The notes under the pieces: generated by a model | Told to the model about the DNA's origin: nothing | Database searches by the model: none | Seen by the model: only the letters and a program-made list of their open reading frames with translations | Made by a program: the position numbers and the translations under genes | Source of the DNA: a virus | Reading direction: 5' to 3' (one strand) | DNA length: 53,047 nt | Virus record (IMG/VR): IMGVR_UViG_3300021509_000001 | Location: 1 to 53,047 of that record | Shown: piece by piece, positions 1 to 53,047 of the stretch | Layout of the letters: every line of letters begins with the position of its first letter | Numbering within the stretch: the first letter of the stretch is position 1

Positions 1-156
1 TCAAGATGGCGGGCGAGTGGCTCGCCGTCCTGGAGGACCAGCGCCTTGTCGGCGTTGCGAAGTTCAAAGCACCGAAGCCTTTAACGGTCGAACAGTTCCG
101 CAAAGCGTACGATCTCCATCGCATTTCCGAGGCAGAGAGACTGGCCTGGTGGATGG
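1..156. repeat. Terminal repeat, left copy
   Basis: Bases 1-156 match 52892-53047. The two copies differ at only four places, all in the first 30 bases (positions 4, 14, 27, 30). Within the coding frame these give one K/R change, one V/I change and two silent changes. This is what an assembler leaves at the ends of a circular or terminally redundant genome drawn from a slightly mixed population. A true direct terminal repeat cannot be excluded. Confidence 0.9.
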
Positions 157-2609
157 ACAAGCGCAAGCTATGGCTTTACCCGGTCGAGGAGATGTGGGCC
201 TATCCGACTCCGATCGAGTATGATGTGCCGCCGGGAATACAGACTTTTCTCAAGGAAGTTGTCCTTCCCAGTCGGGAGAAACTCATAAAAGTTGAGCCGA
301 TTGAGAAGCTGCATCTCGAGGAGTTCAGGGCGGAGGGGATAGATGAGGATCTCAAACACCCCAAGGAGAGAAGACAGCAACTGATCGCTGATTTAAGATA
401 TTGCGGGAATTCGGCTTATCCACGACTGAAGGCCGGAAAGAAATGGGGAAATTGGACTCTTGACCTTGTCCTCCGTTACTTCGGAAAGATAGTTGATACG
501 TTGAGGACAAAAATCGACCCGTCTTACTTCCCTGAGCCGCCTCCAGGAGACCCGAAATGGAAAACCAGTTGGTGGCAATGCTATAAGGAAGCCAAAGAAA
601 AGGGCTACCTCAAGACGAAGCCTCAAGAGAAAGCCAGGCAAGCAGCCTTGGGCCTCGTCTACCGCGACGGCGAGATCCTCTTGATCAAGCGCAAGAACGA
701 GCCTCGCGTTTGGAGCCCGCCCGGTGGCTTCCTTTCTGGCCGCGATCCCGTAACTGCGGCTTTGGAGGAAGTCCAGGAGGAGACCGGCGTGCTGGCCGAT
801 CCCGTGATGGACGAGCCGTGGCGGGAGATCACTGTCGGAGGAGTGCGCTTGCATTTGGTTCCCATGCGCTGGATCGAGGGCGAGGGCGAGCCTTTGGCGG
901 AGGCCGACGAGGTTGGCTGGTTCGGGCTCGACGAGCTCCCGGAGCCGATCTCGCCTTCCCCCGAAGTCCTCCGCGCCGGCCAGGCCGTCGCGAAAGACGG
1001 GCTGGGCGAAGCGAAACTGAGGGAGGCGTTCGAGAAGCTCCCCGACGCCTTCGTTGTCGTTCCAGATTGGGCTTCCCTGACCGGGTCCGCGATTTACGGC
1101 AAGAACCGCAAGCCGCACGATATCGACATCGTCCTCCGGGCGGACGCGCCGTCCGGTTCGCTCCTCAAGCTGGAACGGGCCCTAAAAGAGGCGATAGGCG
1201 AAGGCTTGCCCGTGCAGTTCTCCCTCGAGCCCCAGGGTCCGACTTGGGCCTACTCGCCCCTTTACACCTTAGTTGCAGTGAAGAATCCGGAGTTCGAAAT
1301 CAGATCATTGCCGGAGCCTGGGTTTGCCGAGCGGTTTTACAAAGCGGCTGTGCAGGAGGACATTTCTCAGATCAAGCCGCTGGAGCCGGTAGCTCATTAC
1401 AAGGCGGCTGGAGAGTTCTACGGAGGAGAAGAGGAAGAACTTTGGGAGAAATGGGCCAGGCGGGCTGTCGAGCGTGGCGAAAAGATTTGTGTGCAGCCAA
1501 AAGCTGACGGTTTCAGGGTGCATCTTCATAAGAAAGGATCAGAGTTTGCAGTGTTCACCGAGAAGGGCCTCGAGCGCTCGGCCGTTTTCCCGGACTTCCC
1601 GAAGTTGATCGAAAAACTCCCTTGCCACGAATGCATCTTGGACGTGGAAGCGATGGCCTATAAAGATCCCGGATGGAAGCATCCCCAGAACCGGTGGGAG
1701 ATGGCCTGGATCGGGTCCGCGAAGGAACCGCATGACGAACCAGTCACGTTCTGGGCGCACGACATCCTGTGGCTCGACGGGAGGAACGTCTCCGGCCTCC
1801 CTTACCTCGAACGGCTGAAGCTCCTCCGAAAGCTGATCGGCGACGGCGTGACGGCGGGCAAGTTGCGGATCGTGGTCATGCCCACCAAGATCGCGACCGG
1901 CAAGCGAGGGCTCTTGGAGGCGCTCGAATGGGCCGATTCGCAGCGGCAATGCAACTCCGAAGGGGCGATGTGCAAGTTCCTGTCCTTCAAGTACGACACC
2001 GGGGTTCTGGGCGGAGTCGTGAAGTACAAGACGGTTCCGGAGCTGGACACGTTGGCCATCGGTTGGCGCAAGGTCCCGGCGGGCAAGCCTCCGCACGTGC
2101 ATTGGACCAGAGAGCAGGCTTTCAAGGAACTTCCCAAGTTGCTCGAGAAATCGAACACGTACATCTTCCGGTGCGCGCTCCGGAGCGAGGAAGACCCGAA
2201 CCTGTGGCTCCCGCTGGAAGGGGACCACGAGCTTTCGGAGTCCGACCTCAAGCTGGATTGGGACGAGGAGAAGCAAACGTGGAAGGGAACGGACGATCCC
2301 AAATACTGGACCATGCTCCCGGGCTGGCCGGAGCGCAAGGCTGGAGAGCTGGCGTACGGCAACACGTACGCCTGCAAGGTGGAGGACCCGTCCTGGCTCA
2401 AGAAGGGCCTGGTGATCACGGTCCGGCCCGCGGAACTCAGGCCGTTCAAAGGCGAAGACGGGAAGTGGCACATCTCTTGGCAGCATCCTCTGTCGCCGAA
2501 CCCCAAAGAACCCGGTTCGCCGGTCGGGAGCGTGGAAGCCGCCTTGCGCGCCTACAAGCTCGATCCGAAAGACTTCCAACCTTTGGCGTGGAGGAAGTGG
2601 AAGCTATGA
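3..2609 (+). CDS. NUDIX / nucleotidyltransferase / ATP-dependent DNA ligase fusion (3' part)
   Basis: The gene begins at 52795, crosses the window junction and continues here. Counting from the ATG at 6, residues 1-200 are an unassigned Trp-rich region. Residues about 208-318 are a NUDIX domain with box residues near 239-261. Residues about 359-375 (GS...DIDIV) look like a nucleotidyltransferase-fold motif. From about 480 there is a ligase-type nucleotidyltransferase: motif I KADGFR with the nucleotidylated Lys near 499, motif III ECILDVEAM near 541, motif IV SEGAMCK near 651 and motif V VVKYK near 671, then a probable OB-fold. The family would adenylylate a DNA or RNA end, while the NUDIX part hydrolyses nucleoside diphosphate-X. 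It overlaps the next gene by ATGA, so the two are translationally coupled. Domain calls are good; the biological substrate is unknown. Confidence 0.85.
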   Translation, partial: KMAGEWLAVLEDQRLVGVAKFKAPKPLTVEQFRKAYDLHRISEAERLAWWMDKRKLWLYPVEEMWAYPTPIEYDVPPGIQTFLKEVVLPSREKLIKVEPIEKLHLEEFRAEGIDEDLKHPKERRQQLIADLRYCGNSAYPRLKAGKKWGNWTLDLVLRYFGKIVDTLRTKIDPSYFPEPPPGDPKWKTSWWQCYKEAKEKGYLKTKPQEKARQAALGLVYRDGEILLIKRKNEPRVWSPPGGFLSGRDPVTAALEEVQEETGVLADPVMDEPWREITVGGVRLHLVPMRWIEGEGEPLAEADEVGWFGLDELPEPISPSPEVLRAGQAVAKDGLGEAKLREAFEKLPDAFVVVPDWASLTGSAIYGKNRKPHDIDIVLRADAPSGSLLKLERALKEAIGEGLPVQFSLEPQGPTWAYSPLYTLVAVKNPEFEIRSLPEPGFAERFYKAAVQEDISQIKPLEPVAHYKAAGEFYGGEEEELWEKWARRAVERGEKICVQPKADGFRVHLHKKGSEFAVFTEKGLERSAVFPDFPKLIEKLPCHECILDVEAMAYKDPGWKHPQNRWEMAWIGSAKEPHDEPVTFWAHDILWLDGRNVSGLPYLERLKLLRKLIGDGVTAGKLRIVVMPTKIATGKRGLLEALEWADSQRQCNSEGAMCKFLSFKYDTGVLGGVVKYKTVPELDTLAIGWRKVPAGKPPHVHWTREQAFKELPKLLEKSNTYIFRCALRSEEDPNLWLPLEGDHELSESDLKLDWDEEKQTWKGTDDPKYWTMLPGWPERKAGELAYGNTYACKVEDPSWLKKGLVITVRPAELRPFKGEDGKWHISWQHPLSPNPKEPGSPVGSVEAALRAYKLDPKDFQPLAWRKWKL

Positions 2610-4864
2610 TCGAAAAGCAAAAGGGACCTTCGATCGAGTATCCACCCAAGCCTAATGAGGTTAAGCGATTTATAGTACAATCTCATGCGAGGGGTCGGAG
2701 CAATCACTGGGACTTCCGCTTCGCGCTTAACGACGTCGCGGAAGGTTGGACCGTGAACGCGAACGTGGAAGGCACGATCGAGATCCCCATCGTGACCCTG
2801 GCGCAACTCAAAGCCCTCCACGAGGACCAAAGGGCGTGGAAGGTGGACCTCGAGACCGGCAAGATCCTGCCCCGCAAAGTGAGGACCACCATCCGGGGCA
2901 AGACCAGGATCGTGGTGCGTCCCGGCAACCTGTTCGCGACTCCCAAGGCGGCCGTGATCCCCAAGGAATGGATGGACGTCGAGGGGCGGACTCCCTTCCC
3001 TCCCGACTGGCCGAAGACGGTTCTGGAGTGGTGGGACAAATGGCCTAACTACGTCAGGGCCGAACTCCGAAAGGCGGGCTGGGATCCGGAACGGGCCCGG
3101 GCGATCCTGGACGGGAAGGAGAAATGGGAAGTCAAGGAGGTTCCGGTCGGGGCCACGCGTGCCTTTCCAGGAGTTTTCTACAAGTTCGAGGACGGTTTGT
3201 ACACGCCAGGCGCCCGTCGCCCGTGGTTCATGGAGTACCACATCGAGCAAAGCAGGTTCTTCCAAGGCAGGCTGTGTTTCCGCCTCGTGACGCGCGAAAA
3301 GGCCGAGAAATCCACGGCTTGGCAGGAGCTCGTGGCTTCCCGGTTCTTCATCGTGGACGGGCCAGGCGGGGCCAAGATCGTGAAGCAGGTCTTGCCGCCG
3401 GCCGAAGCGGAGGAGGAAGCCAAGCTTCCCGGTTTTTGGATGTTCCAGACTCCCGATCCTCTTGGAGAGATACATCCTTACGTCCTTTCGGAGGAAGCGA
3501 TCGAAAAGAAATGGCTGCCTCCGAGGCCTGCGTCGGCCTTGCCGCAGAAGTTCCAGAAGGAAGCCCCGAAGGAACTGAGGTTCTGGACGATCGAGGACAA
3601 GGAAAAGGCCCTCGAGGCCAGGGAAAAGCTGGCGGAGTTCTTTGAGTCGGGAGCCAAAAAGTCCTTCCCGGTCGTGAAGTTGCGAAAAGGAGAGTTCAAA
3701 CTTGTCGCCCAGCACTGGCGGGGTCCGGTCATCATCAGGTGGGGCCCGAGCGCTTCGCTTTACCATCTCCTGATCAAGGTCGGCTCCGATCGCTGGCTCA
3801 TCGGCTTGGATAACGATCCCCGGATAAGGGAGGCGGTGGCCGGTTTCTCGGAGGACATGGACCTATGGCGGGAGCTCTGGGAGACGAAGGAGCGCCGGGA
3901 CGTGGAACCCGGGACCGACCTCAACCCCACGAAGAACACGCCTTCCTGGATCGAGCTGGCCGACGAGGGATTGGTCGAGATCATGGAGCAAGAGGCGGGC
4001 TTTCTCAAGCTCAAGCTCGGGGGAAAGAAACTCGAGGGCCTTTGGGTCCTGACTGAAGAAGAACCCGGGGCCGGGATCTGGGCCTTCACGAAGGAGGAAG
4101 TCGCGCCCCTCGCCAAGGCCCTGAGGGCCGTCCTTCAACTCCACTCCTGGGAAGGCGGGAAGGAATACGACCTGCGGCTCGAGCGCCCCGAGGGCTGGAT
4201 CTGGGAGTTCCACTTTAAGGAAGATCCGCGCGAGGTCGAGGACCAACTCGCTCCCGGTAACAAGTGCTACGACCTGACTTGGCTCGAGATAAAGGAGCCG
4301 GAGAAGCGGAAAGTGCAGGGAGTCTGGACCCGAGTCGAGCCGCTGGAGTCCGGCTCTGTCGTTTGGGAAGAATTCGTGCCGGATTCGATCAGGTTCGCCC
4401 TGACCGGGATGGGAGCCCTGTCTGGCACTTGGACCGCCTCCCTGCGGGAAGGCGGCTGGCTAATCGAAAAGCTCGTGGAGAAAAGCCTGCCCGTCGAGAT
4501 CATAAGGAAGGACGCCAAGAAGCGGGTCGTGACCGGCATCGTGCTCGAACCGGGCACGAAGGATGCGCAGGGGGACATCATACCGGCGGAGGAGATCGAG
4601 AAGGCTGCATGGGATTTTTTGGCCAAGTGGAGATATACAGGACTGCACCATGAGGGCGAGCCCGATCCGCGCTTGCAGGTGGTGGAGAGCTGGATCGCCC
4701 CGGTCGAATTCAGTTTTCCCGAAAACAAGAAATTCGTGGTAAAGAAAGGGACGTGGCTCCTTTCGGTGAGGTGTCCGCCCGACGTTTGGGAGAAAGTCGA
4801 GAAAGGCGAGCTGAGGGGTTTCTCGATCCAGGGGATGGGCAAGCGAAAGCGGCTGGGTCGGTAG
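2606..4864 (+). CDS. LigD 3'-phosphoesterase-like / XkdF-type prohead protease fusion
   Basis: 752 residues from ATG 2606. The N-terminus matches the phosphoesterase domain of LigD: FIVQSHARG followed by HWDFRF (about residues 22-39) keeps the two His, Asp and Arg of that active site. A second, degenerate copy lies at about 505-545 (QLH...EYDLRLE), with the second His replaced by Glu. The C-terminal ~115 residues (from VVTGIVLEP, about 641) are an XkdF/S78-type head maturation protease, with the HH near 675 and the Ser of GFSIQGMG near 737. In Bacillus-type phages this protease is followed in the same protein by the scaffold; here the scaffold is a separate gene at 6394. The ligase gene just upstream and this phosphoesterase together recreate LigD parts inside a head module. 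Confidence 0.8.
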   Translation: MIEKQKGPSIEYPPKPNEVKRFIVQSHARGRSNHWDFRFALNDVAEGWTVNANVEGTIEIPIVTLAQLKALHEDQRAWKVDLETGKILPRKVRTTIRGKTRIVVRPGNLFATPKAAVIPKEWMDVEGRTPFPPDWPKTVLEWWDKWPNYVRAELRKAGWDPERARAILDGKEKWEVKEVPVGATRAFPGVFYKFEDGLYTPGARRPWFMEYHIEQSRFFQGRLCFRLVTREKAEKSTAWQELVASRFFIVDGPGGAKIVKQVLPPAEAEEEAKLPGFWMFQTPDPLGEIHPYVLSEEAIEKKWLPPRPASALPQKFQKEAPKELRFWTIEDKEKALEAREKLAEFFESGAKKSFPVVKLRKGEFKLVAQHWRGPVIIRWGPSASLYHLLIKVGSDRWLIGLDNDPRIREAVAGFSEDMDLWRELWETKERRDVEPGTDLNPTKNTPSWIELADEGLVEIMEQEAGFLKLKLGGKKLEGLWVLTEEEPGAGIWAFTKEEVAPLAKALRAVLQLHSWEGGKEYDLRLERPEGWIWEFHFKEDPREVEDQLAPGNKCYDLTWLEIKEPEKRKVQGVWTRVEPLESGSVVWEEFVPDSIRFALTGMGALSGTWTASLREGGWLIEKLVEKSLPVEIIRKDAKKRVVTGIVLEPGTKDAQGDIIPAEEIEKAAWDFLAKWRYTGLHHEGEPDPRLQVVESWIAPVEFSFPENKKFVVKKGTWLLSVRCPPDVWEKVEKGELRGFSIQGMGKRKRLGR

Positions 4865-4869
4865 CGATC

Positions 4870-4898
4870 TTGACGGTTCCTTCGTTCAGGTGTAGAAT
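4870..4898 (+). promoter_or_regulatory. Sigma-70 promoter, TTGACG-17-TAGAAT
   Basis: The -35 is at 4870-4875 and the -10 at 4893-4898 with a 17-base spacer. It lies in the gap after the protease gene. A Shine-Dalgarno GAGGTGG at 4904-4910 follows at once, so the leader would be only about 10 bases. It would drive the small genes 4916-5483. Confidence 0.6.
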
Positions 4899-4915
4899 TC
4901 CTTGAGGTGGTGGTT

Positions 4916-5134
4916 ATGTACGTGTCGTTCCGTTCCTTTATCCGCAAACGGCACAACCGGGAAGATGAAATGGTTGTGAACGTGGCGACCCACGATATCA
5001 ACTTCTGGAAGAGCGCTCTGGTGCCTTCCGACGATTCTCCGACCGTGGTCTGGGCGAGCACCTGCTCATCTAACTCTTATACTGGAGGTGAAGTGAGCCA
5101 ATGGCTGATAGGTTCCGGAAGCTTTATGACGTGA
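4916..5134 (+). CDS. Small hypothetical protein
   Basis: 72 residues from ATG 4916, chosen because GAGGTGG sits 5 bases upstream. An in-frame GTG at 4907 lies inside that Shine-Dalgarno and is less likely. No domain was recognised. The protein starts basic and becomes Ser/Thr-rich. It overlaps the next gene by 34 bases, and the next gene has a much better ribosome site, so this frame could be spurious. The promoter directly in front is the main support. Confidence 0.4.
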   Translation: MYVSFRSFIRKRHNREDEMVVNVATHDINFWKSALVPSDDSPTVVWASTCSSNSYTGGEVSQWLIGSGSFMT

Positions 5135-5343
5135 TCGTGATCGACCCGAGGGAAGAGCGGGTCCTGGCCCGCGAGACGGTATTCGGCGATGACGAGAAGG
5201 AAGCCCTCGTGGCGGCCGACATCAAGAGCGTCGCCGAGAAACACGGCTTGAGGATCAAGGACTTGTCCATCGGCGTGGTGGAGTTGTGCGACGTGAAAGT
5301 GCCCGAGGAGGAAGTCAAGAAGGTCAAGATCGTGGAGGACTGA
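5101..5343 (+). CDS. Small hypothetical acidic protein
   Basis: 80 residues from ATG 5101, preceded by a good GGAGGTGA site. It is rich in Glu, Asp and Lys (ends VKIVED) with a probable alpha/beta pattern. No family was recognised. It sits between the head protease and scaffold genes with two other short genes, so a small head-assembly or accessory role is possible but unsupported. Confidence 0.7.
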   Translation: MADRFRKLYDVIVIDPREERVLARETVFGDDEKEALVAADIKSVAEKHGLRIKDLSIGVVELCDVKVPEEEVKKVKIVED

Positions 5344-5384
5344 ATACTTGATGCTCGCAAACATGTTTTGTGAAAGGAGGGACC

Positions 5385-5483
5385 GTGCCTAAATGCCCCG
5401 GCGGCAAGATCCGCTCGCGAGGCAAAGGTCGCGGGCTAGGACGTGGGAAGGGCAAGGGTCCTATCGGAAGGCCGAATGGGTAG
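5385..5483 (+). CDS. Gly/Arg/Lys-rich 32-residue peptide
   Basis: It starts at GTG 5385 after a strong AAAGGAGGG site and encodes 32 residues composed mostly of Gly, Lys and Arg in GKG/GRG repeats with a single Cys. Such a basic, disordered peptide would bind nucleic acid or a capsid surface. It ends 6 bases before the end of the convergent sulfotransferase gene. The codons fit the neighbouring genes. Function unknown. Confidence 0.6.
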   Translation: MPKCPGGKIRSRGKGRGLGRGKGKGPIGRPNG

Positions 5484-5489
5484 GGAGAG

Positions 5490-6248
5490 TCAGATCCGCG
5501 ATAGGTGCCGGTAGAGCGGTCCGAGTTCTTGGCGGATCCTCCGTTCGATCTCCGGTTTGACGTTGTCCAGCGGCGGAGGCACCGGGCCCCTGACTTTCGC
5601 CGTCGCGGCGGTCATGGCTCCCTCGGGAATCGGTTCGCCGATGTGCGAGTAAATCGCTTCGACCCAGGCTTTGGGATCGAAAGCCCCGAGGTCCAGGATG
5701 AGGTCTTCCGACTTCATTTGGCTCAAGCAAGTTCGGTAATGCTGCTTTAATTTTTCTATGACCGTTTCCGGATCTTCTTCGGACGAGATTCCCGTCCGGT
5801 AACTGCGGTACTGGTCCAGCGGCGGCCTGACCGTGACGATGATCTTGGCTTCGGGAAACAGCGTCCGTATCAGGTCCAGGTGGAAGCACGAGATCGCCTT
5901 CCAGCCCCAGATGCGCTTCCTTTTGAGCAAGGTCCGGAAGAAGGTCCTGTAGGCTTCCAGTGCGGTTTCGCGCGGCGGCACGAGCCCGCCGGTCCATTCC
6001 GTCGCCAGGTTTTCGCCTTCGGCCAACCGTCCGTACAGTTCGCGGTCCCGATCCGCGAAGCTGTCGCGGAAGCGTTCCTGGCTGTTCCAGGATTCTGCCC
6101 AGTGGCGCTCGGCAAGCTCGAAGCCTCCGATTTCGCCCCAGATCCAGGCGTCCGGATGCGCGTTTATTATCCGCTGGACCAAAGTCGTTCCGGTTCTCGG
6201 TCCCGCGCCAGCGATGAAGACCGGCTTTTCTTTGGCTTGCATGTTCAC
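5490..6248 (-). CDS. Sulfotransferase-family protein
   Basis: 252 residues from GTG 6248. The N-terminus has the 5'-phosphosulfate-binding loop of PAPS sulfotransferases (AGAGPRTGTTLVQRIINAHP), and about residue 130 there is the 3'-phosphate motif region (VTVRPPLDQYRSYR). The family moves sulfate from PAPS to hydroxyl or amino groups of sugars, lipids or proteins; the acceptor is not predictable. The start was chosen because a TTGCTG-17-TAACCT promoter ends 6 bases before this GTG and no Shine-Dalgarno is present; ATG 6242 is the alternative. It is the only minus-strand gene in the structural region and looks like an added cargo gene. Confidence 0.75.
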   Translation of the reverse strand: MNMQAKEKPVFIAGAGPRTGTTLVQRIINAHPDAWIWGEIGGFELAERHWAESWNSQERFRDSFADRDRELYGRLAEGENLATEWTGGLVPPRETALEAYRTFFRTLLKRKRIWGWKAISCFHLDLIRTLFPEAKIIVTVRPPLDQYRSYRTGISSEEDPETVIEKLKQHYRTCLSQMKSEDLILDLGAFDPKAWVEAIYSHIGEPIPEGAMTAATAKVRGPVPPPLDNVKPEIERRIRQELGPLYRHLSRI

Positions 6249-6254
6249 GGTCAA

Positions 6255-6283
6255 AGGTTAAAGGCCCGAAAGCCTAACAGCAA
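6255..6283 (-). promoter_or_regulatory. Promoter of sulfotransferase gene (leaderless)
   Basis: Read on the minus strand this is TTGCTG, 17 bases, TAACCT, then 6 bases to the GTG start at 6248. The expected transcription start falls on or next to the start codon, and no ribosome site is present. It forms a divergent control region with the scaffold gene at 6394. Confidence 0.5.
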
Positions 6284-6393
6284 GTCCGGACTGGGGAGCG
6301 TTGAGGCCAGCGTTTGAAACCTCTTCTCTTTGATATTCCCTTCTGTGAAAATCCTTGACTTGCCTTCCCACTATCCCTGACTATCAGGGTGCA

Positions 6394-7404
6394 ATGAGGG
6401 AACCTGCGGAACTCAAGGAAGAAAAGGAAGACCGGGCGACACTGCTCACCGATTTAGTAGTGCCCCGGGTCGATCTGGTTCGCTTTCCCGCGAACCTCCG
6501 AGAGTTCCTGGTTCTCAAATCCAGAGAAGGAGGTGTTAGCATGGCCGACACTAATGAGGTTCTCGACCTTGACGAGGCCTTGAAGGAAGAAGATCAGGCC
6601 GCGCCCGAGGTCGGGAAGGAAGAGGAACAGGTCGTCTCCAATGAGGCCAAGGCTACCGTTCAGCTAACTGACGATGAAAAAGCTAAGCTCAAGGACGCCC
6701 TCGAAGCCTTGTACCCGCTACGCGAGAAGTTTCCGCGCATTGTGAACTTCTTGGGCAGTCTCCTGGGCTATCCCAAGGCTGTGGAGACCGCCCCCGCTTC
6801 GCCTTACCCCTCTGTTTATCCGTACCCCAGGCCTTACTACGGCTATCCCAGCATCCGGAAGGCGATCGAGGACAAGCTTTCCGATCTTCCCGACGAGGTG
6901 CGGGAGCAGGTCTTGAAGGCTTGGGACGCCGAGGTCGAAAAAGCTGAGAAGGCTTTGGCCGAGCAGCAGGAGAGGATGGAGGCTCTTGTCAAGGCGGCCA
7001 AGCAGGAGGCCGCGGAACTCCGGAAGGAGCTTGACGAGCACAAGCGCAAGCTCCGCGAACGCGAGTACGTCGAGCTCGCCAAGTCTGAGTTCTCTGGCCT
7101 TCCCGGCATGAAGCCTGAGGAACTGGGCCGGCTCTTGATGCGGGCCGAGGAGTCCCTTGGCGAGGAGGACTACAAGAAACTCACCGGGCTTCTCAAGACC
7201 GTCTCCAAGGTCATCAAGAGCTCCGCGCTGTTCGAGGAGTTGGGCTCCGCTTTGGCGGAGGACTCTCCCGAGCGGGAGCTCGAGACCAAGGCGGAAGAGC
7301 TCGCGAAGTCCGAGAACATCCCGCTGGAAGTCGCCAGGGGCGAAGTGTTGAAGCGCGACAAGGAGCTGTTTAGGCGGCTCCGCGGTAGAGGGGGTGGTCG
7401 CTGA
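6394..7404 (+). CDS. Head scaffold (C-terminal half of XkdF-type protein)
   Basis: 336 residues from ATG 6394. The first 50 carry LTDLVVPRVDLVRFPAN, a segment that in XkdF-like proteins follows the protease domain. The rest is acidic and coiled-coil rich (about 170-240), with a conserved tail (KSSALFEELG) seen in capsid scaffolds. It would guide procapsid assembly and be removed by the protease. An upstream TTG at 6355 is rejected as a start because it lies in the TTGACT of a possible promoter. A strong internal start exists at 6541 (separate entry). The gene ends overlapping the decoration gene by TGATGG. Confidence 0.75.
   Translation: MREPAELKEEKEDRATLLTDLVVPRVDLVRFPANLREFLVLKSREGGVSMADTNEVLDLDEALKEEDQAAPEVGKEEEQVVSNEAKATVQLTDDEKAKLKDALEALYPLREKFPRIVNFLGSLLGYPKAVETAPASPYPSVYPYPRPYYGYPSIRKAIEDKLSDLPDEVREQVLKAWDAEVEKAEKALAEQQERMEALVKAAKQEAAELRKELDEHKRKLREREYVELAKSEFSGLPGMKPEELGRLLMRAEESLGEEDYKKLTGLLKTVSKVIKSSALFEELGSALAEDSPERELETKAEELAKSENIPLEVARGEVLKRDKELFRRLRGRGGGR
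6527..6543 (+). promoter_or_regulatory. Strong internal ribosome site and in-frame start in scaffold gene
   Basis: AAGGAGGT at 6527-6534 lies 6 bases before an in-frame ATG at 6541 (MADTNEV...), a far better site than anything before ATG 6394. Initiation here would make a 287-residue scaffold without the conserved PRVDLVRFPAN segment. The nested start resembles the lambda C/Nu3 arrangement. Confidence 0.5.
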
Positions 7405-7784
7405 TGGCGCAGGCGTGGGAAGCTGGCCAAATTTTGGTGACGGGCGTCGCTGGCGCCGACCTGTCGGACAAGCAGTTCCGGTTCGTGCGCATCAGCGGCG
7501 ACAATACGGTGAACGCGATCTCGGCCACCTCGCAGGCTCCCGCCGGGGTCCTGCAGAACGACCCCGAGAGCGGGGAGGCGGCCGCCGTGGCCATCGCCGG
7601 GATCTCGAAGGTCGTGGCCGGGGGCACCGTCACGGCCGGGAACGTCGTGACGTGCGACAACCAGGGCCGGGTCGTTGACGCGACTTCGGGCGGCTATGAG
7701 GTCGGGATCGCTTGGACCGGCGCGTCGAACGCGGGGGAACTGTGCACCATCCAGATCCTCCCGTCCGGCGTACAGGCTTCTTGA
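7404..7784 (+). CDS. Capsid decoration protein
   Basis: 126 residues from ATG 7404, overlapping the scaffold stop by one base. The composition (Ala, Gly, Val, Thr; FRFVRISGDNTVNAISAT, then AGNVVTCDNQGRVVDATSGG) and the position directly before the capsid gene fit the DUF2190-type beta-barrel decoration proteins that stabilise the shell from outside. It probably binds as trimers on the mature capsid. Confidence 0.75.
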   Translation: MAQAWEAGQILVTGVAGADLSDKQFRFVRISGDNTVNAISATSQAPAGVLQNDPESGEAAAVAIAGISKVVAGGTVTAGNVVTCDNQGRVVDATSGGYEVGIAWTGASNAGELCTIQILPSGVQAS

Positions 7785-7799
7785 AGGAGGTGAGACGGA

Positions 7800-8804
7800 A
7801 TGGCGCAGCCTACTAGCAGCCAAGTGCACGTGGACACCGCCCTGACGAACATCGCCATCGCCTACAAGCAGTCCGTGGACAAGCTGATCGCCGACAAGGT
7901 CTTCCCAGTCGTGCCGGTGTCCAAGCAGTCCGACAAGATCTTCAAGTTTGACAAGGACTATTGGATGCAGGTCAAGGCCGGCATCCGGGCGCCGGGCACC
8001 GAGTCCAAGGGCGGCGGCTTCGAGATCTCCTCCAGCCAGACCTACTTCTGTGACATCCACGCCTTCCACGTGGACCTCGCCGACGCGACTGTGAAGAACG
8101 CCGACATAGACGACCTCGAGCGCCAGGTCACGGAGTTCGTGATGTGGCAGCTCCTCCTCGAGCGCGAGGCGGACTGGGTCTCGAATTTCTTCGACGACAC
8201 CGGGAAGACTCCCGGGTCCGACTTCTGGACCGTGAAGACCCACGCTTCTTCGGGAGGGGACTATCTCCTGTGGACCAACGCCAGCTCCGACCCGGTCGAG
8301 GAGATCCTCGAACTCTGCGACGAGGTCGCCAAGAACACGGGCTTCCGTCCGAACATCTTGGTCCTTTCTCCGCCCGCGTTCCGGGCCCTGAAGATGCACT
8401 CCAAGATCCAGGCCCAGGTGGTCTACACGCCAACCGCCAAGACCGACGTCAAGGGCCTGGTGACGCCGGAAATGCTCGCCGAGCTGTTCGAGCTCGACAA
8501 GGTCCTCGTGGGCTACACCGCGCAGGCGACGCACGCCGAAGGGGCGGCCAGCTCCTCGTATTCCTTCGTGTTCGGGGACGACGCCCTCCTGGTGTACGCC
8601 CCGCCGAATCCGGGCCTTTTGATCCCGACCGGCGGCTACATCTTCGAGTGGACCGGGTACAACTCGGGCTACTCCGTGGCCGTGTCCTCGTTCTACATGG
8701 ACCACCTCAAGGCGACCCGGATCGAGGGCGAGATGGCGTACGACGCCAAGATCATGGCTCCGGACTTGGGAGTGTTCTTGAAGAACTGTGGATCCAAAAG
8801 CTGA
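7800..8804 (+). CDS. Major capsid protein (HK97 fold)
   Basis: 334 residues from ATG 7800 with a strong AAGGAGGTGAG site. Features of the HK97-fold class: an N-terminal segment after the start (VDTALTNIAIAYKQ), DKVFPVVPV, a mixed alpha/beta core, and a late beta stretch (FEWTGYNSGYSVAVSSF). The adjoining decoration, scaffold and connector genes support the call. It forms the head shell. No N-terminal scaffold region is fused, in keeping with a separate scaffold gene. Confidence 0.85.
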   Translation: MAQPTSSQVHVDTALTNIAIAYKQSVDKLIADKVFPVVPVSKQSDKIFKFDKDYWMQVKAGIRAPGTESKGGGFEISSSQTYFCDIHAFHVDLADATVKNADIDDLERQVTEFVMWQLLLEREADWVSNFFDDTGKTPGSDFWTVKTHASSGGDYLLWTNASSDPVEEILELCDEVAKNTGFRPNILVLSPPAFRALKMHSKIQAQVVYTPTAKTDVKGLVTPEMLAELFELDKVLVGYTAQATHAEGAASSSYSFVFGDDALLVYAPPNPGLLIPTGGYIFEWTGYNSGYSVAVSSFYMDHLKATRIEGEMAYDAKIMAPDLGVFLKNCGSKS

Positions 8805-8811
8805 TGACGCC

Positions 8812-8865
8812 ATGATAGGGGTCCATCTCAAGGACTGGGACATCGAGGTCGGTATCCAGGTATAA
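8812..8865 (+). CDS. 17-residue minigene related to the tail-fibre N-terminus
   Basis: ATG 8812 to TAA 8865 encodes MIGVHLKDWDIEVGIQV. Its core IGVHLKDW recurs at the start of the fibre protein at 26785 (AIGVHLKDWHIV). The DNA agrees at most positions with synonymous differences, which suggests an old partial copy rather than chance. No clear ribosome site is seen. The stop codon lies inside the TATAAT of the next promoter. Confidence 0.35.
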   Translation: MIGVHLKDWDIEVGIQV

Positions 8866-8866
8866 T
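8837..8866 (+). promoter_or_regulatory. Promoter with consensus TATAAT
   Basis: The -10 TATAAT at 8861-8866 is perfect. The -35 at 8837-8842 (GGGACA) keeps four of six consensus bases with an 18-base spacer. The start of transcription would be near 8873, inside the 5' arm of the following hairpin. Confidence 0.5.
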
Positions 8867-8907
8867 CCTCCAGGGCGGGACTGAACCGAAGAGTTCCGCC
8901 CTGGAGG
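8867..8907 (+). promoter_or_regulatory. 16-bp hairpin sequestering a ribosome site
   Basis: The 5' arm CCTCCAGGGCGGGACT (8867-8882) pairs with the 3' arm AGTTCCGCCCTGGAGG (8892-8907) with one G-T wobble and a 9-base loop. The 3' arm contains the GGAGG Shine-Dalgarno of the gene at 8915. No U-run follows, so it looks less like a terminator than a translation switch or a processing site between capsid and connector genes. Confidence 0.7.
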
Positions 8908-8914
8908 TGACAAC

Positions 8915-9331
8915 ATGAGGTACCGCTTCACGGTCAGAAAGACCGTAGGGAAGAAAACGTACGGACCGGGAGAAGAAGCCGACGTGGGCGAGATCCTTTC
9001 TGCGATGCCGCACCTGGCTTGGCGGGGCCACGTGGTGCCGGTGGAAGCCGCGAGTCCCGACTACTACGTCCTTTACAGGTCGCTGACCACCGGCGCTAAT
9101 TGGTACGTCGCCGGGCAGATACTCGACGCCGAGGACGTCGAGCCGGAATGGATCAAAGTGGGCTACGCGGGCCCTGTGTCGGAGAGGACCGTGATGAACG
9201 CCTATGCTTGCGAGCAAGAGAACTGCAACGCGGTGTTCGTCACCAAAGAGGCCCGCCAGAAGCACAAAGAGATCACCGGCCACAAGCGCAAGTACTCGCC
9301 GCGTCGGAGGAAAGCGAGGACGAAAGCATGA
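8915..9331 (+). CDS. Connector-region protein with C2H2-like zinc finger
   Basis: 138 residues from ATG 8915. Residues 1-90 are a beta-rich unassigned part. Residues about 95-120 hold Cys-x4-Cys-x12-His-x5-His in the setting YACEQENCNAVF...HKEITGH, close to a classical C2H2 finger, followed by a very basic tail (KRKYSPRRRKARTK). It may bind DNA or another head protein at the connector. Its ribosome site is buried in the hairpin 8867-8907. It overlaps the next gene by ATGA. Confidence 0.7.
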   Translation: MRYRFTVRKTVGKKTYGPGEEADVGEILSAMPHLAWRGHVVPVEAASPDYYVLYRSLTTGANWYVAGQILDAEDVEPEWIKVGYAGPVSERTVMNAYACEQENCNAVFVTKEARQKHKEITGHKRKYSPRRRKARTKA

Positions 9332-9714
9332 CCTGGACCTACGGGGGCAACCCGGCCGCTTCGGTGATCGACGCCATCCGGCTCGAGATAGGGGACACGA
9401 TAGAGGACGAGCAGCTCCTTCAAGACGAGGAGCTCGAGTACTTCTACGAAGAAGAAGGCTCGGTTCTCGGGGCGGCGGCCCGGGCTTGCGAGGCCATCGC
9501 GGCCAAGTTCGCCCGGGAGGCGGACCTGAAAGTCGGGGACCTCTCGCTCTCGGCCTCCCAAAAGGCCGAGCACTACAGGGAGAAAGCGAAAGCCCTGCGG
9601 GAACGCGCCCAGAAGAAAGGGTCCACGCTCGGGAAGCTGACGGCTTCCGCGATCAAGACTGACAAGTATTTCCTGAGGGACATGTTCAAGTATGACGGGA
9701 GGAGGACGGGATGA
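9328..9714 (+). CDS. Head-tail connector adaptor (gp6/gp15-like)
   Basis: 128 residues from ATG 9328. The pattern VIDAIRLEIGDTIEDEQLLQDEELEYFYEEEG, then Ala-rich helices and a C-terminal LRDMFKYDG, matches the small helical adaptor proteins that form the first ring below the portal. Position 3' of the capsid gene and before the stopper-like and tail-completion genes supports this. It is coupled to both neighbours by 4-base overlaps. Confidence 0.65.
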   Translation: MTWTYGGNPAASVIDAIRLEIGDTIEDEQLLQDEELEYFYEEEGSVLGAAARACEAIAAKFAREADLKVGDLSLSASQKAEHYREKAKALRERAQKKGSTLGKLTASAIKTDKYFLRDMFKYDGRRTG

Positions 9715-9965
9715 CGGAGATAATCATTTCGGTGATCGGATCCCTTATGGTCGCGCTCTACATAGCGCTTTTGCAGCAATTGTTCACCGTCAAGCGGGAG
9801 ATCACCAAAATGAGGTTCTGGTTGTTCGGGAACGGGAACCCGTCGGAACCGACCGGGCCTCTGTTCTTCAGGCTCCAAGAGCTGTCGGACCAATTGAAGG
9901 AACACTCGCGCAGGCTAGAAAGCATCGAGGAGGACCTTCGTGCCGCTCTCCCAAAGAGTCAATGA
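9711..9965 (+). CDS. Single-TM coiled-coil small protein
   Basis: 84 residues from ATG 9711. One strongly hydrophobic segment at residues 3-24 (IIISVIGSLMVALYIALLQQL) is followed by a charged helical coiled-coil tail. It resembles small holin-like or spanin-like phage proteins, but it sits in the connector cluster, far from the probable lysis genes at 28.8-29.6 kb. Translation is coupled to the adaptor gene. Role unknown. Confidence 0.6.
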   Translation: MTEIIISVIGSLMVALYIALLQQLFTVKREITKMRFWLFGNGNPSEPTGPLFFRLQELSDQLKEHSRRLESIEEDLRAALPKSQ

Positions 9966-10347
9966 AGCGCTTGACCACCTCAAGGTGCGGGTCGGGAAGG
10001 AGGTCACTTACAAGCGCTTCAAGGGCTACGAGTACGACCCGACCTCGGGGACGGTTCCCGCGTTCTGGGAAACTCCCACGTTCCGGGCGGTCGTGGGAGG
10101 GGTGTCGCACGACCTCATCGCGATCTCGGGGGGCCTCCTGACGTCGGGCGATAGGGCGATCTATTTCCCGAAGTCGGCCTTCACGAAGCAGGAGGGAGAA
10201 ACCTCTGATCCGCGGCCGGGGCCCGGCGATATCGTCGTCATCGATGGCGAGGAGTGGGGGACGGACCTCGGTGACGGCAAGGCCTTGTGGAACTTGGACC
10301 CGACGGGGACCATGTTCACGGTCTACCTGAGGAGAAGAAGTGGCTAG
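9940..10347 (+). CDS. Head-tail stopper-like protein
   Basis: 135 residues from GTG 9940, with GAGGAGGAC just upstream. Beta-rich, with TFRAVVGGVSHDLIAISGGLLTSGDRAIYFP, and a late motif PGDIVVIDGEEW as in head closure (stopper/SPP1 gp16-type) proteins. Order after the adaptor and before the HK97-gp10-like gene supports it. It overlaps both neighbours. Confidence 0.6.
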   Translation: MPLSQRVNEALDHLKVRVGKEVTYKRFKGYEYDPTSGTVPAFWETPTFRAVVGGVSHDLIAISGGLLTSGDRAIYFPKSAFTKQEGETSDPRPGPGDIVVIDGEEWGTDLGDGKALWNLDPTGTMFTVYLRRRSG

Positions 10348-10672
10348 GATCGTCTGGAATCCCGGATCCTTGCTCAGCGAAGTCAAGACCAAGGCCGCGC
10401 AGAAGATGTACCAGACGGTGACGGTCCTGGTTAACGAGGCCCGAAGGATCGTGCCTGTGAGGACGGGTTACCTTAGGAGCTCCTTGACGTGCGAGATCAC
10501 GGCGGACGGGAGGACGGGGTTCTACGGCAGTTTCCGGCCATGGGCTGGTGAGGAATCAGTTTCATACGCGATCCACGTCGAGTGCGGGACTCGCCGTATG
10601 TCTCCCAAGCCCTATCTCCGTCCGCCCCTCGAAACCAAACGGGAGGAGATCAAGCGAATATGGAGTGGTTAA
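10340..10672 (+). CDS. HK97 gp10-like neck/tail protein
   Basis: 110 residues from GTG 10340. The sequence VNEARRIVPVRTGYLRSSLTCEI, then YAIHVECGTRRMSPKPYLRPPLE, is the signature of HK97 gp10-like minor tail/neck proteins (RTGxLRxS and the Y..xxExGT...PxPFLRPA blocks). It acts in joining the tail to the head. Good family match. Confidence 0.8.
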   Translation: MARIVWNPGSLLSEVKTKAAQKMYQTVTVLVNEARRIVPVRTGYLRSSLTCEITADGRTGFYGSFRPWAGEESVSYAIHVECGTRRMSPKPYLRPPLETKREEIKRIWSG

Positions 10673-10863
10673 CTTTCAAGGTGATAGAACGGGAACCGGC
10701 TTTCCGAGGCCAGGTCTTCGTCAAGGGCCTGGCGGTCCGGGAGGACGAGATCTCGCTCCTGGAAGAGCTCGCCGAAGGGCGGGCCCGGCTCGTCCTGAAA
10801 GGTGGGAAGACGTTCGAGCTCGCTGACGAGTTCGACGAGGCGGTGAGGAAGCTGAATGGCTAG
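10660..10863 (+). CDS. Small hypothetical protein in neck cluster
   Basis: 67 residues from ATG 10660, with GGGAGGAG about 10 bases upstream. The start at 10582 is rejected because it would overlap the gp10-like gene heavily. Charged, alpha/beta, with no recognised family. It overlaps its neighbours on both sides, so it is co-translated with neck genes. Confidence 0.65.
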   Translation: MEWLTFKVIEREPAFRGQVFVKGLAVREDEISLLEELAEGRARLVLKGGKTFELADEFDEAVRKLNG

Positions 10864-11269
10864 CCTCGAGAAGGAACTGAAGGAAGCGATCTTCGACCTC
10901 CTGAAAAACGATCCCGACGTGTCGGCCATCGTGGGGACCAAGATCTTCGACACTCGGGTGCCTCCCGGCCCTTCGCCCCCTTGGGTGAGGTACTACATCG
11001 TGGCCGAGTCCGCGCTGAACGATTTCGCGGGCGCCTCTCCGGTGGGCTACCGGGTGCCGATCACGGTGGACTGCGCGGCCTCGGGCGAGGTCGCGACGGA
11101 CGCCGAGACTCTCGCCGAGCACGTTTTCGATGCGCTGGACGGGGCGTCGGGGACCACGGCCGACTTCTCTTGGAAGGCCAAGAGGACCGCGGTGAGGAAG
11201 ATCTACGATGACGGCGCGGGTGTGTGGATCGTGTCGGGGGATTATCTGTTCTTGGTCTCTCCAGTATGA
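10856..11269 (+). CDS. Tail completion/terminator protein (DUF3168-like)
   Basis: 137 residues from ATG 10856. LEKELKEAIFDLLKNDPDVSAIVGTKIFDTRVPPG...PWVRYYIV is typical of the small tail-terminator proteins that cap the tail tube and join it to the neck. It is the last gene of the neck cluster and lies just before the tail tube gene, as in many siphoviruses. Confidence 0.7.
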   Translation: MASLEKELKEAIFDLLKNDPDVSAIVGTKIFDTRVPPGPSPPWVRYYIVAESALNDFAGASPVGYRVPITVDCAASGEVATDAETLAEHVFDALDGASGTTADFSWKAKRTAVRKIYDDGAGVWIVSGDYLFLVSPV

Positions 11270-11296
11270 GGGCGATTTTAGGGATGCTGAAAATCC

Positions 11297-11325
11297 TTGA
11301 ACTGCTCCGCTCTTCTCAAGATAGT
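11297..11325 (+). promoter_or_regulatory. Promoter of tail tube gene
   Basis: TTGAAC at 11297-11302, 17 bases, GATAGT at 11320-11325. The predicted start is near 11332, at the base of the next hairpin. A separate promoter for the abundant tail tube protein is plausible. Confidence 0.45.
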
Positions 11326-11330
11326 CTAAC

Positions 11331-11346
11331 GAAGGCTTCGGCCTTC
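11331..11346 (+). promoter_or_regulatory. 5'-end stem-loop with UUCG tetraloop
   Basis: GAAGGC-TTCG-GCCTTC forms a 6-bp stem closed by the very stable C(UUCG)G loop. If transcription begins near 11332, the hairpin is at the extreme 5' end of the tail tube mRNA, where such structures slow 5'-end decay. GGAGGTG follows 16 bases later. It could instead be a weak terminator for the neck operon, but no U-run follows. Confidence 0.6.
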
Positions 11347-11372
11347 ATTACAAACTAGGAGGTGTTAGGAAA

Positions 11373-11789
11373 ATGGCAGAAATCTTCCGTGGTTTCGATG
11401 GCTACTGTATGGTAGGCGACAAAGTCATCGGGGGCCTGAACCACTGGACCATCACCATCACGGCCGAGACCCAGGAAGTGTCCGCGTTCAACCCGACCGC
11501 GGCCACGACCTGGGAGAAGCGGGCCCGGAAGTACGTCCCCGGCGCGATCGGCTGGACCGCCACGTTCGACGGCTTCTTCGACGCGACCGACGAGGGCCAG
11601 CAGGCGATCAAGGATGCCGTGGTGGAGGGCACCGAAGTTTCCCTGTACTTCCACCTCGACGGCGACCGTTACTACGCCGGAAAAGGGCTCCTCACCTCGG
11701 AGAACCCCGACGTGACCTGGGACGGCGTCGCGACCATAAGCTGGGACGTGCAGGGGACCGGTCCCCTCGAGAAGTACGGTTGGACGTGA
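11373..11789 (+). CDS. Major tail tube protein
   Basis: 138 residues from ATG 11373 with GGAGGTG about 11 bases upstream. The sequence MAEIFRGFDGYCMVGDKVIGGLNHWTITI...EVSAFN..., then TATFDGFFDATDEGQQAIKDA, has the beta-sandwich profile of siphovirus tail tube proteins. It polymerises around the tape measure. Position between the tail terminator and the tail chaperones is as expected, apart from the inserted sugar cassette. A terminator hairpin lies 69 bases downstream. Confidence 0.75.
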   Translation: MAEIFRGFDGYCMVGDKVIGGLNHWTITITAETQEVSAFNPTAATTWEKRARKYVPGAIGWTATFDGFFDATDEGQQAIKDAVVEGTEVSLYFHLDGDRYYAGKGLLTSENPDVTWDGVATISWDVQGTGPLEKYGWT

Positions 11790-11857
11790 CGGCGAGCTAG
11801 GGCTACAATAGGACCGGCAGACACCCTGGCCCACCCTGGCTTTCTGCCTCCTTTCCG

Positions 11858-11890
11858 GGCGCGGCTCCTTGCGGGCCGCGCCTCGTTTTC
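11858..11890 (+). terminator. Rho-independent terminator after tail tube gene
   Basis: GGCGCGGC (11858-11865) pairs with GCCGCGCC (11875-11882) with a 9-base loop, followed by TCGTTTTC. It isolates the tail tube mRNA from the sugar cassette, whose own promoter overlaps it. Confidence 0.6.
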
Positions 11891-11898
11891 CGTATAAT
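11869..11898 (+). promoter_or_regulatory. Promoter of sugar cassette (leaderless)
   Basis: TTGCGG at 11869-11874, 18 bases, perfect TATAAT at 11893-11898. The ATG at 11906 is 7 bases after the -10 box and no Shine-Dalgarno is present, so the mRNA would begin at or next to the start codon. Confidence 0.55.
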
Positions 11899-11905
11899 GG
11901 CCGAG

Positions 11906-13003
11906 ATGCTGGCGATACTGATGGGGACGCGTCCCGAAGTCATCAAGCTCGCCCCTGTGGTATGGGAACTCGAGCGGAGAGGAATCCCTCACGAGGTGTG
12001 GGCGGTCACCCAGCATTTCGAGCTCCTCGAGACCGCGCTGAAAGAGTTCCGGATCGAACCGGATTATCGGATCGAAGTTCCCCGTTCCGACTCTTCGCTT
12101 TTGAGCTTTTCGGAAGAGACCCTCGGCCGGCTCAAATTCCTGTTCAAGGCCCGCGGGCCGAGGGCGGTCATCGTGCAAGGCGATACCATCACGGCTTGGC
12201 TGGGAGCTTACGTCGCATTCCTCCGGAAGGTGCCCGTCTTCCACGTCGAGGCCGGGGTGAGGTCGCTTTGCCTGGCGGAGCCGTTTCCCGAGGAGGCCTT
12301 GCGCCGTTGGATAGACGAGGTCGCGGAAATCAAATTCTGCCCGACTAACCAGACCTGGATCAACCTATGGAACGAACATTTGGAGCACCACAGTTACCTC
12401 GTGGGGAACACGGGCATCGACGCCCTGAAGTGGGCGCTGGAAAAATCGGGTCCGGTTCCGGACAAACATCTGAAAATCGAGATCGATCTCCACCGGCGGG
12501 AACATTGGGGCAAGATCCCTTCCGTCATTCGGGCGTTGTCAGACCTGGCGCGGAACTTCCTGCGTTGGCGATTCTGTTTCGTGCTCCATCCTGCGGTGGC
12601 TTCCGATCTTCCTTCTTCGGCGCCTCCCAATTGCGAATTCCTCAAGCCGCTGTCCTACGCGAATTTCTGCCGGCTCCTCCGCGAAAGCCAGTTTTGCGTC
12701 ACGGACTCGGGAGGAGTCCAGGAGGAAGCCGCTTACCTCGGGATCCCGTGCCTCGTAGCTCGGGATCATTGCGATAGGCCGGAGTCGATAAACGAAGGGA
12801 TCGCGATCCAAGTCGGGAGCGACCCGGAAAACATCGCCAAGACCGCCGAAAAACTCATCAGGAACGAGGCGTGGAGGAAGAAGATGGCCAAGCCGTCCAA
12901 GGTCTTCGGGGACGGGACGGCGGCCAGGAAGATAGGCGAGATCCTGGAAGCGTGGGTGAAAGACTTCGAGAAAGGAGTGACGAAACGTGGAGAAAGTCGC
13001 TAA
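11906..13003 (+). CDS. UDP-N-acetylglucosamine 2-epimerase (WecB/MnaA family)
   Basis: 365 residues from ATG 11906; ATG 11897 overlaps the -10 box and is less likely. The family converts UDP-GlcNAc to UDP-ManNAc. Visible blocks in order: GTRPEVIKLAPV at the N-terminus, TQHFELL, VQGDTITAWLGA, VFHVEAGVRS, PFPEEALRR, VGNTGIDAL, HRREHWG, LHPA, and TDSGGVQEEAAYLGIPCLV with RPESINEG. The catalytic Asp (GDT), Glu (HVEAG), Glu (PEE) and His (HRRE) positions are kept. It heads a three-gene cassette with a glycosyltransferase. ManNAc-type sugars go into surface polysaccharide or protein glycans. Cargo inside a tail operon. Confidence 0.85.
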   Translation: MLAILMGTRPEVIKLAPVVWELERRGIPHEVWAVTQHFELLETALKEFRIEPDYRIEVPRSDSSLLSFSEETLGRLKFLFKARGPRAVIVQGDTITAWLGAYVAFLRKVPVFHVEAGVRSLCLAEPFPEEALRRWIDEVAEIKFCPTNQTWINLWNEHLEHHSYLVGNTGIDALKWALEKSGPVPDKHLKIEIDLHRREHWGKIPSVIRALSDLARNFLRWRFCFVLHPAVASDLPSSAPPNCEFLKPLSYANFCRLLRESQFCVTDSGGVQEEAAYLGIPCLVARDHCDRPESINEGIAIQVGSDPENIAKTAEKLIRNEAWRKKMAKPSKVFGDGTAARKIGEILEAWVKDFEKGVTKRGESR

Positions 13004-13190
13004 AGCGGGGCCGATCGTGCTTTTGCGCGAACAAACGACGGAAGGGGCGGTCCTCAATTTCATCGTCCTTTCGGGAGGGAGAGTCCTCCAAGTCTTTTCG
13101 CTCCGGGAGCGCCACCTGATCGGCCACCGGAGCGCGGTCGAGCTCCTCTCGGAGTTCGTGGAAGACTTGAAAGAAAAGGAGGGCATGTGA
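12987..13190 (+). CDS. Small hypothetical protein between epimerase and glycosyltransferase
   Basis: 67 residues from GTG 12987 after AAAGGAGTG. Mixed alpha/beta with a C-terminal charged helix (ELLSEFVEDLKEKEG). It overlaps the epimerase 3' end by 17 bases and the glycosyltransferase start by 4, so it is part of the same translational unit. No family recognised. Confidence 0.6.
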   Translation: MEKVAKAGPIVLLREQTTEGAVLNFIVLSGGRVLQVFSLRERHLIGHRSAVELLSEFVEDLKEKEGM

Positions 13191-14251
13191 GGATCTGCTT
13201 CGGCATTTCGACGTACTCCTCGCTCCTCGAGCCTCGGATGGGCTCGGAGCGGGCCGTGATGGGAGCGGCCAAGGCCCTCGCCAAACGAGGCCACAAAGTG
13301 GACATCGTGCCCCTCCTGCACGACGCTCCCAAGGAAGGATGCGACGTTTACCACTGGTGGAACGCGGGAGGCCCCAAGGGGCCTCTCCTCGCGTTCGCCC
13401 GCTTCGCCCACGAGCTGGGCAAGCCTTGCGTGTGCACTCCGATCTACTGGCCGCCCACGCCCGGGTTTTACCGGCTCCTGGTCGAATGGAACGGGGAAGA
13501 GAAGGCCCTGGAATTCCTGCGGACCGTGTCGGCTTGGAACTCGTCTCTGGCCAAGGCCGTGGCTGAAACGGACTTCATGTGCCCCAATTCGGAGCGGGAA
13601 GGCGATCTGGTCCGGGCTTTGGTCCGTTCCGCGGAGAGGGAACCCCCGCCCGGCGAATGGGTCCCCAACGCGGTCGATCTTGACGAAATCGAGTCGGTCG
13701 AGCCGGTCCCGTGGGAAGAGAGGAACCTGATCGCTTGCGTGGCCCGGCTGGAACCGGCGAAAGGCCAGCACCGTCTCGCTTCGGCGTTCGGGGAATTCAG
13801 GAAAAAGCACCCCGAAGCCGGCCTGGTCTTGGCGGGCGAGATGCAGGACGGCTACCTTTGCCGTTACAGGAAGGCGTTTTATCAAGAGGGGATCAACCTG
13901 CCCGGCTTGCTCAAGCCTCTGAAGGTGATGGCGCTTTTGGCCGAGTCGAGGGTCCATGCCATGCTGTCCATGCACGACACGCCGGGACTGTCGCACCTGG
14001 AAGCCGCCGCCCTCGGTTGCGGGCTGGTGGTCTCGCTTCCGGACTACGGGACTTTCCGGGAATACTGGCCCAGGGAATGGCTGGTGGAAGTCGACCCGCT
14101 CGACGAGGGCTCGGTCTACGAAGGGCTGGAGCGGGCTTGGAGAAAACCTCCGCCCGAAGAGATGGCGGCTTTCACGCGGGAACGGTACAATTACGGCGTG
14201 GTCGCGGAGAAACTTGAGAAGATATACGATCGGTTACTTGGAGGTGGGTAA
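13187..14251 (+). CDS. Family-4-type glycosyltransferase (GT-B fold)
   Basis: 354 residues from GTG 13187. The N-terminal domain begins RICFGISTYSSLLEPRMGSERAVMGAAKALAKRGH, as in GT4 enzymes that strip sugars from a nucleotide donor. The C-terminal domain has IACVARLEPAKGQHRLASAF and the donor-site EX7E-like region (HLEAAALGCGLVVS). It would transfer a sugar to a glycan or protein acceptor; donor and acceptor are not predictable, though the upstream epimerase suggests a ManNAc-derived donor. Its stop overlaps the start of the tail chaperone, so translation is coupled to virion genes. Confidence 0.8.
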   Translation: MRICFGISTYSSLLEPRMGSERAVMGAAKALAKRGHKVDIVPLLHDAPKEGCDVYHWWNAGGPKGPLLAFARFAHELGKPCVCTPIYWPPTPGFYRLLVEWNGEEKALEFLRTVSAWNSSLAKAVAETDFMCPNSEREGDLVRALVRSAEREPPPGEWVPNAVDLDEIESVEPVPWEERNLIACVARLEPAKGQHRLASAFGEFRKKHPEAGLVLAGEMQDGYLCRYRKAFYQEGINLPGLLKPLKVMALLAESRVHAMLSMHDTPGLSHLEAAALGCGLVVSLPDYGTFREYWPREWLVEVDPLDEGSVYEGLERAWRKPPPEEMAAFTRERYNYGVVAEKLEKIYDRLLGGG

Positions 14252-14643
14252 TGGCAGTGAAAGATCCTGAGGTAGCCGCCGCCCTGGAGCGGGCCCGGCA
14301 GACCTATAAAACATTCCAGGTCGGGGAGGCCCGGCTCAAGTTCGGCCGTTTGACGCTCGAAGATAACATCGCGATTAAGGAAGAGACCGGCTTCGACTTG
14401 TTCGGCGAGTCCCTCGCCGCAGGAGAGGCGGGAGCGCCGAACGTCGCCCTCCGGCTTTCGCCCCAGGTCCAGCTCGCCGTCCTTTTCCGTTCCCTCAAGC
14501 GGTGCTATCCCGACATCACGAAACAAGAAGTCTCGGAGCTGTCGACTCTGATGCCTCTGAATGACATCCTCCGCGTCATCGTCTGGGCGTTGACGGGGAC
14601 CGAGCCTCCGCCCCTGGAGGAGACGGAGGGAAAAGCAGGGTAG
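14251..14643 (+). CDS. Tail assembly chaperone (gpG-like)
   Basis: 130 residues from ATG 14251 after GGAGGTGGG. Its position directly before the tape measure, its mostly helical nature and the in-frame slippery heptamer near the 3' end identify it as the short form of the siphovirus tail assembly chaperone pair. It binds the tape measure before tube polymerisation. Confidence 0.75.
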   Translation: MAVKDPEVAAALERARQTYKTFQVGEARLKFGRLTLEDNIAIKEETGFDLFGESLAAGEAGAPNVALRLSPQVQLAVLFRSLKRCYPDITKQEVSELSTLMPLNDILRVIVWALTGTEPPPLEETEGKAG

Positions 14644-14659
14644 CGCCTCCTCGGAGGCG
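14628..14659 (+). promoter_or_regulatory. -1 programmed frameshift site GGGAAAA with downstream hairpin
   Basis: In the zero frame the bases read gaG GGA AAA, the X-XXY-YYZ arrangement, at 14628-14634, 7 bases before the stop. A 6-bp hairpin CGCCTC/GAGGCG with a 4-base loop (14644-14659) begins 9 bases later, the usual spacing for a stimulatory element. Slipping by -1 enters the open frame 14634-14894. Confidence 0.8.
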
Positions 14660-14894
14660 AGGCGTCCCGGTCCTCCGCTGGGACGTGTGGGCGCCCTTGA
14701 TCCTCCACGCCTATCCGGGCTACCGGGTCGAGCACCTGTTGAAAGCGAACCTGTCCGAACTCATGTTGCTCCTTGGCGGCTTGGGATGGGTCGAGAAATG
14801 GAACCTGTTGCGCGAGCCCATGATCGACAAGCAAACCAGACGCAAGCTGAAAATCCCAGGCATTGTGGATTATTATTACCCAAGGAAGCCTTGA
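14634..14894 (+). CDS. Tail assembly chaperone frameshift extension (gpT part of gpGT-like)
   Basis: Entered by -1 slippage at 14628-14634; adds 86 residues (about SRVAPPRR to VDYYYPRKP) to the gpG-like protein. The frame has no stop between the slip site and 14894. An independent ATG/GTG start near 14682-14685 has no ribosome site. In lambda-type phages a few percent of ribosomes make this fusion, which recruits tail tube subunits to the tape measure. Confidence 0.7.
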   Translation, partial: SRVAPPRRRGVPVLRWDVWAPLILHAYPGYRVEHLLKANLSELMLLLGGLGWVEKWNLLREPMIDKQTRRKLKIPGIVDYYYPRKP

Positions 14895-15058
14895 TTCTCA
14901 GCATAGTTTGTTATAAGCTTACTCTGCACGAGTTGCAGGCTCCAAGCTGCGATTACTAAGGCGCCCACGCGGATAGAGCGAAGCAACCTGAGGTAGTGCG
15001 GGCTGCCCGAGTTCAGCAGGCGGCCTGCCCCTTACTTGTAGCCCCTTTCCGAAAATGC

Positions 15059-15088
15059 TTGAGCCGATCTCGCCTTCTTCCTTAAGCT
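15059..15088 (+). promoter_or_regulatory. Promoter of tape measure gene (leaderless)
   Basis: TTGAGC at 15059-15064, 18 bases, TAAGCT at 15083-15088, then 6 bases to GTG 15095. The match to consensus is modest, but the -10-to-start spacing is the same as at several other operon heads here, and there is no Shine-Dalgarno. Confidence 0.4.
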
Positions 15089-15094
15089 GGCCTT

Positions 15095-18000
15095 GTGATG
15101 GCCGGCCAGCCTCTAGCTGAAGCGTATGTGCGCATCGGTCTGGACACCCGCGAGTTCGAAAGGGGACTAGCGGGCTCCAAAGCCGCTTTCGCAGCCACGG
15201 CCAATTCTATCCAGAACTCTGCTCGCCAACTTTCGGCCGGAGTGATGGCTGCTTTTGCCGGCATCGCCGCAGCTGCCGCTTCCTTGAAGAAAGTCACCCA
15301 AAGCGCTACCGAATTTGACCGGAGTATGCGCGAAGTCTGGACCCTCATGGACGTTTCCGAAAAAGAAATGCGCGAGCTGGCTAGCCGAGTCGAAGAACTC
15401 GGCGTGCGTTACGGCCAAACTGGCGCGAAATCTTTAAAGGCGTTCTACCAGATAGTCTCTGCATCATTTTCAGGCGCAGAAGGAATGAAAGTTCTGGACG
15501 TGGCCATGAAATCCGCCGTGGCTGGTATCACAGATGTCTACACTTCGGCTGACGCCTTGACTTCCATTTTGAATGCCTACCGAATGAGTGCGGATGAAGC
15601 TGAACATGTATCCGACGTGATGTTCCAGACCGTGAAACGCGGGAAAACGACTATGAGTGAACTGTCTGCTACTATCGGACGGCTCACCGGAATCGCCGCT
15701 CCTGCGGGAGTCTCGATTGAAGAATTGGGCGCAGCGATCGCGGCTTTAACTCGTGGAGGTCTCGCGACCGATGAAGCGGTTACAGCTTTAAGAGCGGCGA
15801 TCGTGGAACTCCAGAAACCTTCGGAAGCCCTCCAAGCCATTATCCAGGATCTTGGCTATGAAACGGGAACTGCCGCGATAAAAGCGGAAGGATTTTTCCC
15901 TCTGCTCCGGAAGATAGCCGAAAAAGCTGAAGAAGCGGGAATTCCGCTAACAGATTTGTTCGGTAACATCAGATCGCTGACCGCAGTCCTTCCTTTGGCC
16001 GGTGACCAGGCGGAGGCGGTTGCTAAAGATCTTGAGGCCATGCGGAATGCGGCGGGCTCGACCGACAAAGCCTTCCAGAAAATGGCCGAGGGCGTTTCAT
16101 TCCAGACGCAACAACTGTCCGCCGCATTCGATCAATTGTCTACTAAAATCGGAAGCTTGGTCATCCCAGTCTTTCTGGACTTGATGAACAACGTCCTCAA
16201 CCCCTTTATCGACACTTTGCGATGGGCCGCAGAAGGACTCCAAAGCGTCATAAATGTGTCGGTTGAAGTCACAGGTCTTGAAGACGCCGAGGCCAGCTTC
16301 GCTGAATTCACCGCTGGATTGGAGAGGATGCTGACGACTGGGCTCCTGGCTTGGGCCATGAAGGCCTTCGGCGGAAAAGTCTCTCCCCTCGCGGGACGGA
16401 TCGGTTTCTCCATTCCGCTGATTATCCAGTTCCTGACGGAGATCCGCTACGCGATCGAGAAACCTGAATTCGGCCCGCTCATTTCCGAGCTTTACAGGGC
16501 TCTGGAGGAAGCATTTCCGGGCGCTTTGATCGGGGGCTTGCTGTTCGGCTTGCCGGGAGCAGTTGCAGGAGCCGCGGTAAGCATTTTGATCCCGACCATC
16601 ATTCGCTTCGAAACCGACGTCCAGGCGGCTTTGGAAGAGCAACGAGCTGAGTTAGGGAAAACGTTGGAGCAGGTTCTCACGTTGGAAGTCGAGATAGAGC
16701 CCAAGTTGCCTGAGGTGGAGGCGCTTCCTTTCACGCTCGTTGAGCTCGGCATCACGGACATGCTGAACCAGGTCAGGACTGCCATCACGGAGTGGACCCA
16801 AGGTCGCTTGTCTCTCCAAAAAGCGGCCAGTGAAGCCGCATCGATCGTGAGTCGGGCGATGGCAAACATGGGCTTGGAGTTCCGTGACTTGGTTCCGTGG
16901 TTGTACCAAGAGTTCAAAGAAGTCCCCGCGGCATTCTGGGAAGCTTGGCTGTCCGAGATGGGGACTTCGGTCGCGGAATTCACAACCCTTCTCGCGCAGC
17001 AGGCGAAAAAGGTGACTCCGAAGGTCGAAGTGGAGGCGCCGCCGATCACTTTGCCGGGATTCGCGGCGCCGGAAGCCCCGCAAGCTCCGATCACGTTGCC
17101 GGGGTTTGCTCCCGCTGAAGTTCCTTCGTTAATAGACATTATTCGCCAATATCAGGCAGCGCAAAGCCAGGCTACTTCTGCGGCCGAAGGGGCGGCGCAG
17201 AGCAGTGAACAAGCGTCGAACGCGGCCCAGAAGGCGGCCTCGGCTGTCGAAGTTTGGGCACGGCAGGTCAAAGCGGGGACTTTGTCCGTGGCCGATTTTC
17301 TCGACAAGGTACGGCAAGCAGCCCAAGCTCAGGGAGTCACGGCCGAGAAACTGATTGAGTATTACGCGGTAGTCGCCGAGTTGTACAACTGGTTCCAAGA
17401 CCTTGGGGAAGCCCAGGCGGCATTCTTCGGTTCGTCCGAAAAAGCGAAAGCCGCGGCGGACTTGTTGGCGGACTTTCTTGGAATAGAGGTCGAGAAGCGG
17501 AGGCAGGCCACAGATGCGTTTACGAAAGAACTGGAGAAGATAACCCAACCCAGCGCCGAGGCGGCTCGAAAGCTGCTGGAACTCGCTCGAAACGCGACGC
17601 CAGAACAGTTGGTTCAGCTGAACCAGAAATTCCGGGCTCTACTACAGACGGGCAAGGAGCTCTACGAAGCCCAAAGCATTTACGGCGGTGCGACGGCACA
17701 AGTGACCGAGAACTTGCGTGCCTTTCTCCAGGTCCTCGGTTTCGGCCCGGCGAGAGTGGAAGACATCTTGGCCTCATTGGGCGTGCTCGAACAGGCGGGG
17801 CCCTCTCTCGCCGAGCAGTTGGAGAAACTGAGAGTCCCGACAGGAGCGACGGGCGCGGCCCTTGCATCCTTGGCGCGGCAAGCCGGCGGTGATTCATTAG
17901 CTCTAAAGGAAATTTACGACAAGGCACAGTCCCTGATTCAGTTGGCGCCCCAACTTATTAAGGCCTATGAATTTTTTGGGCTATCAACTGAAAAAGTCAC

Positions 18001-21000
18001 CGAAAACTTAAAACAGTTCCTATCCAACTTGGGTTTGGCTCCTGAGAAAATCAACGACATTCTGGTAAGCCTGGGTCTGCTCAAGACCCCCTTGGAAGAA
18101 TTCAAAGACAGGCTCGCAGCTTTACGAGAACCTTCCGCGGAAACCGGCCGGAAACTTGCGAGCTTGATTCCGGAAGCTTCCCAATTCCAAGGTGGTCTTG
18201 TCGAACTTTACGGAAAAACGCAAGCGCTCATTTCAGCAGCCAAAGAAGAGTATGAGGCTCGGAAGTTTTTCGGCTTGGCGACAGAACAACTTACTGAACA
18301 GCTTCGTGCATTCTTGAGCGAACTGGGCCTTGCGCCGGACCAGATCGACGACATCATCACGAAGATCGTAGGAGCCGGAGAAGATTTGACAAGAACGTTG
18401 AATGCGCTGGTCTCTCAAGCCGAGGCTCTCACTCTAGCGCAAGCTGACCAGGTGCTTGCTTTGCGGGAACAAGCCCTCGCCGTTTTGAGGTCGGGACAAG
18501 TCACTGACAAGGAGGGTAATGTCCGCGAAGCGACCATTGGAGAGCTTTTGGCCGCGGCAAGTGCAGTCCAGTCATTTTCTACGTGGCTGGATTCGGCTGT
18601 CACGACTCTGGAACGATTGATCACGAGCGGGGAAACAGAACTTCAACCTCTGTATGAACGCTTTAAACAACTTAAAGAAAGCATGGCTTTGGGTCCGACC
18701 TTCGAGGAACAACGGCGAGCGCTTCTGGAAAGCATCAAACTCCCTTCCGAAAGCGCAGGGCGAGAACTCCGACGCTTGGCTTTGGAAGGCGCCGGATCGG
18801 CTGAAGTCTTGGTGAAAGTCCATGCGAAAGCTCAGGACCTAATTTCGGTCGCGAAAGAACTCTACGAAGCCCAACGCTTTTTCGGCTTGTCGACAGAAGA
18901 GACGATTTCCAATCTAAGGAGTTTCCTTCTCGCTCTCAATCTCTCCGAACAAGACGTCGATGACATCGTTTCGGAAGTCACAGGAATCGCGAAGGACCTT
19001 TCATCGGTTTTCAGCTCGTTGGTTTCCCAGGCGGAAGCCTTCACCTTGGCCCAAGCCGATCAAGTGCTCGCTCTGAGAGAACAAGCGCTTGCGGTCTTGA
19101 AATCCGGGAAAGTAACTGATGAAGAAGGCAATGTTCGCGAGGCCACAATCAGCGAGCTCTTGGCCGCAACGAGTGCGATTCGGTCTTTTTCCTCGTGGCT
19201 AGATGCTGCTATCACAACCATTGAACAACTGATCACGTCAGGAGAAGAAAATCTTCGACCTTTGTATGAACAGTTCGTTCGGCTCAGAGACAGTATGGCG
19301 TTAGGACCCACTTTCGCGGATCGACTTAAAGCCACGCTGGAAACATTGACTGTACCCTCGGCGGAAGCGGGCGAAAAACTCAGGCAGCTTGCTTTGGAAA
19401 GCGGCCTTTCAGCTGAAGATCTGATTGCGATCCATTCCAAGGCCGAGAACTTGATCTCTGTCGCCAAACAACTTTACGAAGCCCAAAGTTTTCTCGGTCT
19501 TTCGGTTGAAGAGACGATTTCCGGTTTGACAGCATTCCTGACAGCTCTGGGACTGGGCGAGGAGCAGATTGAAAACATCATAGAAGGGATTACTGGAGCG
19601 GGCGAAGACCTTGTTTCGGTTTTGAATGCTCTGGTTTCTCAAGCTGAAGCCCTTACCTTAGCACAAGCTGACCAGATCTTAGCCTTGAGGGAGCAGGCAC
19701 TGGCAGTTCTCGAATCCGGAAGAGTCGTCACTGAAGAAGGCGAAGTCCGTCAGGCAACTATCGGAGAGATCCTCGCGGCTGCGAGCGCGGTCAGTTCCTT
19801 CGCGTCCTGGCTGGACGCCGCGATAACGGTGCTTGAACGGCTGATCACCGCAGGGGACGAAGCGGTCCGCCCGCTTTACGAACAGCTCGTGAAGCTCAAG
19901 GGCAAGATGGCCTTGGGCCCGACGTTCGAGGAGCAACGCAGGGCCCAAGAAGAAGCGAGGCGGGCGGCGGAAAGGGCCGCGGAGGAAGCGAGAAAGCGCC
20001 AAGAAGAGCTCGCCCGCAAGGTCAGGGAAGCGTGGGAAGAAAGTTTCAAGTCTCCGGCCAAGAAGGCCCTCGAATCTGGCGATTGGCTCAAAGCGGCTTT
20101 GGCCATCCGGGAGATCGCGAGACGGAAAGACGACCTCATCGCGGAGGCCCGGGCGCTGCCGGCCCTACAAGGCAAGACGGTCGAACTCGCGAAGGTCTAC
20201 GATCTTATCATCGGCGGACAGAGGGAACTTCTTTCGAATCTCGACAAGGCGATCAAGGTCCTCCAAATTGCGGGAGAAGACGCTACAAAACTGGAAGAAC
20301 TCAAGGCCCGGATAGAAGAGTTGTTCGACCCCTTGGGAGAATGGAAACGGGCGTTGCGGGAAGCCGTCAAAGCGATGGAAGAGGCTCCGAGAGAGACCGG
20401 CCTCAAGCTCAGGGAACTTTTCCTCAAGGCGAAAGGCTTCCAAAAGGGCGGCATCGTAACCGGGCCCACTCTCGCGCTCCTCGGCGAGGCCGGTCCGGAG
20501 GCCGTGATCCCCTTGGCCGAAGGCGGCGTGGTCGGAGGCGTCCCGGGAGAGGTCGTTTGCACGGAAGATTACTGCGCGGCCGTTCAGACGGCGTCCGACG
20601 CCCTTTCCGGCTTCGCCAAGACGTCCTCGAGCGCCATGGATCTGTTCGCCGAACACATCAACGCCCTCCGGGAAGTCGATCCGGAGTTCGCGCGGCGGTT
20701 TACGAAACCCTTGGCCAGTGGCTGCATGGCGTGCGCCAAAGCGGCTGAGGGCCTGACGGGAGAATTGACGTCGGCGGCGCAGGGCTCAAAGGTGATCGCC
20801 GAAATTTTGGAGGACAAATTCTGGAACGCCTTGGAGGATGTCCGGGGCGAGTTGGTTCCTTCCGCCGAAGCGGCTTCTCTCGTCGCGGACAAGGCGCGCG
20901 AACAGATCCAAGCCTACGAGTCGCTCATCGAGGACATGGAACTGTTCGGACTGGACACCAGGGACGTTCGCCGAGAATTGGAAGAGTTCAAAGCCGGCCT

Positions 21001-22453
21001 GCGTGGCTTGAGTCCCGAGTTGGCCCGCTTGGCGGAGGCTTTGGAGGACCTTTCCTCCGAATTGATCGACACCTTAGTCGGGGCCGCTTTCGACTTGGTC
21101 GAAAGCCTTTTCTCCCTGGAAGGAGCCGCCTCCGAAGCCTATTCCGCCTTGAACGTCCCGGCCGGATTCAAGGGCGCCCGTTACGAGTGGGCGGCGGCGA
21201 AGCCGGGCGAGCCTTACCGTCCTGTCGAGGAAACCGGCGAGGGGATCACCGATTTTCTCAAGCGCGTCGTCCAGACTTTTCTCGGTTGGCTCGAGGAACA
21301 GGTCAGCAGTTTCCTAAAGGATCTCTTGGCGGGCTTCTCTTGGGAGAATTTCGTTTCCCAACTCGACTGGGGCGCATTCGTCAGCTTTCTGGGATGGGAC
21401 GATTTCTTGTCGTGGCTCGATTGGGGCGACTGGGTCGGGGGCCTCGACTGGAACCGCTTCGTGTCGATCCTCGACTGGCATCGCTGGATTAATCCGCTCG
21501 AATGGCCCAGCCTGTTGGGCGACATCTCGGGGTCTTTAGTGGCTTTTATCAACTCCGGGATCGAAACGCTGTTGGGGTGGCTCGAAGACATGCTCGGGCC
21601 AGTCCTCGGCCCCATCGTAGGGGCTTTGGGAGAATTCCTGCAAGGCTTGGTGGCGGTGGTTGGTAGCTTGCTTATGCTCGGCACGGCTTTGGGCTTGGTC
21701 GAGGGCGTCGCAGCCATCATAGTCGGTGCATTGCAAGGCATCGGAGACTTGATCAACGCCTTTCTCACCCCGATCTCGGAGGAACTCGGCCGGTCTTGGG
21801 AGAAATTAACCCCTCTGATCGACGCGACGCGCCAGCTCTTTGCTTCCCTGTCGCCGGTGCTCCGGGCGCTCGGCGAAGTGGTCGCGATTGGGATCAGGCT
21901 CATGACCGACTTGTTCGCCGCCCTCGCGCCCCTCTTTTCGGCGATCGCGAAAGTTATTGGAGCCCTCGCCGAAGCTCTCGCGCCAGCGATCCGAATAATC
22001 GCGAAGCTATTTGAAACCGTACTGACTCCTGTCGTGGCCGTCCTCGCCGGCGGCCTGAAAGCTCTAGCTTGGGTCGTGGACCTCCTTGGGGACGTTGTCG
22101 AAGGCGTGATCAATTCCCTCAAATGGATCTTCAACATCTTCATTGGCGCTCTCAACATGTTCATTGACGCCGTCAACTTCCTGTTCGGCTGGGTAGGGGT
22201 TCACCTGGAGCATCTCCCTTACTTGCAGAGGGGCGGAATCGTCACCCGCCCGACCTTGGCCTGGCTCGGCGAAGCGGGCCCCGAGGCGGTCATCCCGCTC
22301 ACCGGTTTCAATTACCCGCGCCTCGGCCTTGCCGCGGCCGGGGCGTCCATCTCGATCGAGGTCGAGGGCCGCCTGGTCGGGGACGGGCGCGAGCTGGTTG
22401 GGGTGATCGAGCGCGTGCGGGTCAGAGACGAGATCGTGAGGGGCAAGAGATGA
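15095..22453 (+). CDS. Tail tape measure protein
   Basis: 2452 residues from GTG 15095 (ATG 15098 is the alternative). The N-terminal ~350 residues are a TP901-type tape measure core (FDRSMREVWTLMDVSEKEM..., YRMSADEAEHVSDVMFQTV, ELSATIGRLTG). Residues about 800-1600 are repeated helical modules (separate entry). A Cys cluster (VCTEDYC ... CMAC) lies near 1827-1882. Trp nonapeptide repeats follow at 2084-2137, then hydrophobic segments at about 2150-2380 that could insert in membrane. The motif GGIVT-PTLA-LGEAGPEAVIPL appears twice (about 1785 and 2379). At 0.15 nm per residue the tail would be near 370 nm. It sets tail length and aids DNA entry. The stop overlaps the next start. Confidence 0.9.
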   Translation: MMAGQPLAEAYVRIGLDTREFERGLAGSKAAFAATANSIQNSARQLSAGVMAAFAGIAAAAASLKKVTQSATEFDRSMREVWTLMDVSEKEMRELASRVEELGVRYGQTGAKSLKAFYQIVSASFSGAEGMKVLDVAMKSAVAGITDVYTSADALTSILNAYRMSADEAEHVSDVMFQTVKRGKTTMSELSATIGRLTGIAAPAGVSIEELGAAIAALTRGGLATDEAVTALRAAIVELQKPSEALQAIIQDLGYETGTAAIKAEGFFPLLRKIAEKAEEAGIPLTDLFGNIRSLTAVLPLAGDQAEAVAKDLEAMRNAAGSTDKAFQKMAEGVSFQTQQLSAAFDQLSTKIGSLVIPVFLDLMNNVLNPFIDTLRWAAEGLQSVINVSVEVTGLEDAEASFAEFTAGLERMLTTGLLAWAMKAFGGKVSPLAGRIGFSIPLIIQFLTEIRYAIEKPEFGPLISELYRALEEAFPGALIGGLLFGLPGAVAGAAVSILIPTIIRFETDVQAALEEQRAELGKTLEQVLTLEVEIEPKLPEVEALPFTLVELGITDMLNQVRTAITEWTQGRLSLQKAASEAASIVSRAMANMGLEFRDLVPWLYQEFKEVPAAFWEAWLSEMGTSVAEFTTLLAQQAKKVTPKVEVEAPPITLPGFAAPEAPQAPITLPGFAPAEVPSLIDIIRQYQAAQSQATSAAEGAAQSSEQASNAAQKAASAVEVWARQVKAGTLSVADFLDKVRQAAQAQGVTAEKLIEYYAVVAELYNWFQDLGEAQAAFFGSSEKAKAAADLLADFLGIEVEKRRQATDAFTKELEKITQPSAEAARKLLELARNATPEQLVQLNQKFRALLQTGKELYEAQSIYGGATAQVTENLRAFLQVLGFGPARVEDILASLGVLEQAGPSLAEQLEKLRVPTGATGAALASLARQAGGDSLALKEIYDKAQSLIQLAPQLIKAYEFFGLSTEKVTENLKQFLSNLGLAPEKINDILVSLGLLKTPLEEFKDRLAALREPSAETGRKLASLIPEASQFQGGLVELYGKTQALISAAKEEYEARKFFGLATEQLTEQLRAFLSELGLAPDQIDDIITKIVGAGEDLTRTLNALVSQAEALTLAQADQVLALREQALAVLRSGQVTDKEGNVREATIGELLAAASAVQSFSTWLDSAVTTLERLITSGETELQPLYERFKQLKESMALGPTFEEQRRALLESIKLPSESAGRELRRLALEGAGSAEVLVKVHAKAQDLISVAKELYEAQRFFGLSTEETISNLRSFLLALNLSEQDVDDIVSEVTGIAKDLSSVFSSLVSQAEAFTLAQADQVLALREQALAVLKSGKVTDEEGNVREATISELLAATSAIRSFSSWLDAAITTIEQLITSGEENLRPLYEQFVRLRDSMALGPTFADRLKATLETLTVPSAEAGEKLRQLALESGLSAEDLIAIHSKAENLISVAKQLYEAQSFLGLSVEETISGLTAFLTALGLGEEQIENIIEGITGAGEDLVSVLNALVSQAEALTLAQADQILALREQALAVLESGRVVTEEGEVRQATIGEILAAASAVSSFASWLDAAITVLERLITAGDEAVRPLYEQLVKLKGKMALGPTFEEQRRAQEEARRAAERAAEEARKRQEELARKVREAWEESFKSPAKKALESGDWLKAALAIREIARRKDDLIAEARALPALQGKTVELAKVYDLIIGGQRELLSNLDKAIKVLQIAGEDATKLEELKARIEELFDPLGEWKRALREAVKAMEEAPRETGLKLRELFLKAKGFQKGGIVTGPTLALLGEAGPEAVIPLAEGGVVGGVPGEVVCTEDYCAAVQTASDALSGFAKTSSSAMDLFAEHINALREVDPEFARRFTKPLASGCMACAKAAEGLTGELTSAAQGSKVIAEILEDKFWNALEDVRGELVPSAEAASLVADKAREQIQAYESLIEDMELFGLDTRDVRRELEEFKAGLRGLSPELARLAEALEDLSSELIDTLVGAAFDLVESLFSLEGAASEAYSALNVPAGFKGARYEWAAAKPGEPYRPVEETGEGITDFLKRVVQTFLGWLEEQVSSFLKDLLAGFSWENFVSQLDWGAFVSFLGWDDFLSWLDWGDWVGGLDWNRFVSILDWHRWINPLEWPSLLGDISGSLVAFINSGIETLLGWLEDMLGPVLGPIVGALGEFLQGLVAVVGSLLMLGTALGLVEGVAAIIVGALQGIGDLINAFLTPISEELGRSWEKLTPLIDATRQLFASLSPVLRALGEVVAIGIRLMTDLFAALAPLFSAIAKVIGALAEALAPAIRIIAKLFETVLTPVVAVLAGGLKALAWVVDLLGDVVEGVINSLKWIFNIFIGALNMFIDAVNFLFGWVGVHLEHLPYLQRGGIVTRPTLAWLGEAGPEAVIPLTGFNYPRLGLAAAGASISIEVEGRLVGDGRELVGVIERVRVRDEIVRGKR
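18407..19934 (+). repeat. Exact 204-residue period repeats inside the tape measure
   Basis: The segment beginning LVSQAEA-TLAQADQ starts at 18407, 19019 and 19631, spaced exactly 612 bases both times. Between these are copies of a shorter ~80-residue module (PSAEAG...AKELYEAQ.FFGLS.EE...DDI), which also occurs alone near 17550, 17840 and 18130. The order is A-A-A-B-A-B-A-B. Copies have diverged but kept exact spacing, so selection acts on length. Confidence 0.85.
21344..21505 (+). repeat. Six tandem Trp nonapeptides in tape measure
   Basis: Six 9-residue units follow the consensus xx[FW][VLI]xxL[DEG]W without gaps. The 54 residues hold nine Trp, each unit ending in W. Such spacing could form an amphipathic surface or a stacked aromatic ladder near the tail tip. 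No known family was recognised. Confidence 0.8.
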
Positions 22454-24180
22454 GGAGCGTCCCGAACGCCACCGACATCGTTCCGATCGAATTCCGGCTG
22501 ACCGTGAACGGGGTGGACCTGTCGGACCGGGTCCAGTCCTGGGAGCGGTCCTTCGACTTCGACGGCGGCTGCTACGTCCTCGAGGTGACCTTCACGAACC
22601 ACGAGCAACTGCGCGAAGCCGGACTAGGCCTCGACCCGCGCGACCCGAACTCGACCTACAACGAGACGGAACCCCTCCTCGGGGCTTACCACGAGGTCAC
22701 ACTGGACATCCGCAAGCAAGGCGTCTCGGAGTGGACCCGCTTCTTCACCGGCTTCGTAGGGCCCGCCGAAGTGTCCGGCGGCGAGACTTGGGGAGAGGCC
22801 GACACCGTATCCTGCACCTGCGTCGGCAAATCGCAACCGCTCAAAGACTGGATGATCGAGGAGAGGCTCGCCCTGAAGTACGAGAATGCCGTCATCTCTC
22901 CGACGGGCTCGCCGGACCTGCTCAACCGCATCCTGCAGGACCAAGGACTGCACTACACCGTGGTCTACCGGGATGATCCCGACTTTTCAGTGTCGGAATA
23001 CGTCGTCTCGGGGGTCTCGGCCTGGGAAGCCCTGGAAAACGCGCTCGCTCCGACCGGCTTCCGGTTGATCGAGTTGTGGAACGGTTCGTCTTCCGATTTC
23101 GAGATCACCATCGTGGATCCCATGCGGAACAAGACCGAACCCGACTTCGAGCTCGTCGGGGCCTTCTCCTCCCGCAGGCTTTCGGGCTCGGAGGCGGACG
23201 TGCGGACCTACGTGGCGGTCGCTTACCGGGACTTCGAGCGGAAAGAGGAGCGATACGTCTGGGCCGAAGCTGATTCCTCTATCGTGGCCAAATACGGAAT
23301 CCCGGATGGCTCGGGCGGACGCAAGCACCGCAAGATGGTGTACAAGACCCAAGACCGGAGCCTGATCGACTCGGAATCCGAAGCGCGAGAACTGGCCACT
23401 CTGATCCTTCACGACCTCCAGGAGCCGACTCCCGACTGCGAAATCAGGTTGCCGTACCTCGACCCGAGGTTCGAGCCGTTCGACTTGGTGCGGTTCACGG
23501 GCGAGTACTCGGTCGACGTGGGCGTCATGAGCGTCCGCGAGTCCTGGTCCTTCGAGCGCCAAGTCGGCGAGACCGTCATCTCGGGGACCGCAAACAAGAT
23601 CATCGGCGCGAAGCAACTCTGGCTTTCGAGGGACGCCAAGCGCCAGCCTCCGGCCGAGAGGAGACTCCAGGACCTGCCCGGAGAAGTTCCCCCGCGGCCT
23701 CCGGCTCCCGAGCTTGATCCGGCATGGTACGTGGGTCCCGACGGCACGCCGCAGCCTGTCGTGGACGCGGTCTTCCCAGGACCGGTCCCTTGGTGGGCTA
23801 AGGGCAGGGTTGTGGCGGTCGGCAAGTTCAAGGTCATGGCCACCGGGACGGCCACCGGAGGCACGGTGGATTACCTCGAGGACGTCGACAAAAGCTGGGA
23901 GCCGGGCCGGTTCTCCGGCAAGTCTCGGGACTACCTGTACATCTCGTCGGGGACAGGGGCCGGCCAGGCCAGGCGGATCAAGACGAACACCGCGACGCGA
24001 ATATACGTGGAGGCCCCGTTCGACACGGCTCCGGGTTCGGACTCCGTTTACGTCGTGTTGAGACGACTGCGGAACCGGAAGCAGGAGAATATCGACCTTT
24101 CGCCCTTCTATCGGGTGAAAGAATTTGAGGAAGGCAGCTTCGTTTACGTGGCTCACTCGCTTGTCCCTTCGGGGCGCTAA
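22450..24180 (+). CDS. Tail tip/hub protein
   Basis: 576 residues from ATG 22450, overlapping the tape measure stop. Residues 1-130 hold two beta-rich stretches (IEFRLTVNGVDLSDRVQSWERSF..., FTGFVGPAEVSG), followed by a region like gp27-type hub proteins (LLNRILQDQGLHYTVV) and a late FEPFDLVRFTGEYSV block. The last ~150 residues are Pro-rich, then beta-rich. Position after the tape measure supports a hub or distal-tail role at the tail tip. Confidence 0.65.
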   Translation: MRSVPNATDIVPIEFRLTVNGVDLSDRVQSWERSFDFDGGCYVLEVTFTNHEQLREAGLGLDPRDPNSTYNETEPLLGAYHEVTLDIRKQGVSEWTRFFTGFVGPAEVSGGETWGEADTVSCTCVGKSQPLKDWMIEERLALKYENAVISPTGSPDLLNRILQDQGLHYTVVYRDDPDFSVSEYVVSGVSAWEALENALAPTGFRLIELWNGSSSDFEITIVDPMRNKTEPDFELVGAFSSRRLSGSEADVRTYVAVAYRDFERKEERYVWAEADSSIVAKYGIPDGSGGRKHRKMVYKTQDRSLIDSESEARELATLILHDLQEPTPDCEIRLPYLDPRFEPFDLVRFTGEYSVDVGVMSVRESWSFERQVGETVISGTANKIIGAKQLWLSRDAKRQPPAERRLQDLPGEVPPRPPAPELDPAWYVGPDGTPQPVVDAVFPGPVPWWAKGRVVAVGKFKVMATGTATGGTVDYLEDVDKSWEPGRFSGKSRDYLYISSGTGAGQARRIKTNTATRIYVEAPFDTAPGSDSVYVVLRRLRNRKQENIDLSPFYRVKEFEEGSFVYVAHSLVPSGR

Positions 24181-24185
24181 ATCTC

Positions 24186-24213
24186 TTGAACTGGCGCTCC
24201 TTAATGTTATCTT
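24186..24213 (+). promoter_or_regulatory. Weak promoter before tailspike gene
   Basis: TTGAAC at 24186-24191, 16 bases, TATCTT at 24208-24213, then 9 bases to ATG 24223 with no Shine-Dalgarno. Overlapping TAAACT at 24213-24218 is another candidate -10. Supported mainly by similarity to the other leaderless starts. Confidence 0.3.
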
Positions 24214-24222
24214 AAACTCGAA

Positions 24223-26724
24223 ATGGCAACGTGGAAGAAATGGACAAGCACCGTGCTGGTCAACGGGCAGCCTGAGCCCAACGTGGAGGTCCATGTCTAT
24301 GAGCCAGGCACAACTAATGAGATCACGGTCTATGAAGACGAAGGCGTTACGCCGATAACCCAGCCTATTCTGACAGACTCCCAAGGGCGCTATGCTTTCT
24401 TTGTTGACGTCGCTTCGCATCCTGAGATAAGGATCTACCTTGAAAAGGATGGAGTTGATTTCTCCGAGGCCAATGAGGATCTTGACGGCGTGCCAGTTCC
24501 AGGAGCGGGCGGTACGTTCATTGCGCTTACCGACACTCCTTCGAGCTATTCCGGTAAAGGTGGCCATGTTGTCCTGGTCAAGACTACTGAGGATGGGATA
24601 GAAACTCAGCCTTGGCCTGTTACAGGATCAACTTTGAATTTCTTCCTGAGTGATGATGCTGCCGACGTCGGGAGCTATTACTACATGTATCCCACAGAGA
24701 GTGGCGACGGCTATTCGGAACTCACGAGCCCTAGCCTCTCGGCTGGAGATGACCAGCTTCTTTGGTCTTTCGTGACCGAAGCGGGAGAACCCGGGATTGA
24801 TCAGCTCGCGTTAGGAGCCTATACCGCAACCTTGTTCCTCAAAAAGACTGGCAAGAAAGACGTGCGCGTATATTGGAAGCTTTTCAAACGCGACACCGGA
24901 GGAACCGAAACCGAAATCCTGCAAAGCGCTGAGAGCAATCAGCTTACGACGGACAACAGTCAGTATTTGATCTCGGCTTACCTGAACGAAGATCAGAGCC
25001 TAGACTCGACTGATCGCCTCGTGTTCAAGCTCTACGCCAACGTCTCGGGAACCGGCACGGACGTGACCGTGACCTTGACGATGGAAGGCGATTACGACAG
25101 CCGGCTTGCTATCCATGTCTTGAGTTCCGCATTCAGCTTGGATCGGCTTTCCGACGTGACGATTACCTCTCCAGCGGACAATGAGCTTCTGGCCTACGAC
25201 TCTGGATCAGGGAAATGGATCAATCAAACGCCGAGCGAAGCTGGGGTCCTCGCTGCGGATGGTTCGGTCCCGCTCAGCGGGGATCTAGAAGCAAACGGGC
25301 ATTCAATTAATAATCTCTTGACTTGGCCTAGTGCTGGTGCATTTTACAATGTGCTGGCCCGCTCGGACGTGCAAGGAGACGGCACTAACGATGATACAGA
25401 AGGCATCCAGGCTGCAATAGATGCTGTCTATGCTATGGGAGGGGGAATCGTGTTTTTCCCCGCCGGGACTTATAAAGTGACCTCCACGCTAAATCTCAAA
25501 TCGGGGGTCACTTTGTGCGGTGCTGGTAGAGAAGTAGCCATCATTAAAAGGACGACAAGTGCGGCAAGCGGAGGAGCTAGAGTCATACAGAATGCTAGCT
25601 ATGGCGGTGAATACGATGAGAACATGGTCATACGGGACCTGACAATTCAAGGGTATTACGACCCCGCTGGATCTGCGCAGCATCATTGTATTGGATTTTG
25701 GAATGTGAGAAATGTCCGTGTAGTAAATTGTAAGTTACAGGACGCGAGTGGAGATGGCATCTTGGCCAGGAATGCCGAAAATGCCGTTTTTGAGTACAAC
25801 GAGATCTATCACTGTGGGCGAAATGGTATATCTCCGACATCGGGCAGTTTCACAATTCGGCGCAATCATATCTCTGAGATTACTGGCGATACCGGCCCGG
25901 GCAGTGGGATAGATGCAGAGCCTAATAATGTCTCGGAAAAGCTGATTATACGTATAGAAGACAACATCATCACCGGGACAATAGGAGGAAACGGCATTGT
26001 CTTGGCTGATCTTCATACCGACACTGATGGCACTACGATGATTTCTGGTACTATATCAGGCAATAAAATTGAAAGTGGCTACAGGGGGATATACATAAAG
26101 AGTTCGAACAGCATACAAGCACAAGCTATCACAATCGAGGGAAACGAAATCGACGGTGCGAACCATGCCTGCGTTATAGAAGGCATGAACGGCGTCTCTA
26201 TACATAGAAATTATTTAAAGGCTGGTAGCGGTAGCTATTTTGGATTGTCTTTTACTAGTCATGACCTTAGCATTACCGGGAATGTCATAGTTGGAGCTGG
26301 CTATTATAGTCTCCTCGCAGACGGAGCCAAACGAGCAAGAATCATAGGAAACATCGTGTTGAGTAATCCGGCTATACTAAAGAACACCATCAATTGTATC
26401 GTACAAAATAATGTATTCAAGCCCGAGGGCCTACAAGTCTGGGGGGCAGCAGCGGAAGGAAACATTATTGCACATAACGATTTTTCAGCTACTACAACTC
26501 CAATATCCTATGCGTTGGACGCCGATTCCGACAAACAGATTGAATTCAATAACCGGGGGTTGTCGAGTTTGCGCTTTGATGACAATGTTCCTGCATCGGG
26601 CACTTGGGCACAAGGGGATATTGTGTTCAATCGCGGCGCTACCGCGGGCGGCAAAGTGGGATGGGTATGCGTGGAAGGGGGCTCACCGGGCACCTGGAAG
26701 CCGTTTGGGGTAATTGATACGTAG
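24223..26724 (+). CDS. Tailspike with pectate-lyase-type beta-helix
   Basis: 833 residues from ATG 24223. The N-terminal ~100 residues look like a virion-attachment domain (VLVNGQPEPNVEVHVYEPGT). From about residue 375 there is a pectate_lyase_3-type entry (SDVQGDGTNDDTEGIQAAID, then GGGIVFFPAGTYKV), followed by ~350 residues of right-handed parallel beta-helix repeats with N/G-rich turns. The end (GTWAQGDIVFNRGATAGGKVGWVCVEGG) is a common C-terminal cap of spikes. It probably binds or cleaves host surface polysaccharide. The beta-helix part is clearly more AT-rich, with ATA codons, than its flanks, a sign of exchange. Confidence 0.8.
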   Translation: MATWKKWTSTVLVNGQPEPNVEVHVYEPGTTNEITVYEDEGVTPITQPILTDSQGRYAFFVDVASHPEIRIYLEKDGVDFSEANEDLDGVPVPGAGGTFIALTDTPSSYSGKGGHVVLVKTTEDGIETQPWPVTGSTLNFFLSDDAADVGSYYYMYPTESGDGYSELTSPSLSAGDDQLLWSFVTEAGEPGIDQLALGAYTATLFLKKTGKKDVRVYWKLFKRDTGGTETEILQSAESNQLTTDNSQYLISAYLNEDQSLDSTDRLVFKLYANVSGTGTDVTVTLTMEGDYDSRLAIHVLSSAFSLDRLSDVTITSPADNELLAYDSGSGKWINQTPSEAGVLAADGSVPLSGDLEANGHSINNLLTWPSAGAFYNVLARSDVQGDGTNDDTEGIQAAIDAVYAMGGGIVFFPAGTYKVTSTLNLKSGVTLCGAGREVAIIKRTTSAASGGARVIQNASYGGEYDENMVIRDLTIQGYYDPAGSAQHHCIGFWNVRNVRVVNCKLQDASGDGILARNAENAVFEYNEIYHCGRNGISPTSGSFTIRRNHISEITGDTGPGSGIDAEPNNVSEKLIIRIEDNIITGTIGGNGIVLADLHTDTDGTTMISGTISGNKIESGYRGIYIKSSNSIQAQAITIEGNEIDGANHACVIEGMNGVSIHRNYLKAGSGSYFGLSFTSHDLSITGNVIVGAGYYSLLADGAKRARIIGNIVLSNPAILKNTINCIVQNNVFKPEGLQVWGAAAEGNIIAHNDFSATTTPISYALDADSDKQIEFNNRGLSSLRFDDNVPASGTWAQGDIVFNRGATAGGKVGWVCVEGGSPGTWKPFGVIDT

Positions 26725-26784
26725 AGCTGTGGAAATGGATTGCATGGATGAGTTAATTGAGGGATTCCTGGAGAATCGAGGGCT

Positions 26785-28782
26785 ATGATGGACAAAGCGA
26801 TCGGAGTCCACCTAAAAGACTGGCACATCGTCCAGGGAGTCCGCACCGGGAACTCCCCTTGGTCCCCGATCGCCATCGCCCAAGTGCCGGTCAAGGAACC
26901 GGCCCCGTCCGCCCCCGTCATCGAGTCAGTGACCGCGCCCGAAGCCTCGGCGGGCGTCCTGGAGATCAAAGTCAGCTTGCCGGAAACCAACGCAGACGGC
27001 ACAGCTTTGGCCAGAGCGGAACTGGTCAGGCTCAGGCTGCACCACTCGACCAGCCCGGGCGTGGCGGAGTCCGATCCCTACGTCGACTTCCCGCCGTCCG
27101 AGACCTTGCTCTGGGCCCCGAACGACACGGCCACGCACTACGTGCGCGTGCGCGTCCAGGACTCGCACGGGCTGTGGTCCGAGCTTTCGAACGAGGCTTC
27201 CGGGCAAGCGCATGCCTCGACACCCCAAGAGGACTCGGGCCTCTGGGCCCACCGGCTCGGGGTCGAGTCGGTCTTCACGAACGACTCGCCGGAGCCCGGC
27301 TACGTGTCGTGGTCGAACGTCGTGCTTTACTGGAAAGACAACAAGTACGAAATAGAAGACGGGAGCACGAACAAGAAGTACATCTGGTGGGATTACTCGA
27401 CTTCCACCACGACCTTCCAGACTTCTGACACGCGGCCCGAGCTGGACCTCGAGGATGTGATTGTCGGCTACAACGACAACGGGACCTGGCGGCTCATGTG
27501 CTACCAGCCCACGGTCATGGCGGACTACGTGCGGGCCGGGGTCCTGCAGAGCTCCAACTGGGGCGCCACGACGGGCTCGCAGCTGGACCTCGACAACGGC
27601 ACGCTCAAGCTGGGCGGTTCCGACTCGCCGAAATTCCAAGTGGACGCGGACGGCGTGTTGCACGCGACGGGAGCCGTCATTTCAGGAAATGTCACCATCA
27701 CGGGAGGCACCGGCGTGGCGAATCTTTCTGACGCCGGAGCCCTCGCGACCTTAGACGTAGTGGGTACGGCCCAGATCGAGGACCTGGCAGTGACCGAAGC
27801 AAAAATAGCCAATGCGGCGATCACCAACGCGAAGATCGCGAACGCCGCGATCACGAACGCCAAGATAGCCGACGCCACCATCACGAGCGCGAAAATCTCC
27901 GACCTGACGTTCGACAAGATCACCGCCGGCACCAACACCGCCAGCCTGACGATCGGCTCGGGCGGGTACATCCAGTCGGCCAACTACTCGGCCGGGAGTT
28001 CGGGGTTCAGGATCAGCGGTTCGGGGGACGCGGAGTTTAATGATGTCACGGTGAGGGGGGCGCTGATCACCACAAGTTCAAATTCCAATATAAACGCTGA
28101 TTATATCAAGTCTGGAACGATCACAGGAAGGAAGATCCAGACTGCAGCTTCTGGTACACGGGCTGTCCTCGAGACAGGCGGCACATATAGCCATCATCTT
28201 ATATTCTATGATTCTTCCGGTTACATGCGTTTGTATTTAAGGACGAGCGGCATCATTGCAAGGGACACATCCAATATAGACGCTTTCTTCCTTGCCGGAC
28301 CAGATCGTGCCTTTTTCCTCTATGATAATTCAGGAAACAATTCAGTGGCTTTGGGTGGTGGTCCCTATCCTGATCTCACTTTTTACCGGGATGGAAAAAT
28401 CAGAGGGTACGGAGGAGCAACTGTCACTTTATCAACCGGCGTAAAAGGTCGCTTCTCTTATTCTGGCGCTCAAGTTTTTTCCGGGAATGCCCCCACTTCA
28501 TGGACCGATCTCGACCTTTCTTCTTATGTGGGCAGTGGGAGGGCTTTGGTGTTCTTAAAAGTGATAAATTCTAGCGGATTCACACGGCAATATGAGTTCA
28601 GGGCAAACGGCGATACCGATAGTTATTCCTACGGCGCTGACTGGCCACAGTGTTCAGCATGCACGATCGCAAACGGAGAGTGCGGTACAGTTTGGGCGAT
28701 AACCTCTGCATTGGGCGTCCTTGAGTGGAAATCTAACGGAACCGGCTCTGTAACAATTCAGCTTTTGGCTTACATCACATGA
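26785..28782 (+). CDS. Tail fibre / host-specificity protein
   Basis: 665 residues from ATG 26785. Residues 1-25 (AIGVHLKDWHIV) match the minigene at 8812. Residues about 40-145 resemble a fibronectin-III or Ig-like domain (APSAPVIESVTAP...YVRVRVQDSHGLWSELSNEA). About 240-370 is a J/fibre-type shaft with trimeric repeats (AITNAKIANAAITNAKIA). The C-terminal ~235 residues from about 28050 are AT-rich and probably the receptor-binding tip. It ends one base before the end of the convergent HExxH gene with no terminator between. Confidence 0.75.
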   Translation: MMDKAIGVHLKDWHIVQGVRTGNSPWSPIAIAQVPVKEPAPSAPVIESVTAPEASAGVLEIKVSLPETNADGTALARAELVRLRLHHSTSPGVAESDPYVDFPPSETLLWAPNDTATHYVRVRVQDSHGLWSELSNEASGQAHASTPQEDSGLWAHRLGVESVFTNDSPEPGYVSWSNVVLYWKDNKYEIEDGSTNKKYIWWDYSTSTTTFQTSDTRPELDLEDVIVGYNDNGTWRLMCYQPTVMADYVRAGVLQSSNWGATTGSQLDLDNGTLKLGGSDSPKFQVDADGVLHATGAVISGNVTITGGTGVANLSDAGALATLDVVGTAQIEDLAVTEAKIANAAITNAKIANAAITNAKIADATITSAKISDLTFDKITAGTNTASLTIGSGGYIQSANYSAGSSGFRISGSGDAEFNDVTVRGALITTSSNSNINADYIKSGTITGRKIQTAASGTRAVLETGGTYSHHLIFYDSSGYMRLYLRTSGIIARDTSNIDAFFLAGPDRAFFLYDNSGNNSVALGGGPYPDLTFYRDGKIRGYGGATVTLSTGVKGRFSYSGAQVFSGNAPTSWTDLDLSSYVGSGRALVFLKVINSSGFTRQYEFRANGDTDSYSYGADWPQCSACTIANGECGTVWAITSALGVLEWKSNGTGSVTIQLLAYIT

Positions 28783-28783
28783 C

Positions 28784-29278
28784 TCATTTAGAAAATCGAA
28801 GGAACGTTCCTATGGGAGGCCAACCGGTTGGAGGAATCCACATACTGTCAAGCAAAAGAGGATAAAAAGCTTCCATCCACTGGCTAGTCGGAAGTGCTTC
28901 AATGGCTTTGATTTGGCTGTCTGTTAAGTGAGGCTCAAAGAATCTCGGATTCATGTTGTAAACGAAAGGGAACCAAGGTCCGAACGCTCGGCATTGTAAC
29001 ACATGCGTCAGTTCGTGAGCTATGACGTACTTTTCATGTTCGGGATCAAGACCTTCACAAACGACTGCTACGTTTCCGAAAGCAAAACCGCAAACGTCTT
29101 TTCCTGCGAATCGCCGAGCGGTATCGAAGTCCGTCCTCACCAGAAAAACGGGGTCCAGATTGATTTTAAGTTCCCCGTCGTACCGGAACGCGAGGTCGAC
29201 GTGGTGAACCTGGACAGACGAACCGGCCAAGGCCAGGGCGGCCAGGACCGCGAGCTGGACGTAACTCCACAAATTCAC
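28784..29278 (-). CDS. Membrane-anchored HExxH zinc peptidase-like protein
   Basis: 164 residues from GTG 29278, chosen for GGAGG 6 bases upstream; a longer frame to 29314 is possible. An N-terminal hydrophobic segment (YVQLAVLAALALAGSSV) acts as a signal anchor. The centre carries VIAHELTHVLQ, a zincin HExxH motif, with a possible third ligand further on. It is the last gene of the minus operon, after a holin-like gene. No amidase, muramidase or M15/M23 endolysin was recognised in the genome, so a cell-wall peptidase role in lysis is possible but unproven. Confidence 0.6.
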   Translation of the reverse strand: MNLWSYVQLAVLAALALAGSSVQVHHVDLAFRYDGELKINLDPVFLVRTDFDTARRFAGKDVCGFAFGNVAVVCEGLDPEHEKYVIAHELTHVLQCRAFGPWFPFVYNMNPRFFEPHLTDSQIKAIEALPTSQWMEAFYPLLLDSMWIPPTGWPPIGTFLRFSK

Positions 29279-29316
29279 GTTCCGCCTCCGATCGCGAAGG
29301 GAAGGCCGGGCCACAT
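29275..29316 (-). CDS. Possible 13-residue leader peptide
   Basis: ATG 29316 encodes MWPGLPFAIGGGT and ends with TGA overlapping the GTG start of the HExxH gene (GTGA). GGAGGTGAT lies 10 bases upstream. The arrangement would couple translation of the two. It could be chance, as the peptide is very short. Confidence 0.3.
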   Translation of the reverse strand: MWPGLPFAIGGGT

Positions 29317-29360
29317 CGCTTCCCGGATCACCTCCTTCCGGCCCGGCCTCTCCTTTCCGC

Positions 29361-29642
29361 CTACTTCTCTCGCTTTTTCGTCAGCGGGTACCAAGCCGAC
29401 GCGGTCGCGTAGATCGCGGTCCACGCGGCGGTGACGGCCTCGAGGCACTTGAGAGGATCCGTGACGTCGAACGTCAAGCCGGCGAATCCTCCCGTGACGA
29501 CGTTGTACCCGATCGCCACGAGAAGCGAGACGATCATGATGCCCCAAGCCGCGCTGACGTCGGACAAGTGCAGGCTGCGCTTGATCGCCTCGTAGACCCA
29601 GCGCAGGATCGTTCCCAACACGACTCCGAAGCCCACGTCCAT
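29361..29642 (-). CDS. Holin-like small membrane protein
   Basis: 93 residues from ATG 29642, with GGAGGTGACAT directly upstream. It has an N-terminal hydrophobic helix (VGFGVVLGTILRWVYEAI), a second (WGIMIVSLLVAIGYNVV) and a weaker third (AWTAIYATASAWYPL), ending in a basic tail (TKKREK). Size, topology and charge tail fit a holin. It lies next to the HExxH gene in a probable lysis unit. Confidence 0.6.
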   Translation of the reverse strand: MDVGFGVVLGTILRWVYEAIKRSLHLSDVSAAWGIMIVSLLVAIGYNVVTGGFAGLTFDVTDPLKCLEAVTAAWTAIYATASAWYPLTKKREK

Positions 29643-29658
29643 GTTATGTCACCTCCTC

Positions 29659-30459
29659 TTAACCGGGATAACCCACTTGGACGGTCCGCTCGATCACGAC
29701 CCGGCGCATGACGTTGTCGGAGACGTACAGGCGAACCCGGTAGGTCCACGTGCCGGGTCCCGACTCCGGGCACACCGGCCCGGGCAGGCCGTGCTCGAGT
29801 GTGAAGGTCTCGCCTTCGCGCCTGATAAATTCTGGCTCGGTCTTCCAGGGGTACGGGATCGGGTCCCCGGTCTCCGGGGCGATCCGCACGATCTCCCACT
29901 TGTACCAGAGGGGAGCGCCGTCGGGCGAATAGGAGCCAGTCGCCGAGAAGGTCAGCTTCTGCCAAGGCAAGATGGGCTCGTCTTCCGAGCACAAGCGGCC
30001 ACGGAAGTCCACGATCACGATGTTGGCGTGGGGCAAGCCCCCTTCGAGCAAGTTGACCTCCGTCACGAGCCAGGACTCCATCAGGCCGTCTCCGTCCGAG
30101 TCGACCCGGCCCTGCGAAGCCACGTCGAAGTGCAAGGGATCCGGAGGCCCGCCCGGAGGTCCGGAAGAACCGGACGCCAGTTCCTCCACGCACAGGCGGA
30201 CCCCGTAGACCCCTCTCTTTCCGTAAACGTGCGTCTCGACGGGCTTGCCCCTGACGAGGCCGCTCCCGTCCCCGAAATCCCACCAAAATGCGAGGCGGTC
30301 CCCGACAGAACCCGAAGCGTCGAAGATGACTGTCTTGCGGTCGGGAAGGACGGTGTAGGTGAGCTTTGCGACGGGACCCGTCTCCGAGTCGATCAGGCCG
30401 GTGCAACCGGCGAGACCCAACGCGAGCAAAACCAGCAGCAGGACAAAAACGCGACGCAT
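29659..30459 (-). CDS. Lipoprotein with PKD domain
   Basis: 266 residues from ATG 30459. The N-terminus has a type II signal peptide with lipobox LAGC at about residues 16-19. Residues about 28-95 are a PKD-type beta-sandwich (ASGSVGDRLAFWWDFGDGS...HVYGKRGVYGVRL), and a second one is possible from about 165 (FSATGSYSPDGAPLWYKWEI). DSDGDGLMESW near 120 looks like a calcium loop. It would sit lipid-anchored on the host envelope. Possible roles are superinfection exclusion, host-surface change or lysis timing. It starts 2 bases after the upstream gene's stop, so translation is coupled. Confidence 0.7.
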   Translation of the reverse strand: MRRVFVLLLVLLALGLAGCTGLIDSETGPVAKLTYTVLPDRKTVIFDASGSVGDRLAFWWDFGDGSGLVRGKPVETHVYGKRGVYGVRLCVEELASGSSGPPGGPPDPLHFDVASQGRVDSDGDGLMESWLVTEVNLLEGGLPHANIVIVDFRGRLCSEDEPILPWQKLTFSATGSYSPDGAPLWYKWEIVRIAPETGDPIPYPWKTEPEFIRREGETFTLEHGLPGPVCPESGPGTWTYRVRLYVSDNVMRRVVIERTVQVGYPG

Positions 30460-30461
30460 GA

Positions 30462-30944
30462 TTAGAGGCCAGTCTCTGTCGGGCCGGCCTCGGGCGGATT
30501 CTCTTCAGGCGCCAGGAGGGCGTCCAGGTACAGCTTGGCTCCGACGGACAGGGTCGGAGCCCCGAACGGTTCGTCCTCCTCGAGGAAATTGAAGTAGTAG
30601 AGTTTCCCGAAGACGTCGAAGCTCCCGAAGGAGCTGGAGACCAGGAGGTAAGGGGCCCAAGCCGAGTTGGTCAGGCTCCAGTCTTCCCAGTCGATCAGCA
30701 GGAGGACGCCCCCGCCGAAGCCGAAGTTCCTGGCGATCTCGACCTCGCCCTCGCCGCCGAATCCCCACCAGCCGGAGAGGATGTAGGGAGTCCACTTGAT
30801 CACGTACCCGGAAAGGCCCGAGTCGGTGAAACCGACCTCGAACCCCAGGTTGCCCCAAGCGGCCTCCACCCCGGCGAAGGGCGAGGCGATGGCCGCGGCG
30901 GCCAAAACCGCCAAGGCCACGGTCGCTAGTGCGATTTTCCGCAT
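30462..30944 (-). CDS. Exported outer-membrane-barrel-like protein
   Basis: 160 residues from ATG 30944 with GAGGAGGTGG upstream. A clear Sec signal peptide (RKIALATVALAVLAAAAIASPF) is followed by alternating aromatic/polar beta strands and a conserved-looking GAKLYLD strand. No barrel family is named with confidence. A phage-made envelope protein could mask receptors. Together with the downstream lipoprotein it points to a diderm host. Confidence 0.55.
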   Translation of the reverse strand: MRKIALATVALAVLAAAAIASPFAGVEAAWGNLGFEVGFTDSGLSGYVIKWTPYILSGWWGFGGEGEVEIARNFGFGGGVLLLIDWEDWSLTNSAWAPYLLVSSSFGSFDVFGKLYYFNFLEEDEPFGAPTLSVGAKLYLDALLAPEENPPEAGPTETGL

Positions 30945-30964
30945 GATCCACCTCCTCGTTTCGT

Positions 30965-31237
30965 TTACGGATTTTTCTTTTCTTTTCTTCCGTCTGTCAA
31001 GCTCTTTTCTGGAACCTCCAAGCCTTTGAGCTGGAAGTTCTCGAAGATGGGTCTCACCGATCCCAGGTCCGCCGTCACCTCCTCCCTTTCGAGAACGTCT
31101 TTCACCGCGGAGCCGATCTGTCCTCCGAGGGCGTCGCGCTCCTGAATCAGGCGATTGATCTCCCGCTGGAGAAGTTCCAGCCTGAGATACATCGCCTCCA
31201 ACTTGACTCGTTTGTCCTCTTCCAGTCTTAGTAGCAT
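30965..31237 (-). CDS. Coiled-coil small protein
   Basis: 90 residues from ATG 31237. A long charged helix at residues 4-60 (LEEDKRVKLEAMYLRLELLQREINRLIQERD) predicts a coiled coil. No ribosome site precedes the ATG: the 3' end of the tRNA-like element lies 3 bases upstream. An internal ATG near 31192 is another possible start. Role unknown. Confidence 0.5.
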   Translation of the reverse strand: MLLRLEEDKRVKLEAMYLRLELLQREINRLIQERDALGGQIGSAVKDVLEREEVTADLGSVRPIFENFQLKGLEVPEKSLTDGRKEKKNP

Positions 31238-31243
31238 AGCTAG

Positions 31244-31320
31244 CCGGAGACCGGGGACTCGAACCCCGAGGTCAGTCCTTCGCGGAAGGAGGACGAAACC
31301 GCGAAGGCGTCGGGACTCCG
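31244..31320 (-). tRNA. Degenerate tRNA or tRNA-like element
   Basis: 77 bases fill the gap between two genes. The T-arm is textbook: CGGGG-TTCGAGT-CCCCG (31252-31268). The 3' acceptor strand GTCTCCG pairs with CGGAGTC at the 5' end in six of seven positions, with discriminator G and CTA instead of CCA. A D-arm-like GACG/CGTC stem has a GG in its loop. U8, A14 and a U33-type anticodon loop are missing; the loop TCCGCGA gives no safe anticodon. A competing 9-bp hairpin (CCTTCGCGG/CCGCGAAGG) spans the D and anticodon arms. It could be a decayed tRNA or a tRNA mimic. Confidence 0.4.
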
Positions 31321-31324
31321 TACC

Positions 31325-31753
31325 CTACTCCCCGCACCGTGCTCCCCGGCCGCGCGCGCTGTATTTGGCATGTCCGCCATAGTGTAAGACCCTTCCGCCT
31401 TCGGAGTCAACTCCCGAGAGCAGGCTTCTGAGCGTTCGCGCTTCCTCGAGGGAAAGCTTTCGTTTCGTGGGGCGGAACCGCTTGCCCAGCAGGAGCTCGA
31501 GGCGTTCCTTCCCGAAGGCCCTCACCGTTTCCCCGAAAGCCTTCTCCAGGAGCCGGTCCGTCGGCCCCTGCCCGGATGCCTTCACTTCCCGCAGAATCCT
31601 CTCCGCGTCGGCCCTCAACTGGACCTCATCCTGCCACGCCAGTTCTTCCTCCAGGCTCCGGGGCGGCCGGCGGGCGAACCTTTCGTTCGCCAGTTTCCGC
31701 TCCCTTTCAACGTCGGGAGCCAGGAGGAGCGCCAGGAGTTCATCGTTCTTCAT
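31325..31753 (-). CDS. Hypothetical helical protein
   Basis: 142 residues from ATG 31753 with AAAGGA about 9 bases upstream. Highly charged and helical in residues 1-110, ending in a Gly/Arg/Cys-rich tail. It overlaps the zinc/HTH gene by 14 bases, so it is co-translated. No domain recognised. Confidence 0.6.
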   Translation of the reverse strand: MKNDELLALLLAPDVERERKLANERFARRPPRSLEEELAWQDEVQLRADAERILREVKASGQGPTDRLLEKAFGETVRAFGKERLELLLGKRFRPTKRKLSLEEARTLRSLLSGVDSEGGRVLHYGGHAKYSARGRGARCGE

Positions 31754-32102
31754 GGCCTGTCCTTTTCGCGAGTCGCACGATCTTTTCCGCGCACTCCTTG
31801 CAGAGCTTGGTGGGCTCTCCTTGTTCGTCTTTGATCAGCTCGTCTGGCTCGCATTCCCTTCCGCACAACTTGCACCGAAAGGTCCGCTTTCCGACCCTGC
31901 ATTTTGGGCAATACTTCGCTTTCGTGAGTCGAGTCGTGAAGGGCGCGCCGCACCTTTCGCACGCCTTGCGGAAGACCGGAACCGGACCAGCCCTCGCCAC
32001 CAGCTGGTGCGCGCGTTGCCTCGACACCCCGAGCCGTTCCCCGATCTCCCGATAAGTCAGGCCCTTCTTCCTGAGCTCAAGCGCGAGTTCGCTTCTGTCC
32101 AT
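31740..32102 (-). CDS. HTH protein with zinc ribbons (probable regulator)
   Basis: 120 residues from ATG 32102 after AAGGAGAGG. Residues 1-37 are a helix-turn-helix like sigma-70 region 4 (GLTYREIGERLGVSRQRAHQLV). Residues about 45-70 hold CxxC...CxxC (CERCGAPF...YCPKC), and 76-105 a second ribbon (CKLCGREC...CKEC). The mix suggests a DNA-binding regulator of phage or host genes. It starts inside the 3' end of the upstream RHH-like gene. Confidence 0.7.
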   Translation of the reverse strand: MDRSELALELRKKGLTYREIGERLGVSRQRAHQLVARAGPVPVFRKACERCGAPFTTRLTKAKYCPKCRVGKRTFRCKLCGRECEPDELIKDEQGEPTKLCKECAEKIVRLAKRTGHEER

Positions 32103-32238
32103 CGAGCCTCTCCTTCAGGGCCTGCCGTGCGAGTTCCTTGAATGCCTTGCTCCGTTTGCCTTTCGGCTGGGCCTCGAGGAACGCGATCAGGTCCTGATCT
32201 TCCTTCTCGGAAAGATAGATCGGGCATATCCTGATCAT
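32077..32238 (-). CDS. Ribbon-helix-helix-like small protein
   Basis: 53 residues from ATG 32238, with GGAGGAACT just upstream. The order is a short beta start (IRICPIYLSEKED), a helix (QDLIAFLEAQPKGKRS) and a second helix (KAFKELARQALKERL), which fits a CopG/Arc-type repressor fold. Start and stop overlap the neighbouring genes. Probably a small transcription regulator. Confidence 0.5.
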   Translation of the reverse strand: MIRICPIYLSEKEDQDLIAFLEAQPKGKRSKAFKELARQALKERLDGQKRTRA

Positions 32239-33080
32239 AGTTCCTCCTTCCGCACGCCCCTGACGAGGGAGCCGCCCTTCAGGACCCAGGCTCCGGGCGG
32301 CACTTCGTCTTCCCACTTGCCTTCGGGATCGATCTCCACCTGCCTGATCTCGCCGGTCCCGATCCAGCCCTTGCGCTTCCTCGCCTTCTTGAGCTTGGCC
32401 TCGACCCAGCGCCAGAACTCGGGCGGCGGGACCGAAGTCGCGACGTCCAGGATCTCCTTGGCCCGGTCGGGATGCCTGCGGGCCAGGTCCACGACCTCGA
32501 AGGAGAGGTGCTGGAAGTCTTCTATGCCTCGCTCTCGCACGAACCGCGCGCAGCGGATCATCCGCTTGACCTCCGCGCTCGTGTAGCCGAGGTCGGCCCC
32601 GAAGTCGTAAACGTCCGCGCACGATCCCGACGTGGCCGTCGGAAGGAGACGGTTGGCTCGATGGAGCTCGTGAAGGGCCGCGGCCAAGGCCCACAGGTTG
32701 GCCCTGGCCTGGATCGATTGGAGCATCGCCATGTTCATCGTGTCCCTGACCAAAGAGATCATGCGCTTGCAATAGTACCACAACCGGTCTTTCGGGACCG
32801 GCTTGCCCCGGCAGGAGACGACTTCCAGTCCTTCGGGATCGCCGGGGATCCAACGCGTGATCCTGTAGGCGCCCCGGCCGTGGAGCTTCATATGGCAGGC
32901 ATGGCACACCAGGATGAGGTTGTCGGGCTGGTTCAAGGGCGAGTCTGGGGAATCGCCACCCATGCCCTGGTGCCTGATGTGGGCTATTTCGCTGGCCGGG
33001 ACCGGTTCGATGTGGAAAAGCTGGCACTCGCCGGCGTCCCGCTCCCAGACCTTTCGCCTGACTTCTTCAGAGATCGCCAT
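32235..33080 (-). CDS. HNH endonuclease domain protein
   Basis: 281 residues from ATG 33080. The N-terminal 70 residues are an HNH nuclease (VWERDAGECQLF...EIAHIRHQGMGGDSP...QPDNLILVCHACHMKLHG), with the AHI His, the central Asn and the terminal His. The remaining ~200 residues are helical and unassigned, with a YTSAEVKRMIRCARFVRERG stretch that may bind DNA. As it lies in an early operon rather than beside terminase, a role in replication, or a free homing nuclease, is more likely than packaging. Confidence 0.7.
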   Translation of the reverse strand: MAISEEVRRKVWERDAGECQLFHIEPVPASEIAHIRHQGMGGDSPDSPLNQPDNLILVCHACHMKLHGRGAYRITRWIPGDPEGLEVVSCRGKPVPKDRLWYYCKRMISLVRDTMNMAMLQSIQARANLWALAAALHELHRANRLLPTATSGSCADVYDFGADLGYTSAEVKRMIRCARFVRERGIEDFQHLSFEVVDLARRHPDRAKEILDVATSVPPPEFWRWVEAKLKKARKRKGWIGTGEIRQVEIDPEGKWEDEVPPGAWVLKGGSLVRGVRKEEL

Positions 33081-33089
33081 CGTTCTTCC

Positions 33090-33411
33090 TCACCACTCCG
33101 TCTCTACCGCCACGGGCCAGCCCCACTCCTGCAGCCATGTCTCCAGGTAGCCCTTCAGAGCATTCTCGCCGGGTGCGGCTTCGCTGACGTAGGCGATGTA
33201 CACCGCCCCATGTCGTTCGACGTGCGTGCACGCCAGATCGGCCCAATTGACAGCCGCGTCCTCCAGACCCGGGAATTCTTTTGCCCGGCTTTCGTCCACC
33301 TTGAAGATCGAAGCCGCGTCCGGCTCGTACGCGGATCACGTCCTCCGCCTTAGGGCGGAGGTCTTCCGGATACCTCTCCCAGTCCTCGCGCTTCCACAGA
33401 ACGAAATTCAT
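33090..33411 (-). pseudogene. Hypothetical protein split by an apparent +1 frameshift
   Basis: Translation from ATG 33411 (SD GGAGGTGG) gives 27 sensible residues (MNFVLWKREDWERYPEDLRP...EDVIR). The continuing good frame (YEPDAASIFKVDESRAKEF... to VETEW, stop at 33090) is displaced by +1 near 33330 and is preceded by TGA. The first frame then runs on as Gly/Arg-rich shadow sequence. A perfect 8-bp hairpin with a CTAA loop (33342-33361) lies at the end of the 5' part. Either an indel, a sequencing error, or programmed slippage. Confidence 0.5.
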
Positions 33412-33638
33412 CCTTCCACCTCCTCCAGCGCGGCGAGGGCCTCGCGTAAGCGTTTCCCTGCCTCGCACACCTCCCGGCTTTCCATGATGTCCGGCCACGT
33501 TTCGTAGATATTCTTCTCGTTGCAGATCGCGTTGTAAAATTCCCGCGCTGCCTTGGCCACTCTCTCCAGCCTCTCTATCTCATCCAATAAGTCCTGAATG
33601 ACTTCTCTCCTCATTTTGTCCAACTTCTCACTTTGCAT
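33408..33638 (-). CDS. Small coiled-coil protein
   Basis: 76 residues from ATG 33638, with GGAGGTGGGC just upstream; the longer frame from 33731 is rejected for overlap with the ABA-type gene. Helical and charged (EVIQDLLDEIERLERVAKAAREFYNAI). It overlaps the next gene by 4 bases. No family recognised. Confidence 0.55.
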   Translation of the reverse strand: MQSEKLDKMRREVIQDLLDEIERLERVAKAAREFYNAICNEKNIYETWPDIMESREVCEAGKRLREALAALEEVEG

Positions 33639-34023
33639 TGCCCACCTCCATGGCCAAAAGGGCGGCGCGGCAGATGGCGAGGAGAGCAGAAGAGGCTTTC
33701 GCTCTAAAGTCGAGCTGCTCGCTCTTGGCAAAAATTACAAACCACTTATCGGCGTCCTCCAGTGCATAAGGGTTGTTCGGGCTGTATATCTCACATCCCC
33801 ATCCGTTTTCTAGCATCTTCCTTATCACTTCCCACGCCGCCGCGATGTCGGTGGAAGGGGACCACTTCCTACCTAAGACGTGATTACGAGATGGGTAGTA
33901 AATCAGCGGTCCTTCCTTACTACAGTCAAAGTCTTCGCCCTCCTTCCACCCCATTACCTTCTCGGCCATGTGCCGATTAAGCTCGGGGCCGGGTTCCAGG
34001 TTCAGGATCTCATCTCGGGTCAT
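33628..34023 (-). CDS. Phage ABA sandwich-domain protein
   Basis: 131 residues from ATG 34023 (GGGAGAAC upstream). TRDEILNLEPGPELNRHMAEKVMGW..., then YSTDIAAAWEV-like SPSTDIAAAWEVIRKML and an aspartate-rich turn, are the landmarks of the small phage ABA sandwich proteins. They are common in early regions and have no settled function. The C-terminal helix contains a Cys (LLAICRAALLAM). Confidence 0.65.
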   Translation of the reverse strand: MTRDEILNLEPGPELNRHMAEKVMGWKEGEDFDCSKEGPLIYYPSRNHVLGRKWSPSTDIAAAWEVIRKMLENGWGCEIYSPNNPYALEDADKWFVIFAKSEQLDFRAKASSALLAICRAALLAMEVGNAK

Positions 34024-34077
34024 AAGTTCTCCCTTCGCTGGGGCGTGGGCCACCGCAAGGCCCGCGCCCTCGGCTCT

Positions 34078-34503
34078 TCAGAACGGCACGTCCGCTTCCT
34101 CTTCCTCTTTCTCGCCGAGCGGGAAATAGTCCGTGACGTTCGCATAAAGCTGGTCCTGGGGCCCTTTCCGGTGCTTGACCACGATCTTGAGCCCCTTGCC
34201 GGCCTTGAGTTCCCGGATCAAGGTGTTGGCCACGTCGCCGGGGCTTTCGAAATGGGTGTCTTCCGGCACGCCCAACGCCTTGAGCGCCAGGCAGGCCCGG
34301 AAGATGCCCCGGTCGGTCACCACGAAGTTGTCGATTATCCGCGAACCGACGTAGTCGCCTTCCGTGACCTCCCACGTGACCTTGACCATCGGGGATCCGG
34401 AGGACGCCTCCGCCTTGGTCCAGTCGGCCATAACGACCGCGTACTCCCCTTCGGGGAGAATCGCGCCCCGCTCCAATTTCTCTTTCAAGGTGAAGCCCAT
34501 CAC
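34078..34503 (-). CDS. SSB-like DUF669-type protein
   Basis: 141 residues from ATG 34503. A beta-rich core (YAVVMADWTKAEASSGSPMVKVTWEVTEGDYVGSRIIDNFVVT) fits DUF669-type phage proteins. The end EEEEADVPF is an acidic tail finishing in Pro-Phe, like the protein-docking tip of bacterial SSB (DDDIPF). It would bind single-stranded DNA and recruit partners. It overlaps the Sak4-like ATPase upstream by 4 bases, consistent with a recombination unit. Confidence 0.65.
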   Translation of the reverse strand: MMGFTLKEKLERGAILPEGEYAVVMADWTKAEASSGSPMVKVTWEVTEGDYVGSRIIDNFVVTDRGIFRACLALKALGVPEDTHFESPGDVANTLIRELKAGKGLKIVVKHRKGPQDQLYANVTDYFPLGEKEEEEADVPF

Positions 34504-35249
34504 TCGCCTCCTTTATGTTCTTTGAACAAGGCCCGGATAGCCTGGAAGGTCGGCGGGCACGAACCAGCGGCGGCCAGGACCGGATGCCTTGAGCCCGCCT
34601 CGATGGCCGGCCCGGGGTTGAAAACGAACCTTCGCTCGACTCCGCCTCCCGGGAGTTCCTCCGCTTGGAGGTACATGGCGTGGCTCACGACGGCCATGAC
34701 TGCCCTGCCGAGCTTGCCGGGAAGGTCCAAGATCTTTGCGCCCATGCTAAACTCAGGATTGAAAGACGCGGTGTGGGCCACGAGCACGAGGTGGGTCGGG
34801 AAGGCCTGGAACTCCCGGATCAGGTTCAGGACCGCATCCCTGTGGGCAGCGAAGTCCGCGCCGTAGACTCCGGCTTCCCCGAGCTGGGTCGCTCCGAACT
34901 TGTGGGCGATCTCCTGCTCCAGCCACGAGGCGATCACGTCGATGGTGTCGAGCACGATGGTCTTCCAGGGAAAGCCTCCTTTCTGCTCGGCGTCCCTCAG
35001 TTCTTTGTACACGTTGCGGAGTTGGGCCAAAGCCCTGGCCCAACCGGGCTTGCCGTTTTTCGAGCGGGAGTCTATTTCCACGATGTAGCCTTCGATGTAA
35101 TCCGCGCCTCCAGGCTCGCATTCGATGATGAGGGGCTCGGGCCAGGTCGCAGCAGCGGTCGTTTTCCCGCACTTGGGAGGGCCGTACACGAGCCAGGTCG
35201 CTTGCTCGGGAAACTCGAGCTTCGGCTTTCTCTTCTCTTTAGGCAGCAT
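34500..35249 (-). CDS. RecA-fold ATPase, Sak4/AAA_24-like
   Basis: 249 residues from ATG 35249 (GGAGGCGAAAG upstream). Walker A is YGPPKCGKTT (residues about 21-30); Walker B is KTIVLDTIDV (about 95). An HLVLVAHTA strand near 150 fits the sensor region. The family mediates single-strand annealing recombination in phages and works with SSB and an exonuclease. The flanking SSB-like and Cas4-like genes agree with this role. Confidence 0.75.
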   Translation of the reverse strand: MLPKEKRKPKLEFPEQATWLVYGPPKCGKTTAAATWPEPLIIECEPGGADYIEGYIVEIDSRSKNGKPGWARALAQLRNVYKELRDAEQKGGFPWKTIVLDTIDVIASWLEQEIAHKFGATQLGEAGVYGADFAAHRDAVLNLIREFQAFPTHLVLVAHTASFNPEFSMGAKILDLPGKLGRAVMAVVSHAMYLQAEELPGGGVERRFVFNPGPAIEAGSRHPVLAAAGSCPPTFQAIRALFKEHKGGE

Positions 35250-35571
35250 CTTTCGCCTCCTTCACTTCGTAAAACAGGTCCTGGGCCACCACAGGATAGT
35301 CCGACCGGCTATCGCAATGGCAGCACTCGATCTCCACAAGGCCGACTTCGCCTTCCGGGTCCAAATGGCCGAGGGCCTTGGCGATGGCGGCGAGGAGTTC
35401 CTTGAGCTTTGCCACGACTGCCCGCCTGCTTCTCTCCGACTCGCCTGCGAATCCTTCCAGGGTCACTTCGTCTTGAGCGTGTTTTCCGATAAGGATGATC
35501 TCCACCGTCCCGTCCGGCCACACTTCGGCCTTTACCTTCTTGAGCTCTTCAATATCAATTCTCAAGTCCAT
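35239..35571 (-). CDS. Hypothetical protein with CCHC patch
   Basis: 110 residues from ATG 35571 after AAAGGAGG; the start at 35625 is rejected because it lies deep in the nuclease gene. Begins MDLRIDIEELKKVKAEVWPDG, beta-rich, then a helix, with a late ECCHCD cluster that could bind metal. It sits between the nuclease and the ATPase. Family not recognised. Confidence 0.6.
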   Translation of the reverse strand: MDLRIDIEELKKVKAEVWPDGTVEIILIGKHAQDEVTLEGFAGESERSRRAVVAKLKELLAAIAKALGHLDPEGEVGLVEIECCHCDSRSDYPVVAQDLFYEVKEAKDAA

Positions 35572-36391
35572 CTTGCCTCCTTTCCAGCTTACGGAATCCG
35601 AGGGCCTCGGCTCGGCTCGAGTCATCGCAAATCAGCTCGTAAGGACAAGACCAGGCCAGACAAGCCCCGGGATTCCGGTAGATTCGACCTTCCTCGATTT
35701 CCCGGACCAGGACCGCCACGCGCTCGAGCGCGCGCCGGACGCGGTCCTCGGTCAGGACAATCGGAAACTGCACGATGTACTTCTCCTTGTTCTTGCTAAG
35801 CTCCTCTTCCCACCTCCTTCTAAATTGAACGGGACTCTCGCTTTTGCGTCCCCTAAGTGAAGCGCTCAAAGCCACCCACGCCGTCCTAATTTCTTCACCG
35901 GGCCACAGGTCCATCGCCGCGGCCCGGTACAGGGCAAGTTGATCGTCAAGCTCCCGCATCCGGTCGCAATCGGGGATTCTGGACACGGTTTTCCAGTCGA
36001 GGATTAGGACGTGGTCATCACGTCGGAGGACCAGGTCGAAGACGCCCACGAACTGGAACCGGACTCCGTCCACGTCCCACTTGAGGCCGAACCGCCGCTC
36101 GACGCCCAGGGTCTCGCCTTCCGGGATCTCGGTCGCCTCGACTAACGGCAAAGCCTTGGCTGCGATCCAGCGCCGCCGTTCGGGCGAGAGCGCGGACTCG
36201 GTTACGGCTCGGACGGTCGCGAGTTCGACGTCGTCTCCCTTCGCCTTCGCGGCCAGGCCCGCGTGGACGGCCCGGCCCAGCACGAGGGGCTCGGGATCCT
36301 CGGGCGGGAGCCAGCCTTCCCGGTAGCGGAGTTCCCAGCGCCTGCGGCACTGGGCGAACTCAGTCAGCTCCGAATAACTTACTTTGAGCAT
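35555..36391 (-). CDS. Cas4/RecB-type PD-(D/E)XK nuclease
   Basis: 278 residues from ATG 36391. The N-terminal FAQCRRRWELRYREG supplies the first Cys. LGRAVHAGL near 40 is the helix motif I. The active site is GVFDLVLRRDDHVLILDWKT (D...DxK) near 135. The C-terminal ACLAWSCPYELIC supplies three Cys near 245-257, so a 4Fe-4S cluster as in Cas4/AddB is likely. It would resect DNA ends for the adjacent Sak4/SSB recombination system. The start overlaps the zinc-ribbon gene 3' end. Confidence 0.8.
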   Translation of the reverse strand: MLKVSYSELTEFAQCRRRWELRYREGWLPPEDPEPLVLGRAVHAGLAAKAKGDDVELATVRAVTESALSPERRRWIAAKALPLVEATEIPEGETLGVERRFGLKWDVDGVRFQFVGVFDLVLRRDDHVLILDWKTVSRIPDCDRMRELDDQLALYRAAAMDLWPGEEIRTAWVALSASLRGRKSESPVQFRRRWEEELSKNKEKYIVQFPIVLTEDRVRRALERVAVLVREIEEGRIYRNPGACLAWSCPYELICDDSSRAEALGFRKLERRQDGLEN

Positions 36392-36528
36392 GACTGAGCC
36401 TCCGCGTACTCGGCCTGCTTGCGGCACCAACTGGTCTTGGTCCAAGTGTCGCAGGCTTCGCAATAACACCAGCCGCAATCCATCTCTTCCACTTCAGCAC
36501 CGCACCTCGGGCAGATCAGCTTCTTCAT
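36379..36528 (-). CDS. 49-residue zinc-ribbon protein
   Basis: ATG 36528 lies after GGGAGGCAGGAG and a consensus promoter, so this is a first gene despite its size. Cys pairs CPRC (residues 6-9), CGWCYCEAC (18-26) and further Cys at 35 and 47 give one or two zinc sites. It ends TGCTCAAAGTAA within the nuclease start. Possible regulator or adaptor. Confidence 0.65.
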   Translation of the reverse strand: MKKLICPRCGAEVEEMDCGWCYCEACDTWTKTSWCRKQAEYAEAQSCSK

Positions 36529-36802
36529 CTCCTGCCTCCCTTCCACTTATAATATACACCCAGAACGGGCCTTTGTCAAGGGCGAAGGACAAATGTCCCT
36601 GAAGGCGTTTCGCAGCCAGCTCCGCGCTGCGCAAAGCCTGTTCGGGTTTGCCACCAGCGAGGGAAAATCGCATGAAAACGATTTGAGCGCGTTCCAGCCC
36701 ATATCCTTCCAGCACCATCACGAGATTCTCGACTGCCCGATACAACTCCTGACGATCCCCTTCCGCTTTCGCCCGCTTTGCTACCTCTACCAGCTCGTTC
36801 AT
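36494..36802 (-). CDS. Small helical early protein
   Basis: 102 residues from ATG 36802 with a GGGAGGCAGAG site. Helical throughout (VEVAKRAKAEGDRQELYRAVENLVMVLEGYG). The gene spans the second promoter (36551-36579) and its 3' end overlaps the zinc-ribbon gene by 35 bases. Function unknown. Confidence 0.6.
   Translation of the reverse strand: MNELVEVAKRAKAEGDRQELYRAVENLVMVLEGYGLERAQIVFMRFSLAGGKPEQALRSAELAAKRLQGHLSFALDKGPFWVYIISGREAGDEEADLPEVRC
36551..36579 (-). promoter_or_regulatory. Early promoter 2, TTGACA-17-TATATT
   Basis: On the minus strand TTGACA (36579-36574), 17 bases, TATATT (36556-36551). The following bases TATATTATAAGTGGAAGGGA then GGCAGGAG and ATG are nearly identical to those of promoter 1 at 36824-36852. 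It lies inside the upstream gene. Confidence 0.75.
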
Positions 36803-36823
36803 CTCTGCCTCCCTTCCACTTAT

Positions 36824-36852
36824 AATATACTACTTTCTGGGCAGGTTGTCAA
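36824..36852 (-). promoter_or_regulatory. Early promoter 1, TTGACA-17-TATATT
   Basis: Minus-strand TTGACA (36852-36847), 17 bases, TATATT (36829-36824), leading to the gene at 36802. The 3' flank, with its ribosome site, repeats at promoter 2. Divergent to the plus promoter at 36896. Confidence 0.8.
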
Positions 36853-36895
36853 GGGGGCGGGTGCCACCTCCTGGGCAGGTCATATGAGCAGGCCC

Positions 36896-36924
36896 TTGAC
36901 TTATCGCCATGGCCATGCTATAAT
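36896..36924 (+). promoter_or_regulatory. Divergent early promoter TTGACT-17-TATAAT with palindrome in spacer
   Basis: TTGACT at 36896-36901 and TATAAT at 36919-36924. The spacer carries the 10-base palindrome CATGGCCATG (36908-36917), well placed for a repressor. ATG 36934 follows 9 bases after the -10 box without a Shine-Dalgarno. Confidence 0.8.
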
Positions 36925-36933
36925 ATAACTGCC

Positions 36934-37125
36934 ATGAAGAAAGACGGTGCTTACTGGCAAGCTCGTATTCGCAAAGCGCGTGCGCGTTGGCTTCGTGGGG
37001 AGATCACGCTTGAGGAGCTATATGCCATCGTGGACGAGTATATCGCTGCCTTAAAGGAGTATCGCCGCCGGACTGGCAAGAAGTTCCGCATTCCGTCACG
37101 CGGGTATATCCTCCGCGCCTTCTAG
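36934..37125 (+). CDS. Small basic early protein
   Basis: 63 residues from ATG 36934, directly behind the promoter and probably translated from an almost leaderless mRNA. Rich in Lys, Arg and Tyr with two helices (AYWQARIRKARARWLRGEITLEELYAIVDEYIAALKEYRR). It may bind nucleic acid. Its last 30 bases overlap the 3' end of the opposite-strand ParB-like gene. Confidence 0.6.
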   Translation: MKKDGAYWQARIRKARARWLRGEITLEELYAIVDEYIAALKEYRRRTGKKFRIPSRGYILRAF

Positions 37126-38080
37126 CTCAAAGCCACCTACTTCCACTGGCCCGCAGTCTTCCACAGCCTTGTGCCAGTCTCCTTTGACAAAGACTAGAAC
37201 ATTCTGATGTGTTTTCCCAAGCTTTCTAGCCGAAGAGAATTGTCGCCCCACGCGTATTGGCAAGCTACCAGCAGGCGTTACTAGAATGGCCTCATTGTAT
37301 AGCTTAGCTCCTGCGTCCTGAAAAGCCGCGATAGTGTCGCTTACGAAGTTACGGTAGTAGCCCCTCTCATCTCTGATGTCGCCAACTACGAAACAAGCAA
37401 AGCGGTTTGGTTTCAGCTCGGCAGCTTGCCGATAACCTCTCTGTCGCTCTGGCGCTCCCTGGAGCGCCAGAAGATCCTCCCCACGCCCCAGCTCGCTCTG
37501 TATTCCCAACGCCAACCATGCCCGCTTGCGCTCCTGCCAGTACCCTTTCCTGGCATCCAGAACGCTGAATGGTGGCACTACAAAGCGGTCTGTTAGACTA
37601 CCGCTCTTGACAGCCTTCTCCTCATTCTCTTCATCCAAATCGATATCAGGAAGATCATCTAGGTCGAATCCGGTCAACTCCAGCTCGAAATCTGCTTCCT
37701 GCAGTTCTGCTACCAACTCTCTCAACCGCCCAAAATCCCATTCGGCGAGGAGCGCCGACTGGTTGTCCATCAGGGCGTAACCGGTCGCCGTGGCGGGGTC
37801 ATCTTCCACGAACACCGCCGCGATGCGTTTCCAACCCAATTCCTTGGCAGCCCGCCACAGGCCATTGCCCGCAATGATGCGGTTGTCTTCGGACCGGTTG
37901 ACCACGATGGGCTTCCGCTGCCCGTAAGCCGAGAGGGACCGCTTCAGGGCTTCCACGTTGCGGGGCGGGTGGACGCGCGCATTCCCCGGGTCCGGCCGGA
38001 CGGAGTCGATCGGGACGGCCAACGGCCGCAAAGGCTCTATTATCTTTTCCCCGTTCGGCTTTCGCGCCTTTTCGCGCCAT
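37096..38080 (-). pseudogene. ParB-type domain fused to a methyltransferase remnant lacking its catalytic core
   Basis: The frame is open from 37096 to beyond 38080. Residues equivalent to LAVPIDSVRPDPGNARVHPPRNVEALKRSL...IAGNGLWRAAKELGW are a ParB/Srx-type domain. They are followed by a linker typical of phage ParB-methyltransferases (VPPFSVLDARKGYWQERKR). The sequence then passes from SELGRGEDLL within ~20 residues to the far C-terminal block (FACFVVGDIRDERGYYRNF...KLGKTHQNVLVFVKG). The SAM-binding motif I and the CPPY-type catalytic motif normally between them are absent. The best start, ATG 38080 with GGGAGGT, is one base out of frame, with the change at the run 38045-38052 (four T, four C). 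The in-frame ATG 38175 lies in a hairpin. Probably decaying, or a ParB-only protein. Confidence 0.6.
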
Positions 38081-38107
38081 GGGGACCTCCCGCGATTTTC
38101 GGTGTCG

Positions 38108-38131
38108 CTTCCGGATTTTATCCTCCGGAAG
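38108..38131 (-). promoter_or_regulatory. Inverted repeat around a -10 box (operator or parS-like)
   Basis: CTTCCGGA, 8 bases, TCCGGAAG is a perfect inverted repeat. The 8-base gap contains most of a minus-strand TAAAAT -10 box (38120-38115) for the ParB-like gene. A bound dimer would block this promoter; self-regulation by the ParB-like protein is one option. Confidence 0.5.
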
Positions 38132-38161
38132 GGCGGCCCGCCAGGCGCGGCGAAGGGAAAC

Positions 38162-38191
38162 GCAAGGCCCGGCATTTCGGCCGGGCCTTGC
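38162..38191. terminator. Strong hairpin, probable bidirectional terminator
   Basis: GCAAGGCCCGGC (38162-38173) and GCCGGGCCTTGC (38180-38191) form a perfect 12-bp stem with a 6-base loop. It lies between divergent genes, so on the plus strand it would stop transcripts running antisense through the ParB-like gene. No U-run follows. Confidence 0.6.
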
Positions 38192-38216
38192 CACTTCCGC
38201 GGGGCGGCTTTATAAT
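38188..38216 (+). promoter_or_regulatory. Promoter TTGCCA-17-TATAAT for helicase operon
   Basis: TTGCCA at 38188-38193 overlaps the hairpin end; TATAAT at 38211-38216 is perfect. AGGAGGTGA and GTG 38238 follow. It drives the coiled-coil gene and the helicase. Confidence 0.7.
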
Positions 38217-38237
38217 CGCCCTCAGGAGGTGATTCCC

Positions 38238-38555
38238 GTGGAAGAGTATACTACAGAGCAAGCGGAAAAGCAAGAGGGGAGGATCTCGGTCCTCCCTTTT
38301 GTGTTGGAGCAACTAGAGCCGCTCCTAGGCGAGATCCTCGAAAAGCTCACCTGGCTTTCATTGCAGTACAACCGGACGGAACCCGCCATCGAAGAGCAAT
38401 TGATCAGGCTGGAAGACGCGATAGGCAGCCAAGCCGAGGACATATACGAGTTGAAAAGGGAAATAGAAAATTTGAAACGGGAGCTAGGCCTGGCACGAAA
38501 AGACCAGCCTCCCGAACCGAAAAAGAAGGTTCCGAAACCGAAAGGCTACGTTTAG
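38238..38555 (+). CDS. Coiled-coil protein upstream of helicase
   Basis: 105 residues from GTG 38238, with AGGAGGTGA 7 bases upstream. Long amphipathic helices (LEQLEPLLGEILEKLTWLSL, then LIRLEDAIGSQAEDIYELKREIENLKRELGL) predict a coiled coil, ending in a Lys/Pro-rich tail. It is co-transcribed with the helicase 12 bases downstream and may be a loader or partner. Confidence 0.7.
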   Translation: MEEYTTEQAEKQEGRISVLPFVLEQLEPLLGEILEKLTWLSLQYNRTEPAIEEQLIRLEDAIGSQAEDIYELKREIENLKRELGLARKDQPPEPKKKVPKPKGYV

Positions 38556-38567
38556 AAAGGAGTCTCA

Positions 38568-39797
38568 ATGGCAGAAGAAGGGAAAGCGATTTTCGAAGGC
38601 ACTGGCACCTCTTTCATTTATCGGTATCCGCCCGCGGAAGTCCGCATCAAAATTCGGATGCCGAAGATCCATTCCGATGGTCGGCTGACCGCGATATTGA
38701 GGTTCGAGACCGCGTCGGGCAGTCGAATCCCGGCGAGCGGAATCGTGAACCTGTCCGCGCCCAGGACAAGAGCGAGTTTGGCGAAAGATCTGGAAGACCA
38801 ATGCCCTACTGGAGTTTGGCCGTACATCTTGGACGATCTGTACCAACGATTAGAGACTGCATTATTAGAAGGAGAACCCGCCGAACTGATCCGCGCGGAC
38901 GCCGAAATCCTCGAAGTGCCTTATCTCGTCCGGCCCTTATTGCCTTGGCAAATGCCGACCGTGTTTTACGGCCCCGGCGGCGTCGGAAAAGGATGGCTGG
39001 CCCTGCTCATAGCCAAGGCCGTTACCACCGGTTTTCCCGCCCGGGGTTTGCCGGTCACCGTCGAGAGGACGGGTCCCGTCCTTTACCTCGACTGGGAATC
39101 CTCCCTCGAAGACATCCATGCCCGTTGGACGCGCATATGCCAAGACGATCCGAGTCGCGGGATCATCTACCGAAAGTGCGCGGGTCCGCTCATAAAAGAC
39201 CTCGAATACGTTCAAGGGTTGGTTTTGGAAAACGATCCCATCCTCGTGATAATAGATTCCGCCGGATTGGCCGCGGGAGGGGATCTGAACAAGGTCGAAT
39301 CCGCAACGGAATTCTTCAGGGCGGTCCGGGAACTGAAACGGACCGCGCTCATAATCGCCCACACGCCCAAGCACTCGGATTCCGTCTTCGGTTCGGTGTA
39401 TTTCACGAACCTTGCCCGCTCGGTTTGGGAAGTCCGGGCTGAGCCGAAAGAGGTCGAGGACGAACTCGTCATGGGCCTCGCCCACCGGAAATCCAACATA
39501 GGGCCTTTCCACAAACCTTTCGGGATCCTCTTGAAATTCCGCGATCGGTCGTTGGAGACGAGGCCCGCCAATCTGCAAGAGACCGAGACCTTGGCGAACT
39601 TGGAAGGCACGGCGAAAAGGATACTCTATTACCTCCGCCATGAAGGGAAAGCGTCCGTGAAGGATATCGCCCGCAGCCTGGGCGTGACGAACAAGACGGT
39701 GATGAACCATCTCTACACCCTGAAAAAGCTGAAGGCGGTCGTGAAGTTTCCCGACGGCCGGTGGGGCGCCCTGATCGAGGAGGAGGTTCCCTTTTGA
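38568..39797 (+). CDS. RepA/AAA_25-type hexameric helicase with winged helix
   Basis: 409 residues from ATG 38568. Residues about 138-150 are the P-loop (FYGPGGVGKGWLAL), in which the usual Ser/Thr after GK is Gly. Walker B is DPILVIIDSAG (about 223). An IIAHTPKHSD sensor region follows near 263. The last ~70 residues form a winged helix-turn-helix (ASVKDIARSLGVTNKTVMNHLYTLKKL). It resembles plasmid/phage RepA-type helicases. No phage DNA polymerase or primase was recognised, so replication would rely on host enzymes. A palindrome-rich stretch lies directly downstream. Confidence 0.75.
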   Translation: MAEEGKAIFEGTGTSFIYRYPPAEVRIKIRMPKIHSDGRLTAILRFETASGSRIPASGIVNLSAPRTRASLAKDLEDQCPTGVWPYILDDLYQRLETALLEGEPAELIRADAEILEVPYLVRPLLPWQMPTVFYGPGGVGKGWLALLIAKAVTTGFPARGLPVTVERTGPVLYLDWESSLEDIHARWTRICQDDPSRGIIYRKCAGPLIKDLEYVQGLVLENDPILVIIDSAGLAAGGDLNKVESATEFFRAVRELKRTALIIAHTPKHSDSVFGSVYFTNLARSVWEVRAEPKEVEDELVMGLAHRKSNIGPFHKPFGILLKFRDRSLETRPANLQETETLANLEGTAKRILYYLRHEGKASVKDIARSLGVTNKTVMNHLYTLKKLKAVVKFPDGRWGALIEEEVPF

Positions 39798-39809
39798 CAT
39801 GCGCAAAAC

Positions 39810-39993
39810 TTGCCCGGGGCAAATGCCCGGAGCGCGGGCAAAGGCCGCCCCGGGCATTGCCCGGCGAATCGCGGAAATGCAGACAGGAACGGTACCCTGT
39901 GCGGGCAGTCAGTCGGGCACGACTTGCCTGCCCGCTGGAAGGCCCCTTTTTAAGGGCCTTCCAGGCAGGGCAAGTTGCCCTGGGGCAAGTTGA
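39810..39993. repeat. Palindrome-rich TTGCCC region, possible origin or operator array
   Basis: About 185 non-coding bases carry repeated TTGCCC/GGGCAA units: TTGCCC-G-GGGCAA at 39810-39822, CCGGGCA-T-TGCCCGG at 39850-39864, CAGGGCAA-G-TTGCCCTG at 39966-39982, and a further GGGCAAGTT at 39983-39991. These odd-centred palindromes look like binding sites for one protein. Position after the helicase suggests a replication origin; repressor operators for the promoter at 40000 are the alternative. Confidence 0.55.
39935..39964 (+). terminator. Hairpin, probable terminator of helicase operon
   Basis: CTGGAAGGCCC (39935-39945) pairs with GGGCCTTCCAG (39954-39964), a perfect 11-bp stem with an 8-base loop containing five T. 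It sits within the palindrome-rich region. Confidence 0.5.
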
Positions 39994-39999
39994 TAGGTC

Positions 40000-40028
40000 T
40001 TGACAAGCGGGCGACAATGTTGTATATA
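40000..40028 (+). promoter_or_regulatory. Promoter TTGACA-17-TATATA
   Basis: TTGACA at 40000-40005 and TATATA at 40023-40028, before the small-gene operon starting at 40056. It lies 18 bases after the last palindrome, so it may be regulated by the same protein. Confidence 0.75.
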
Positions 40029-40055
40029 GTAAGTGCGAGGAAAGGAGGCAGAGAA

Positions 40056-40244
40056 ATGATAGAGCGGCAGTTAATTTACACGTCTGGAACCGGATGCCGG
40101 ACTTGGCATGTTTTCGATCCGGCAACCGGTAAGTGCTGGATCGAGGAAGAGATCGGGTGGGATTGCAAGATCCAGAGACGCCCGTCTCCTCGACCGTGTC
40201 CCTACTGTCGGGAAAGGAGTGGAGATGGCCAAGATCAGCGCTAG
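40056..40244 (+). CDS. Small Cys-containing protein
   Basis: 62 residues from ATG 40056 after AAAGGAGGCAG. Cys at 14, 28 and 38 and a C-terminal CPYC pair suggest a zinc site. Begins MIERQLIYTSGTGCRTWHVFDP. First gene of the operon driven from 40000; overlaps the next gene by 20 bases. Confidence 0.6.
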   Translation: MIERQLIYTSGTGCRTWHVFDPATGKCWIEEEIGWDCKIQRRPSPRPCPYCRERSGDGQDQR

Positions 40245-40449
40245 AGGAGACCGGGAGCTGGAACGGGTGAAGTTCGCGGACGGCGCGACCTGTATCCTCA
40301 CGGAGAAGGGCCGGGTCCTGTTCAAGGACCCGGCGGACGGGAGGCTCCGTCTCATGGCGACCCGGAGCCAAGTTTTCGATCCGCGCGGCTTCTTCAACCG
40401 CCTCGTGAAGGCACGGTCGCGGCAAGTGGAGATCAAGGAGCGTCGCTGA
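40225..40449 (+). CDS. Small basic beta-rich protein
   Basis: 74 residues from ATG 40225 with AAAGGAGTGG upstream. The pattern ELERVKFADGATCILTEKGRVLFKDPADGRLRLM suggests an SH3-like or small beta fold. Basic C-terminus. Coupled to the next gene by TGATG. Family not recognised. Confidence 0.6.
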   Translation: MAKISARGDRELERVKFADGATCILTEKGRVLFKDPADGRLRLMATRSQVFDPRGFFNRLVKARSRQVEIKERR

Positions 40450-40643
40450 TGACAGAAGACCGAACCATCGCGGAAGCTATGATGGAGGACATAGCCTCTA
40501 TGGTCGACAGCCCTTTTGAATACGTCATGGTCTTGTGCGAGATTGGGTTCGGCAAAGTGTTCTCCGAGCGGAAGGCGGCGATCCGGATCTGGAACAGAGT
40601 CCATCCGGAGAAGAGGCTGCCTCTTCCGAGGAAGGAGGAATGA
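40449..40643 (+). CDS. Small helical protein
   Basis: 64 residues from ATG 40449. Helical (AEAMMEDIASMVDSPFEYVMVLCEIGFGKVFSERKAAIRIWNRV). Embedded in an overlapping small-gene operon. Its stop overlaps the membrane peptide start. Function unknown. Confidence 0.55.
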   Translation: MTEDRTIAEAMMEDIASMVDSPFEYVMVLCEIGFGKVFSERKAAIRIWNRVHPEKRLPLPRKEE

Positions 40644-40735
40644 TGAAGTGGGATGAAGACACCATTGTCGGTGGCTTGTGGTTCTTGGCTTTTCTGTTGT
40701 GGGCGGCCCTCGTCGGCTTGAGGCTGGCGGGTTGA
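40640..40735 (+). CDS. 31-residue membrane peptide
   Basis: ATG 40640 (or 40643) after AGGAAGGAGG. A single hydrophobic helix (GGLWFLAFLLWAALVGLRLAG) follows a charged start. Size and ribosome site support a real gene. Possible small membrane regulator. Confidence 0.6.
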   Translation: MMKWDEDTIVGGLWFLAFLLWAALVGLRLAG

Positions 40736-40745
40736 GGAGGTGGAG

Positions 40746-41177
40746 ATGAGCTTACAGCCTAATTGCAGCGAACTGATCTTCTGGCTGGACGAGATCAATG
40801 AAGATCTCGACCCCAAAGAGGTCCTTCTCATGGCGGAGAGAGAGTTGCCGATCCTCAACGTGACCGAACCCGGGGCGGAAAGCCTTGAGTTCTTTGTCTT
40901 CGGAACTCAGGAAGAGAAGGAAAGAGCGGAAGAGCTCCAGGCCCAAACTGCCACCTCCGAAGAGCTATGGGACTTGTTAGTCGGAGAAGGGATCTATCCG
41001 GCATGCCTCAGCTTAGAAAAGAGAAGAGGCGTCATCTCCTATCATCAGCACTCCCAGTCGCAAGGGTACCCGGTCTTGGCTTGGCTCGAGGAGAAATTGG
41101 GTATCCAAGTGCGAGAAGACTACTCCGGCGGAAGCCTCGAGCCTTATCGAGAGTGGAAGGAGAGACATGCGGCCTAA
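40746..41177 (+). CDS. Hypothetical protein next to radical SAM gene
   Basis: 143 residues from ATG 40746, with GAGGAGG 5 bases upstream. Acidic and helical, with few landmarks (ELIFWLDEINEDLDPKEVLLMAERELP, then LEEKLGIQVREDYSGGSLEPYREW). It overlaps the radical SAM gene by 11 bases, so the two are co-translated; it may be that enzyme's partner or substrate carrier, but there is no direct evidence. Confidence 0.6.
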   Translation: MSLQPNCSELIFWLDEINEDLDPKEVLLMAERELPILNVTEPGAESLEFFVFGTQEEKERAEELQAQTATSEELWDLLVGEGIYPACLSLEKRRGVISYHQHSQSQGYPVLAWLEEKLGIQVREDYSGGSLEPYREWKERHAA

Positions 41178-41865
41178 GTTCGAAGTCATCCATCTCGAAG
41201 TCTCGGGGCGGTGCCAGCTTGACTGTCCTTACTGTTATTCTAGGTCCGGGGCCGAAATGCCGGTCGGCGAGTGGCAGGCGTTGGTGAAAGAGCTCGCGCC
41301 TCTTACGAAACAATTCACGCTCGGAGGCGGCGAGCCTTTGCTCTACGGCGGCCTCGGGGACATCGTCGAAACGATACACGGGCTCGGCCTTCCCGTGAGC
41401 CTGACCACGAACGGCCTTCTTTTGGGCGCGAAACGCGACCTTGTCTCCGCTCTGGACGCAGTGTCGGTTTCGTACCACGGCGATTTGGAAGTGCTGCGGG
41501 AAGGCCTGGCCTCGCTCGAGCGGATGGGCGTCCAGCGCATGGTGAATTTCGTCATGCTGGACCGGGACAAGCCGCGCTTCGGAGAGATCCTGGAAGCTTG
41601 CAAAACCTTCGGGGCCGCGCTCGTCTTGCTCTCTCCCAAGCACACCGCGGAATACGACAAGGCCTGGTTCCTCGCCCGGGCGCTCGCGGCTCCGGGTATC
41701 CAAGTCGGTTTGGACGGGCTGGCCGTGGGGCGCTGCACGGCGGGGAACAGGTTCTTTACCGTGGCGAGTGATGGGCGATTTATGCAATGTTCTTTTGTGC
41801 GGGAACCTTGGGTGATTGGAGATCCAGTGCATGAATTCGGGTGTTGTCAGGAGGTGGCTACATGA
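41167..41865 (+). CDS. Radical SAM enzyme
   Basis: 232 residues from ATG 41167. The 4Fe-4S motif CQLDCPYC (CxxxCxxC) is at about residues 16-23; GGGEPL (about 53-58) is the SAM-binding GGE motif; SLTTNGLLL and VSVSYHG strands follow as in the radical SAM barrel. Near the C-terminus CTAGNRFFTVASDGRFMQC and a final CC could hold an auxiliary cluster, as in SPASM/twitch peptide-modifying enzymes. QueE and ribonucleotide-reductase activases have a different Cys spacing or size. Substrate unknown. Flanked by very small genes, some of which could be substrates. Confidence 0.8.
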   Translation: MRPKFEVIHLEVSGRCQLDCPYCYSRSGAEMPVGEWQALVKELAPLTKQFTLGGGEPLLYGGLGDIVETIHGLGLPVSLTTNGLLLGAKRDLVSALDAVSVSYHGDLEVLREGLASLERMGVQRMVNFVMLDRDKPRFGEILEACKTFGAALVLLSPKHTAEYDKAWFLARALAAPGIQVGLDGLAVGRCTAGNRFFTVASDGRFMQCSFVREPWVIGDPVHEFGCCQEVAT

Positions 41866-42164
41866 CTATCGCTGAACTGCTTCGGCGTCCGCGTCCCTGG
41901 AATTTCAAAGTTGAATTCCGATGGGATGCTTTTGAGACGAAAGTCTATGTTGACGGCGAGCCGCTGGAGAACTGTGCCGAAGTGAAGATCCGGGGCGGAG
42001 GCCGAACTCCAGAGATCGTCTTTGAAATTTGGGCATATGACCATGATTCCGACGGCGAGCCTTATAGTTGGTGTAAGGAGGTGACTGTGAAGTCCCATTT
42101 CGAAGGCACCTTGCAGGGTCGGGCGATCTCTTACAAGGAGGTTTGGGATGAAGTTGGGGAGTGA
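41862..42164 (+). CDS. Hypothetical beta-rich protein
   Basis: 100 residues from ATG 41862 with GGAGGTGGC upstream. RDFKVEFRWDAFETKVYVDGEPLENCAEVKIRGG-type alternating strands (starting KVEFRW). Two Cys. Overlaps the radical SAM stop by 4 bases and the next gene by 17. Family not recognised. Confidence 0.6.
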   Translation: MTIAELLRRPRPWNFKVEFRWDAFETKVYVDGEPLENCAEVKIRGGGRTPEIVFEIWAYDHDSDGEPYSWCKEVTVKSHFEGTLQGRAISYKEVWDEVGE

Positions 42165-42450
42165 GCTGAAAGTTCCGTTTGAGCCTGGTGAGCTTGTGCA
42201 GACTCGAATTGGCGGAGAATCTGTCATCGGTGAAGTCAGGCGAGTTGAGGATGACGGAGTTGTGTTGCGTTGGGATTGCCCGAACGCTTGGCGACTTTGT
42301 TTTGCGCCTTGGTGGAGCGGGCTAACGCTTGTCAGACCTGCCATTCGCGGCTATCCTTACGAGCGGAAGGTGCCGGGCTTTGCTTGGGCCTGGTTCTGGA
42401 TTCGGCATTTCCCATACCGGCTATGGAGAGGACTAAGGTTCCGCCGATGA
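42148..42450 (+). CDS. Small SH3-like hypothetical protein
   Basis: 100 residues from ATG 42148 with AAGGAGGTT upstream. Beta pattern typical of a small barrel (GELVQTRIGGESVIGEVRRVEDDGVVLRWD), then a Trp-rich basic tail. It ends in the start of the nuclease gene. Function unknown. Confidence 0.55.
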   Translation: MKLGSELKVPFEPGELVQTRIGGESVIGEVRRVEDDGVVLRWDCPNAWRLCFAPWWSGLTLVRPAIRGYPYERKVPGFAWAWFWIRHFPYRLWRGLRFRR

Positions 42451-42725
42451 AAGAGAAGGAGTTCCTGCAGCAAGTGCGGGACCTGGCGAAGCTGTGCGGC
42501 TGGCTCGTCTACCATACCTACGACTCATGCCGCTCGCCGGAGGGCTTTCCCGATCTCGTGTTAGTCCGCGGAGACAAAGTAATTTTTGCAGAACTAAAGA
42601 GCGAGAAGGGGAGAGCGACGTCCGCGCAGCGAGGATGGCTTGACGCTTTGGAGAAGGTGCGGACGGTGGAAGCTTACTTGTGGAGGCCGAGTGACTGGGA
42701 CAGGATCATGGAGGTTTTGCAGTAA
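42447..42725 (+). CDS. VRR-NUC domain nuclease
   Basis: 92 residues from ATG 42447 (ATG 42423 also possible). SPEGFPDLVLVRGDKVIFAELKSEKGRATSAQRGWLDALE is the VRR-NUC core: D of FPDLV and E-x-K of AELKSE form the PD-(D/E)XK site, with the QxxW helix after it. Single-domain versions in phages act in replication or recombination, possibly as structure-specific nucleases. Confidence 0.8.
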   Translation: MKEKEFLQQVRDLAKLCGWLVYHTYDSCRSPEGFPDLVLVRGDKVIFAELKSEKGRATSAQRGWLDALEKVRTVEAYLWRPSDWDRIMEVLQ

Positions 42726-42737
42726 AGGAGGTCTTTC

Positions 42738-43118
42738 ATGGGAATTGTTTTGATAGTCGGGGTGCCTTTCGGGTTAATTGGGCTTTATGCGCTATGGCAA
42801 AACTGGCGGTGGGGCGGAGAATCTGACAGAGTTTTTGGTGCCCTGCTCATTTTAGACGGTCTCCTTGCAGTGGTTTTCTTTGTCCTTGGAGTGAATCGGC
42901 TCGAAGAGAACGGGAAGATACAAGAGTTTCTGGCCATAAAAGCTACTGTCGAAGCAGCGAGGCAGAATGAGGATGTCTCCGAACTGGAACTGGCTGCCCT
43001 GCAACAGAAGGTCGTAGAGGCCAACAAGTGGCTTGCGTCCTCGCAGTACTATCGGAATCTGTTTTGGACCAGCGTTTTCTATCCGCCGGAGGTGCTCGAG
43101 CTGGAACCGATCAGATGA
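42738..43118 (+). CDS. Two-TM membrane protein
   Basis: 126 residues from ATG 42738 after AAGGAGGTC. Hydrophobic helices at 3-20 and about 34-52, then a charged helical tail. Next gene is also membrane-bound and overlaps its stop. Possibly a membrane pair acting early in infection. Confidence 0.6.
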   Translation: MGIVLIVGVPFGLIGLYALWQNWRWGGESDRVFGALLILDGLLAVVFFVLGVNRLEENGKIQEFLAIKATVEAARQNEDVSELELAALQQKVVEANKWLASSQYYRNLFWTSVFYPPEVLELEPIR

Positions 43119-43294
43119 TGGCTTTCCTGATCTTTGCGGGAAGTTTCGCTGTGGCGGTAACCGTTTTCGCCGTTCTTTCTGACAAGGCGGAGCGGAGAGG
43201 AGAACTGCCTTTGTGGTGGGCTTATTTCTTTGCTCTGGCCGCGGTCATCGCTTGGCTGATCTTCTTCGCTGCGGTCATGGAAGCTTTCGGATAG
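43115..43294 (+). CDS. Small two-TM membrane protein
   Basis: 59 residues from ATG 43115 (or 43118), coupled to the previous stop. Helices AFLIFAGSFAVAVTVFAVL and WAYFFALAAVIAWLIFFAAV are joined by a short charged loop. Size and topology also fit a holin or antiholin. Confidence 0.6.
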   Translation: MMAFLIFAGSFAVAVTVFAVLSDKAERRGELPLWWAYFFALAAVIAWLIFFAAVMEAFG

Positions 43295-43354
43295 AATTGC
43301 TCGGGCAGATGGAATTCACAAGTCGGAGCGGGTAATGCGGAGGTGAAGGACGGA

Positions 43355-43957
43355 ATGGCCTGGGTCAAGTACGCCGCGCAGGTCGAGATAGCCCGCCAGC
43401 GCTACATCGAGGATCCCCGGAAGCCCACGATCCGGGAGCTGGCGGAAGAGCTCGGAGTGCCTGTCGAGTCTTTGTACAAGTATTCTGCAAAAGAGAAATG
43501 GCGAGAAAAGAGACGTGAGTACACTGAAAAAATGCTAGCAGAGACTCGCAAGCAACTCAGACAGGAAACTGCACAAGCCATAACCCGGAGCGAGGACTCC
43601 CGGGAAAAGTCGAAAGAAATTTTGCGATTTTTGCGCGACGGACTGACGAAAGCCTGGCAAGTCGCGCTCGCCCACATGGTCATGCCGAAGAATGCCAGCC
43701 CTGAAGAGAAGGCGGCCATCCTCCGTAGATGGGAGGAGCTTTCTCCTAACGAACTCCTGCGGTTCATCCACCAGGCCCCGAAGGCTTTGACGGACATCAT
43801 CAAGGCGCTCGAGCTCCTGGAAGGCGGGCCGACGGAGAGGTCGGAGAGCACGTTCTGGATCGAGGGCGAAGTGAAGGAGCGATTGAGCGACAAGGAGTTT
43901 CTCGAGGCGCTCGAGGAGTTTGCGAAGATGCGGAAGTTGAAGGTGGGGCTGTCGTGA
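43355..43957 (+). CDS. Terminase small subunit
   Basis: 200 residues from ATG 43355 (GGAGGTG upstream; a GTG at 43343 lies in that site). The N-terminal helix-turn-helix (TIRELAEELGVPVESLYKYSAKEKWREKRREY) is typical of phage terminase small subunits that recognise the packaging site. A helical oligomerisation part follows. The C-terminus EFAKMRKLKVGLS recurs in the mini-ORF at 44243. Six small genes separate it from the large subunit. Confidence 0.7.
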   Translation: MAWVKYAAQVEIARQRYIEDPRKPTIRELAEELGVPVESLYKYSAKEKWREKRREYTEKMLAETRKQLRQETAQAITRSEDSREKSKEILRFLRDGLTKAWQVALAHMVMPKNASPEEKAAILRRWEELSPNELLRFIHQAPKALTDIIKALELLEGGPTERSESTFWIEGEVKERLSDKEFLEALEEFAKMRKLKVGLS

Positions 43958-44196
43958 GCGGAAGGAAGTGGAACAAACCTTGGATTCCTTGGCGGATCTT
44001 TCCTGATTGCGAGAATTGCGAGCATTGGGAATGGGCTGGCTGGGAGATTAAGGAAGACCATGAAGTCGGAAAGGGATGGTGCAGGTTAAAGGGAGAGAGG
44101 ACATACGAGCACGAATGTTGTATGGAGTGGGAGGACAGATGGGGCCGAGGGCTCAGGATGCAGTCCTGGGAAGACGAATGGAAGGGATCCCGGTGA
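43954..44196 (+). CDS. Trp/Cys-rich small protein
   Basis: 80 residues from GTG 43954, overlapping the terminase stop (GTGA). Cys at CENC (19-22), WC (43) and ECC (54-56) could hold zinc or an Fe-S cluster; Trp is very frequent. No family recognised. Confidence 0.55.
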   Translation: MSGRKWNKPWIPWRIFPDCENCEHWEWAGWEIKEDHEVGKGWCRLKGERTYEHECCMEWEDRWGRGLRMQSWEDEWKGSR

Positions 44197-44246
44197 AGCT
44201 GTTTCTGGGAAAGCCGAAAGAGGAGACTCAAGAGATCAACGAATGA
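44193..44246 (+). CDS. 17-residue mini-ORF
   Basis: GTG 44193 to TGA 44246, overlapping both neighbours by 4 bases (GTGA, ATGA). It may serve only to carry ribosomes from one gene to the next. Too short for a functional claim. Confidence 0.3.
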   Translation: MKLFLGKPKEETQEINE

Positions 44247-44314
44247 TCGAGGAGTTTATCAAGGTGGTTGAGCGGTTTGCAAAATTGCAAAAGCTGAAAA
44301 TGGGGTTGTCGTGA
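44243..44314 (+). CDS. 23-residue mini-ORF copying the small-terminase C-terminus
   Basis: ATG 44243 encodes a helix ending FAKLQKLKMGLS, against FAKMRKLKVGLS at the end of the small terminase subunit. In both places the stop overlaps a GTGAGCG start of the next gene. It looks like a duplicated gene junction. Confidence 0.45.
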   Translation: MIEEFIKVVERFAKLQKLKMGLS

Positions 44315-44673
44315 GCGAGGAGAAAGGCTTGCAGGTTTATTACTGCATCGAGACCGAAGAAGAAAGAGTAAAAGAGTTAGAGAAGGCTTTCGGGCGCCGT
44401 TTCTATCTTTCTGGTGATCCGGAGAGGATGTCTTACGCGTGGGCCGTAGAAGCAGTTTTCTGTTGCGAGGAGATGGAAAGGAATTGGAACGAGGAGTTCG
44501 TCTATTTCGACTTCAATTCGGATGGGGTTTTTGTGGGCGTGCGTCATCGCGAATCTTGGTACGATGGCGGAGAGATCGAGCGGGTAGTGCCGATAAGGTA
44601 CTGCCCGTGGTGCGGACGCGAGATCCGGTTGATTCGGGCGCCTTGCAATGAAGGGGAGAAAGATGCTCGTTAA
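44311..44673 (+). CDS. Hypothetical protein with zinc-ribbon end
   Basis: 120 residues from GTG 44311, started by stop/start overlap from the mini-ORF. C-terminal YCPWCGREIRLIRAPC supplies a Cys pair plus one Cys, and FCCEEME lies mid-protein. Acidic N-terminal half. Function unknown. Confidence 0.6.
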   Translation: MSEEKGLQVYYCIETEEERVKELEKAFGRRFYLSGDPERMSYAWAVEAVFCCEEMERNWNEEFVYFDFNSDGVFVGVRHRESWYDGGEIERVVPIRYCPWCGREIRLIRAPCNEGEKDAR

Positions 44674-45082
44674 AGTCAGAACTGCCTACGGGACCTTCTG
44701 GAAGCAAACCGAGCTCGCGGACCTGATCCGCGAGGTGGACTCCTACCGGGGCAAACTTAGTCCGGAGACCGTGAAGAAGCTGGCGGAGAAATACGGCGAC
44801 ACCGAGGAGTACGTGTGGAGCCTGTTCCGGACCAGGCGCTACAGGAAAGGACGAAAGTGGAGAAAGCTGAGGAAAGAAGGCACGGCGCGGTTCCACGACG
44901 GCAAGAACGCGTGGCTCGAGGAAGAGATCGAGTTCCTGCGCGCCAACTTCCGCAAGATGAGCGATGCGGAGCTCGCGGAAGCGCTGAGCGAGCTGCCCTG
45001 CAACCGAGCGCGGGGCAAGGTGAGGACCCGGAGTTCCGTGGAGAAGAAACGGTGGCGGCTCGGGTTGAGGAGGAGGGCATGA
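44663..45082 (+). CDS. Basic Myb/SANT-like DNA-binding protein
   Basis: 139 residues from ATG 44663 (AGGGGAG upstream; ATG 44648 also in frame). The N-terminal half has LSPETVKKLAEKYGDTEEYVWSLFRTRRYRKGRKWRKL. The C-terminal half WLEEEIEFLRANFRKMSDAELAEALSEL...RTRSSVEKKRWRLGLRRR follows the SANT/Myb-like helix pattern. Probably binds DNA; packaging or late regulation is possible from its location. Confidence 0.6.
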   Translation: MLVKVRTAYGTFWKQTELADLIREVDSYRGKLSPETVKKLAEKYGDTEEYVWSLFRTRRYRKGRKWRKLRKEGTARFHDGKNAWLEEEIEFLRANFRKMSDAELAEALSELPCNRARGKVRTRSSVEKKRWRLGLRRRA

Positions 45083-45291
45083 CGGGAGCTTTTACGGAAG
45101 AGACTCGTATCTGCCCACGGTGCGGAAAGCGGATGATCAAACGTTACGAATCGCGCGTGCTGGCTTCGTACCCGCCTCAATATCCTTGGTTCTGGTGGTG
45201 CAAATGCGGCCATACCGAGGAGGGAGGGATCGATCGAGGGATGACAATTGAAGAAGTCTATGAAAGGCTGTGGGAGGAAGCCAACCAATGA
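45079..45291 (+). CDS. Small zinc-ribbon protein
   Basis: 70 residues from ATG 45079 with GAGGAGGG upstream. CPRCGKRM (residues 12-19) and WWCKCGHTE (about 40-48) form a zinc ribbon. Overlaps both neighbours by 4 bases. Function unknown. Confidence 0.65.
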   Translation: MTGAFTEETRICPRCGKRMIKRYESRVLASYPPQYPWFWWCKCGHTEEGGIDRGMTIEEVYERLWEEANQ

Positions 45292-45407
45292 ATGAGAAAG
45301 TGACTGAGAGCAACGCGCAAGCAAGTGATGAGGACAAAGAGAAGATCAAACGAAAGCCCTCTCCGCGCGAATGGGCGAAGTGGGCAGGGTACGACTGCGG
45401 AGAGTGA
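45288..45407 (+). CDS. 39-residue acidic/basic peptide
   Basis: ATG 45288 overlaps the previous stop. Encodes a charged peptide ending KWAGYDCGE, with stop 2 bases before the large terminase ATG. Likely a coupled small gene. No family. Confidence 0.5.
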   Translation: MNEKVTESNAQASDEDKEKIKRKPSPREWAKWAGYDCGE

Positions 45408-45409
45408 AC

Positions 45410-46804
45410 ATGGGAACCCTCACCATTGACCATCCCGCGTTGGACTTGGTGGACCCGGCCGGTTGGATTTGCAAAGTCACCGGTGCCGAGCCGTGGTCCC
45501 GCCAGGAAGAGATCCTGAAAGAGCTATTCCGTTCCCGACGCCTCGTGGTCCGGTCCGCGAACGCCGTGGGCAAGTCCTGGACCGCGGCCCAAGCGATACT
45601 CCTCTTTGCCACTCATTTTCATCCATCTGTTGTAGTGACAACCGCCCCGACGTTTCGCCAAGTGAGAGACGTCATTTGGCGCGAATTGCACCGGTCTTGG
45701 CGGTCGGCTTTAGAGCGCGGTTGGAAGTTAGGAAAGGAACCGTTACAGACGATATGGCGGCCTTTTCCAGACGTGCTCGTAGAGGGAATCGCGGTCCCTC
45801 ATTGGGCAGCTTCAAACATCCAAGGTCCTCATTCTGAACACGTTCTCGTCGTGGTGGACGAGGCGCAGGGTTTGACTTGGGAGGTATGGTCCGGGATCCA
45901 GACTCTCCTCCGGGGGCGGTTTTCGTTCCTGCTCATGATCGGGAATCCGACACGTGTGGAAGGACCCTTTTACGAGGCTTTCCGGGATCCTCAATTTTCC
46001 CAGATGAGCATTTCGGCCCTGGAGTCCCCGAACGTCGAGACCGGCAGGATCGTCATCCCGGGCCTCGTGACCAAGGAAGACGTGGAAGAGATCCGGCGAA
46101 GGTACGGCGAGGATTCCTGGGAGTGGAAGGTGTGGGTCCTGGGCGAGTTCGCGGAACGGAGCGAGGACGTTTTAGTCGCGCTGTCTTGGGTGGAAAAGGG
46201 AGGACTGAGGAATGAACCCGGGGAAGGAAGGGTGGAAGTCGGGGCGGACATAGCCCGTTACGGCGGTGATCACACGGTGTTCGTGGCCCGCAAGGGAGGC
46301 TGCGCTTTCGCGCTTCAGGAGTGCCCGCCGGGTAGCACGATGGAGACGGCGGGGCGTTTGATCGCGTTCGCACGCAAGGTCAAGGCCGAGCTGATCAAGG
46401 TCGACGTCACCGGAGTCGGCGCGGGAGTGGTAGACCGCTTGAAGGAGCAAGGCTATCCCGTCGTGGGGGTGGAGTTTGGAGGGCGGCCGATAGAAAGGGA
46501 GCGGTTCGAAAACAAGTCGGCCGAGATGTGGTGGAACCTGGCCGAGATGCTGCAGAAAGGAGAAGCTTGGGGTCCCGTGTTCAAGGACCGGAACGTCATG
46601 CGGGACCTGACCGGCCGAAAGTACAGCTACACGTCGGCCGGGAGGATAAAGCTGGAGTCCAAAGAGCAGATGCGCAAGAGAGGCGTACCTTCGCCGGACT
46701 GGGGCGACGCGGTGGCGTTGGCTTATGCGGCTGTGGACGCGTGGAGGCCGGACGTGCCCTTGCCGATAGGCATAGGGCGCAGATCGCCGTGGAGAGGGAG
46801 GTAG
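45410..46804 (+). CDS. Terminase large subunit
   Basis: 464 residues from ATG 45410. ATPase: Walker A-type SANAVGKSW (about 49-57), VVVTTAPTFRQV, and Walker B VLVVVDEAQG (about 145-154), with a coupling motif MIGNPT (about 182). Nuclease: GADIARYGGDHT (about 280), DVTGVGAG (about 328) and PDWGDAVALA (about 432) supply the RNase-H-fold acidic residues. It pumps DNA into the prohead and cuts it. Ends just before a small gene and upstream of the portal. Confidence 0.9.
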   Translation: MGTLTIDHPALDLVDPAGWICKVTGAEPWSRQEEILKELFRSRRLVVRSANAVGKSWTAAQAILLFATHFHPSVVVTTAPTFRQVRDVIWRELHRSWRSALERGWKLGKEPLQTIWRPFPDVLVEGIAVPHWAASNIQGPHSEHVLVVVDEAQGLTWEVWSGIQTLLRGRFSFLLMIGNPTRVEGPFYEAFRDPQFSQMSISALESPNVETGRIVIPGLVTKEDVEEIRRRYGEDSWEWKVWVLGEFAERSEDVLVALSWVEKGGLRNEPGEGRVEVGADIARYGGDHTVFVARKGGCAFALQECPPGSTMETAGRLIAFARKVKAELIKVDVTGVGAGVVDRLKEQGYPVVGVEFGGRPIERERFENKSAEMWWNLAEMLQKGEAWGPVFKDRNVMRDLTGRKYSYTSAGRIKLESKEQMRKRGVPSPDWGDAVALAYAAVDAWRPDVPLPIGIGRRSPWRGR

Positions 46805-46806
46805 TG

Positions 46807-47046
46807 ATGCTCAGTAGCGAAGAAATCAGGCGGTGTGGTGGCGTTCGGGCGGCTCGCGAGGTCAGGCGGGCGTGCCGGAAGTTGACTACGTTGTTCGGGT
46901 GGCGTGAAGATCCTCCGTCGCCGGTATTTCACGCCGTCAACGGCGAACTCGGGCTCTTCGTGTGGGATGGATCGGGCTACCGGTTCGAGTGTTATATCGT
47001 CGATGAGGAGGATTCCGAGTCTTTAGAGAGGAGGGATGGACGGTGA
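46807..47046 (+). CDS. Small hypothetical protein
   Basis: 79 residues from ATG 46807 with GGGAGG upstream. Basic helical start (SSEEIRRCGGVRAAREVRRACRKLTTLFGW), then a beta-rich end (GLFVWDGSGYRFECYIVDEED). No family recognised. Overlaps the next gene. Confidence 0.55.
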   Translation: MLSSEEIRRCGGVRAAREVRRACRKLTTLFGWREDPPSPVFHAVNGELGLFVWDGSGYRFECYIVDEEDSESLERRDGR

Positions 47047-47369
47047 ACGATCTCAAGTCGGCTTGGGAGCGGATGCAAACGAGGTTTGCCGCCTACGCCA
47101 AGGCGAGAGAAGAGTTCGGCGAGGAACTGGAGGCGTGCCTCAAGTCGGTCGCGAAGGACATCGAGCTCCTGCCGCATTGGGAAGAAGTGTGGCACGAGCC
47201 CCTGTTCTTCGGGCGCGAGTCCGCGGAAGGGAACGTCCCGCTCGGGAACGTCGTCAATCCGATCTTCGGTTGCTACATCGCGGAAGGTGAAGCGCGGCTC
47301 ACCGAGGAAGAGAAAGGGAAGCTGGAGGAGCTTCTCGTGAAGCTCGGGTTCAAGAAGAAGGATGATTGA
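47043..47369 (+). CDS. Small hypothetical protein
   Basis: 108 residues from GTG 47043, coupled to the previous stop. Helical N-terminus (LKSAWERMQTRFAAYAKAREEFGEELEACL), then HWEEVWHEPLFFGRES and an acidic C-terminal helix. No family recognised. Located between terminase and portal. Confidence 0.55.
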   Translation: MNDLKSAWERMQTRFAAYAKAREEFGEELEACLKSVAKDIELLPHWEEVWHEPLFFGRESAEGNVPLGNVVNPIFGCYIAEGEARLTEEEKGKLEELLVKLGFKKKDD

Positions 47370-47520
47370 CTATCTGATATTCTATCCGCTCGAGCTGATC
47401 AGCCGGATCGTGACCGCTTGGTACCGTCGCCGACTGGAGCGCAATTCGCTTGCTTATCTCGAGAGGGGCGCTAGGATAGGAAGGAGGGACCATGACGGAC
47501 GAGATATGGCCGTTCGGTGA
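47362..47520 (+). CDS. Small basic hypothetical protein
   Basis: 52 residues from ATG 47362, overlapping the previous gene by 8 bases. An amphipathic start (MIDYLIFYPLELISRIVTAWY) is followed by an Arg-rich tail. Its 3' end overlaps the better-supported gene at 47492 by 29 bases, so it is uncertain. Confidence 0.4.
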   Translation: MIDYLIFYPLELISRIVTAWYRRRLERNSLAYLERGARIGRRDHDGRDMAVR

Positions 47521-47674
47521 AGGAAATGAATTCGAGGAGAACCTGGGCAAGTTCGCCCGCCTGCTTCGCTGTCTCTTCGACGCCCTAAAGGACGCGGGCT
47601 TCACTGAGCAGCAGGCGTTCGAGCTGATCAAAGACTTCCTGAAAAGTTCGCTGGCGGCGGCGAAAGGTGCGTGA
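47492..47674 (+). CDS. Small acidic helical protein
   Basis: 60 residues from ATG 47492 after GGAAGGAGGG. Helical (FEENLGKFARLLRCLFDALKDAGFTEQQAFELIKDFL). The stop overlaps the portal start. Similar small helical genes often lie before portals, but no family can be named. Confidence 0.6.
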   Translation: MTDEIWPFGEGNEFEENLGKFARLLRCLFDALKDAGFTEQQAFELIKDFLKSSLAAAKGA

Positions 47675-48951
47675 TGGCGGAGAAGAAGGAGCCCGATTTC
47701 AAGACGCTCGGAGTTCCGGGCCTGTCGATCTGGTCCGGCGTCTTGCGCGAGGAGTGGCTTTCCGAGCTCCAAGGGAAGAAGGGCCGGAAAGTCTGGCGCG
47801 AGATGCGGGACAACGACTCGACCGTCGGCTCCATCCTCTTCGCCATTTCCCACATCCTCAGGGGCGCCCAGTGGTCCGTCGAGCCGGGCGGGGACTCCAG
47901 GGCGGACAGGGAGGCGGCCGATTTCCTCGAGCAATGCATGCACGACATGGAAACGCCCTGGACCGAGTTCGTTTCCGAGGTCCAAAGTTTTCTTGTCTAC
48001 GGGTTCTCGGTGTTCGAGATCTTGTGGAAAGTCAGGGAAGGTCCGGACGCCCCTCCGTCGGGCCGTTCCAAGTACAGCGATAAGCGCCTAGCTTGGCGGG
48101 ACTTTTCGATCCGGGCCCAGGAGACGATCGTCAGGTGGGACATGGACTCCTCGGGAAACCTCAAGGGACTGTGGCAAGTGGCTCCGCCCGACTATAGGGA
48201 GCGTTACATCCCGGCAGACAAGTTCCTTTTGTTCAGAACTGAAGCGCATAAAGGGTCGCCCGAGGGCCGCTCGGTCCTCCGCAACGCGTACCTCAGTTGG
48301 TACTTCAAAAAGAATTTGCAGATTTTGGAAGGGATCGGGGCGGAGAGGGATCTCGCCGGATTGCCTGTCCTGTACGTGCCTTACGATTATTTGACTGACG
48401 ATGAAAAAGAGAAAGACAGGGCATGGCTAGAGGATTTAGTGAAGAATATCCGCCAGGACGAGGAAGCTGGCCTGCTCCTCCCGATGGACCCGTACGCCGA
48501 AGGCGGGCCCCGGGAGCTCATGCGCCTGGAGCTGATCTCTTCGGCCGGAAGTAAGCAGTTCGACACGTCGGAGATCATCCAGCGGTACGACCACGCCATA
48601 GCGCAGACCGTCTTGGCGGACTTCGTTTTGCTGGGCCTGGAGAGCAAGGGCTCCTACGCCCTGGCCCGGGAGAAGCGCACGGTGTTTGAGACCGCGCTCA
48701 TAGCCTGGCTCGATTCCATCGCGGACGCGATCAACGCCAAGGCGGTACGTCAGTTGTTTGAATTCAACGACTTCGGCATCGACAATCCGCCCAAGCTGGT
48801 GGCCCGCTTGCCGCGCGTGCCGGACCTCGACGAGGTGACGAAGTTGATCGACGCCTTGGCGAGGGCGGGCGCGGAGCTGTTCCCCGACGAGGACCTGGAA
48901 AACGCCTTGAGGGCCCAAGTCGGGCTCCCGGCGAAGAAGACGGAGGCGTGA
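47674..48951 (+). CDS. Portal protein
   Basis: 425 residues from ATG 47674. MRDNDSTVGSILFAISHILRGAQWSVEPGG, then FVYGFSVFEILWKV-like and FLLFRTEAHKGSPEGRSVLRNAYLSWYFK, are landmarks of DUF935/SPP1-type portals. A C-terminal acidic stretch follows helical repeats. Forms the dodecameric channel for DNA. Located between the large terminase and the Mu F/SPP1 gp7-type head protein, as expected. Confidence 0.85.
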   Translation: MAEKKEPDFKTLGVPGLSIWSGVLREEWLSELQGKKGRKVWREMRDNDSTVGSILFAISHILRGAQWSVEPGGDSRADREAADFLEQCMHDMETPWTEFVSEVQSFLVYGFSVFEILWKVREGPDAPPSGRSKYSDKRLAWRDFSIRAQETIVRWDMDSSGNLKGLWQVAPPDYRERYIPADKFLLFRTEAHKGSPEGRSVLRNAYLSWYFKKNLQILEGIGAERDLAGLPVLYVPYDYLTDDEKEKDRAWLEDLVKNIRQDEEAGLLLPMDPYAEGGPRELMRLELISSAGSKQFDTSEIIQRYDHAIAQTVLADFVLLGLESKGSYALAREKRTVFETALIAWLDSIADAINAKAVRQLFEFNDFGIDNPPKLVARLPRVPDLDEVTKLIDALARAGAELFPDEDLENALRAQVGLPAKKTEA

Positions 48952-48952
48952 G

Positions 48953-51010
48953 ATGGCCCTCCGCTCTAGCCTCCTTTCCTCCGAGACGACCTCTTTAGGA
49001 GCGGAGGGCCTTTCCAAAGCGAGAGGCAGGAAGGTTTCGGTCGAGGAAGCCCGCGAAGCCTTCGTCGACGCCTTCGAGAAAATCCGGCACAAGGTCAAGA
49101 GCGAGGACATCAGGGAAGCTTTGGAAGAAGAGAAGCCGAACAAATTCATCAAGAAACTCGAGAAAGCGGGCATCGTGACCGCGGCCCTGCTCGGGGCTTG
49201 GAAGGTCTTCGATCCTCATTTCCTCTATCACGCCAACCGGGAGGTGGTCTACTGGGACTGGGACCGACGTTTGGTCCCCGGCGATTCTTGGGTCAGGGCT
49301 TGGCTAAAGAAGTACGGACTGAAAAGGGTCAAAGACTTATCGGCGGAGACGATCGAGGCCGTCAAGGTCGCCCTGGGCGAAGCGTTGGAGCGAGGCGAGA
49401 ACCCGCTCGTGGCGGCCCGGCGCATCAGGTCGATGATCGGGCCGAACTTCCGCCAGATGGGAGCCATCGAGCGGTACTACTCCAGATTGTTGGATCAAGG
49501 AGTCGCTCAGAGGAAGGCGAGGGAACTGACGCAGAAACTGGCGGATAGGTACGTCAAGCAGCGGGCCGAGACGATCGCGAGGACGGAACTGATCGCGGCC
49601 GAGAACCACGGGCGGCTGGAAGCTTGGGATCGGGCGGTGGACGCGAAGTTAATCGGAAAGGAATCCGAGAAGGAATGGGTAACGGCGTTCGATGAAAGAA
49701 CCTGTCTTCCCGGGTTTGTGATAGTCGAAACTCCCTCAGGACAGCGTCCTGTAGCGAGAGTGCGTCCGGGAGACTATGTGTTGACTCCCTTAGGTTTCCG
49801 GAAAGTTGTCGGAAAGAGTGCTCGATACAAAAAAGAACCTCTTATACGCATTCGAACGGCGTCTCGCGAGTTGGTTTGTACTCAAGACCATCTTGTTTTC
49901 ACAAACAGAGGATGGTTAGAAGCCCGGCAGGTGAGCAAAGGAGACATGCTTTTCCAGAAGCTCCATGATGATGAGGGGAAGGGCGTTATCAAAAGTGTTG
50001 ATGGTGCTTTCAGAGATTCTAATGACCTTCCAGCCGTGCTTTTCAAGAAATCGATCTTTGCGGGCGTCCCTCGCGGGATCTTTGTGCCAGTAGTCTCCGT
50101 CGACTTCGATCGCGATTTTGTGGCTCGGAATCGCGAAGTCAATCGAATACCGGCCGCACGAGGCCTCTTGGACGTAATTAAGTTTAAGTTTGGAAAGAGC
50201 TTGCCTGACTTTTCTTTCTATGGACGTTTCTCCTCGGAATTTTCGATAGCAGGAGAAGGAACAGAATTGGCGGGTTCCAAGTTCACTTGGGCAAACGCGG
50301 AAGCGTTTCCCGCACGTTTTGCACGTGGCGTAGTGAGGGGGGCGTCTGCATTCTTCCGAGCAATACTTTCGGTCTGGTCTGTTGGCTCGAAACACCTTTC
50401 CACAGCGGGCGCATTTCTTGTAAACGGTATTGGCAAGCCGGCATTCGCGACTGCAAACTGTGTACCGATCCGCTTCGGAAAGTCTGACCGTGAATTCCTT
50501 GCCGCATACCGGGCAGATCTTGGTAACTTTTGGAGTAGAACGAAGGTAGCATTCCCGAGAGCAAAACTTCTGCGAATCGCGACGGGGAAGAAATTCCTTG
50601 CCACAATAAGCGCAACGACGAGGCTTCCGTTTGCGTGTCGAAATATGGTAACAAGTCCGCGAACAGAATTTTTGCGTTGGGTAAGCGGGGCGGAAAGACT
50701 TCCCACACACGGGGCAAGTGCGAAGCGTTTCCATTTCCTGAGAAGCTTTGCTTGCACGACTGTTCTTGACCATTGCGCCATATTTTATCATAAGTGGGTC
50801 TGCACTCGCAAGGTTTTTGACTTGACGGTCGAAGGAGTCCATTGTTTCTATGCCAACGGGATTTTGGTCCACAATTGTGATATTTGCGCCCTCGAGGACG
50901 GCGTGCGGGTGAAGTTGGACGAGCCTTTTCCGGACGTTGGGGTCATGGCCCCGCCTGCTCATCCTCGCTGTAGGTGCAGCATGAACCTAATCCCTGCTCC
51001 CGCCCGATGA
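48953..51010 (+). CDS. Head morphogenesis protein (Mu F/SPP1 gp7 type) containing an intein
   Basis: The 685-residue precursor from ATG 48953 becomes a 294-residue protein after splicing. Exteins: residues 1-250, with ETIARTELIAAENHGRLEAWDRA, and 642-685, with CDICALEDG...PPAHPRCRCSMNL. This is the conserved core of Mu gpF/SPP1 gp7 minor head proteins. The intein is inserted between ...FDERT and CDIC, directly at the conserved Cys pair. Failure to splice would destroy this motif, so head assembly depends on splicing. It follows the portal gene by one base. Confidence 0.85.
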   Translation: MALRSSLLSSETTSLGAEGLSKARGRKVSVEEAREAFVDAFEKIRHKVKSEDIREALEEEKPNKFIKKLEKAGIVTAALLGAWKVFDPHFLYHANREVVYWDWDRRLVPGDSWVRAWLKKYGLKRVKDLSAETIEAVKVALGEALERGENPLVAARRIRSMIGPNFRQMGAIERYYSRLLDQGVAQRKARELTQKLADRYVKQRAETIARTELIAAENHGRLEAWDRAVDAKLIGKESEKEWVTAFDERTCLPGFVIVETPSGQRPVARVRPGDYVLTPLGFRKVVGKSARYKKEPLIRIRTASRELVCTQDHLVFTNRGWLEARQVSKGDMLFQKLHDDEGKGVIKSVDGAFRDSNDLPAVLFKKSIFAGVPRGIFVPVVSVDFDRDFVARNREVNRIPAARGLLDVIKFKFGKSLPDFSFYGRFSSEFSIAGEGTELAGSKFTWANAEAFPARFARGVVRGASAFFRAILSVWSVGSKHLSTAGAFLVNGIGKPAFATANCVPIRFGKSDREFLAAYRADLGNFWSRTKVAFPRAKLLRIATGKKFLATISATTRLPFACRNMVTSPRTEFLRWVSGAERLPTHGASAKRFHFLRSFACTTVLDHCAIFYHKWVCTRKVFDLTVEGVHCFYANGILVHNCDICALEDGVRVKLDEPFPDVGVMAPPAHPRCRCSMNLIPAPAR
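49916..50773 (-). CDS. Five-zinc-module PD-(D/E)XK homing endonuclease, antisense within the intein
   Basis: 285 residues from ATG 50773; ATG 50791 and upstream frames are alternatives. Five tandem modules CxxCGKxF-x(8-12)-CxxxC start at residues 20, 54, 87, 121 and 151, a spacing of 30-34. The C-terminal ~110 residues hold a Vsr/DUF559-type nuclease: GETSIERKVRQALSKL, YSIDFAI, IAIEVDGDYWH. Its codons are exact reverse complements of the intein's codons, so TTA, CTA and TCA must be avoided to keep the intein open. Ends TAA inside the intein N-domain. Probably cuts intein-free copies of the head gene to drive homing. Confidence 0.8.
   Translation of the reverse strand: MVKNSRASKASQEMETLRTCPVCGKSFRPAYPTQKFCSRTCYHISTRKRKPRRCAYCGKEFLPRRDSQKFCSRECYLRSTPKVTKICPVCGKEFTVRLSEADRYTVCSRECRLANTVYKKCARCGKVFRANRPDRKYCSEECRRPPHYATCKTCGKRFRVCPSELGTRQFCSFSCYRKFRGETSIERKVRQALSKLKLNYVQEASCGRYSIDFAIPSHKIAIEVDGDYWHKDPARDARKDRFLEKHGWKVIRISESTINTFDNALPLIIMELLEKHVSFAHLPGF
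50782..50811 (-). promoter_or_regulatory. Promoter of the antisense endonuclease gene
   Basis: On the minus strand TTGCGA (50811-50806), 18 bases, TAAAAT (50787-50782), then 8 bases to ATG 50773, with no Shine-Dalgarno. Matches the leaderless pattern of this genome and lies inside the intein, so the element carries its own promoter. Confidence 0.45.
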
Positions 51011-51015
51011 GGGAC

Positions 51016-51044
51016 TTGACAACCGGGGTGCTCCGTCGTATAAT
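51016..51044 (+). promoter_or_regulatory. Perfect consensus promoter TTGACA-17-TATAAT
   Basis: TTGACA at 51016-51021 and TATAAT at 51039-51044 with the optimal 17-base spacer: the strongest-looking promoter in the genome. It starts just after the head gene stop. The predicted transcription start (about 51050) coincides with the first base of a structured RNA. Confidence 0.85.
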
Positions 51045-51049
51045 TTAGT

Positions 51050-51118
51050 TGTCGGGCCGGAGGCCCTGCGTTACCTCGGCTCTTGAAGGCTACTCGCAGG
51101 GCCAAATTTCGCCCGGCA
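51050..51118 (+). ncRNA. Nested-stem RNA upstream of Ro60 gene (Y-RNA-like or leader)
   Basis: Outer stem TGTCGGGC (51050-51057) with GCCCGGCA (51111-51118), one G-U pair. Internal loop CGGA / AAATTTC is 4+7 bases. Inner stem GGCCCTGCG (51062-51070) with CGCAGGGCC (51095-51103) is closed by a 24-base loop. The 69-nt unit has paired ends and begins where the consensus promoter would start transcription, as a Y RNA next to a Ro gene would. The conserved Ro-binding bulge of known Y RNAs is not evident, so a regulatory leader is the alternative. Confidence 0.4.
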
Positions 51119-51142
51119 CTTACGAAAGGAGGCAGAAGAATC

Positions 51143-52720
51143 ATGTACGAACGGCACTATCAAACCAGACGGACTCCCCAGAAGGAGAAGATCCCAGGCA
51201 CCACCCAGGTCCAAAATAACGCGGGGGGCTTTGCCTGGGCGGTTGACGATTGGGCTCGGCTGGACCGTTTCCTGGTTTTAGGATCCGAAGGCGGAACCTA
51301 TTATGTCCGGGAGCGCGAGCTCACGATCCAGAACGCGGAGGCGGTCCACCGGTGCATTCTGGCAGATGGACCTCGCGTAGTGAACCGAATCGTCGAGATT
51401 TCCGATTCCGGTCGGGCACCTAAGAACGACCCCGCTCTCTTCGCTTTGGCGATGGCCGCGTCCCTGGGTTCTCCGGAGACGAAAGCTGTGGCCTTAGAAG
51501 CCTTGCCCAAGGTTGCCCGGACCGGAACTCATCTTTTCCATTTCCTCCGCTATGTTGAAGCTTTCCGCGGTTGGGGCCGCAGCCTTCGCCGCGCCATCCA
51601 GAACTGGTACCTCTCGAAAGACGTTTCCCAGCTCGCCTACCAAGTTGTCAAGTACCAAGCTCGCGACGGTTGGTCTCACAGGGACGCTCTTCGTCTTGCG
51701 CATCCGAAGCCCGATTCTTCCGAGCGGGATGCCCTGTTCCGCTGGATTGTCAAGGGGGAGCCCGTTCCCAAAGTCGAGTCTCTGGCCCTGGTCGACGCGT
51801 TCGAGCGGGCCAAGCGGGCTTCTACGGCGAAGGAGATCTGCTCTCTCATCGCCGACTACGGGTTGCCGCGGGAAGCGATTCCGACGAAATGGCTCAAGGA
51901 GCCCAAGGTGTGGGAAGCGCTTTTGCCCCAGATGCCGATGACCGCCTTGCTGCGAAATCTCGGGAACTTGTCCAAGTACGGCGTGCTGACTCCGCTTTCC
52001 GAGGCGAGCAAGTTCGTGGTCTCTCGCTTCTCTGATGAGGCAGCCATCTGCAAGGCTCGGTTGCATCCGCTTTCCATTTTGCTCGCGCTTGTCACTTATG
52101 CTTCCGGCGGAGGATACCGAGGAAGCGGGACTTGGGAGCCAGTCTCCGAAGTTGTCGACGCGTTGGACCGCGCTTTCTATCTGGCGTTCCAAAATGTAGA
52201 GCCGACCGGCAAGCGCCTCGTTTTGGCTTTGGACGTGTCTGGTTCGATGTGGGAGACTTATATCGCAGGGTCGCTCCTTACGGCGGGGCAAGGTGCCGCG
52301 GCCATGGCGCTCGTGACTGCCGCGACCGAGCCTCAGTGCGAGATCGTCGCCTTCTCGCACGAGATGGTGCCTCTTGCCATTTCCCCGAGGGAGCGCCTCG
52401 ATGACGTTGTGAAGAAGCTGGACATGCCGTTCGGGGCGACCGACTGCGCCTTGCCCATGTTGTGGGCCTTGGAGAAAGGCGTGCAAGCGGATGCTTTCGT
52501 GATCTATACCGACTCCGAGACTTGGTATGGGAACGTGCATCCGGTCCAGGCATTACGGGAATATCGGCAAAAGACTGGGATCCCCGCGAAACTGATCGTG
52601 GTAGGGATGTGCTCCAACGGGTTCTCCATCGCGGATCCTGACGATCCGGGCATGTTGGACGTGGTTGGGTTTGACGCTGTGGTGCCAGCGGTCATAGCCG
52701 ATTTCATCCGCGACGGGTAA
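51143..52720 (+). CDS. Ro60-type TROVE/vWA RNA-binding protein
   Basis: 525 residues from ATG 51143 with AAAGGAGG upstream. The N-terminal ~330 residues are the HEAT-repeat TROVE ring (VQNNAGGFAWAVDDWARLDRFLVLGSEGGTYY, RIVEISDSGRAPKNDPALFALAMAA, HPLSILLALVTYASG). The C-terminal vWA domain has the MIDAS residues LALDVSGSMW (DxSxS), FGATDCA and IYTDSET. Full length for bacterial Ro (Rsr). The family binds Y RNAs and misfolded RNAs and can direct exoribonucleases. It is placed between head genes, not with early genes, and has its own strong promoter. Homologues are known in some phages. Confidence 0.9.
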   Translation: MYERHYQTRRTPQKEKIPGTTQVQNNAGGFAWAVDDWARLDRFLVLGSEGGTYYVRERELTIQNAEAVHRCILADGPRVVNRIVEISDSGRAPKNDPALFALAMAASLGSPETKAVALEALPKVARTGTHLFHFLRYVEAFRGWGRSLRRAIQNWYLSKDVSQLAYQVVKYQARDGWSHRDALRLAHPKPDSSERDALFRWIVKGEPVPKVESLALVDAFERAKRASTAKEICSLIADYGLPREAIPTKWLKEPKVWEALLPQMPMTALLRNLGNLSKYGVLTPLSEASKFVVSRFSDEAAICKARLHPLSILLALVTYASGGGYRGSGTWEPVSEVVDALDRAFYLAFQNVEPTGKRLVLALDVSGSMWETYIAGSLLTAGQGAAAMALVTAATEPQCEIVAFSHEMVPLAISPRERLDDVVKKLDMPFGATDCALPMLWALEKGVQADAFVIYTDSETWYGNVHPVQALREYRQKTGIPAKLIVVGMCSNGFSIADPDDPGMLDVVGFDAVVPAVIADFIRDG

Positions 52721-52760
52721 CTGGTGGGGCCTTCGGAGTCTGCGGTCAGGGCAAAAACAT

Positions 52761-52788
52761 TTGCCGTCTTGACCACCTCGAGTAAACT
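52761..52788 (+). promoter_or_regulatory. Promoter of NUDIX-ligase gene (leaderless)
   Basis: TTGCCG at 52761-52766, 16 bases, TAAACT at 52783-52788, then 6 bases to GTG 52795. No ribosome site. A nearer TTGACC at 52769 is too close to the -10 box. Confidence 0.45.
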
Positions 52789-52794
52789 CTTTTC

Positions 52795-53047
52795 GTGATT
52801 CCCGAGCGGGTTCGCGGACTGTACCTGGTCGCGCCGCACGGCACGCTGCTGGCGACGGGCGAGAAGCGGGCCGTGGTCAAGGCGCGCAAGTTCAGGATGG
52901 CGGGAGAGTGGCTCGCCATCTTGGAGGACCAGCGCCTTGTCGGCGTTGCGAAGTTCAAAGCACCGAAGCCTTTAACGGTCGAACAGTTCCGCAAAGCGTA
53001 CGATCTCCATCGCATTTCCGAGGCAGAGAGACTGGCCTGGTGGATGG
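52795..53047 (+). CDS. NUDIX-ligase fusion gene, 5' part (continues at position 3 of the window)
   Basis: GTG 52795 opens a frame that runs to the window end and joins base 157 in frame, adding 34 residues (begins VIPERVRGLYLVAPHGTLLA) before the ATG at 52897/6. The complete protein would be about 901 residues. The start codon is chosen from the TAAACT-N6-GTG arrangement; the downstream ATG has no ribosome site. Confidence 0.75.
   Translation, partial: MIPERVRGLYLVAPHGTLLATGEKRAVVKARKFRMAGEWLAILEDQRLVGVAKFKAPKPLTVEQFRKAYDLHRISEAERLAWWM
52892..53047. repeat. Terminal repeat, right copy
   Basis: Right-hand copy of bases 1-156; see that entry. It gives a unit length of 52,891 bases if the overlap is collapsed. 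Confidence 0.9.

What the first reader, a model, noticed from the sequence alone, without database searches (positions are those of the whole stretch)
49703..50875. Intein whose homing endonuclease is encoded on the opposite strand, in codon register
Both splicing blocks are intact (Cys1, TxxH, HN-Cys), but the middle has no sense-strand nuclease. The minus strand at 49916-50773 encodes a nuclease entirely inside the intein. Sense and antisense codons occupy the same triplets, so every sense codon is the reverse complement of an antisense codon. The sense frame can stay open only if the nuclease avoids TTA, CTA and TCA codons. Sense oddities such as repeated FLAxxxA segments are mirror images of CGKxF zinc modules. 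Inteins normally carry an in-frame nuclease; I know of antisense nuclease genes in introns but not in inteins.
Basis: partly seen in the sequence, partly recalled or inferred. Interest (0 to 1): 0.95.

Follow-up and report, generated by a model that had tools for sequence, protein, structure and literature searches.

The report
Antisense nuclease genes inside phage inteins
This virus's head gene carries a self-removing protein segment (an intein) whose DNA-cutting gene is written on the opposite DNA strand, codon on top of codon, and many unrelated phages turn out to do the same, so one stretch of DNA is kept readable as protein in both directions.

Summary
A MuF-type minor head gene (48953-51010, +) holds a 391-codon intein (49703-50875). 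Nine relatives lack it; the best aligns across the joined site without a gap. On the minus strand, in the same codon register, lies an open gene (49916-50773) for zinc ribbons plus a Vsr/DUF559-type nuclease; both sequence and fold searches rank homing endonuclease I-Bth0305I first. No sense-strand nuclease was found.

I found the same architecture, always in the same register and always in MuF genes, in four nuclease families: the window's own (five further alleles), two Vibrio/enterobacterial/prophage types, and a LAGLIDADG-like type in Gordonia phages. In one family, 69 of 69 distinct genes keep the intein frame open with no TTA/CTA/TCA codon (about 219 expected). Substitutions follow the nuclease strand in the middle (14 of 14 pairs) and the intein strand at the splicing blocks. 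Homologues of the window's nuclease outside unbroken inteins do use these codons. Hundreds of related phages have empty sites.

Best explanation: a mobile intein whose homing endonuclease is a separate antisense gene. Splicing, cutting and antisense expression are inferred. An unread 2025 preprint may overlap.

The parts
48953..51010 (+). MuF/SPP1 gp7-like minor head gene interrupted by the intein (N-extein 48953-49702, C-extein 50876-51010)
   Evidence: PF04233 2.1e-10, TIGR01641 6e-5, PHROG 3517 4e-22; portal gene upstream (PF06074)
49703..50875 (+). Intein, 391 codons, insertion site FDERT^CDIC
   Evidence: PF14890, TIGR01443; PDB gp41-1 intein 4e-9; intein-less allele L024 aligns to joined exteins over 885 nt without gaps, 87.8% identical
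49703..49960 (+). N-terminal splicing region: Cys1, block B TQDH at 49880-49891
   Evidence: sequence
50804..50875 (+). C-terminal splicing region ending VHN, followed by Cys+1
   Evidence: TIGR01443 2.7e-7 to 2.8e-8
49916..50773 (-). Antisense homing-endonuclease gene, 285 codons from ATG 50773, same codon register as the intein
50249..50716 (-). Zinc-ribbon (CPxCGK...CSxxC) modules of the nuclease, presumed DNA-binding
   Evidence: sequence; PHROG 1271; confident AF2 region
49979..50233 (-). Vsr/DUF559-type catalytic domain (nuclease residues 181-265)
   Evidence: PF18741 4e-12, PF04480 1e-11; 3r3p I-Bth0305I phmmer 8e-6, Foldseek 2.9e-6
49916..49960 (.). Stretch read on both strands: end of the intein's N splicing region (+) and nuclease C-terminal tail (-)
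   Evidence: coordinates
50782..50811 (-). Promoter-like site TTGCGA-18-TAAAAT with extended -10, just upstream of nuclease ATG 50773 (weak)
   Evidence: consensus match only

Best explanation
It is a mobile intein in a phage minor head gene whose homing endonuclease is not a domain of the intein but a separate gene on the opposite strand, nested in the intein and in the same codon register. Sense transcript: the ribosome reads through the whole insert as one long intein; the Hint ends splice it out and restore the head protein (inferred). Antisense transcript: the nuclease is made on its own, binds and cuts intein-less MuF alleles in co-infecting phages, and repair copies the intein in (inferred). 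The codon-over-codon register matters because only there can sense stops (TAA, TAG, TGA) be avoided by synonymous choice: they lie opposite Leu TTA/CTA and Ser TCA, both six-codon residues. Shown here: both open frames, homology, precise empty sites, avoidance of the three codons, strand-of-selection map in relatives, recurrence. Inferred: splicing, cutting, antisense expression, homing.
For: Intein and empty site. Nuclease homology and fold: 11-13, 97, 105, 112. Same arrangement in the window's own nuclease family: L187/L191, L198, L201, L204, L205 (35-48% identical), all same register, zero TTA/CTA/TCA, even at GC3 0.19-0.27. Family members outside unbroken inteins carry them: L192 5, L195 2, L200 2, L202/L203 9. 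Substitutions favour the nuclease third position in all 15 comparisons within the family. Other families: Vibrio 1.265.O/1.266.O (P about 7e-9 for zero such codons; 57, 62), Gordonia SchottB/Sitar, family D in 101 phage records, 7 bacterial genomes and 80 fetched IMG/VR loci: 69 of 69 distinct genes open in the same register, 0 reverse stops against about 219 expected. Strand map of family D: N block s1,s2,s3 = 216,108,269; middle 971,468,638 (14/14 pairs); C block 101,74,178. Shine-Dalgarno sequences before antisense ATGs in families B and D and in L204. Empty sites in 74 Gordonia and 257 mostly Salmonella phage records; two different antisense-nuclease inteins at one site in 95-96% identical exteins.
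Against: No good Shine-Dalgarno before the window's own nuclease start; its promoter-like site is only a consensus match. For the window alone, absence of TTA/CTA/TCA is weakly significant (0.07). The AlphaFold run on the sense intein failed (two-sequence alignment, pLDDT 31), so its fold rests on sequence only. No expression, splicing or cutting data.
Confidence: 0.9

Rival explanations
1. Mirror artefact: the sense middle is the real domain and the antisense ORF is only its reverse-complement shadow, common in GC-rich DNA in this register.
For: Long in-register antisense frames do occur by chance in GC-rich genes (SchottB and Blubba; several Alphaproteobacterial inteins). Family D has a conserved sense motif DFHGD.
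Against: Antisense products match nuclease families and a solved homing endonuclease; the sense middle matches no nuclease. Third-position variation follows the nuclease strand in the middle and switches at the splicing blocks. Sense AAEDFHGD is exactly opposite the nuclease motif VAVEVFGG (127). Cases exist at GC 34-45%.
Confidence: 0.02
2. The nuclease is intact by descent but no longer acts: the intein is fixed and survives as a passenger, the antisense gene being silent.
For: No strong ribosome-binding site in the window; expression unknown.
Against: Open frame, conserved catalytic region, purifying selection on relatives, patchy presence with nine empty relatives.
Confidence: 0.08
3. The insert is not spliced: a nuclease gene inserted antisense into the head gene with the frame kept open, like the ShiLan element but on the other strand.
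For: ShiLan and Pacc40 elements keep the host frame open without splicing domains (PMC11855218).
Against: Here Cys1, TxxH, terminal HN and Cys+1 are present and PF14890/TIGR01443 match; the N and C blocks evolve under sense selection in family D (127).
Confidence: 0.04
4. Both strands are functional throughout: the sense reading of the middle is also used, for example as a linker that times splicing.
For: Overlap tails show symmetric constraint.
Against: Sense identity in the middle (0.47) is well below antisense identity (0.64).
Confidence: 0.08

Closest known systems
Canonical large inteins with in-frame LAGLIDADG or HNH endonuclease domain
   Same: Hint splicing blocks, precise in-frame insertion, patchy presence, nuclease of a homing type
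   Different: Nuclease is a separate gene on the opposite strand instead of a domain of the intein. Sense-coded DUF559 nucleases also occur in MuF inteins (L224, L228).
I-Bth0305I (EDxHD, Vsr-like homing endonuclease; PDB 3r3p)
   Same: Closest solved relative of the catalytic domain by sequence (8e-6) and fold (2.9e-6)
   Different: 3r3p is deposited as a mobile intron protein; the window's has zinc-ribbon modules and sits antisense in an intein
Fractured genes / split inteins with a free-standing nuclease (Dassa et al. 2009, recalled, not held)
   Same: Nuclease gene nested between intein halves; Vsr-like nucleases common
   Different: There the host frame is broken and splicing is in trans; here the sense frame is unbroken. 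L202 is an antisense fractured relative of the window's nuclease, L035 a helicase example.
ShiLan domain / Pacc40 insertion (PMC11855218)
   Same: Nuclease overlapping a host gene whose frame stays open through the insert
   Different: Same strand, other frame, no splicing domains
Group I introns with nuclease genes on the complementary strand (Porphyra SSU rDNA, PMC2585584)
   Same: Antisense nuclease gene in a self-splicing element
   Different: RNA element: the host frame need not stay open, so no double-strand coding constraint

Membership tests
Intein (Hint protein-splicing element) | Cys/Ser/Thr at 1, block B TxxH, terminal HN or equivalent, Cys/Ser/Thr at +1 | tested here: met
   C1, TQDH, VHN, C+1 in sequence; PF14890, TIGR01443
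Intein (Hint protein-splicing element) | Precise in-frame insertion with an uninterrupted homologue | tested here: met
   L024 885 nt ungapped, 87.8%; L025-L032 FDERTCxxC
Intein (Hint protein-splicing element) | Protein splicing | not testable with these tools
   needs expression
Intein (Hint protein-splicing element) | Hint fold | tested here: inconclusive
   AF2 with two sequences failed, pLDDT 31
Canonical large intein | Endonuclease domain in the same polypeptide and frame | tested here: not met
   no sense nuclease; nuclease on minus strand
Vsr/EDxHD-type homing endonuclease | Related sequence and fold | tested here: met
Vsr/EDxHD-type homing endonuclease | Conserved catalytic acidic and His residues | tested here: inconclusive
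   E186, D212, D225, H230, D236 kept in L002; mapping to the published active site not done
Vsr/EDxHD-type homing endonuclease | Cuts the intein-less allele | not testable with these tools
   needs assay
Fractured gene / split intein | Host frame broken between intein halves | tested here: not met
   sense ORF open for 685 codons; met by relative L202
ShiLan-type out-of-frame insertion | Same-strand nuclease, no splicing domains | tested here: not met
   antisense, splicing domains present

The most novel reading that the evidence does not exclude
Antisense-nuclease inteins are a widespread, independently evolved class in phage MuF genes. In family D the nuclease gene spans almost the whole intein, so the splicing blocks themselves are read as functional protein on both strands, and the nuclease's Shine-Dalgarno sequence (GGAGGT) is the complement of conserved intein block F (VYNL). 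Free-standing, fractured and unbroken forms of the window's own nuclease family lay out a path by which nucleases enter inteins.
Probability: 0.75. Interest if true: 0.92.

Novelty: new variant of a known kind. Interest (0 to 1): 0.87.

Why it matters
Inteins are thought to acquire mobility by taking in an in-frame nuclease domain. Here mobility is encoded on the other strand, which frees nuclease expression from that of the host protein and forces one DNA stretch to stay readable both ways. The class includes about a hundred phage records and prophage-like loci of several bacterial phyla, and in the records inspected only the sense product is annotated. It gives a clean natural system for measuring double-strand coding, since selection visibly switches strands along the element. 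Relatives in free-standing, fractured and unbroken form make the question of how nucleases enter inteins testable. The intein-carrying and empty phages of Gordonia terrae allow a direct homing test.

Tried and rejected
Chance antisense ORF: rejected for the window (homology, relatives), but noted that openness alone means little in GC-rich phages (Gordonia P about 0.5). Sense-strand nuclease: searched, none; the weak PHROG 15127 hit (5.9e-5) runs past the splicing block and most likely reflects the mirrored nuclease of a Vibrio-type intein (not proved). Split or fractured gene: rejected for the window, frame unbroken. RNA splicing: not needed, since the insert is an open frame with intein blocks. 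AlphaFold of the sense intein: failed. Single-protein viral scans with the Gordonia and Vibrio nucleases found nothing. A survey of 35 intein-match loci from bacterial genomes found family A/B/C/D antisense nucleases only in the family D loci already known (L154-L156), so the class is not general to inteins. One search failed (frame slip), one search failed (alignment too diverse), one search failed (wrong handle), one search was a malformed submission.

Full report
WHAT IS THERE. The window is a 53,047-base virus record. A portal gene (47671-48951, PF06074) is followed by a 685-codon ORF (48953-51010) that matches Phage_Mu_F / SPP1 gp7-type minor head proteins at both ends and an intein in between. 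The intein runs from Cys 49703 to Asn 50875 (391 codons), with TQDH at residues 60-63, VHN at the end and Cys at +1. Its nearest solved relatives are the gp41-1 inteins (4e-9). Nine IMG/VR relatives lack it (L024-L032). L024 aligns to the joined exteins over 885 nt with no gap at 87.8% identity, so the boundaries are exact.

THE ANTISENSE GENE. From ATG 50773 to the stop at 49916-49918 the minus strand encodes 285 residues: about five CxxC...CSxxC zinc modules and a C-terminal Vsr/DUF559 domain (PF18741 4e-12, PF04480 1e-11, PHROG 1271 4.5e-25). Both phmmer (8e-6) and Foldseek on an AlphaFold model of mean pLDDT 83 (2.9e-6) rank the homing endonuclease I-Bth0305I (3r3p) first. Its codons occupy the same triplets as the intein's. 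Of its 38 Leu and Ser codons none is TTA, CTA or TCA.

THE SAME NUCLEASE FAMILY ELSEWHERE. A scan with the window's nuclease plus one relative gave 80 loci. Full-length homologues (35-48% identical) lie antisense, in the same register, inside unbroken MuF inteins in L187/L191, L198, L201, L204 and L205. All have zero TTA/CTA/TCA, although L187 and L205 have GC3 of only 0.27 and 0.19. L201 carries two antisense-nuclease inteins in one MuF gene, one at the window's site and one at the downstream HPxC site. Homologues of similar closeness that are not in an unbroken intein do contain these codons: L192 (47%, 5), L195 (51%, 2) and L200 (46%, 2), each beside an intein-less MuF gene, and L202/L203 (40-41%, 9), where the intein is fractured around the antisense nuclease. 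In all 15 pairwise comparisons of the six intein-borne genes more changes fall on the nuclease's third position than its first (the pairs share sequences and are not independent). Sense-coded DUF559 nucleases in MuF inteins exist too (L224, L228).

OTHER FAMILIES. (B) Vibrio phages 1.265.O, 1.266.O and 1.082.O: HTH plus DUF559 (7e-13), antisense in the same register; with that phage's own codon usage the chance of no TTA/CTA/TCA is about 7e-9. (C) Gordonia SchottB, Barsten, Sitar, Lennon, Nordenberg and Thing3: a LAGLIDADG-like product (LAGLIDADG from motif only; PHROG 5046 1.7e-15, labelled HNH endonuclease). (D) Vibrio 1.113.A, many jersey-like Salmonella phages, Gordonia Vivi2, Haemophilus Aaphi23 and others (101 phage records; not each inspected), plus seven bacterial genome loci from Actinobacteria, Gemmatimonadales, Alphaproteobacteria, Firmicutes, Solirubrobacterales and Scytonema. 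In 89 of 89 family D loci analysed (69 distinct nucleases) the sense frame is open across the nuclease in the same register with no reverse stop; about 219 were expected from flanking codon usage (the flanking ORFs were picked mechanically, so this is approximate).

WHICH STRAND IS SELECTED. In 14 independent family D pairs, differences at sense positions 1, 2, 3 were 216/108/269 in the N splicing block, 971/468/638 in the middle (position 1 exceeds 3 in 14 of 14 pairs) and 101/74/178 in the C block. So the splicing blocks evolve as sense-coding DNA and the middle as antisense-coding DNA. Where nuclease tail and block B overlap, first and third positions vary about equally (7,1,8; 9,2,8; 20,9,20; 25,15,26; 7,2,8), as expected if both strands are constrained. 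Sitar against SchottB shows the same switch: nuclease core 9/4/43, splicing part 12/17/34. For the window itself no near allele with the intein was found, so selection is shown for its family, not for this copy.

EXPRESSION SIGNALS. Antisense ATGs are preceded by GGAGG-like sequences in families B and D and by AAGGAG in L204. In family D the Shine-Dalgarno sequence is the complement of intein block F. The window has no clear one; an extended -10 promoter-like site ends nine bases upstream of ATG 50773, which would suit a near-leaderless message (inference).

MOBILITY. Empty sites are common: 74 Gordonia and 257 mostly Salmonella records match joined flanks over at least 80% in one place. Sitar and Vivi2 share 95-96% identical exteins but carry unrelated antisense-nuclease inteins at the same site. 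This patchiness is what homing predicts; it does not prove it.

WHY THIS REGISTER. Sense stops in the codon-over-codon register lie opposite TTA, CTA and TCA, which have synonyms; in the other two registers avoiding stops would constrain neighbouring residue pairs (reasoning). All four families show only this register.

COMPARISON. Antisense nuclease genes are known in group I introns (PMC2585584), and a hidden same-strand, out-of-frame nuclease in a phage methylase lacking splicing domains (PMC11855218). I found no paper in the held library describing antisense nucleases in inteins. [quoted passage not shown] Fractured genes (Dassa et al. 2009) are recalled, not read.

LIMITS. No wet evidence for splicing, cutting or antisense expression. 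The sense-intein model failed. Counts of phage records come from tblastn and were checked only on the fetched loci. Binomial figures treat sites as independent.

Noticed in passing
window 51016-51125 and 51083-52720 (+): A perfect sigma-70-like promoter (TTGACA-17-TATAAT, 51016-51044) precedes a stable hairpin RNA candidate (51048-51119) directly upstream of a Ro60/TROVE gene (PF25045 2e-68). Its best Rfam match is the nematode ceN72-3_ceN74-2 family (E 0.017, below the gathering score); from memory such nematode stem-bulge RNAs are Y-RNA-like. Possibly a phage-borne Y RNA with its Ro protein.
   Followed up: partly
L201 (sense ORF on the minus strand): One MuF gene carries two inteins at two sites, both apparently with antisense in-register nucleases of different families.
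   Followed up: partly
L202/L203; L035: Fractured inteins (MuF; helicase in Vibrio phage GR11A) with an antisense nuclease gene between the halves and the sense frame broken.
   Followed up: partly
L049, L056, L038, L057: Phage inteins (terminase, helicase) whose sense middle looks like no obvious nuclease; they may hide a nuclease in another frame of the same strand, like ShiLan.
   Followed up: no
L224, L228: MuF inteins with sense-fused DUF559 nuclease; L224 has two inteins, the first without a nuclease at an RTC site like the window's.
   Followed up: no
L165, L166, L171, L172: Alphaproteobacterial intein-carrying genes with an antisense in-register frame open over essentially the whole gene; probably a composition effect, no hit to the four nuclease families.
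   Followed up: no
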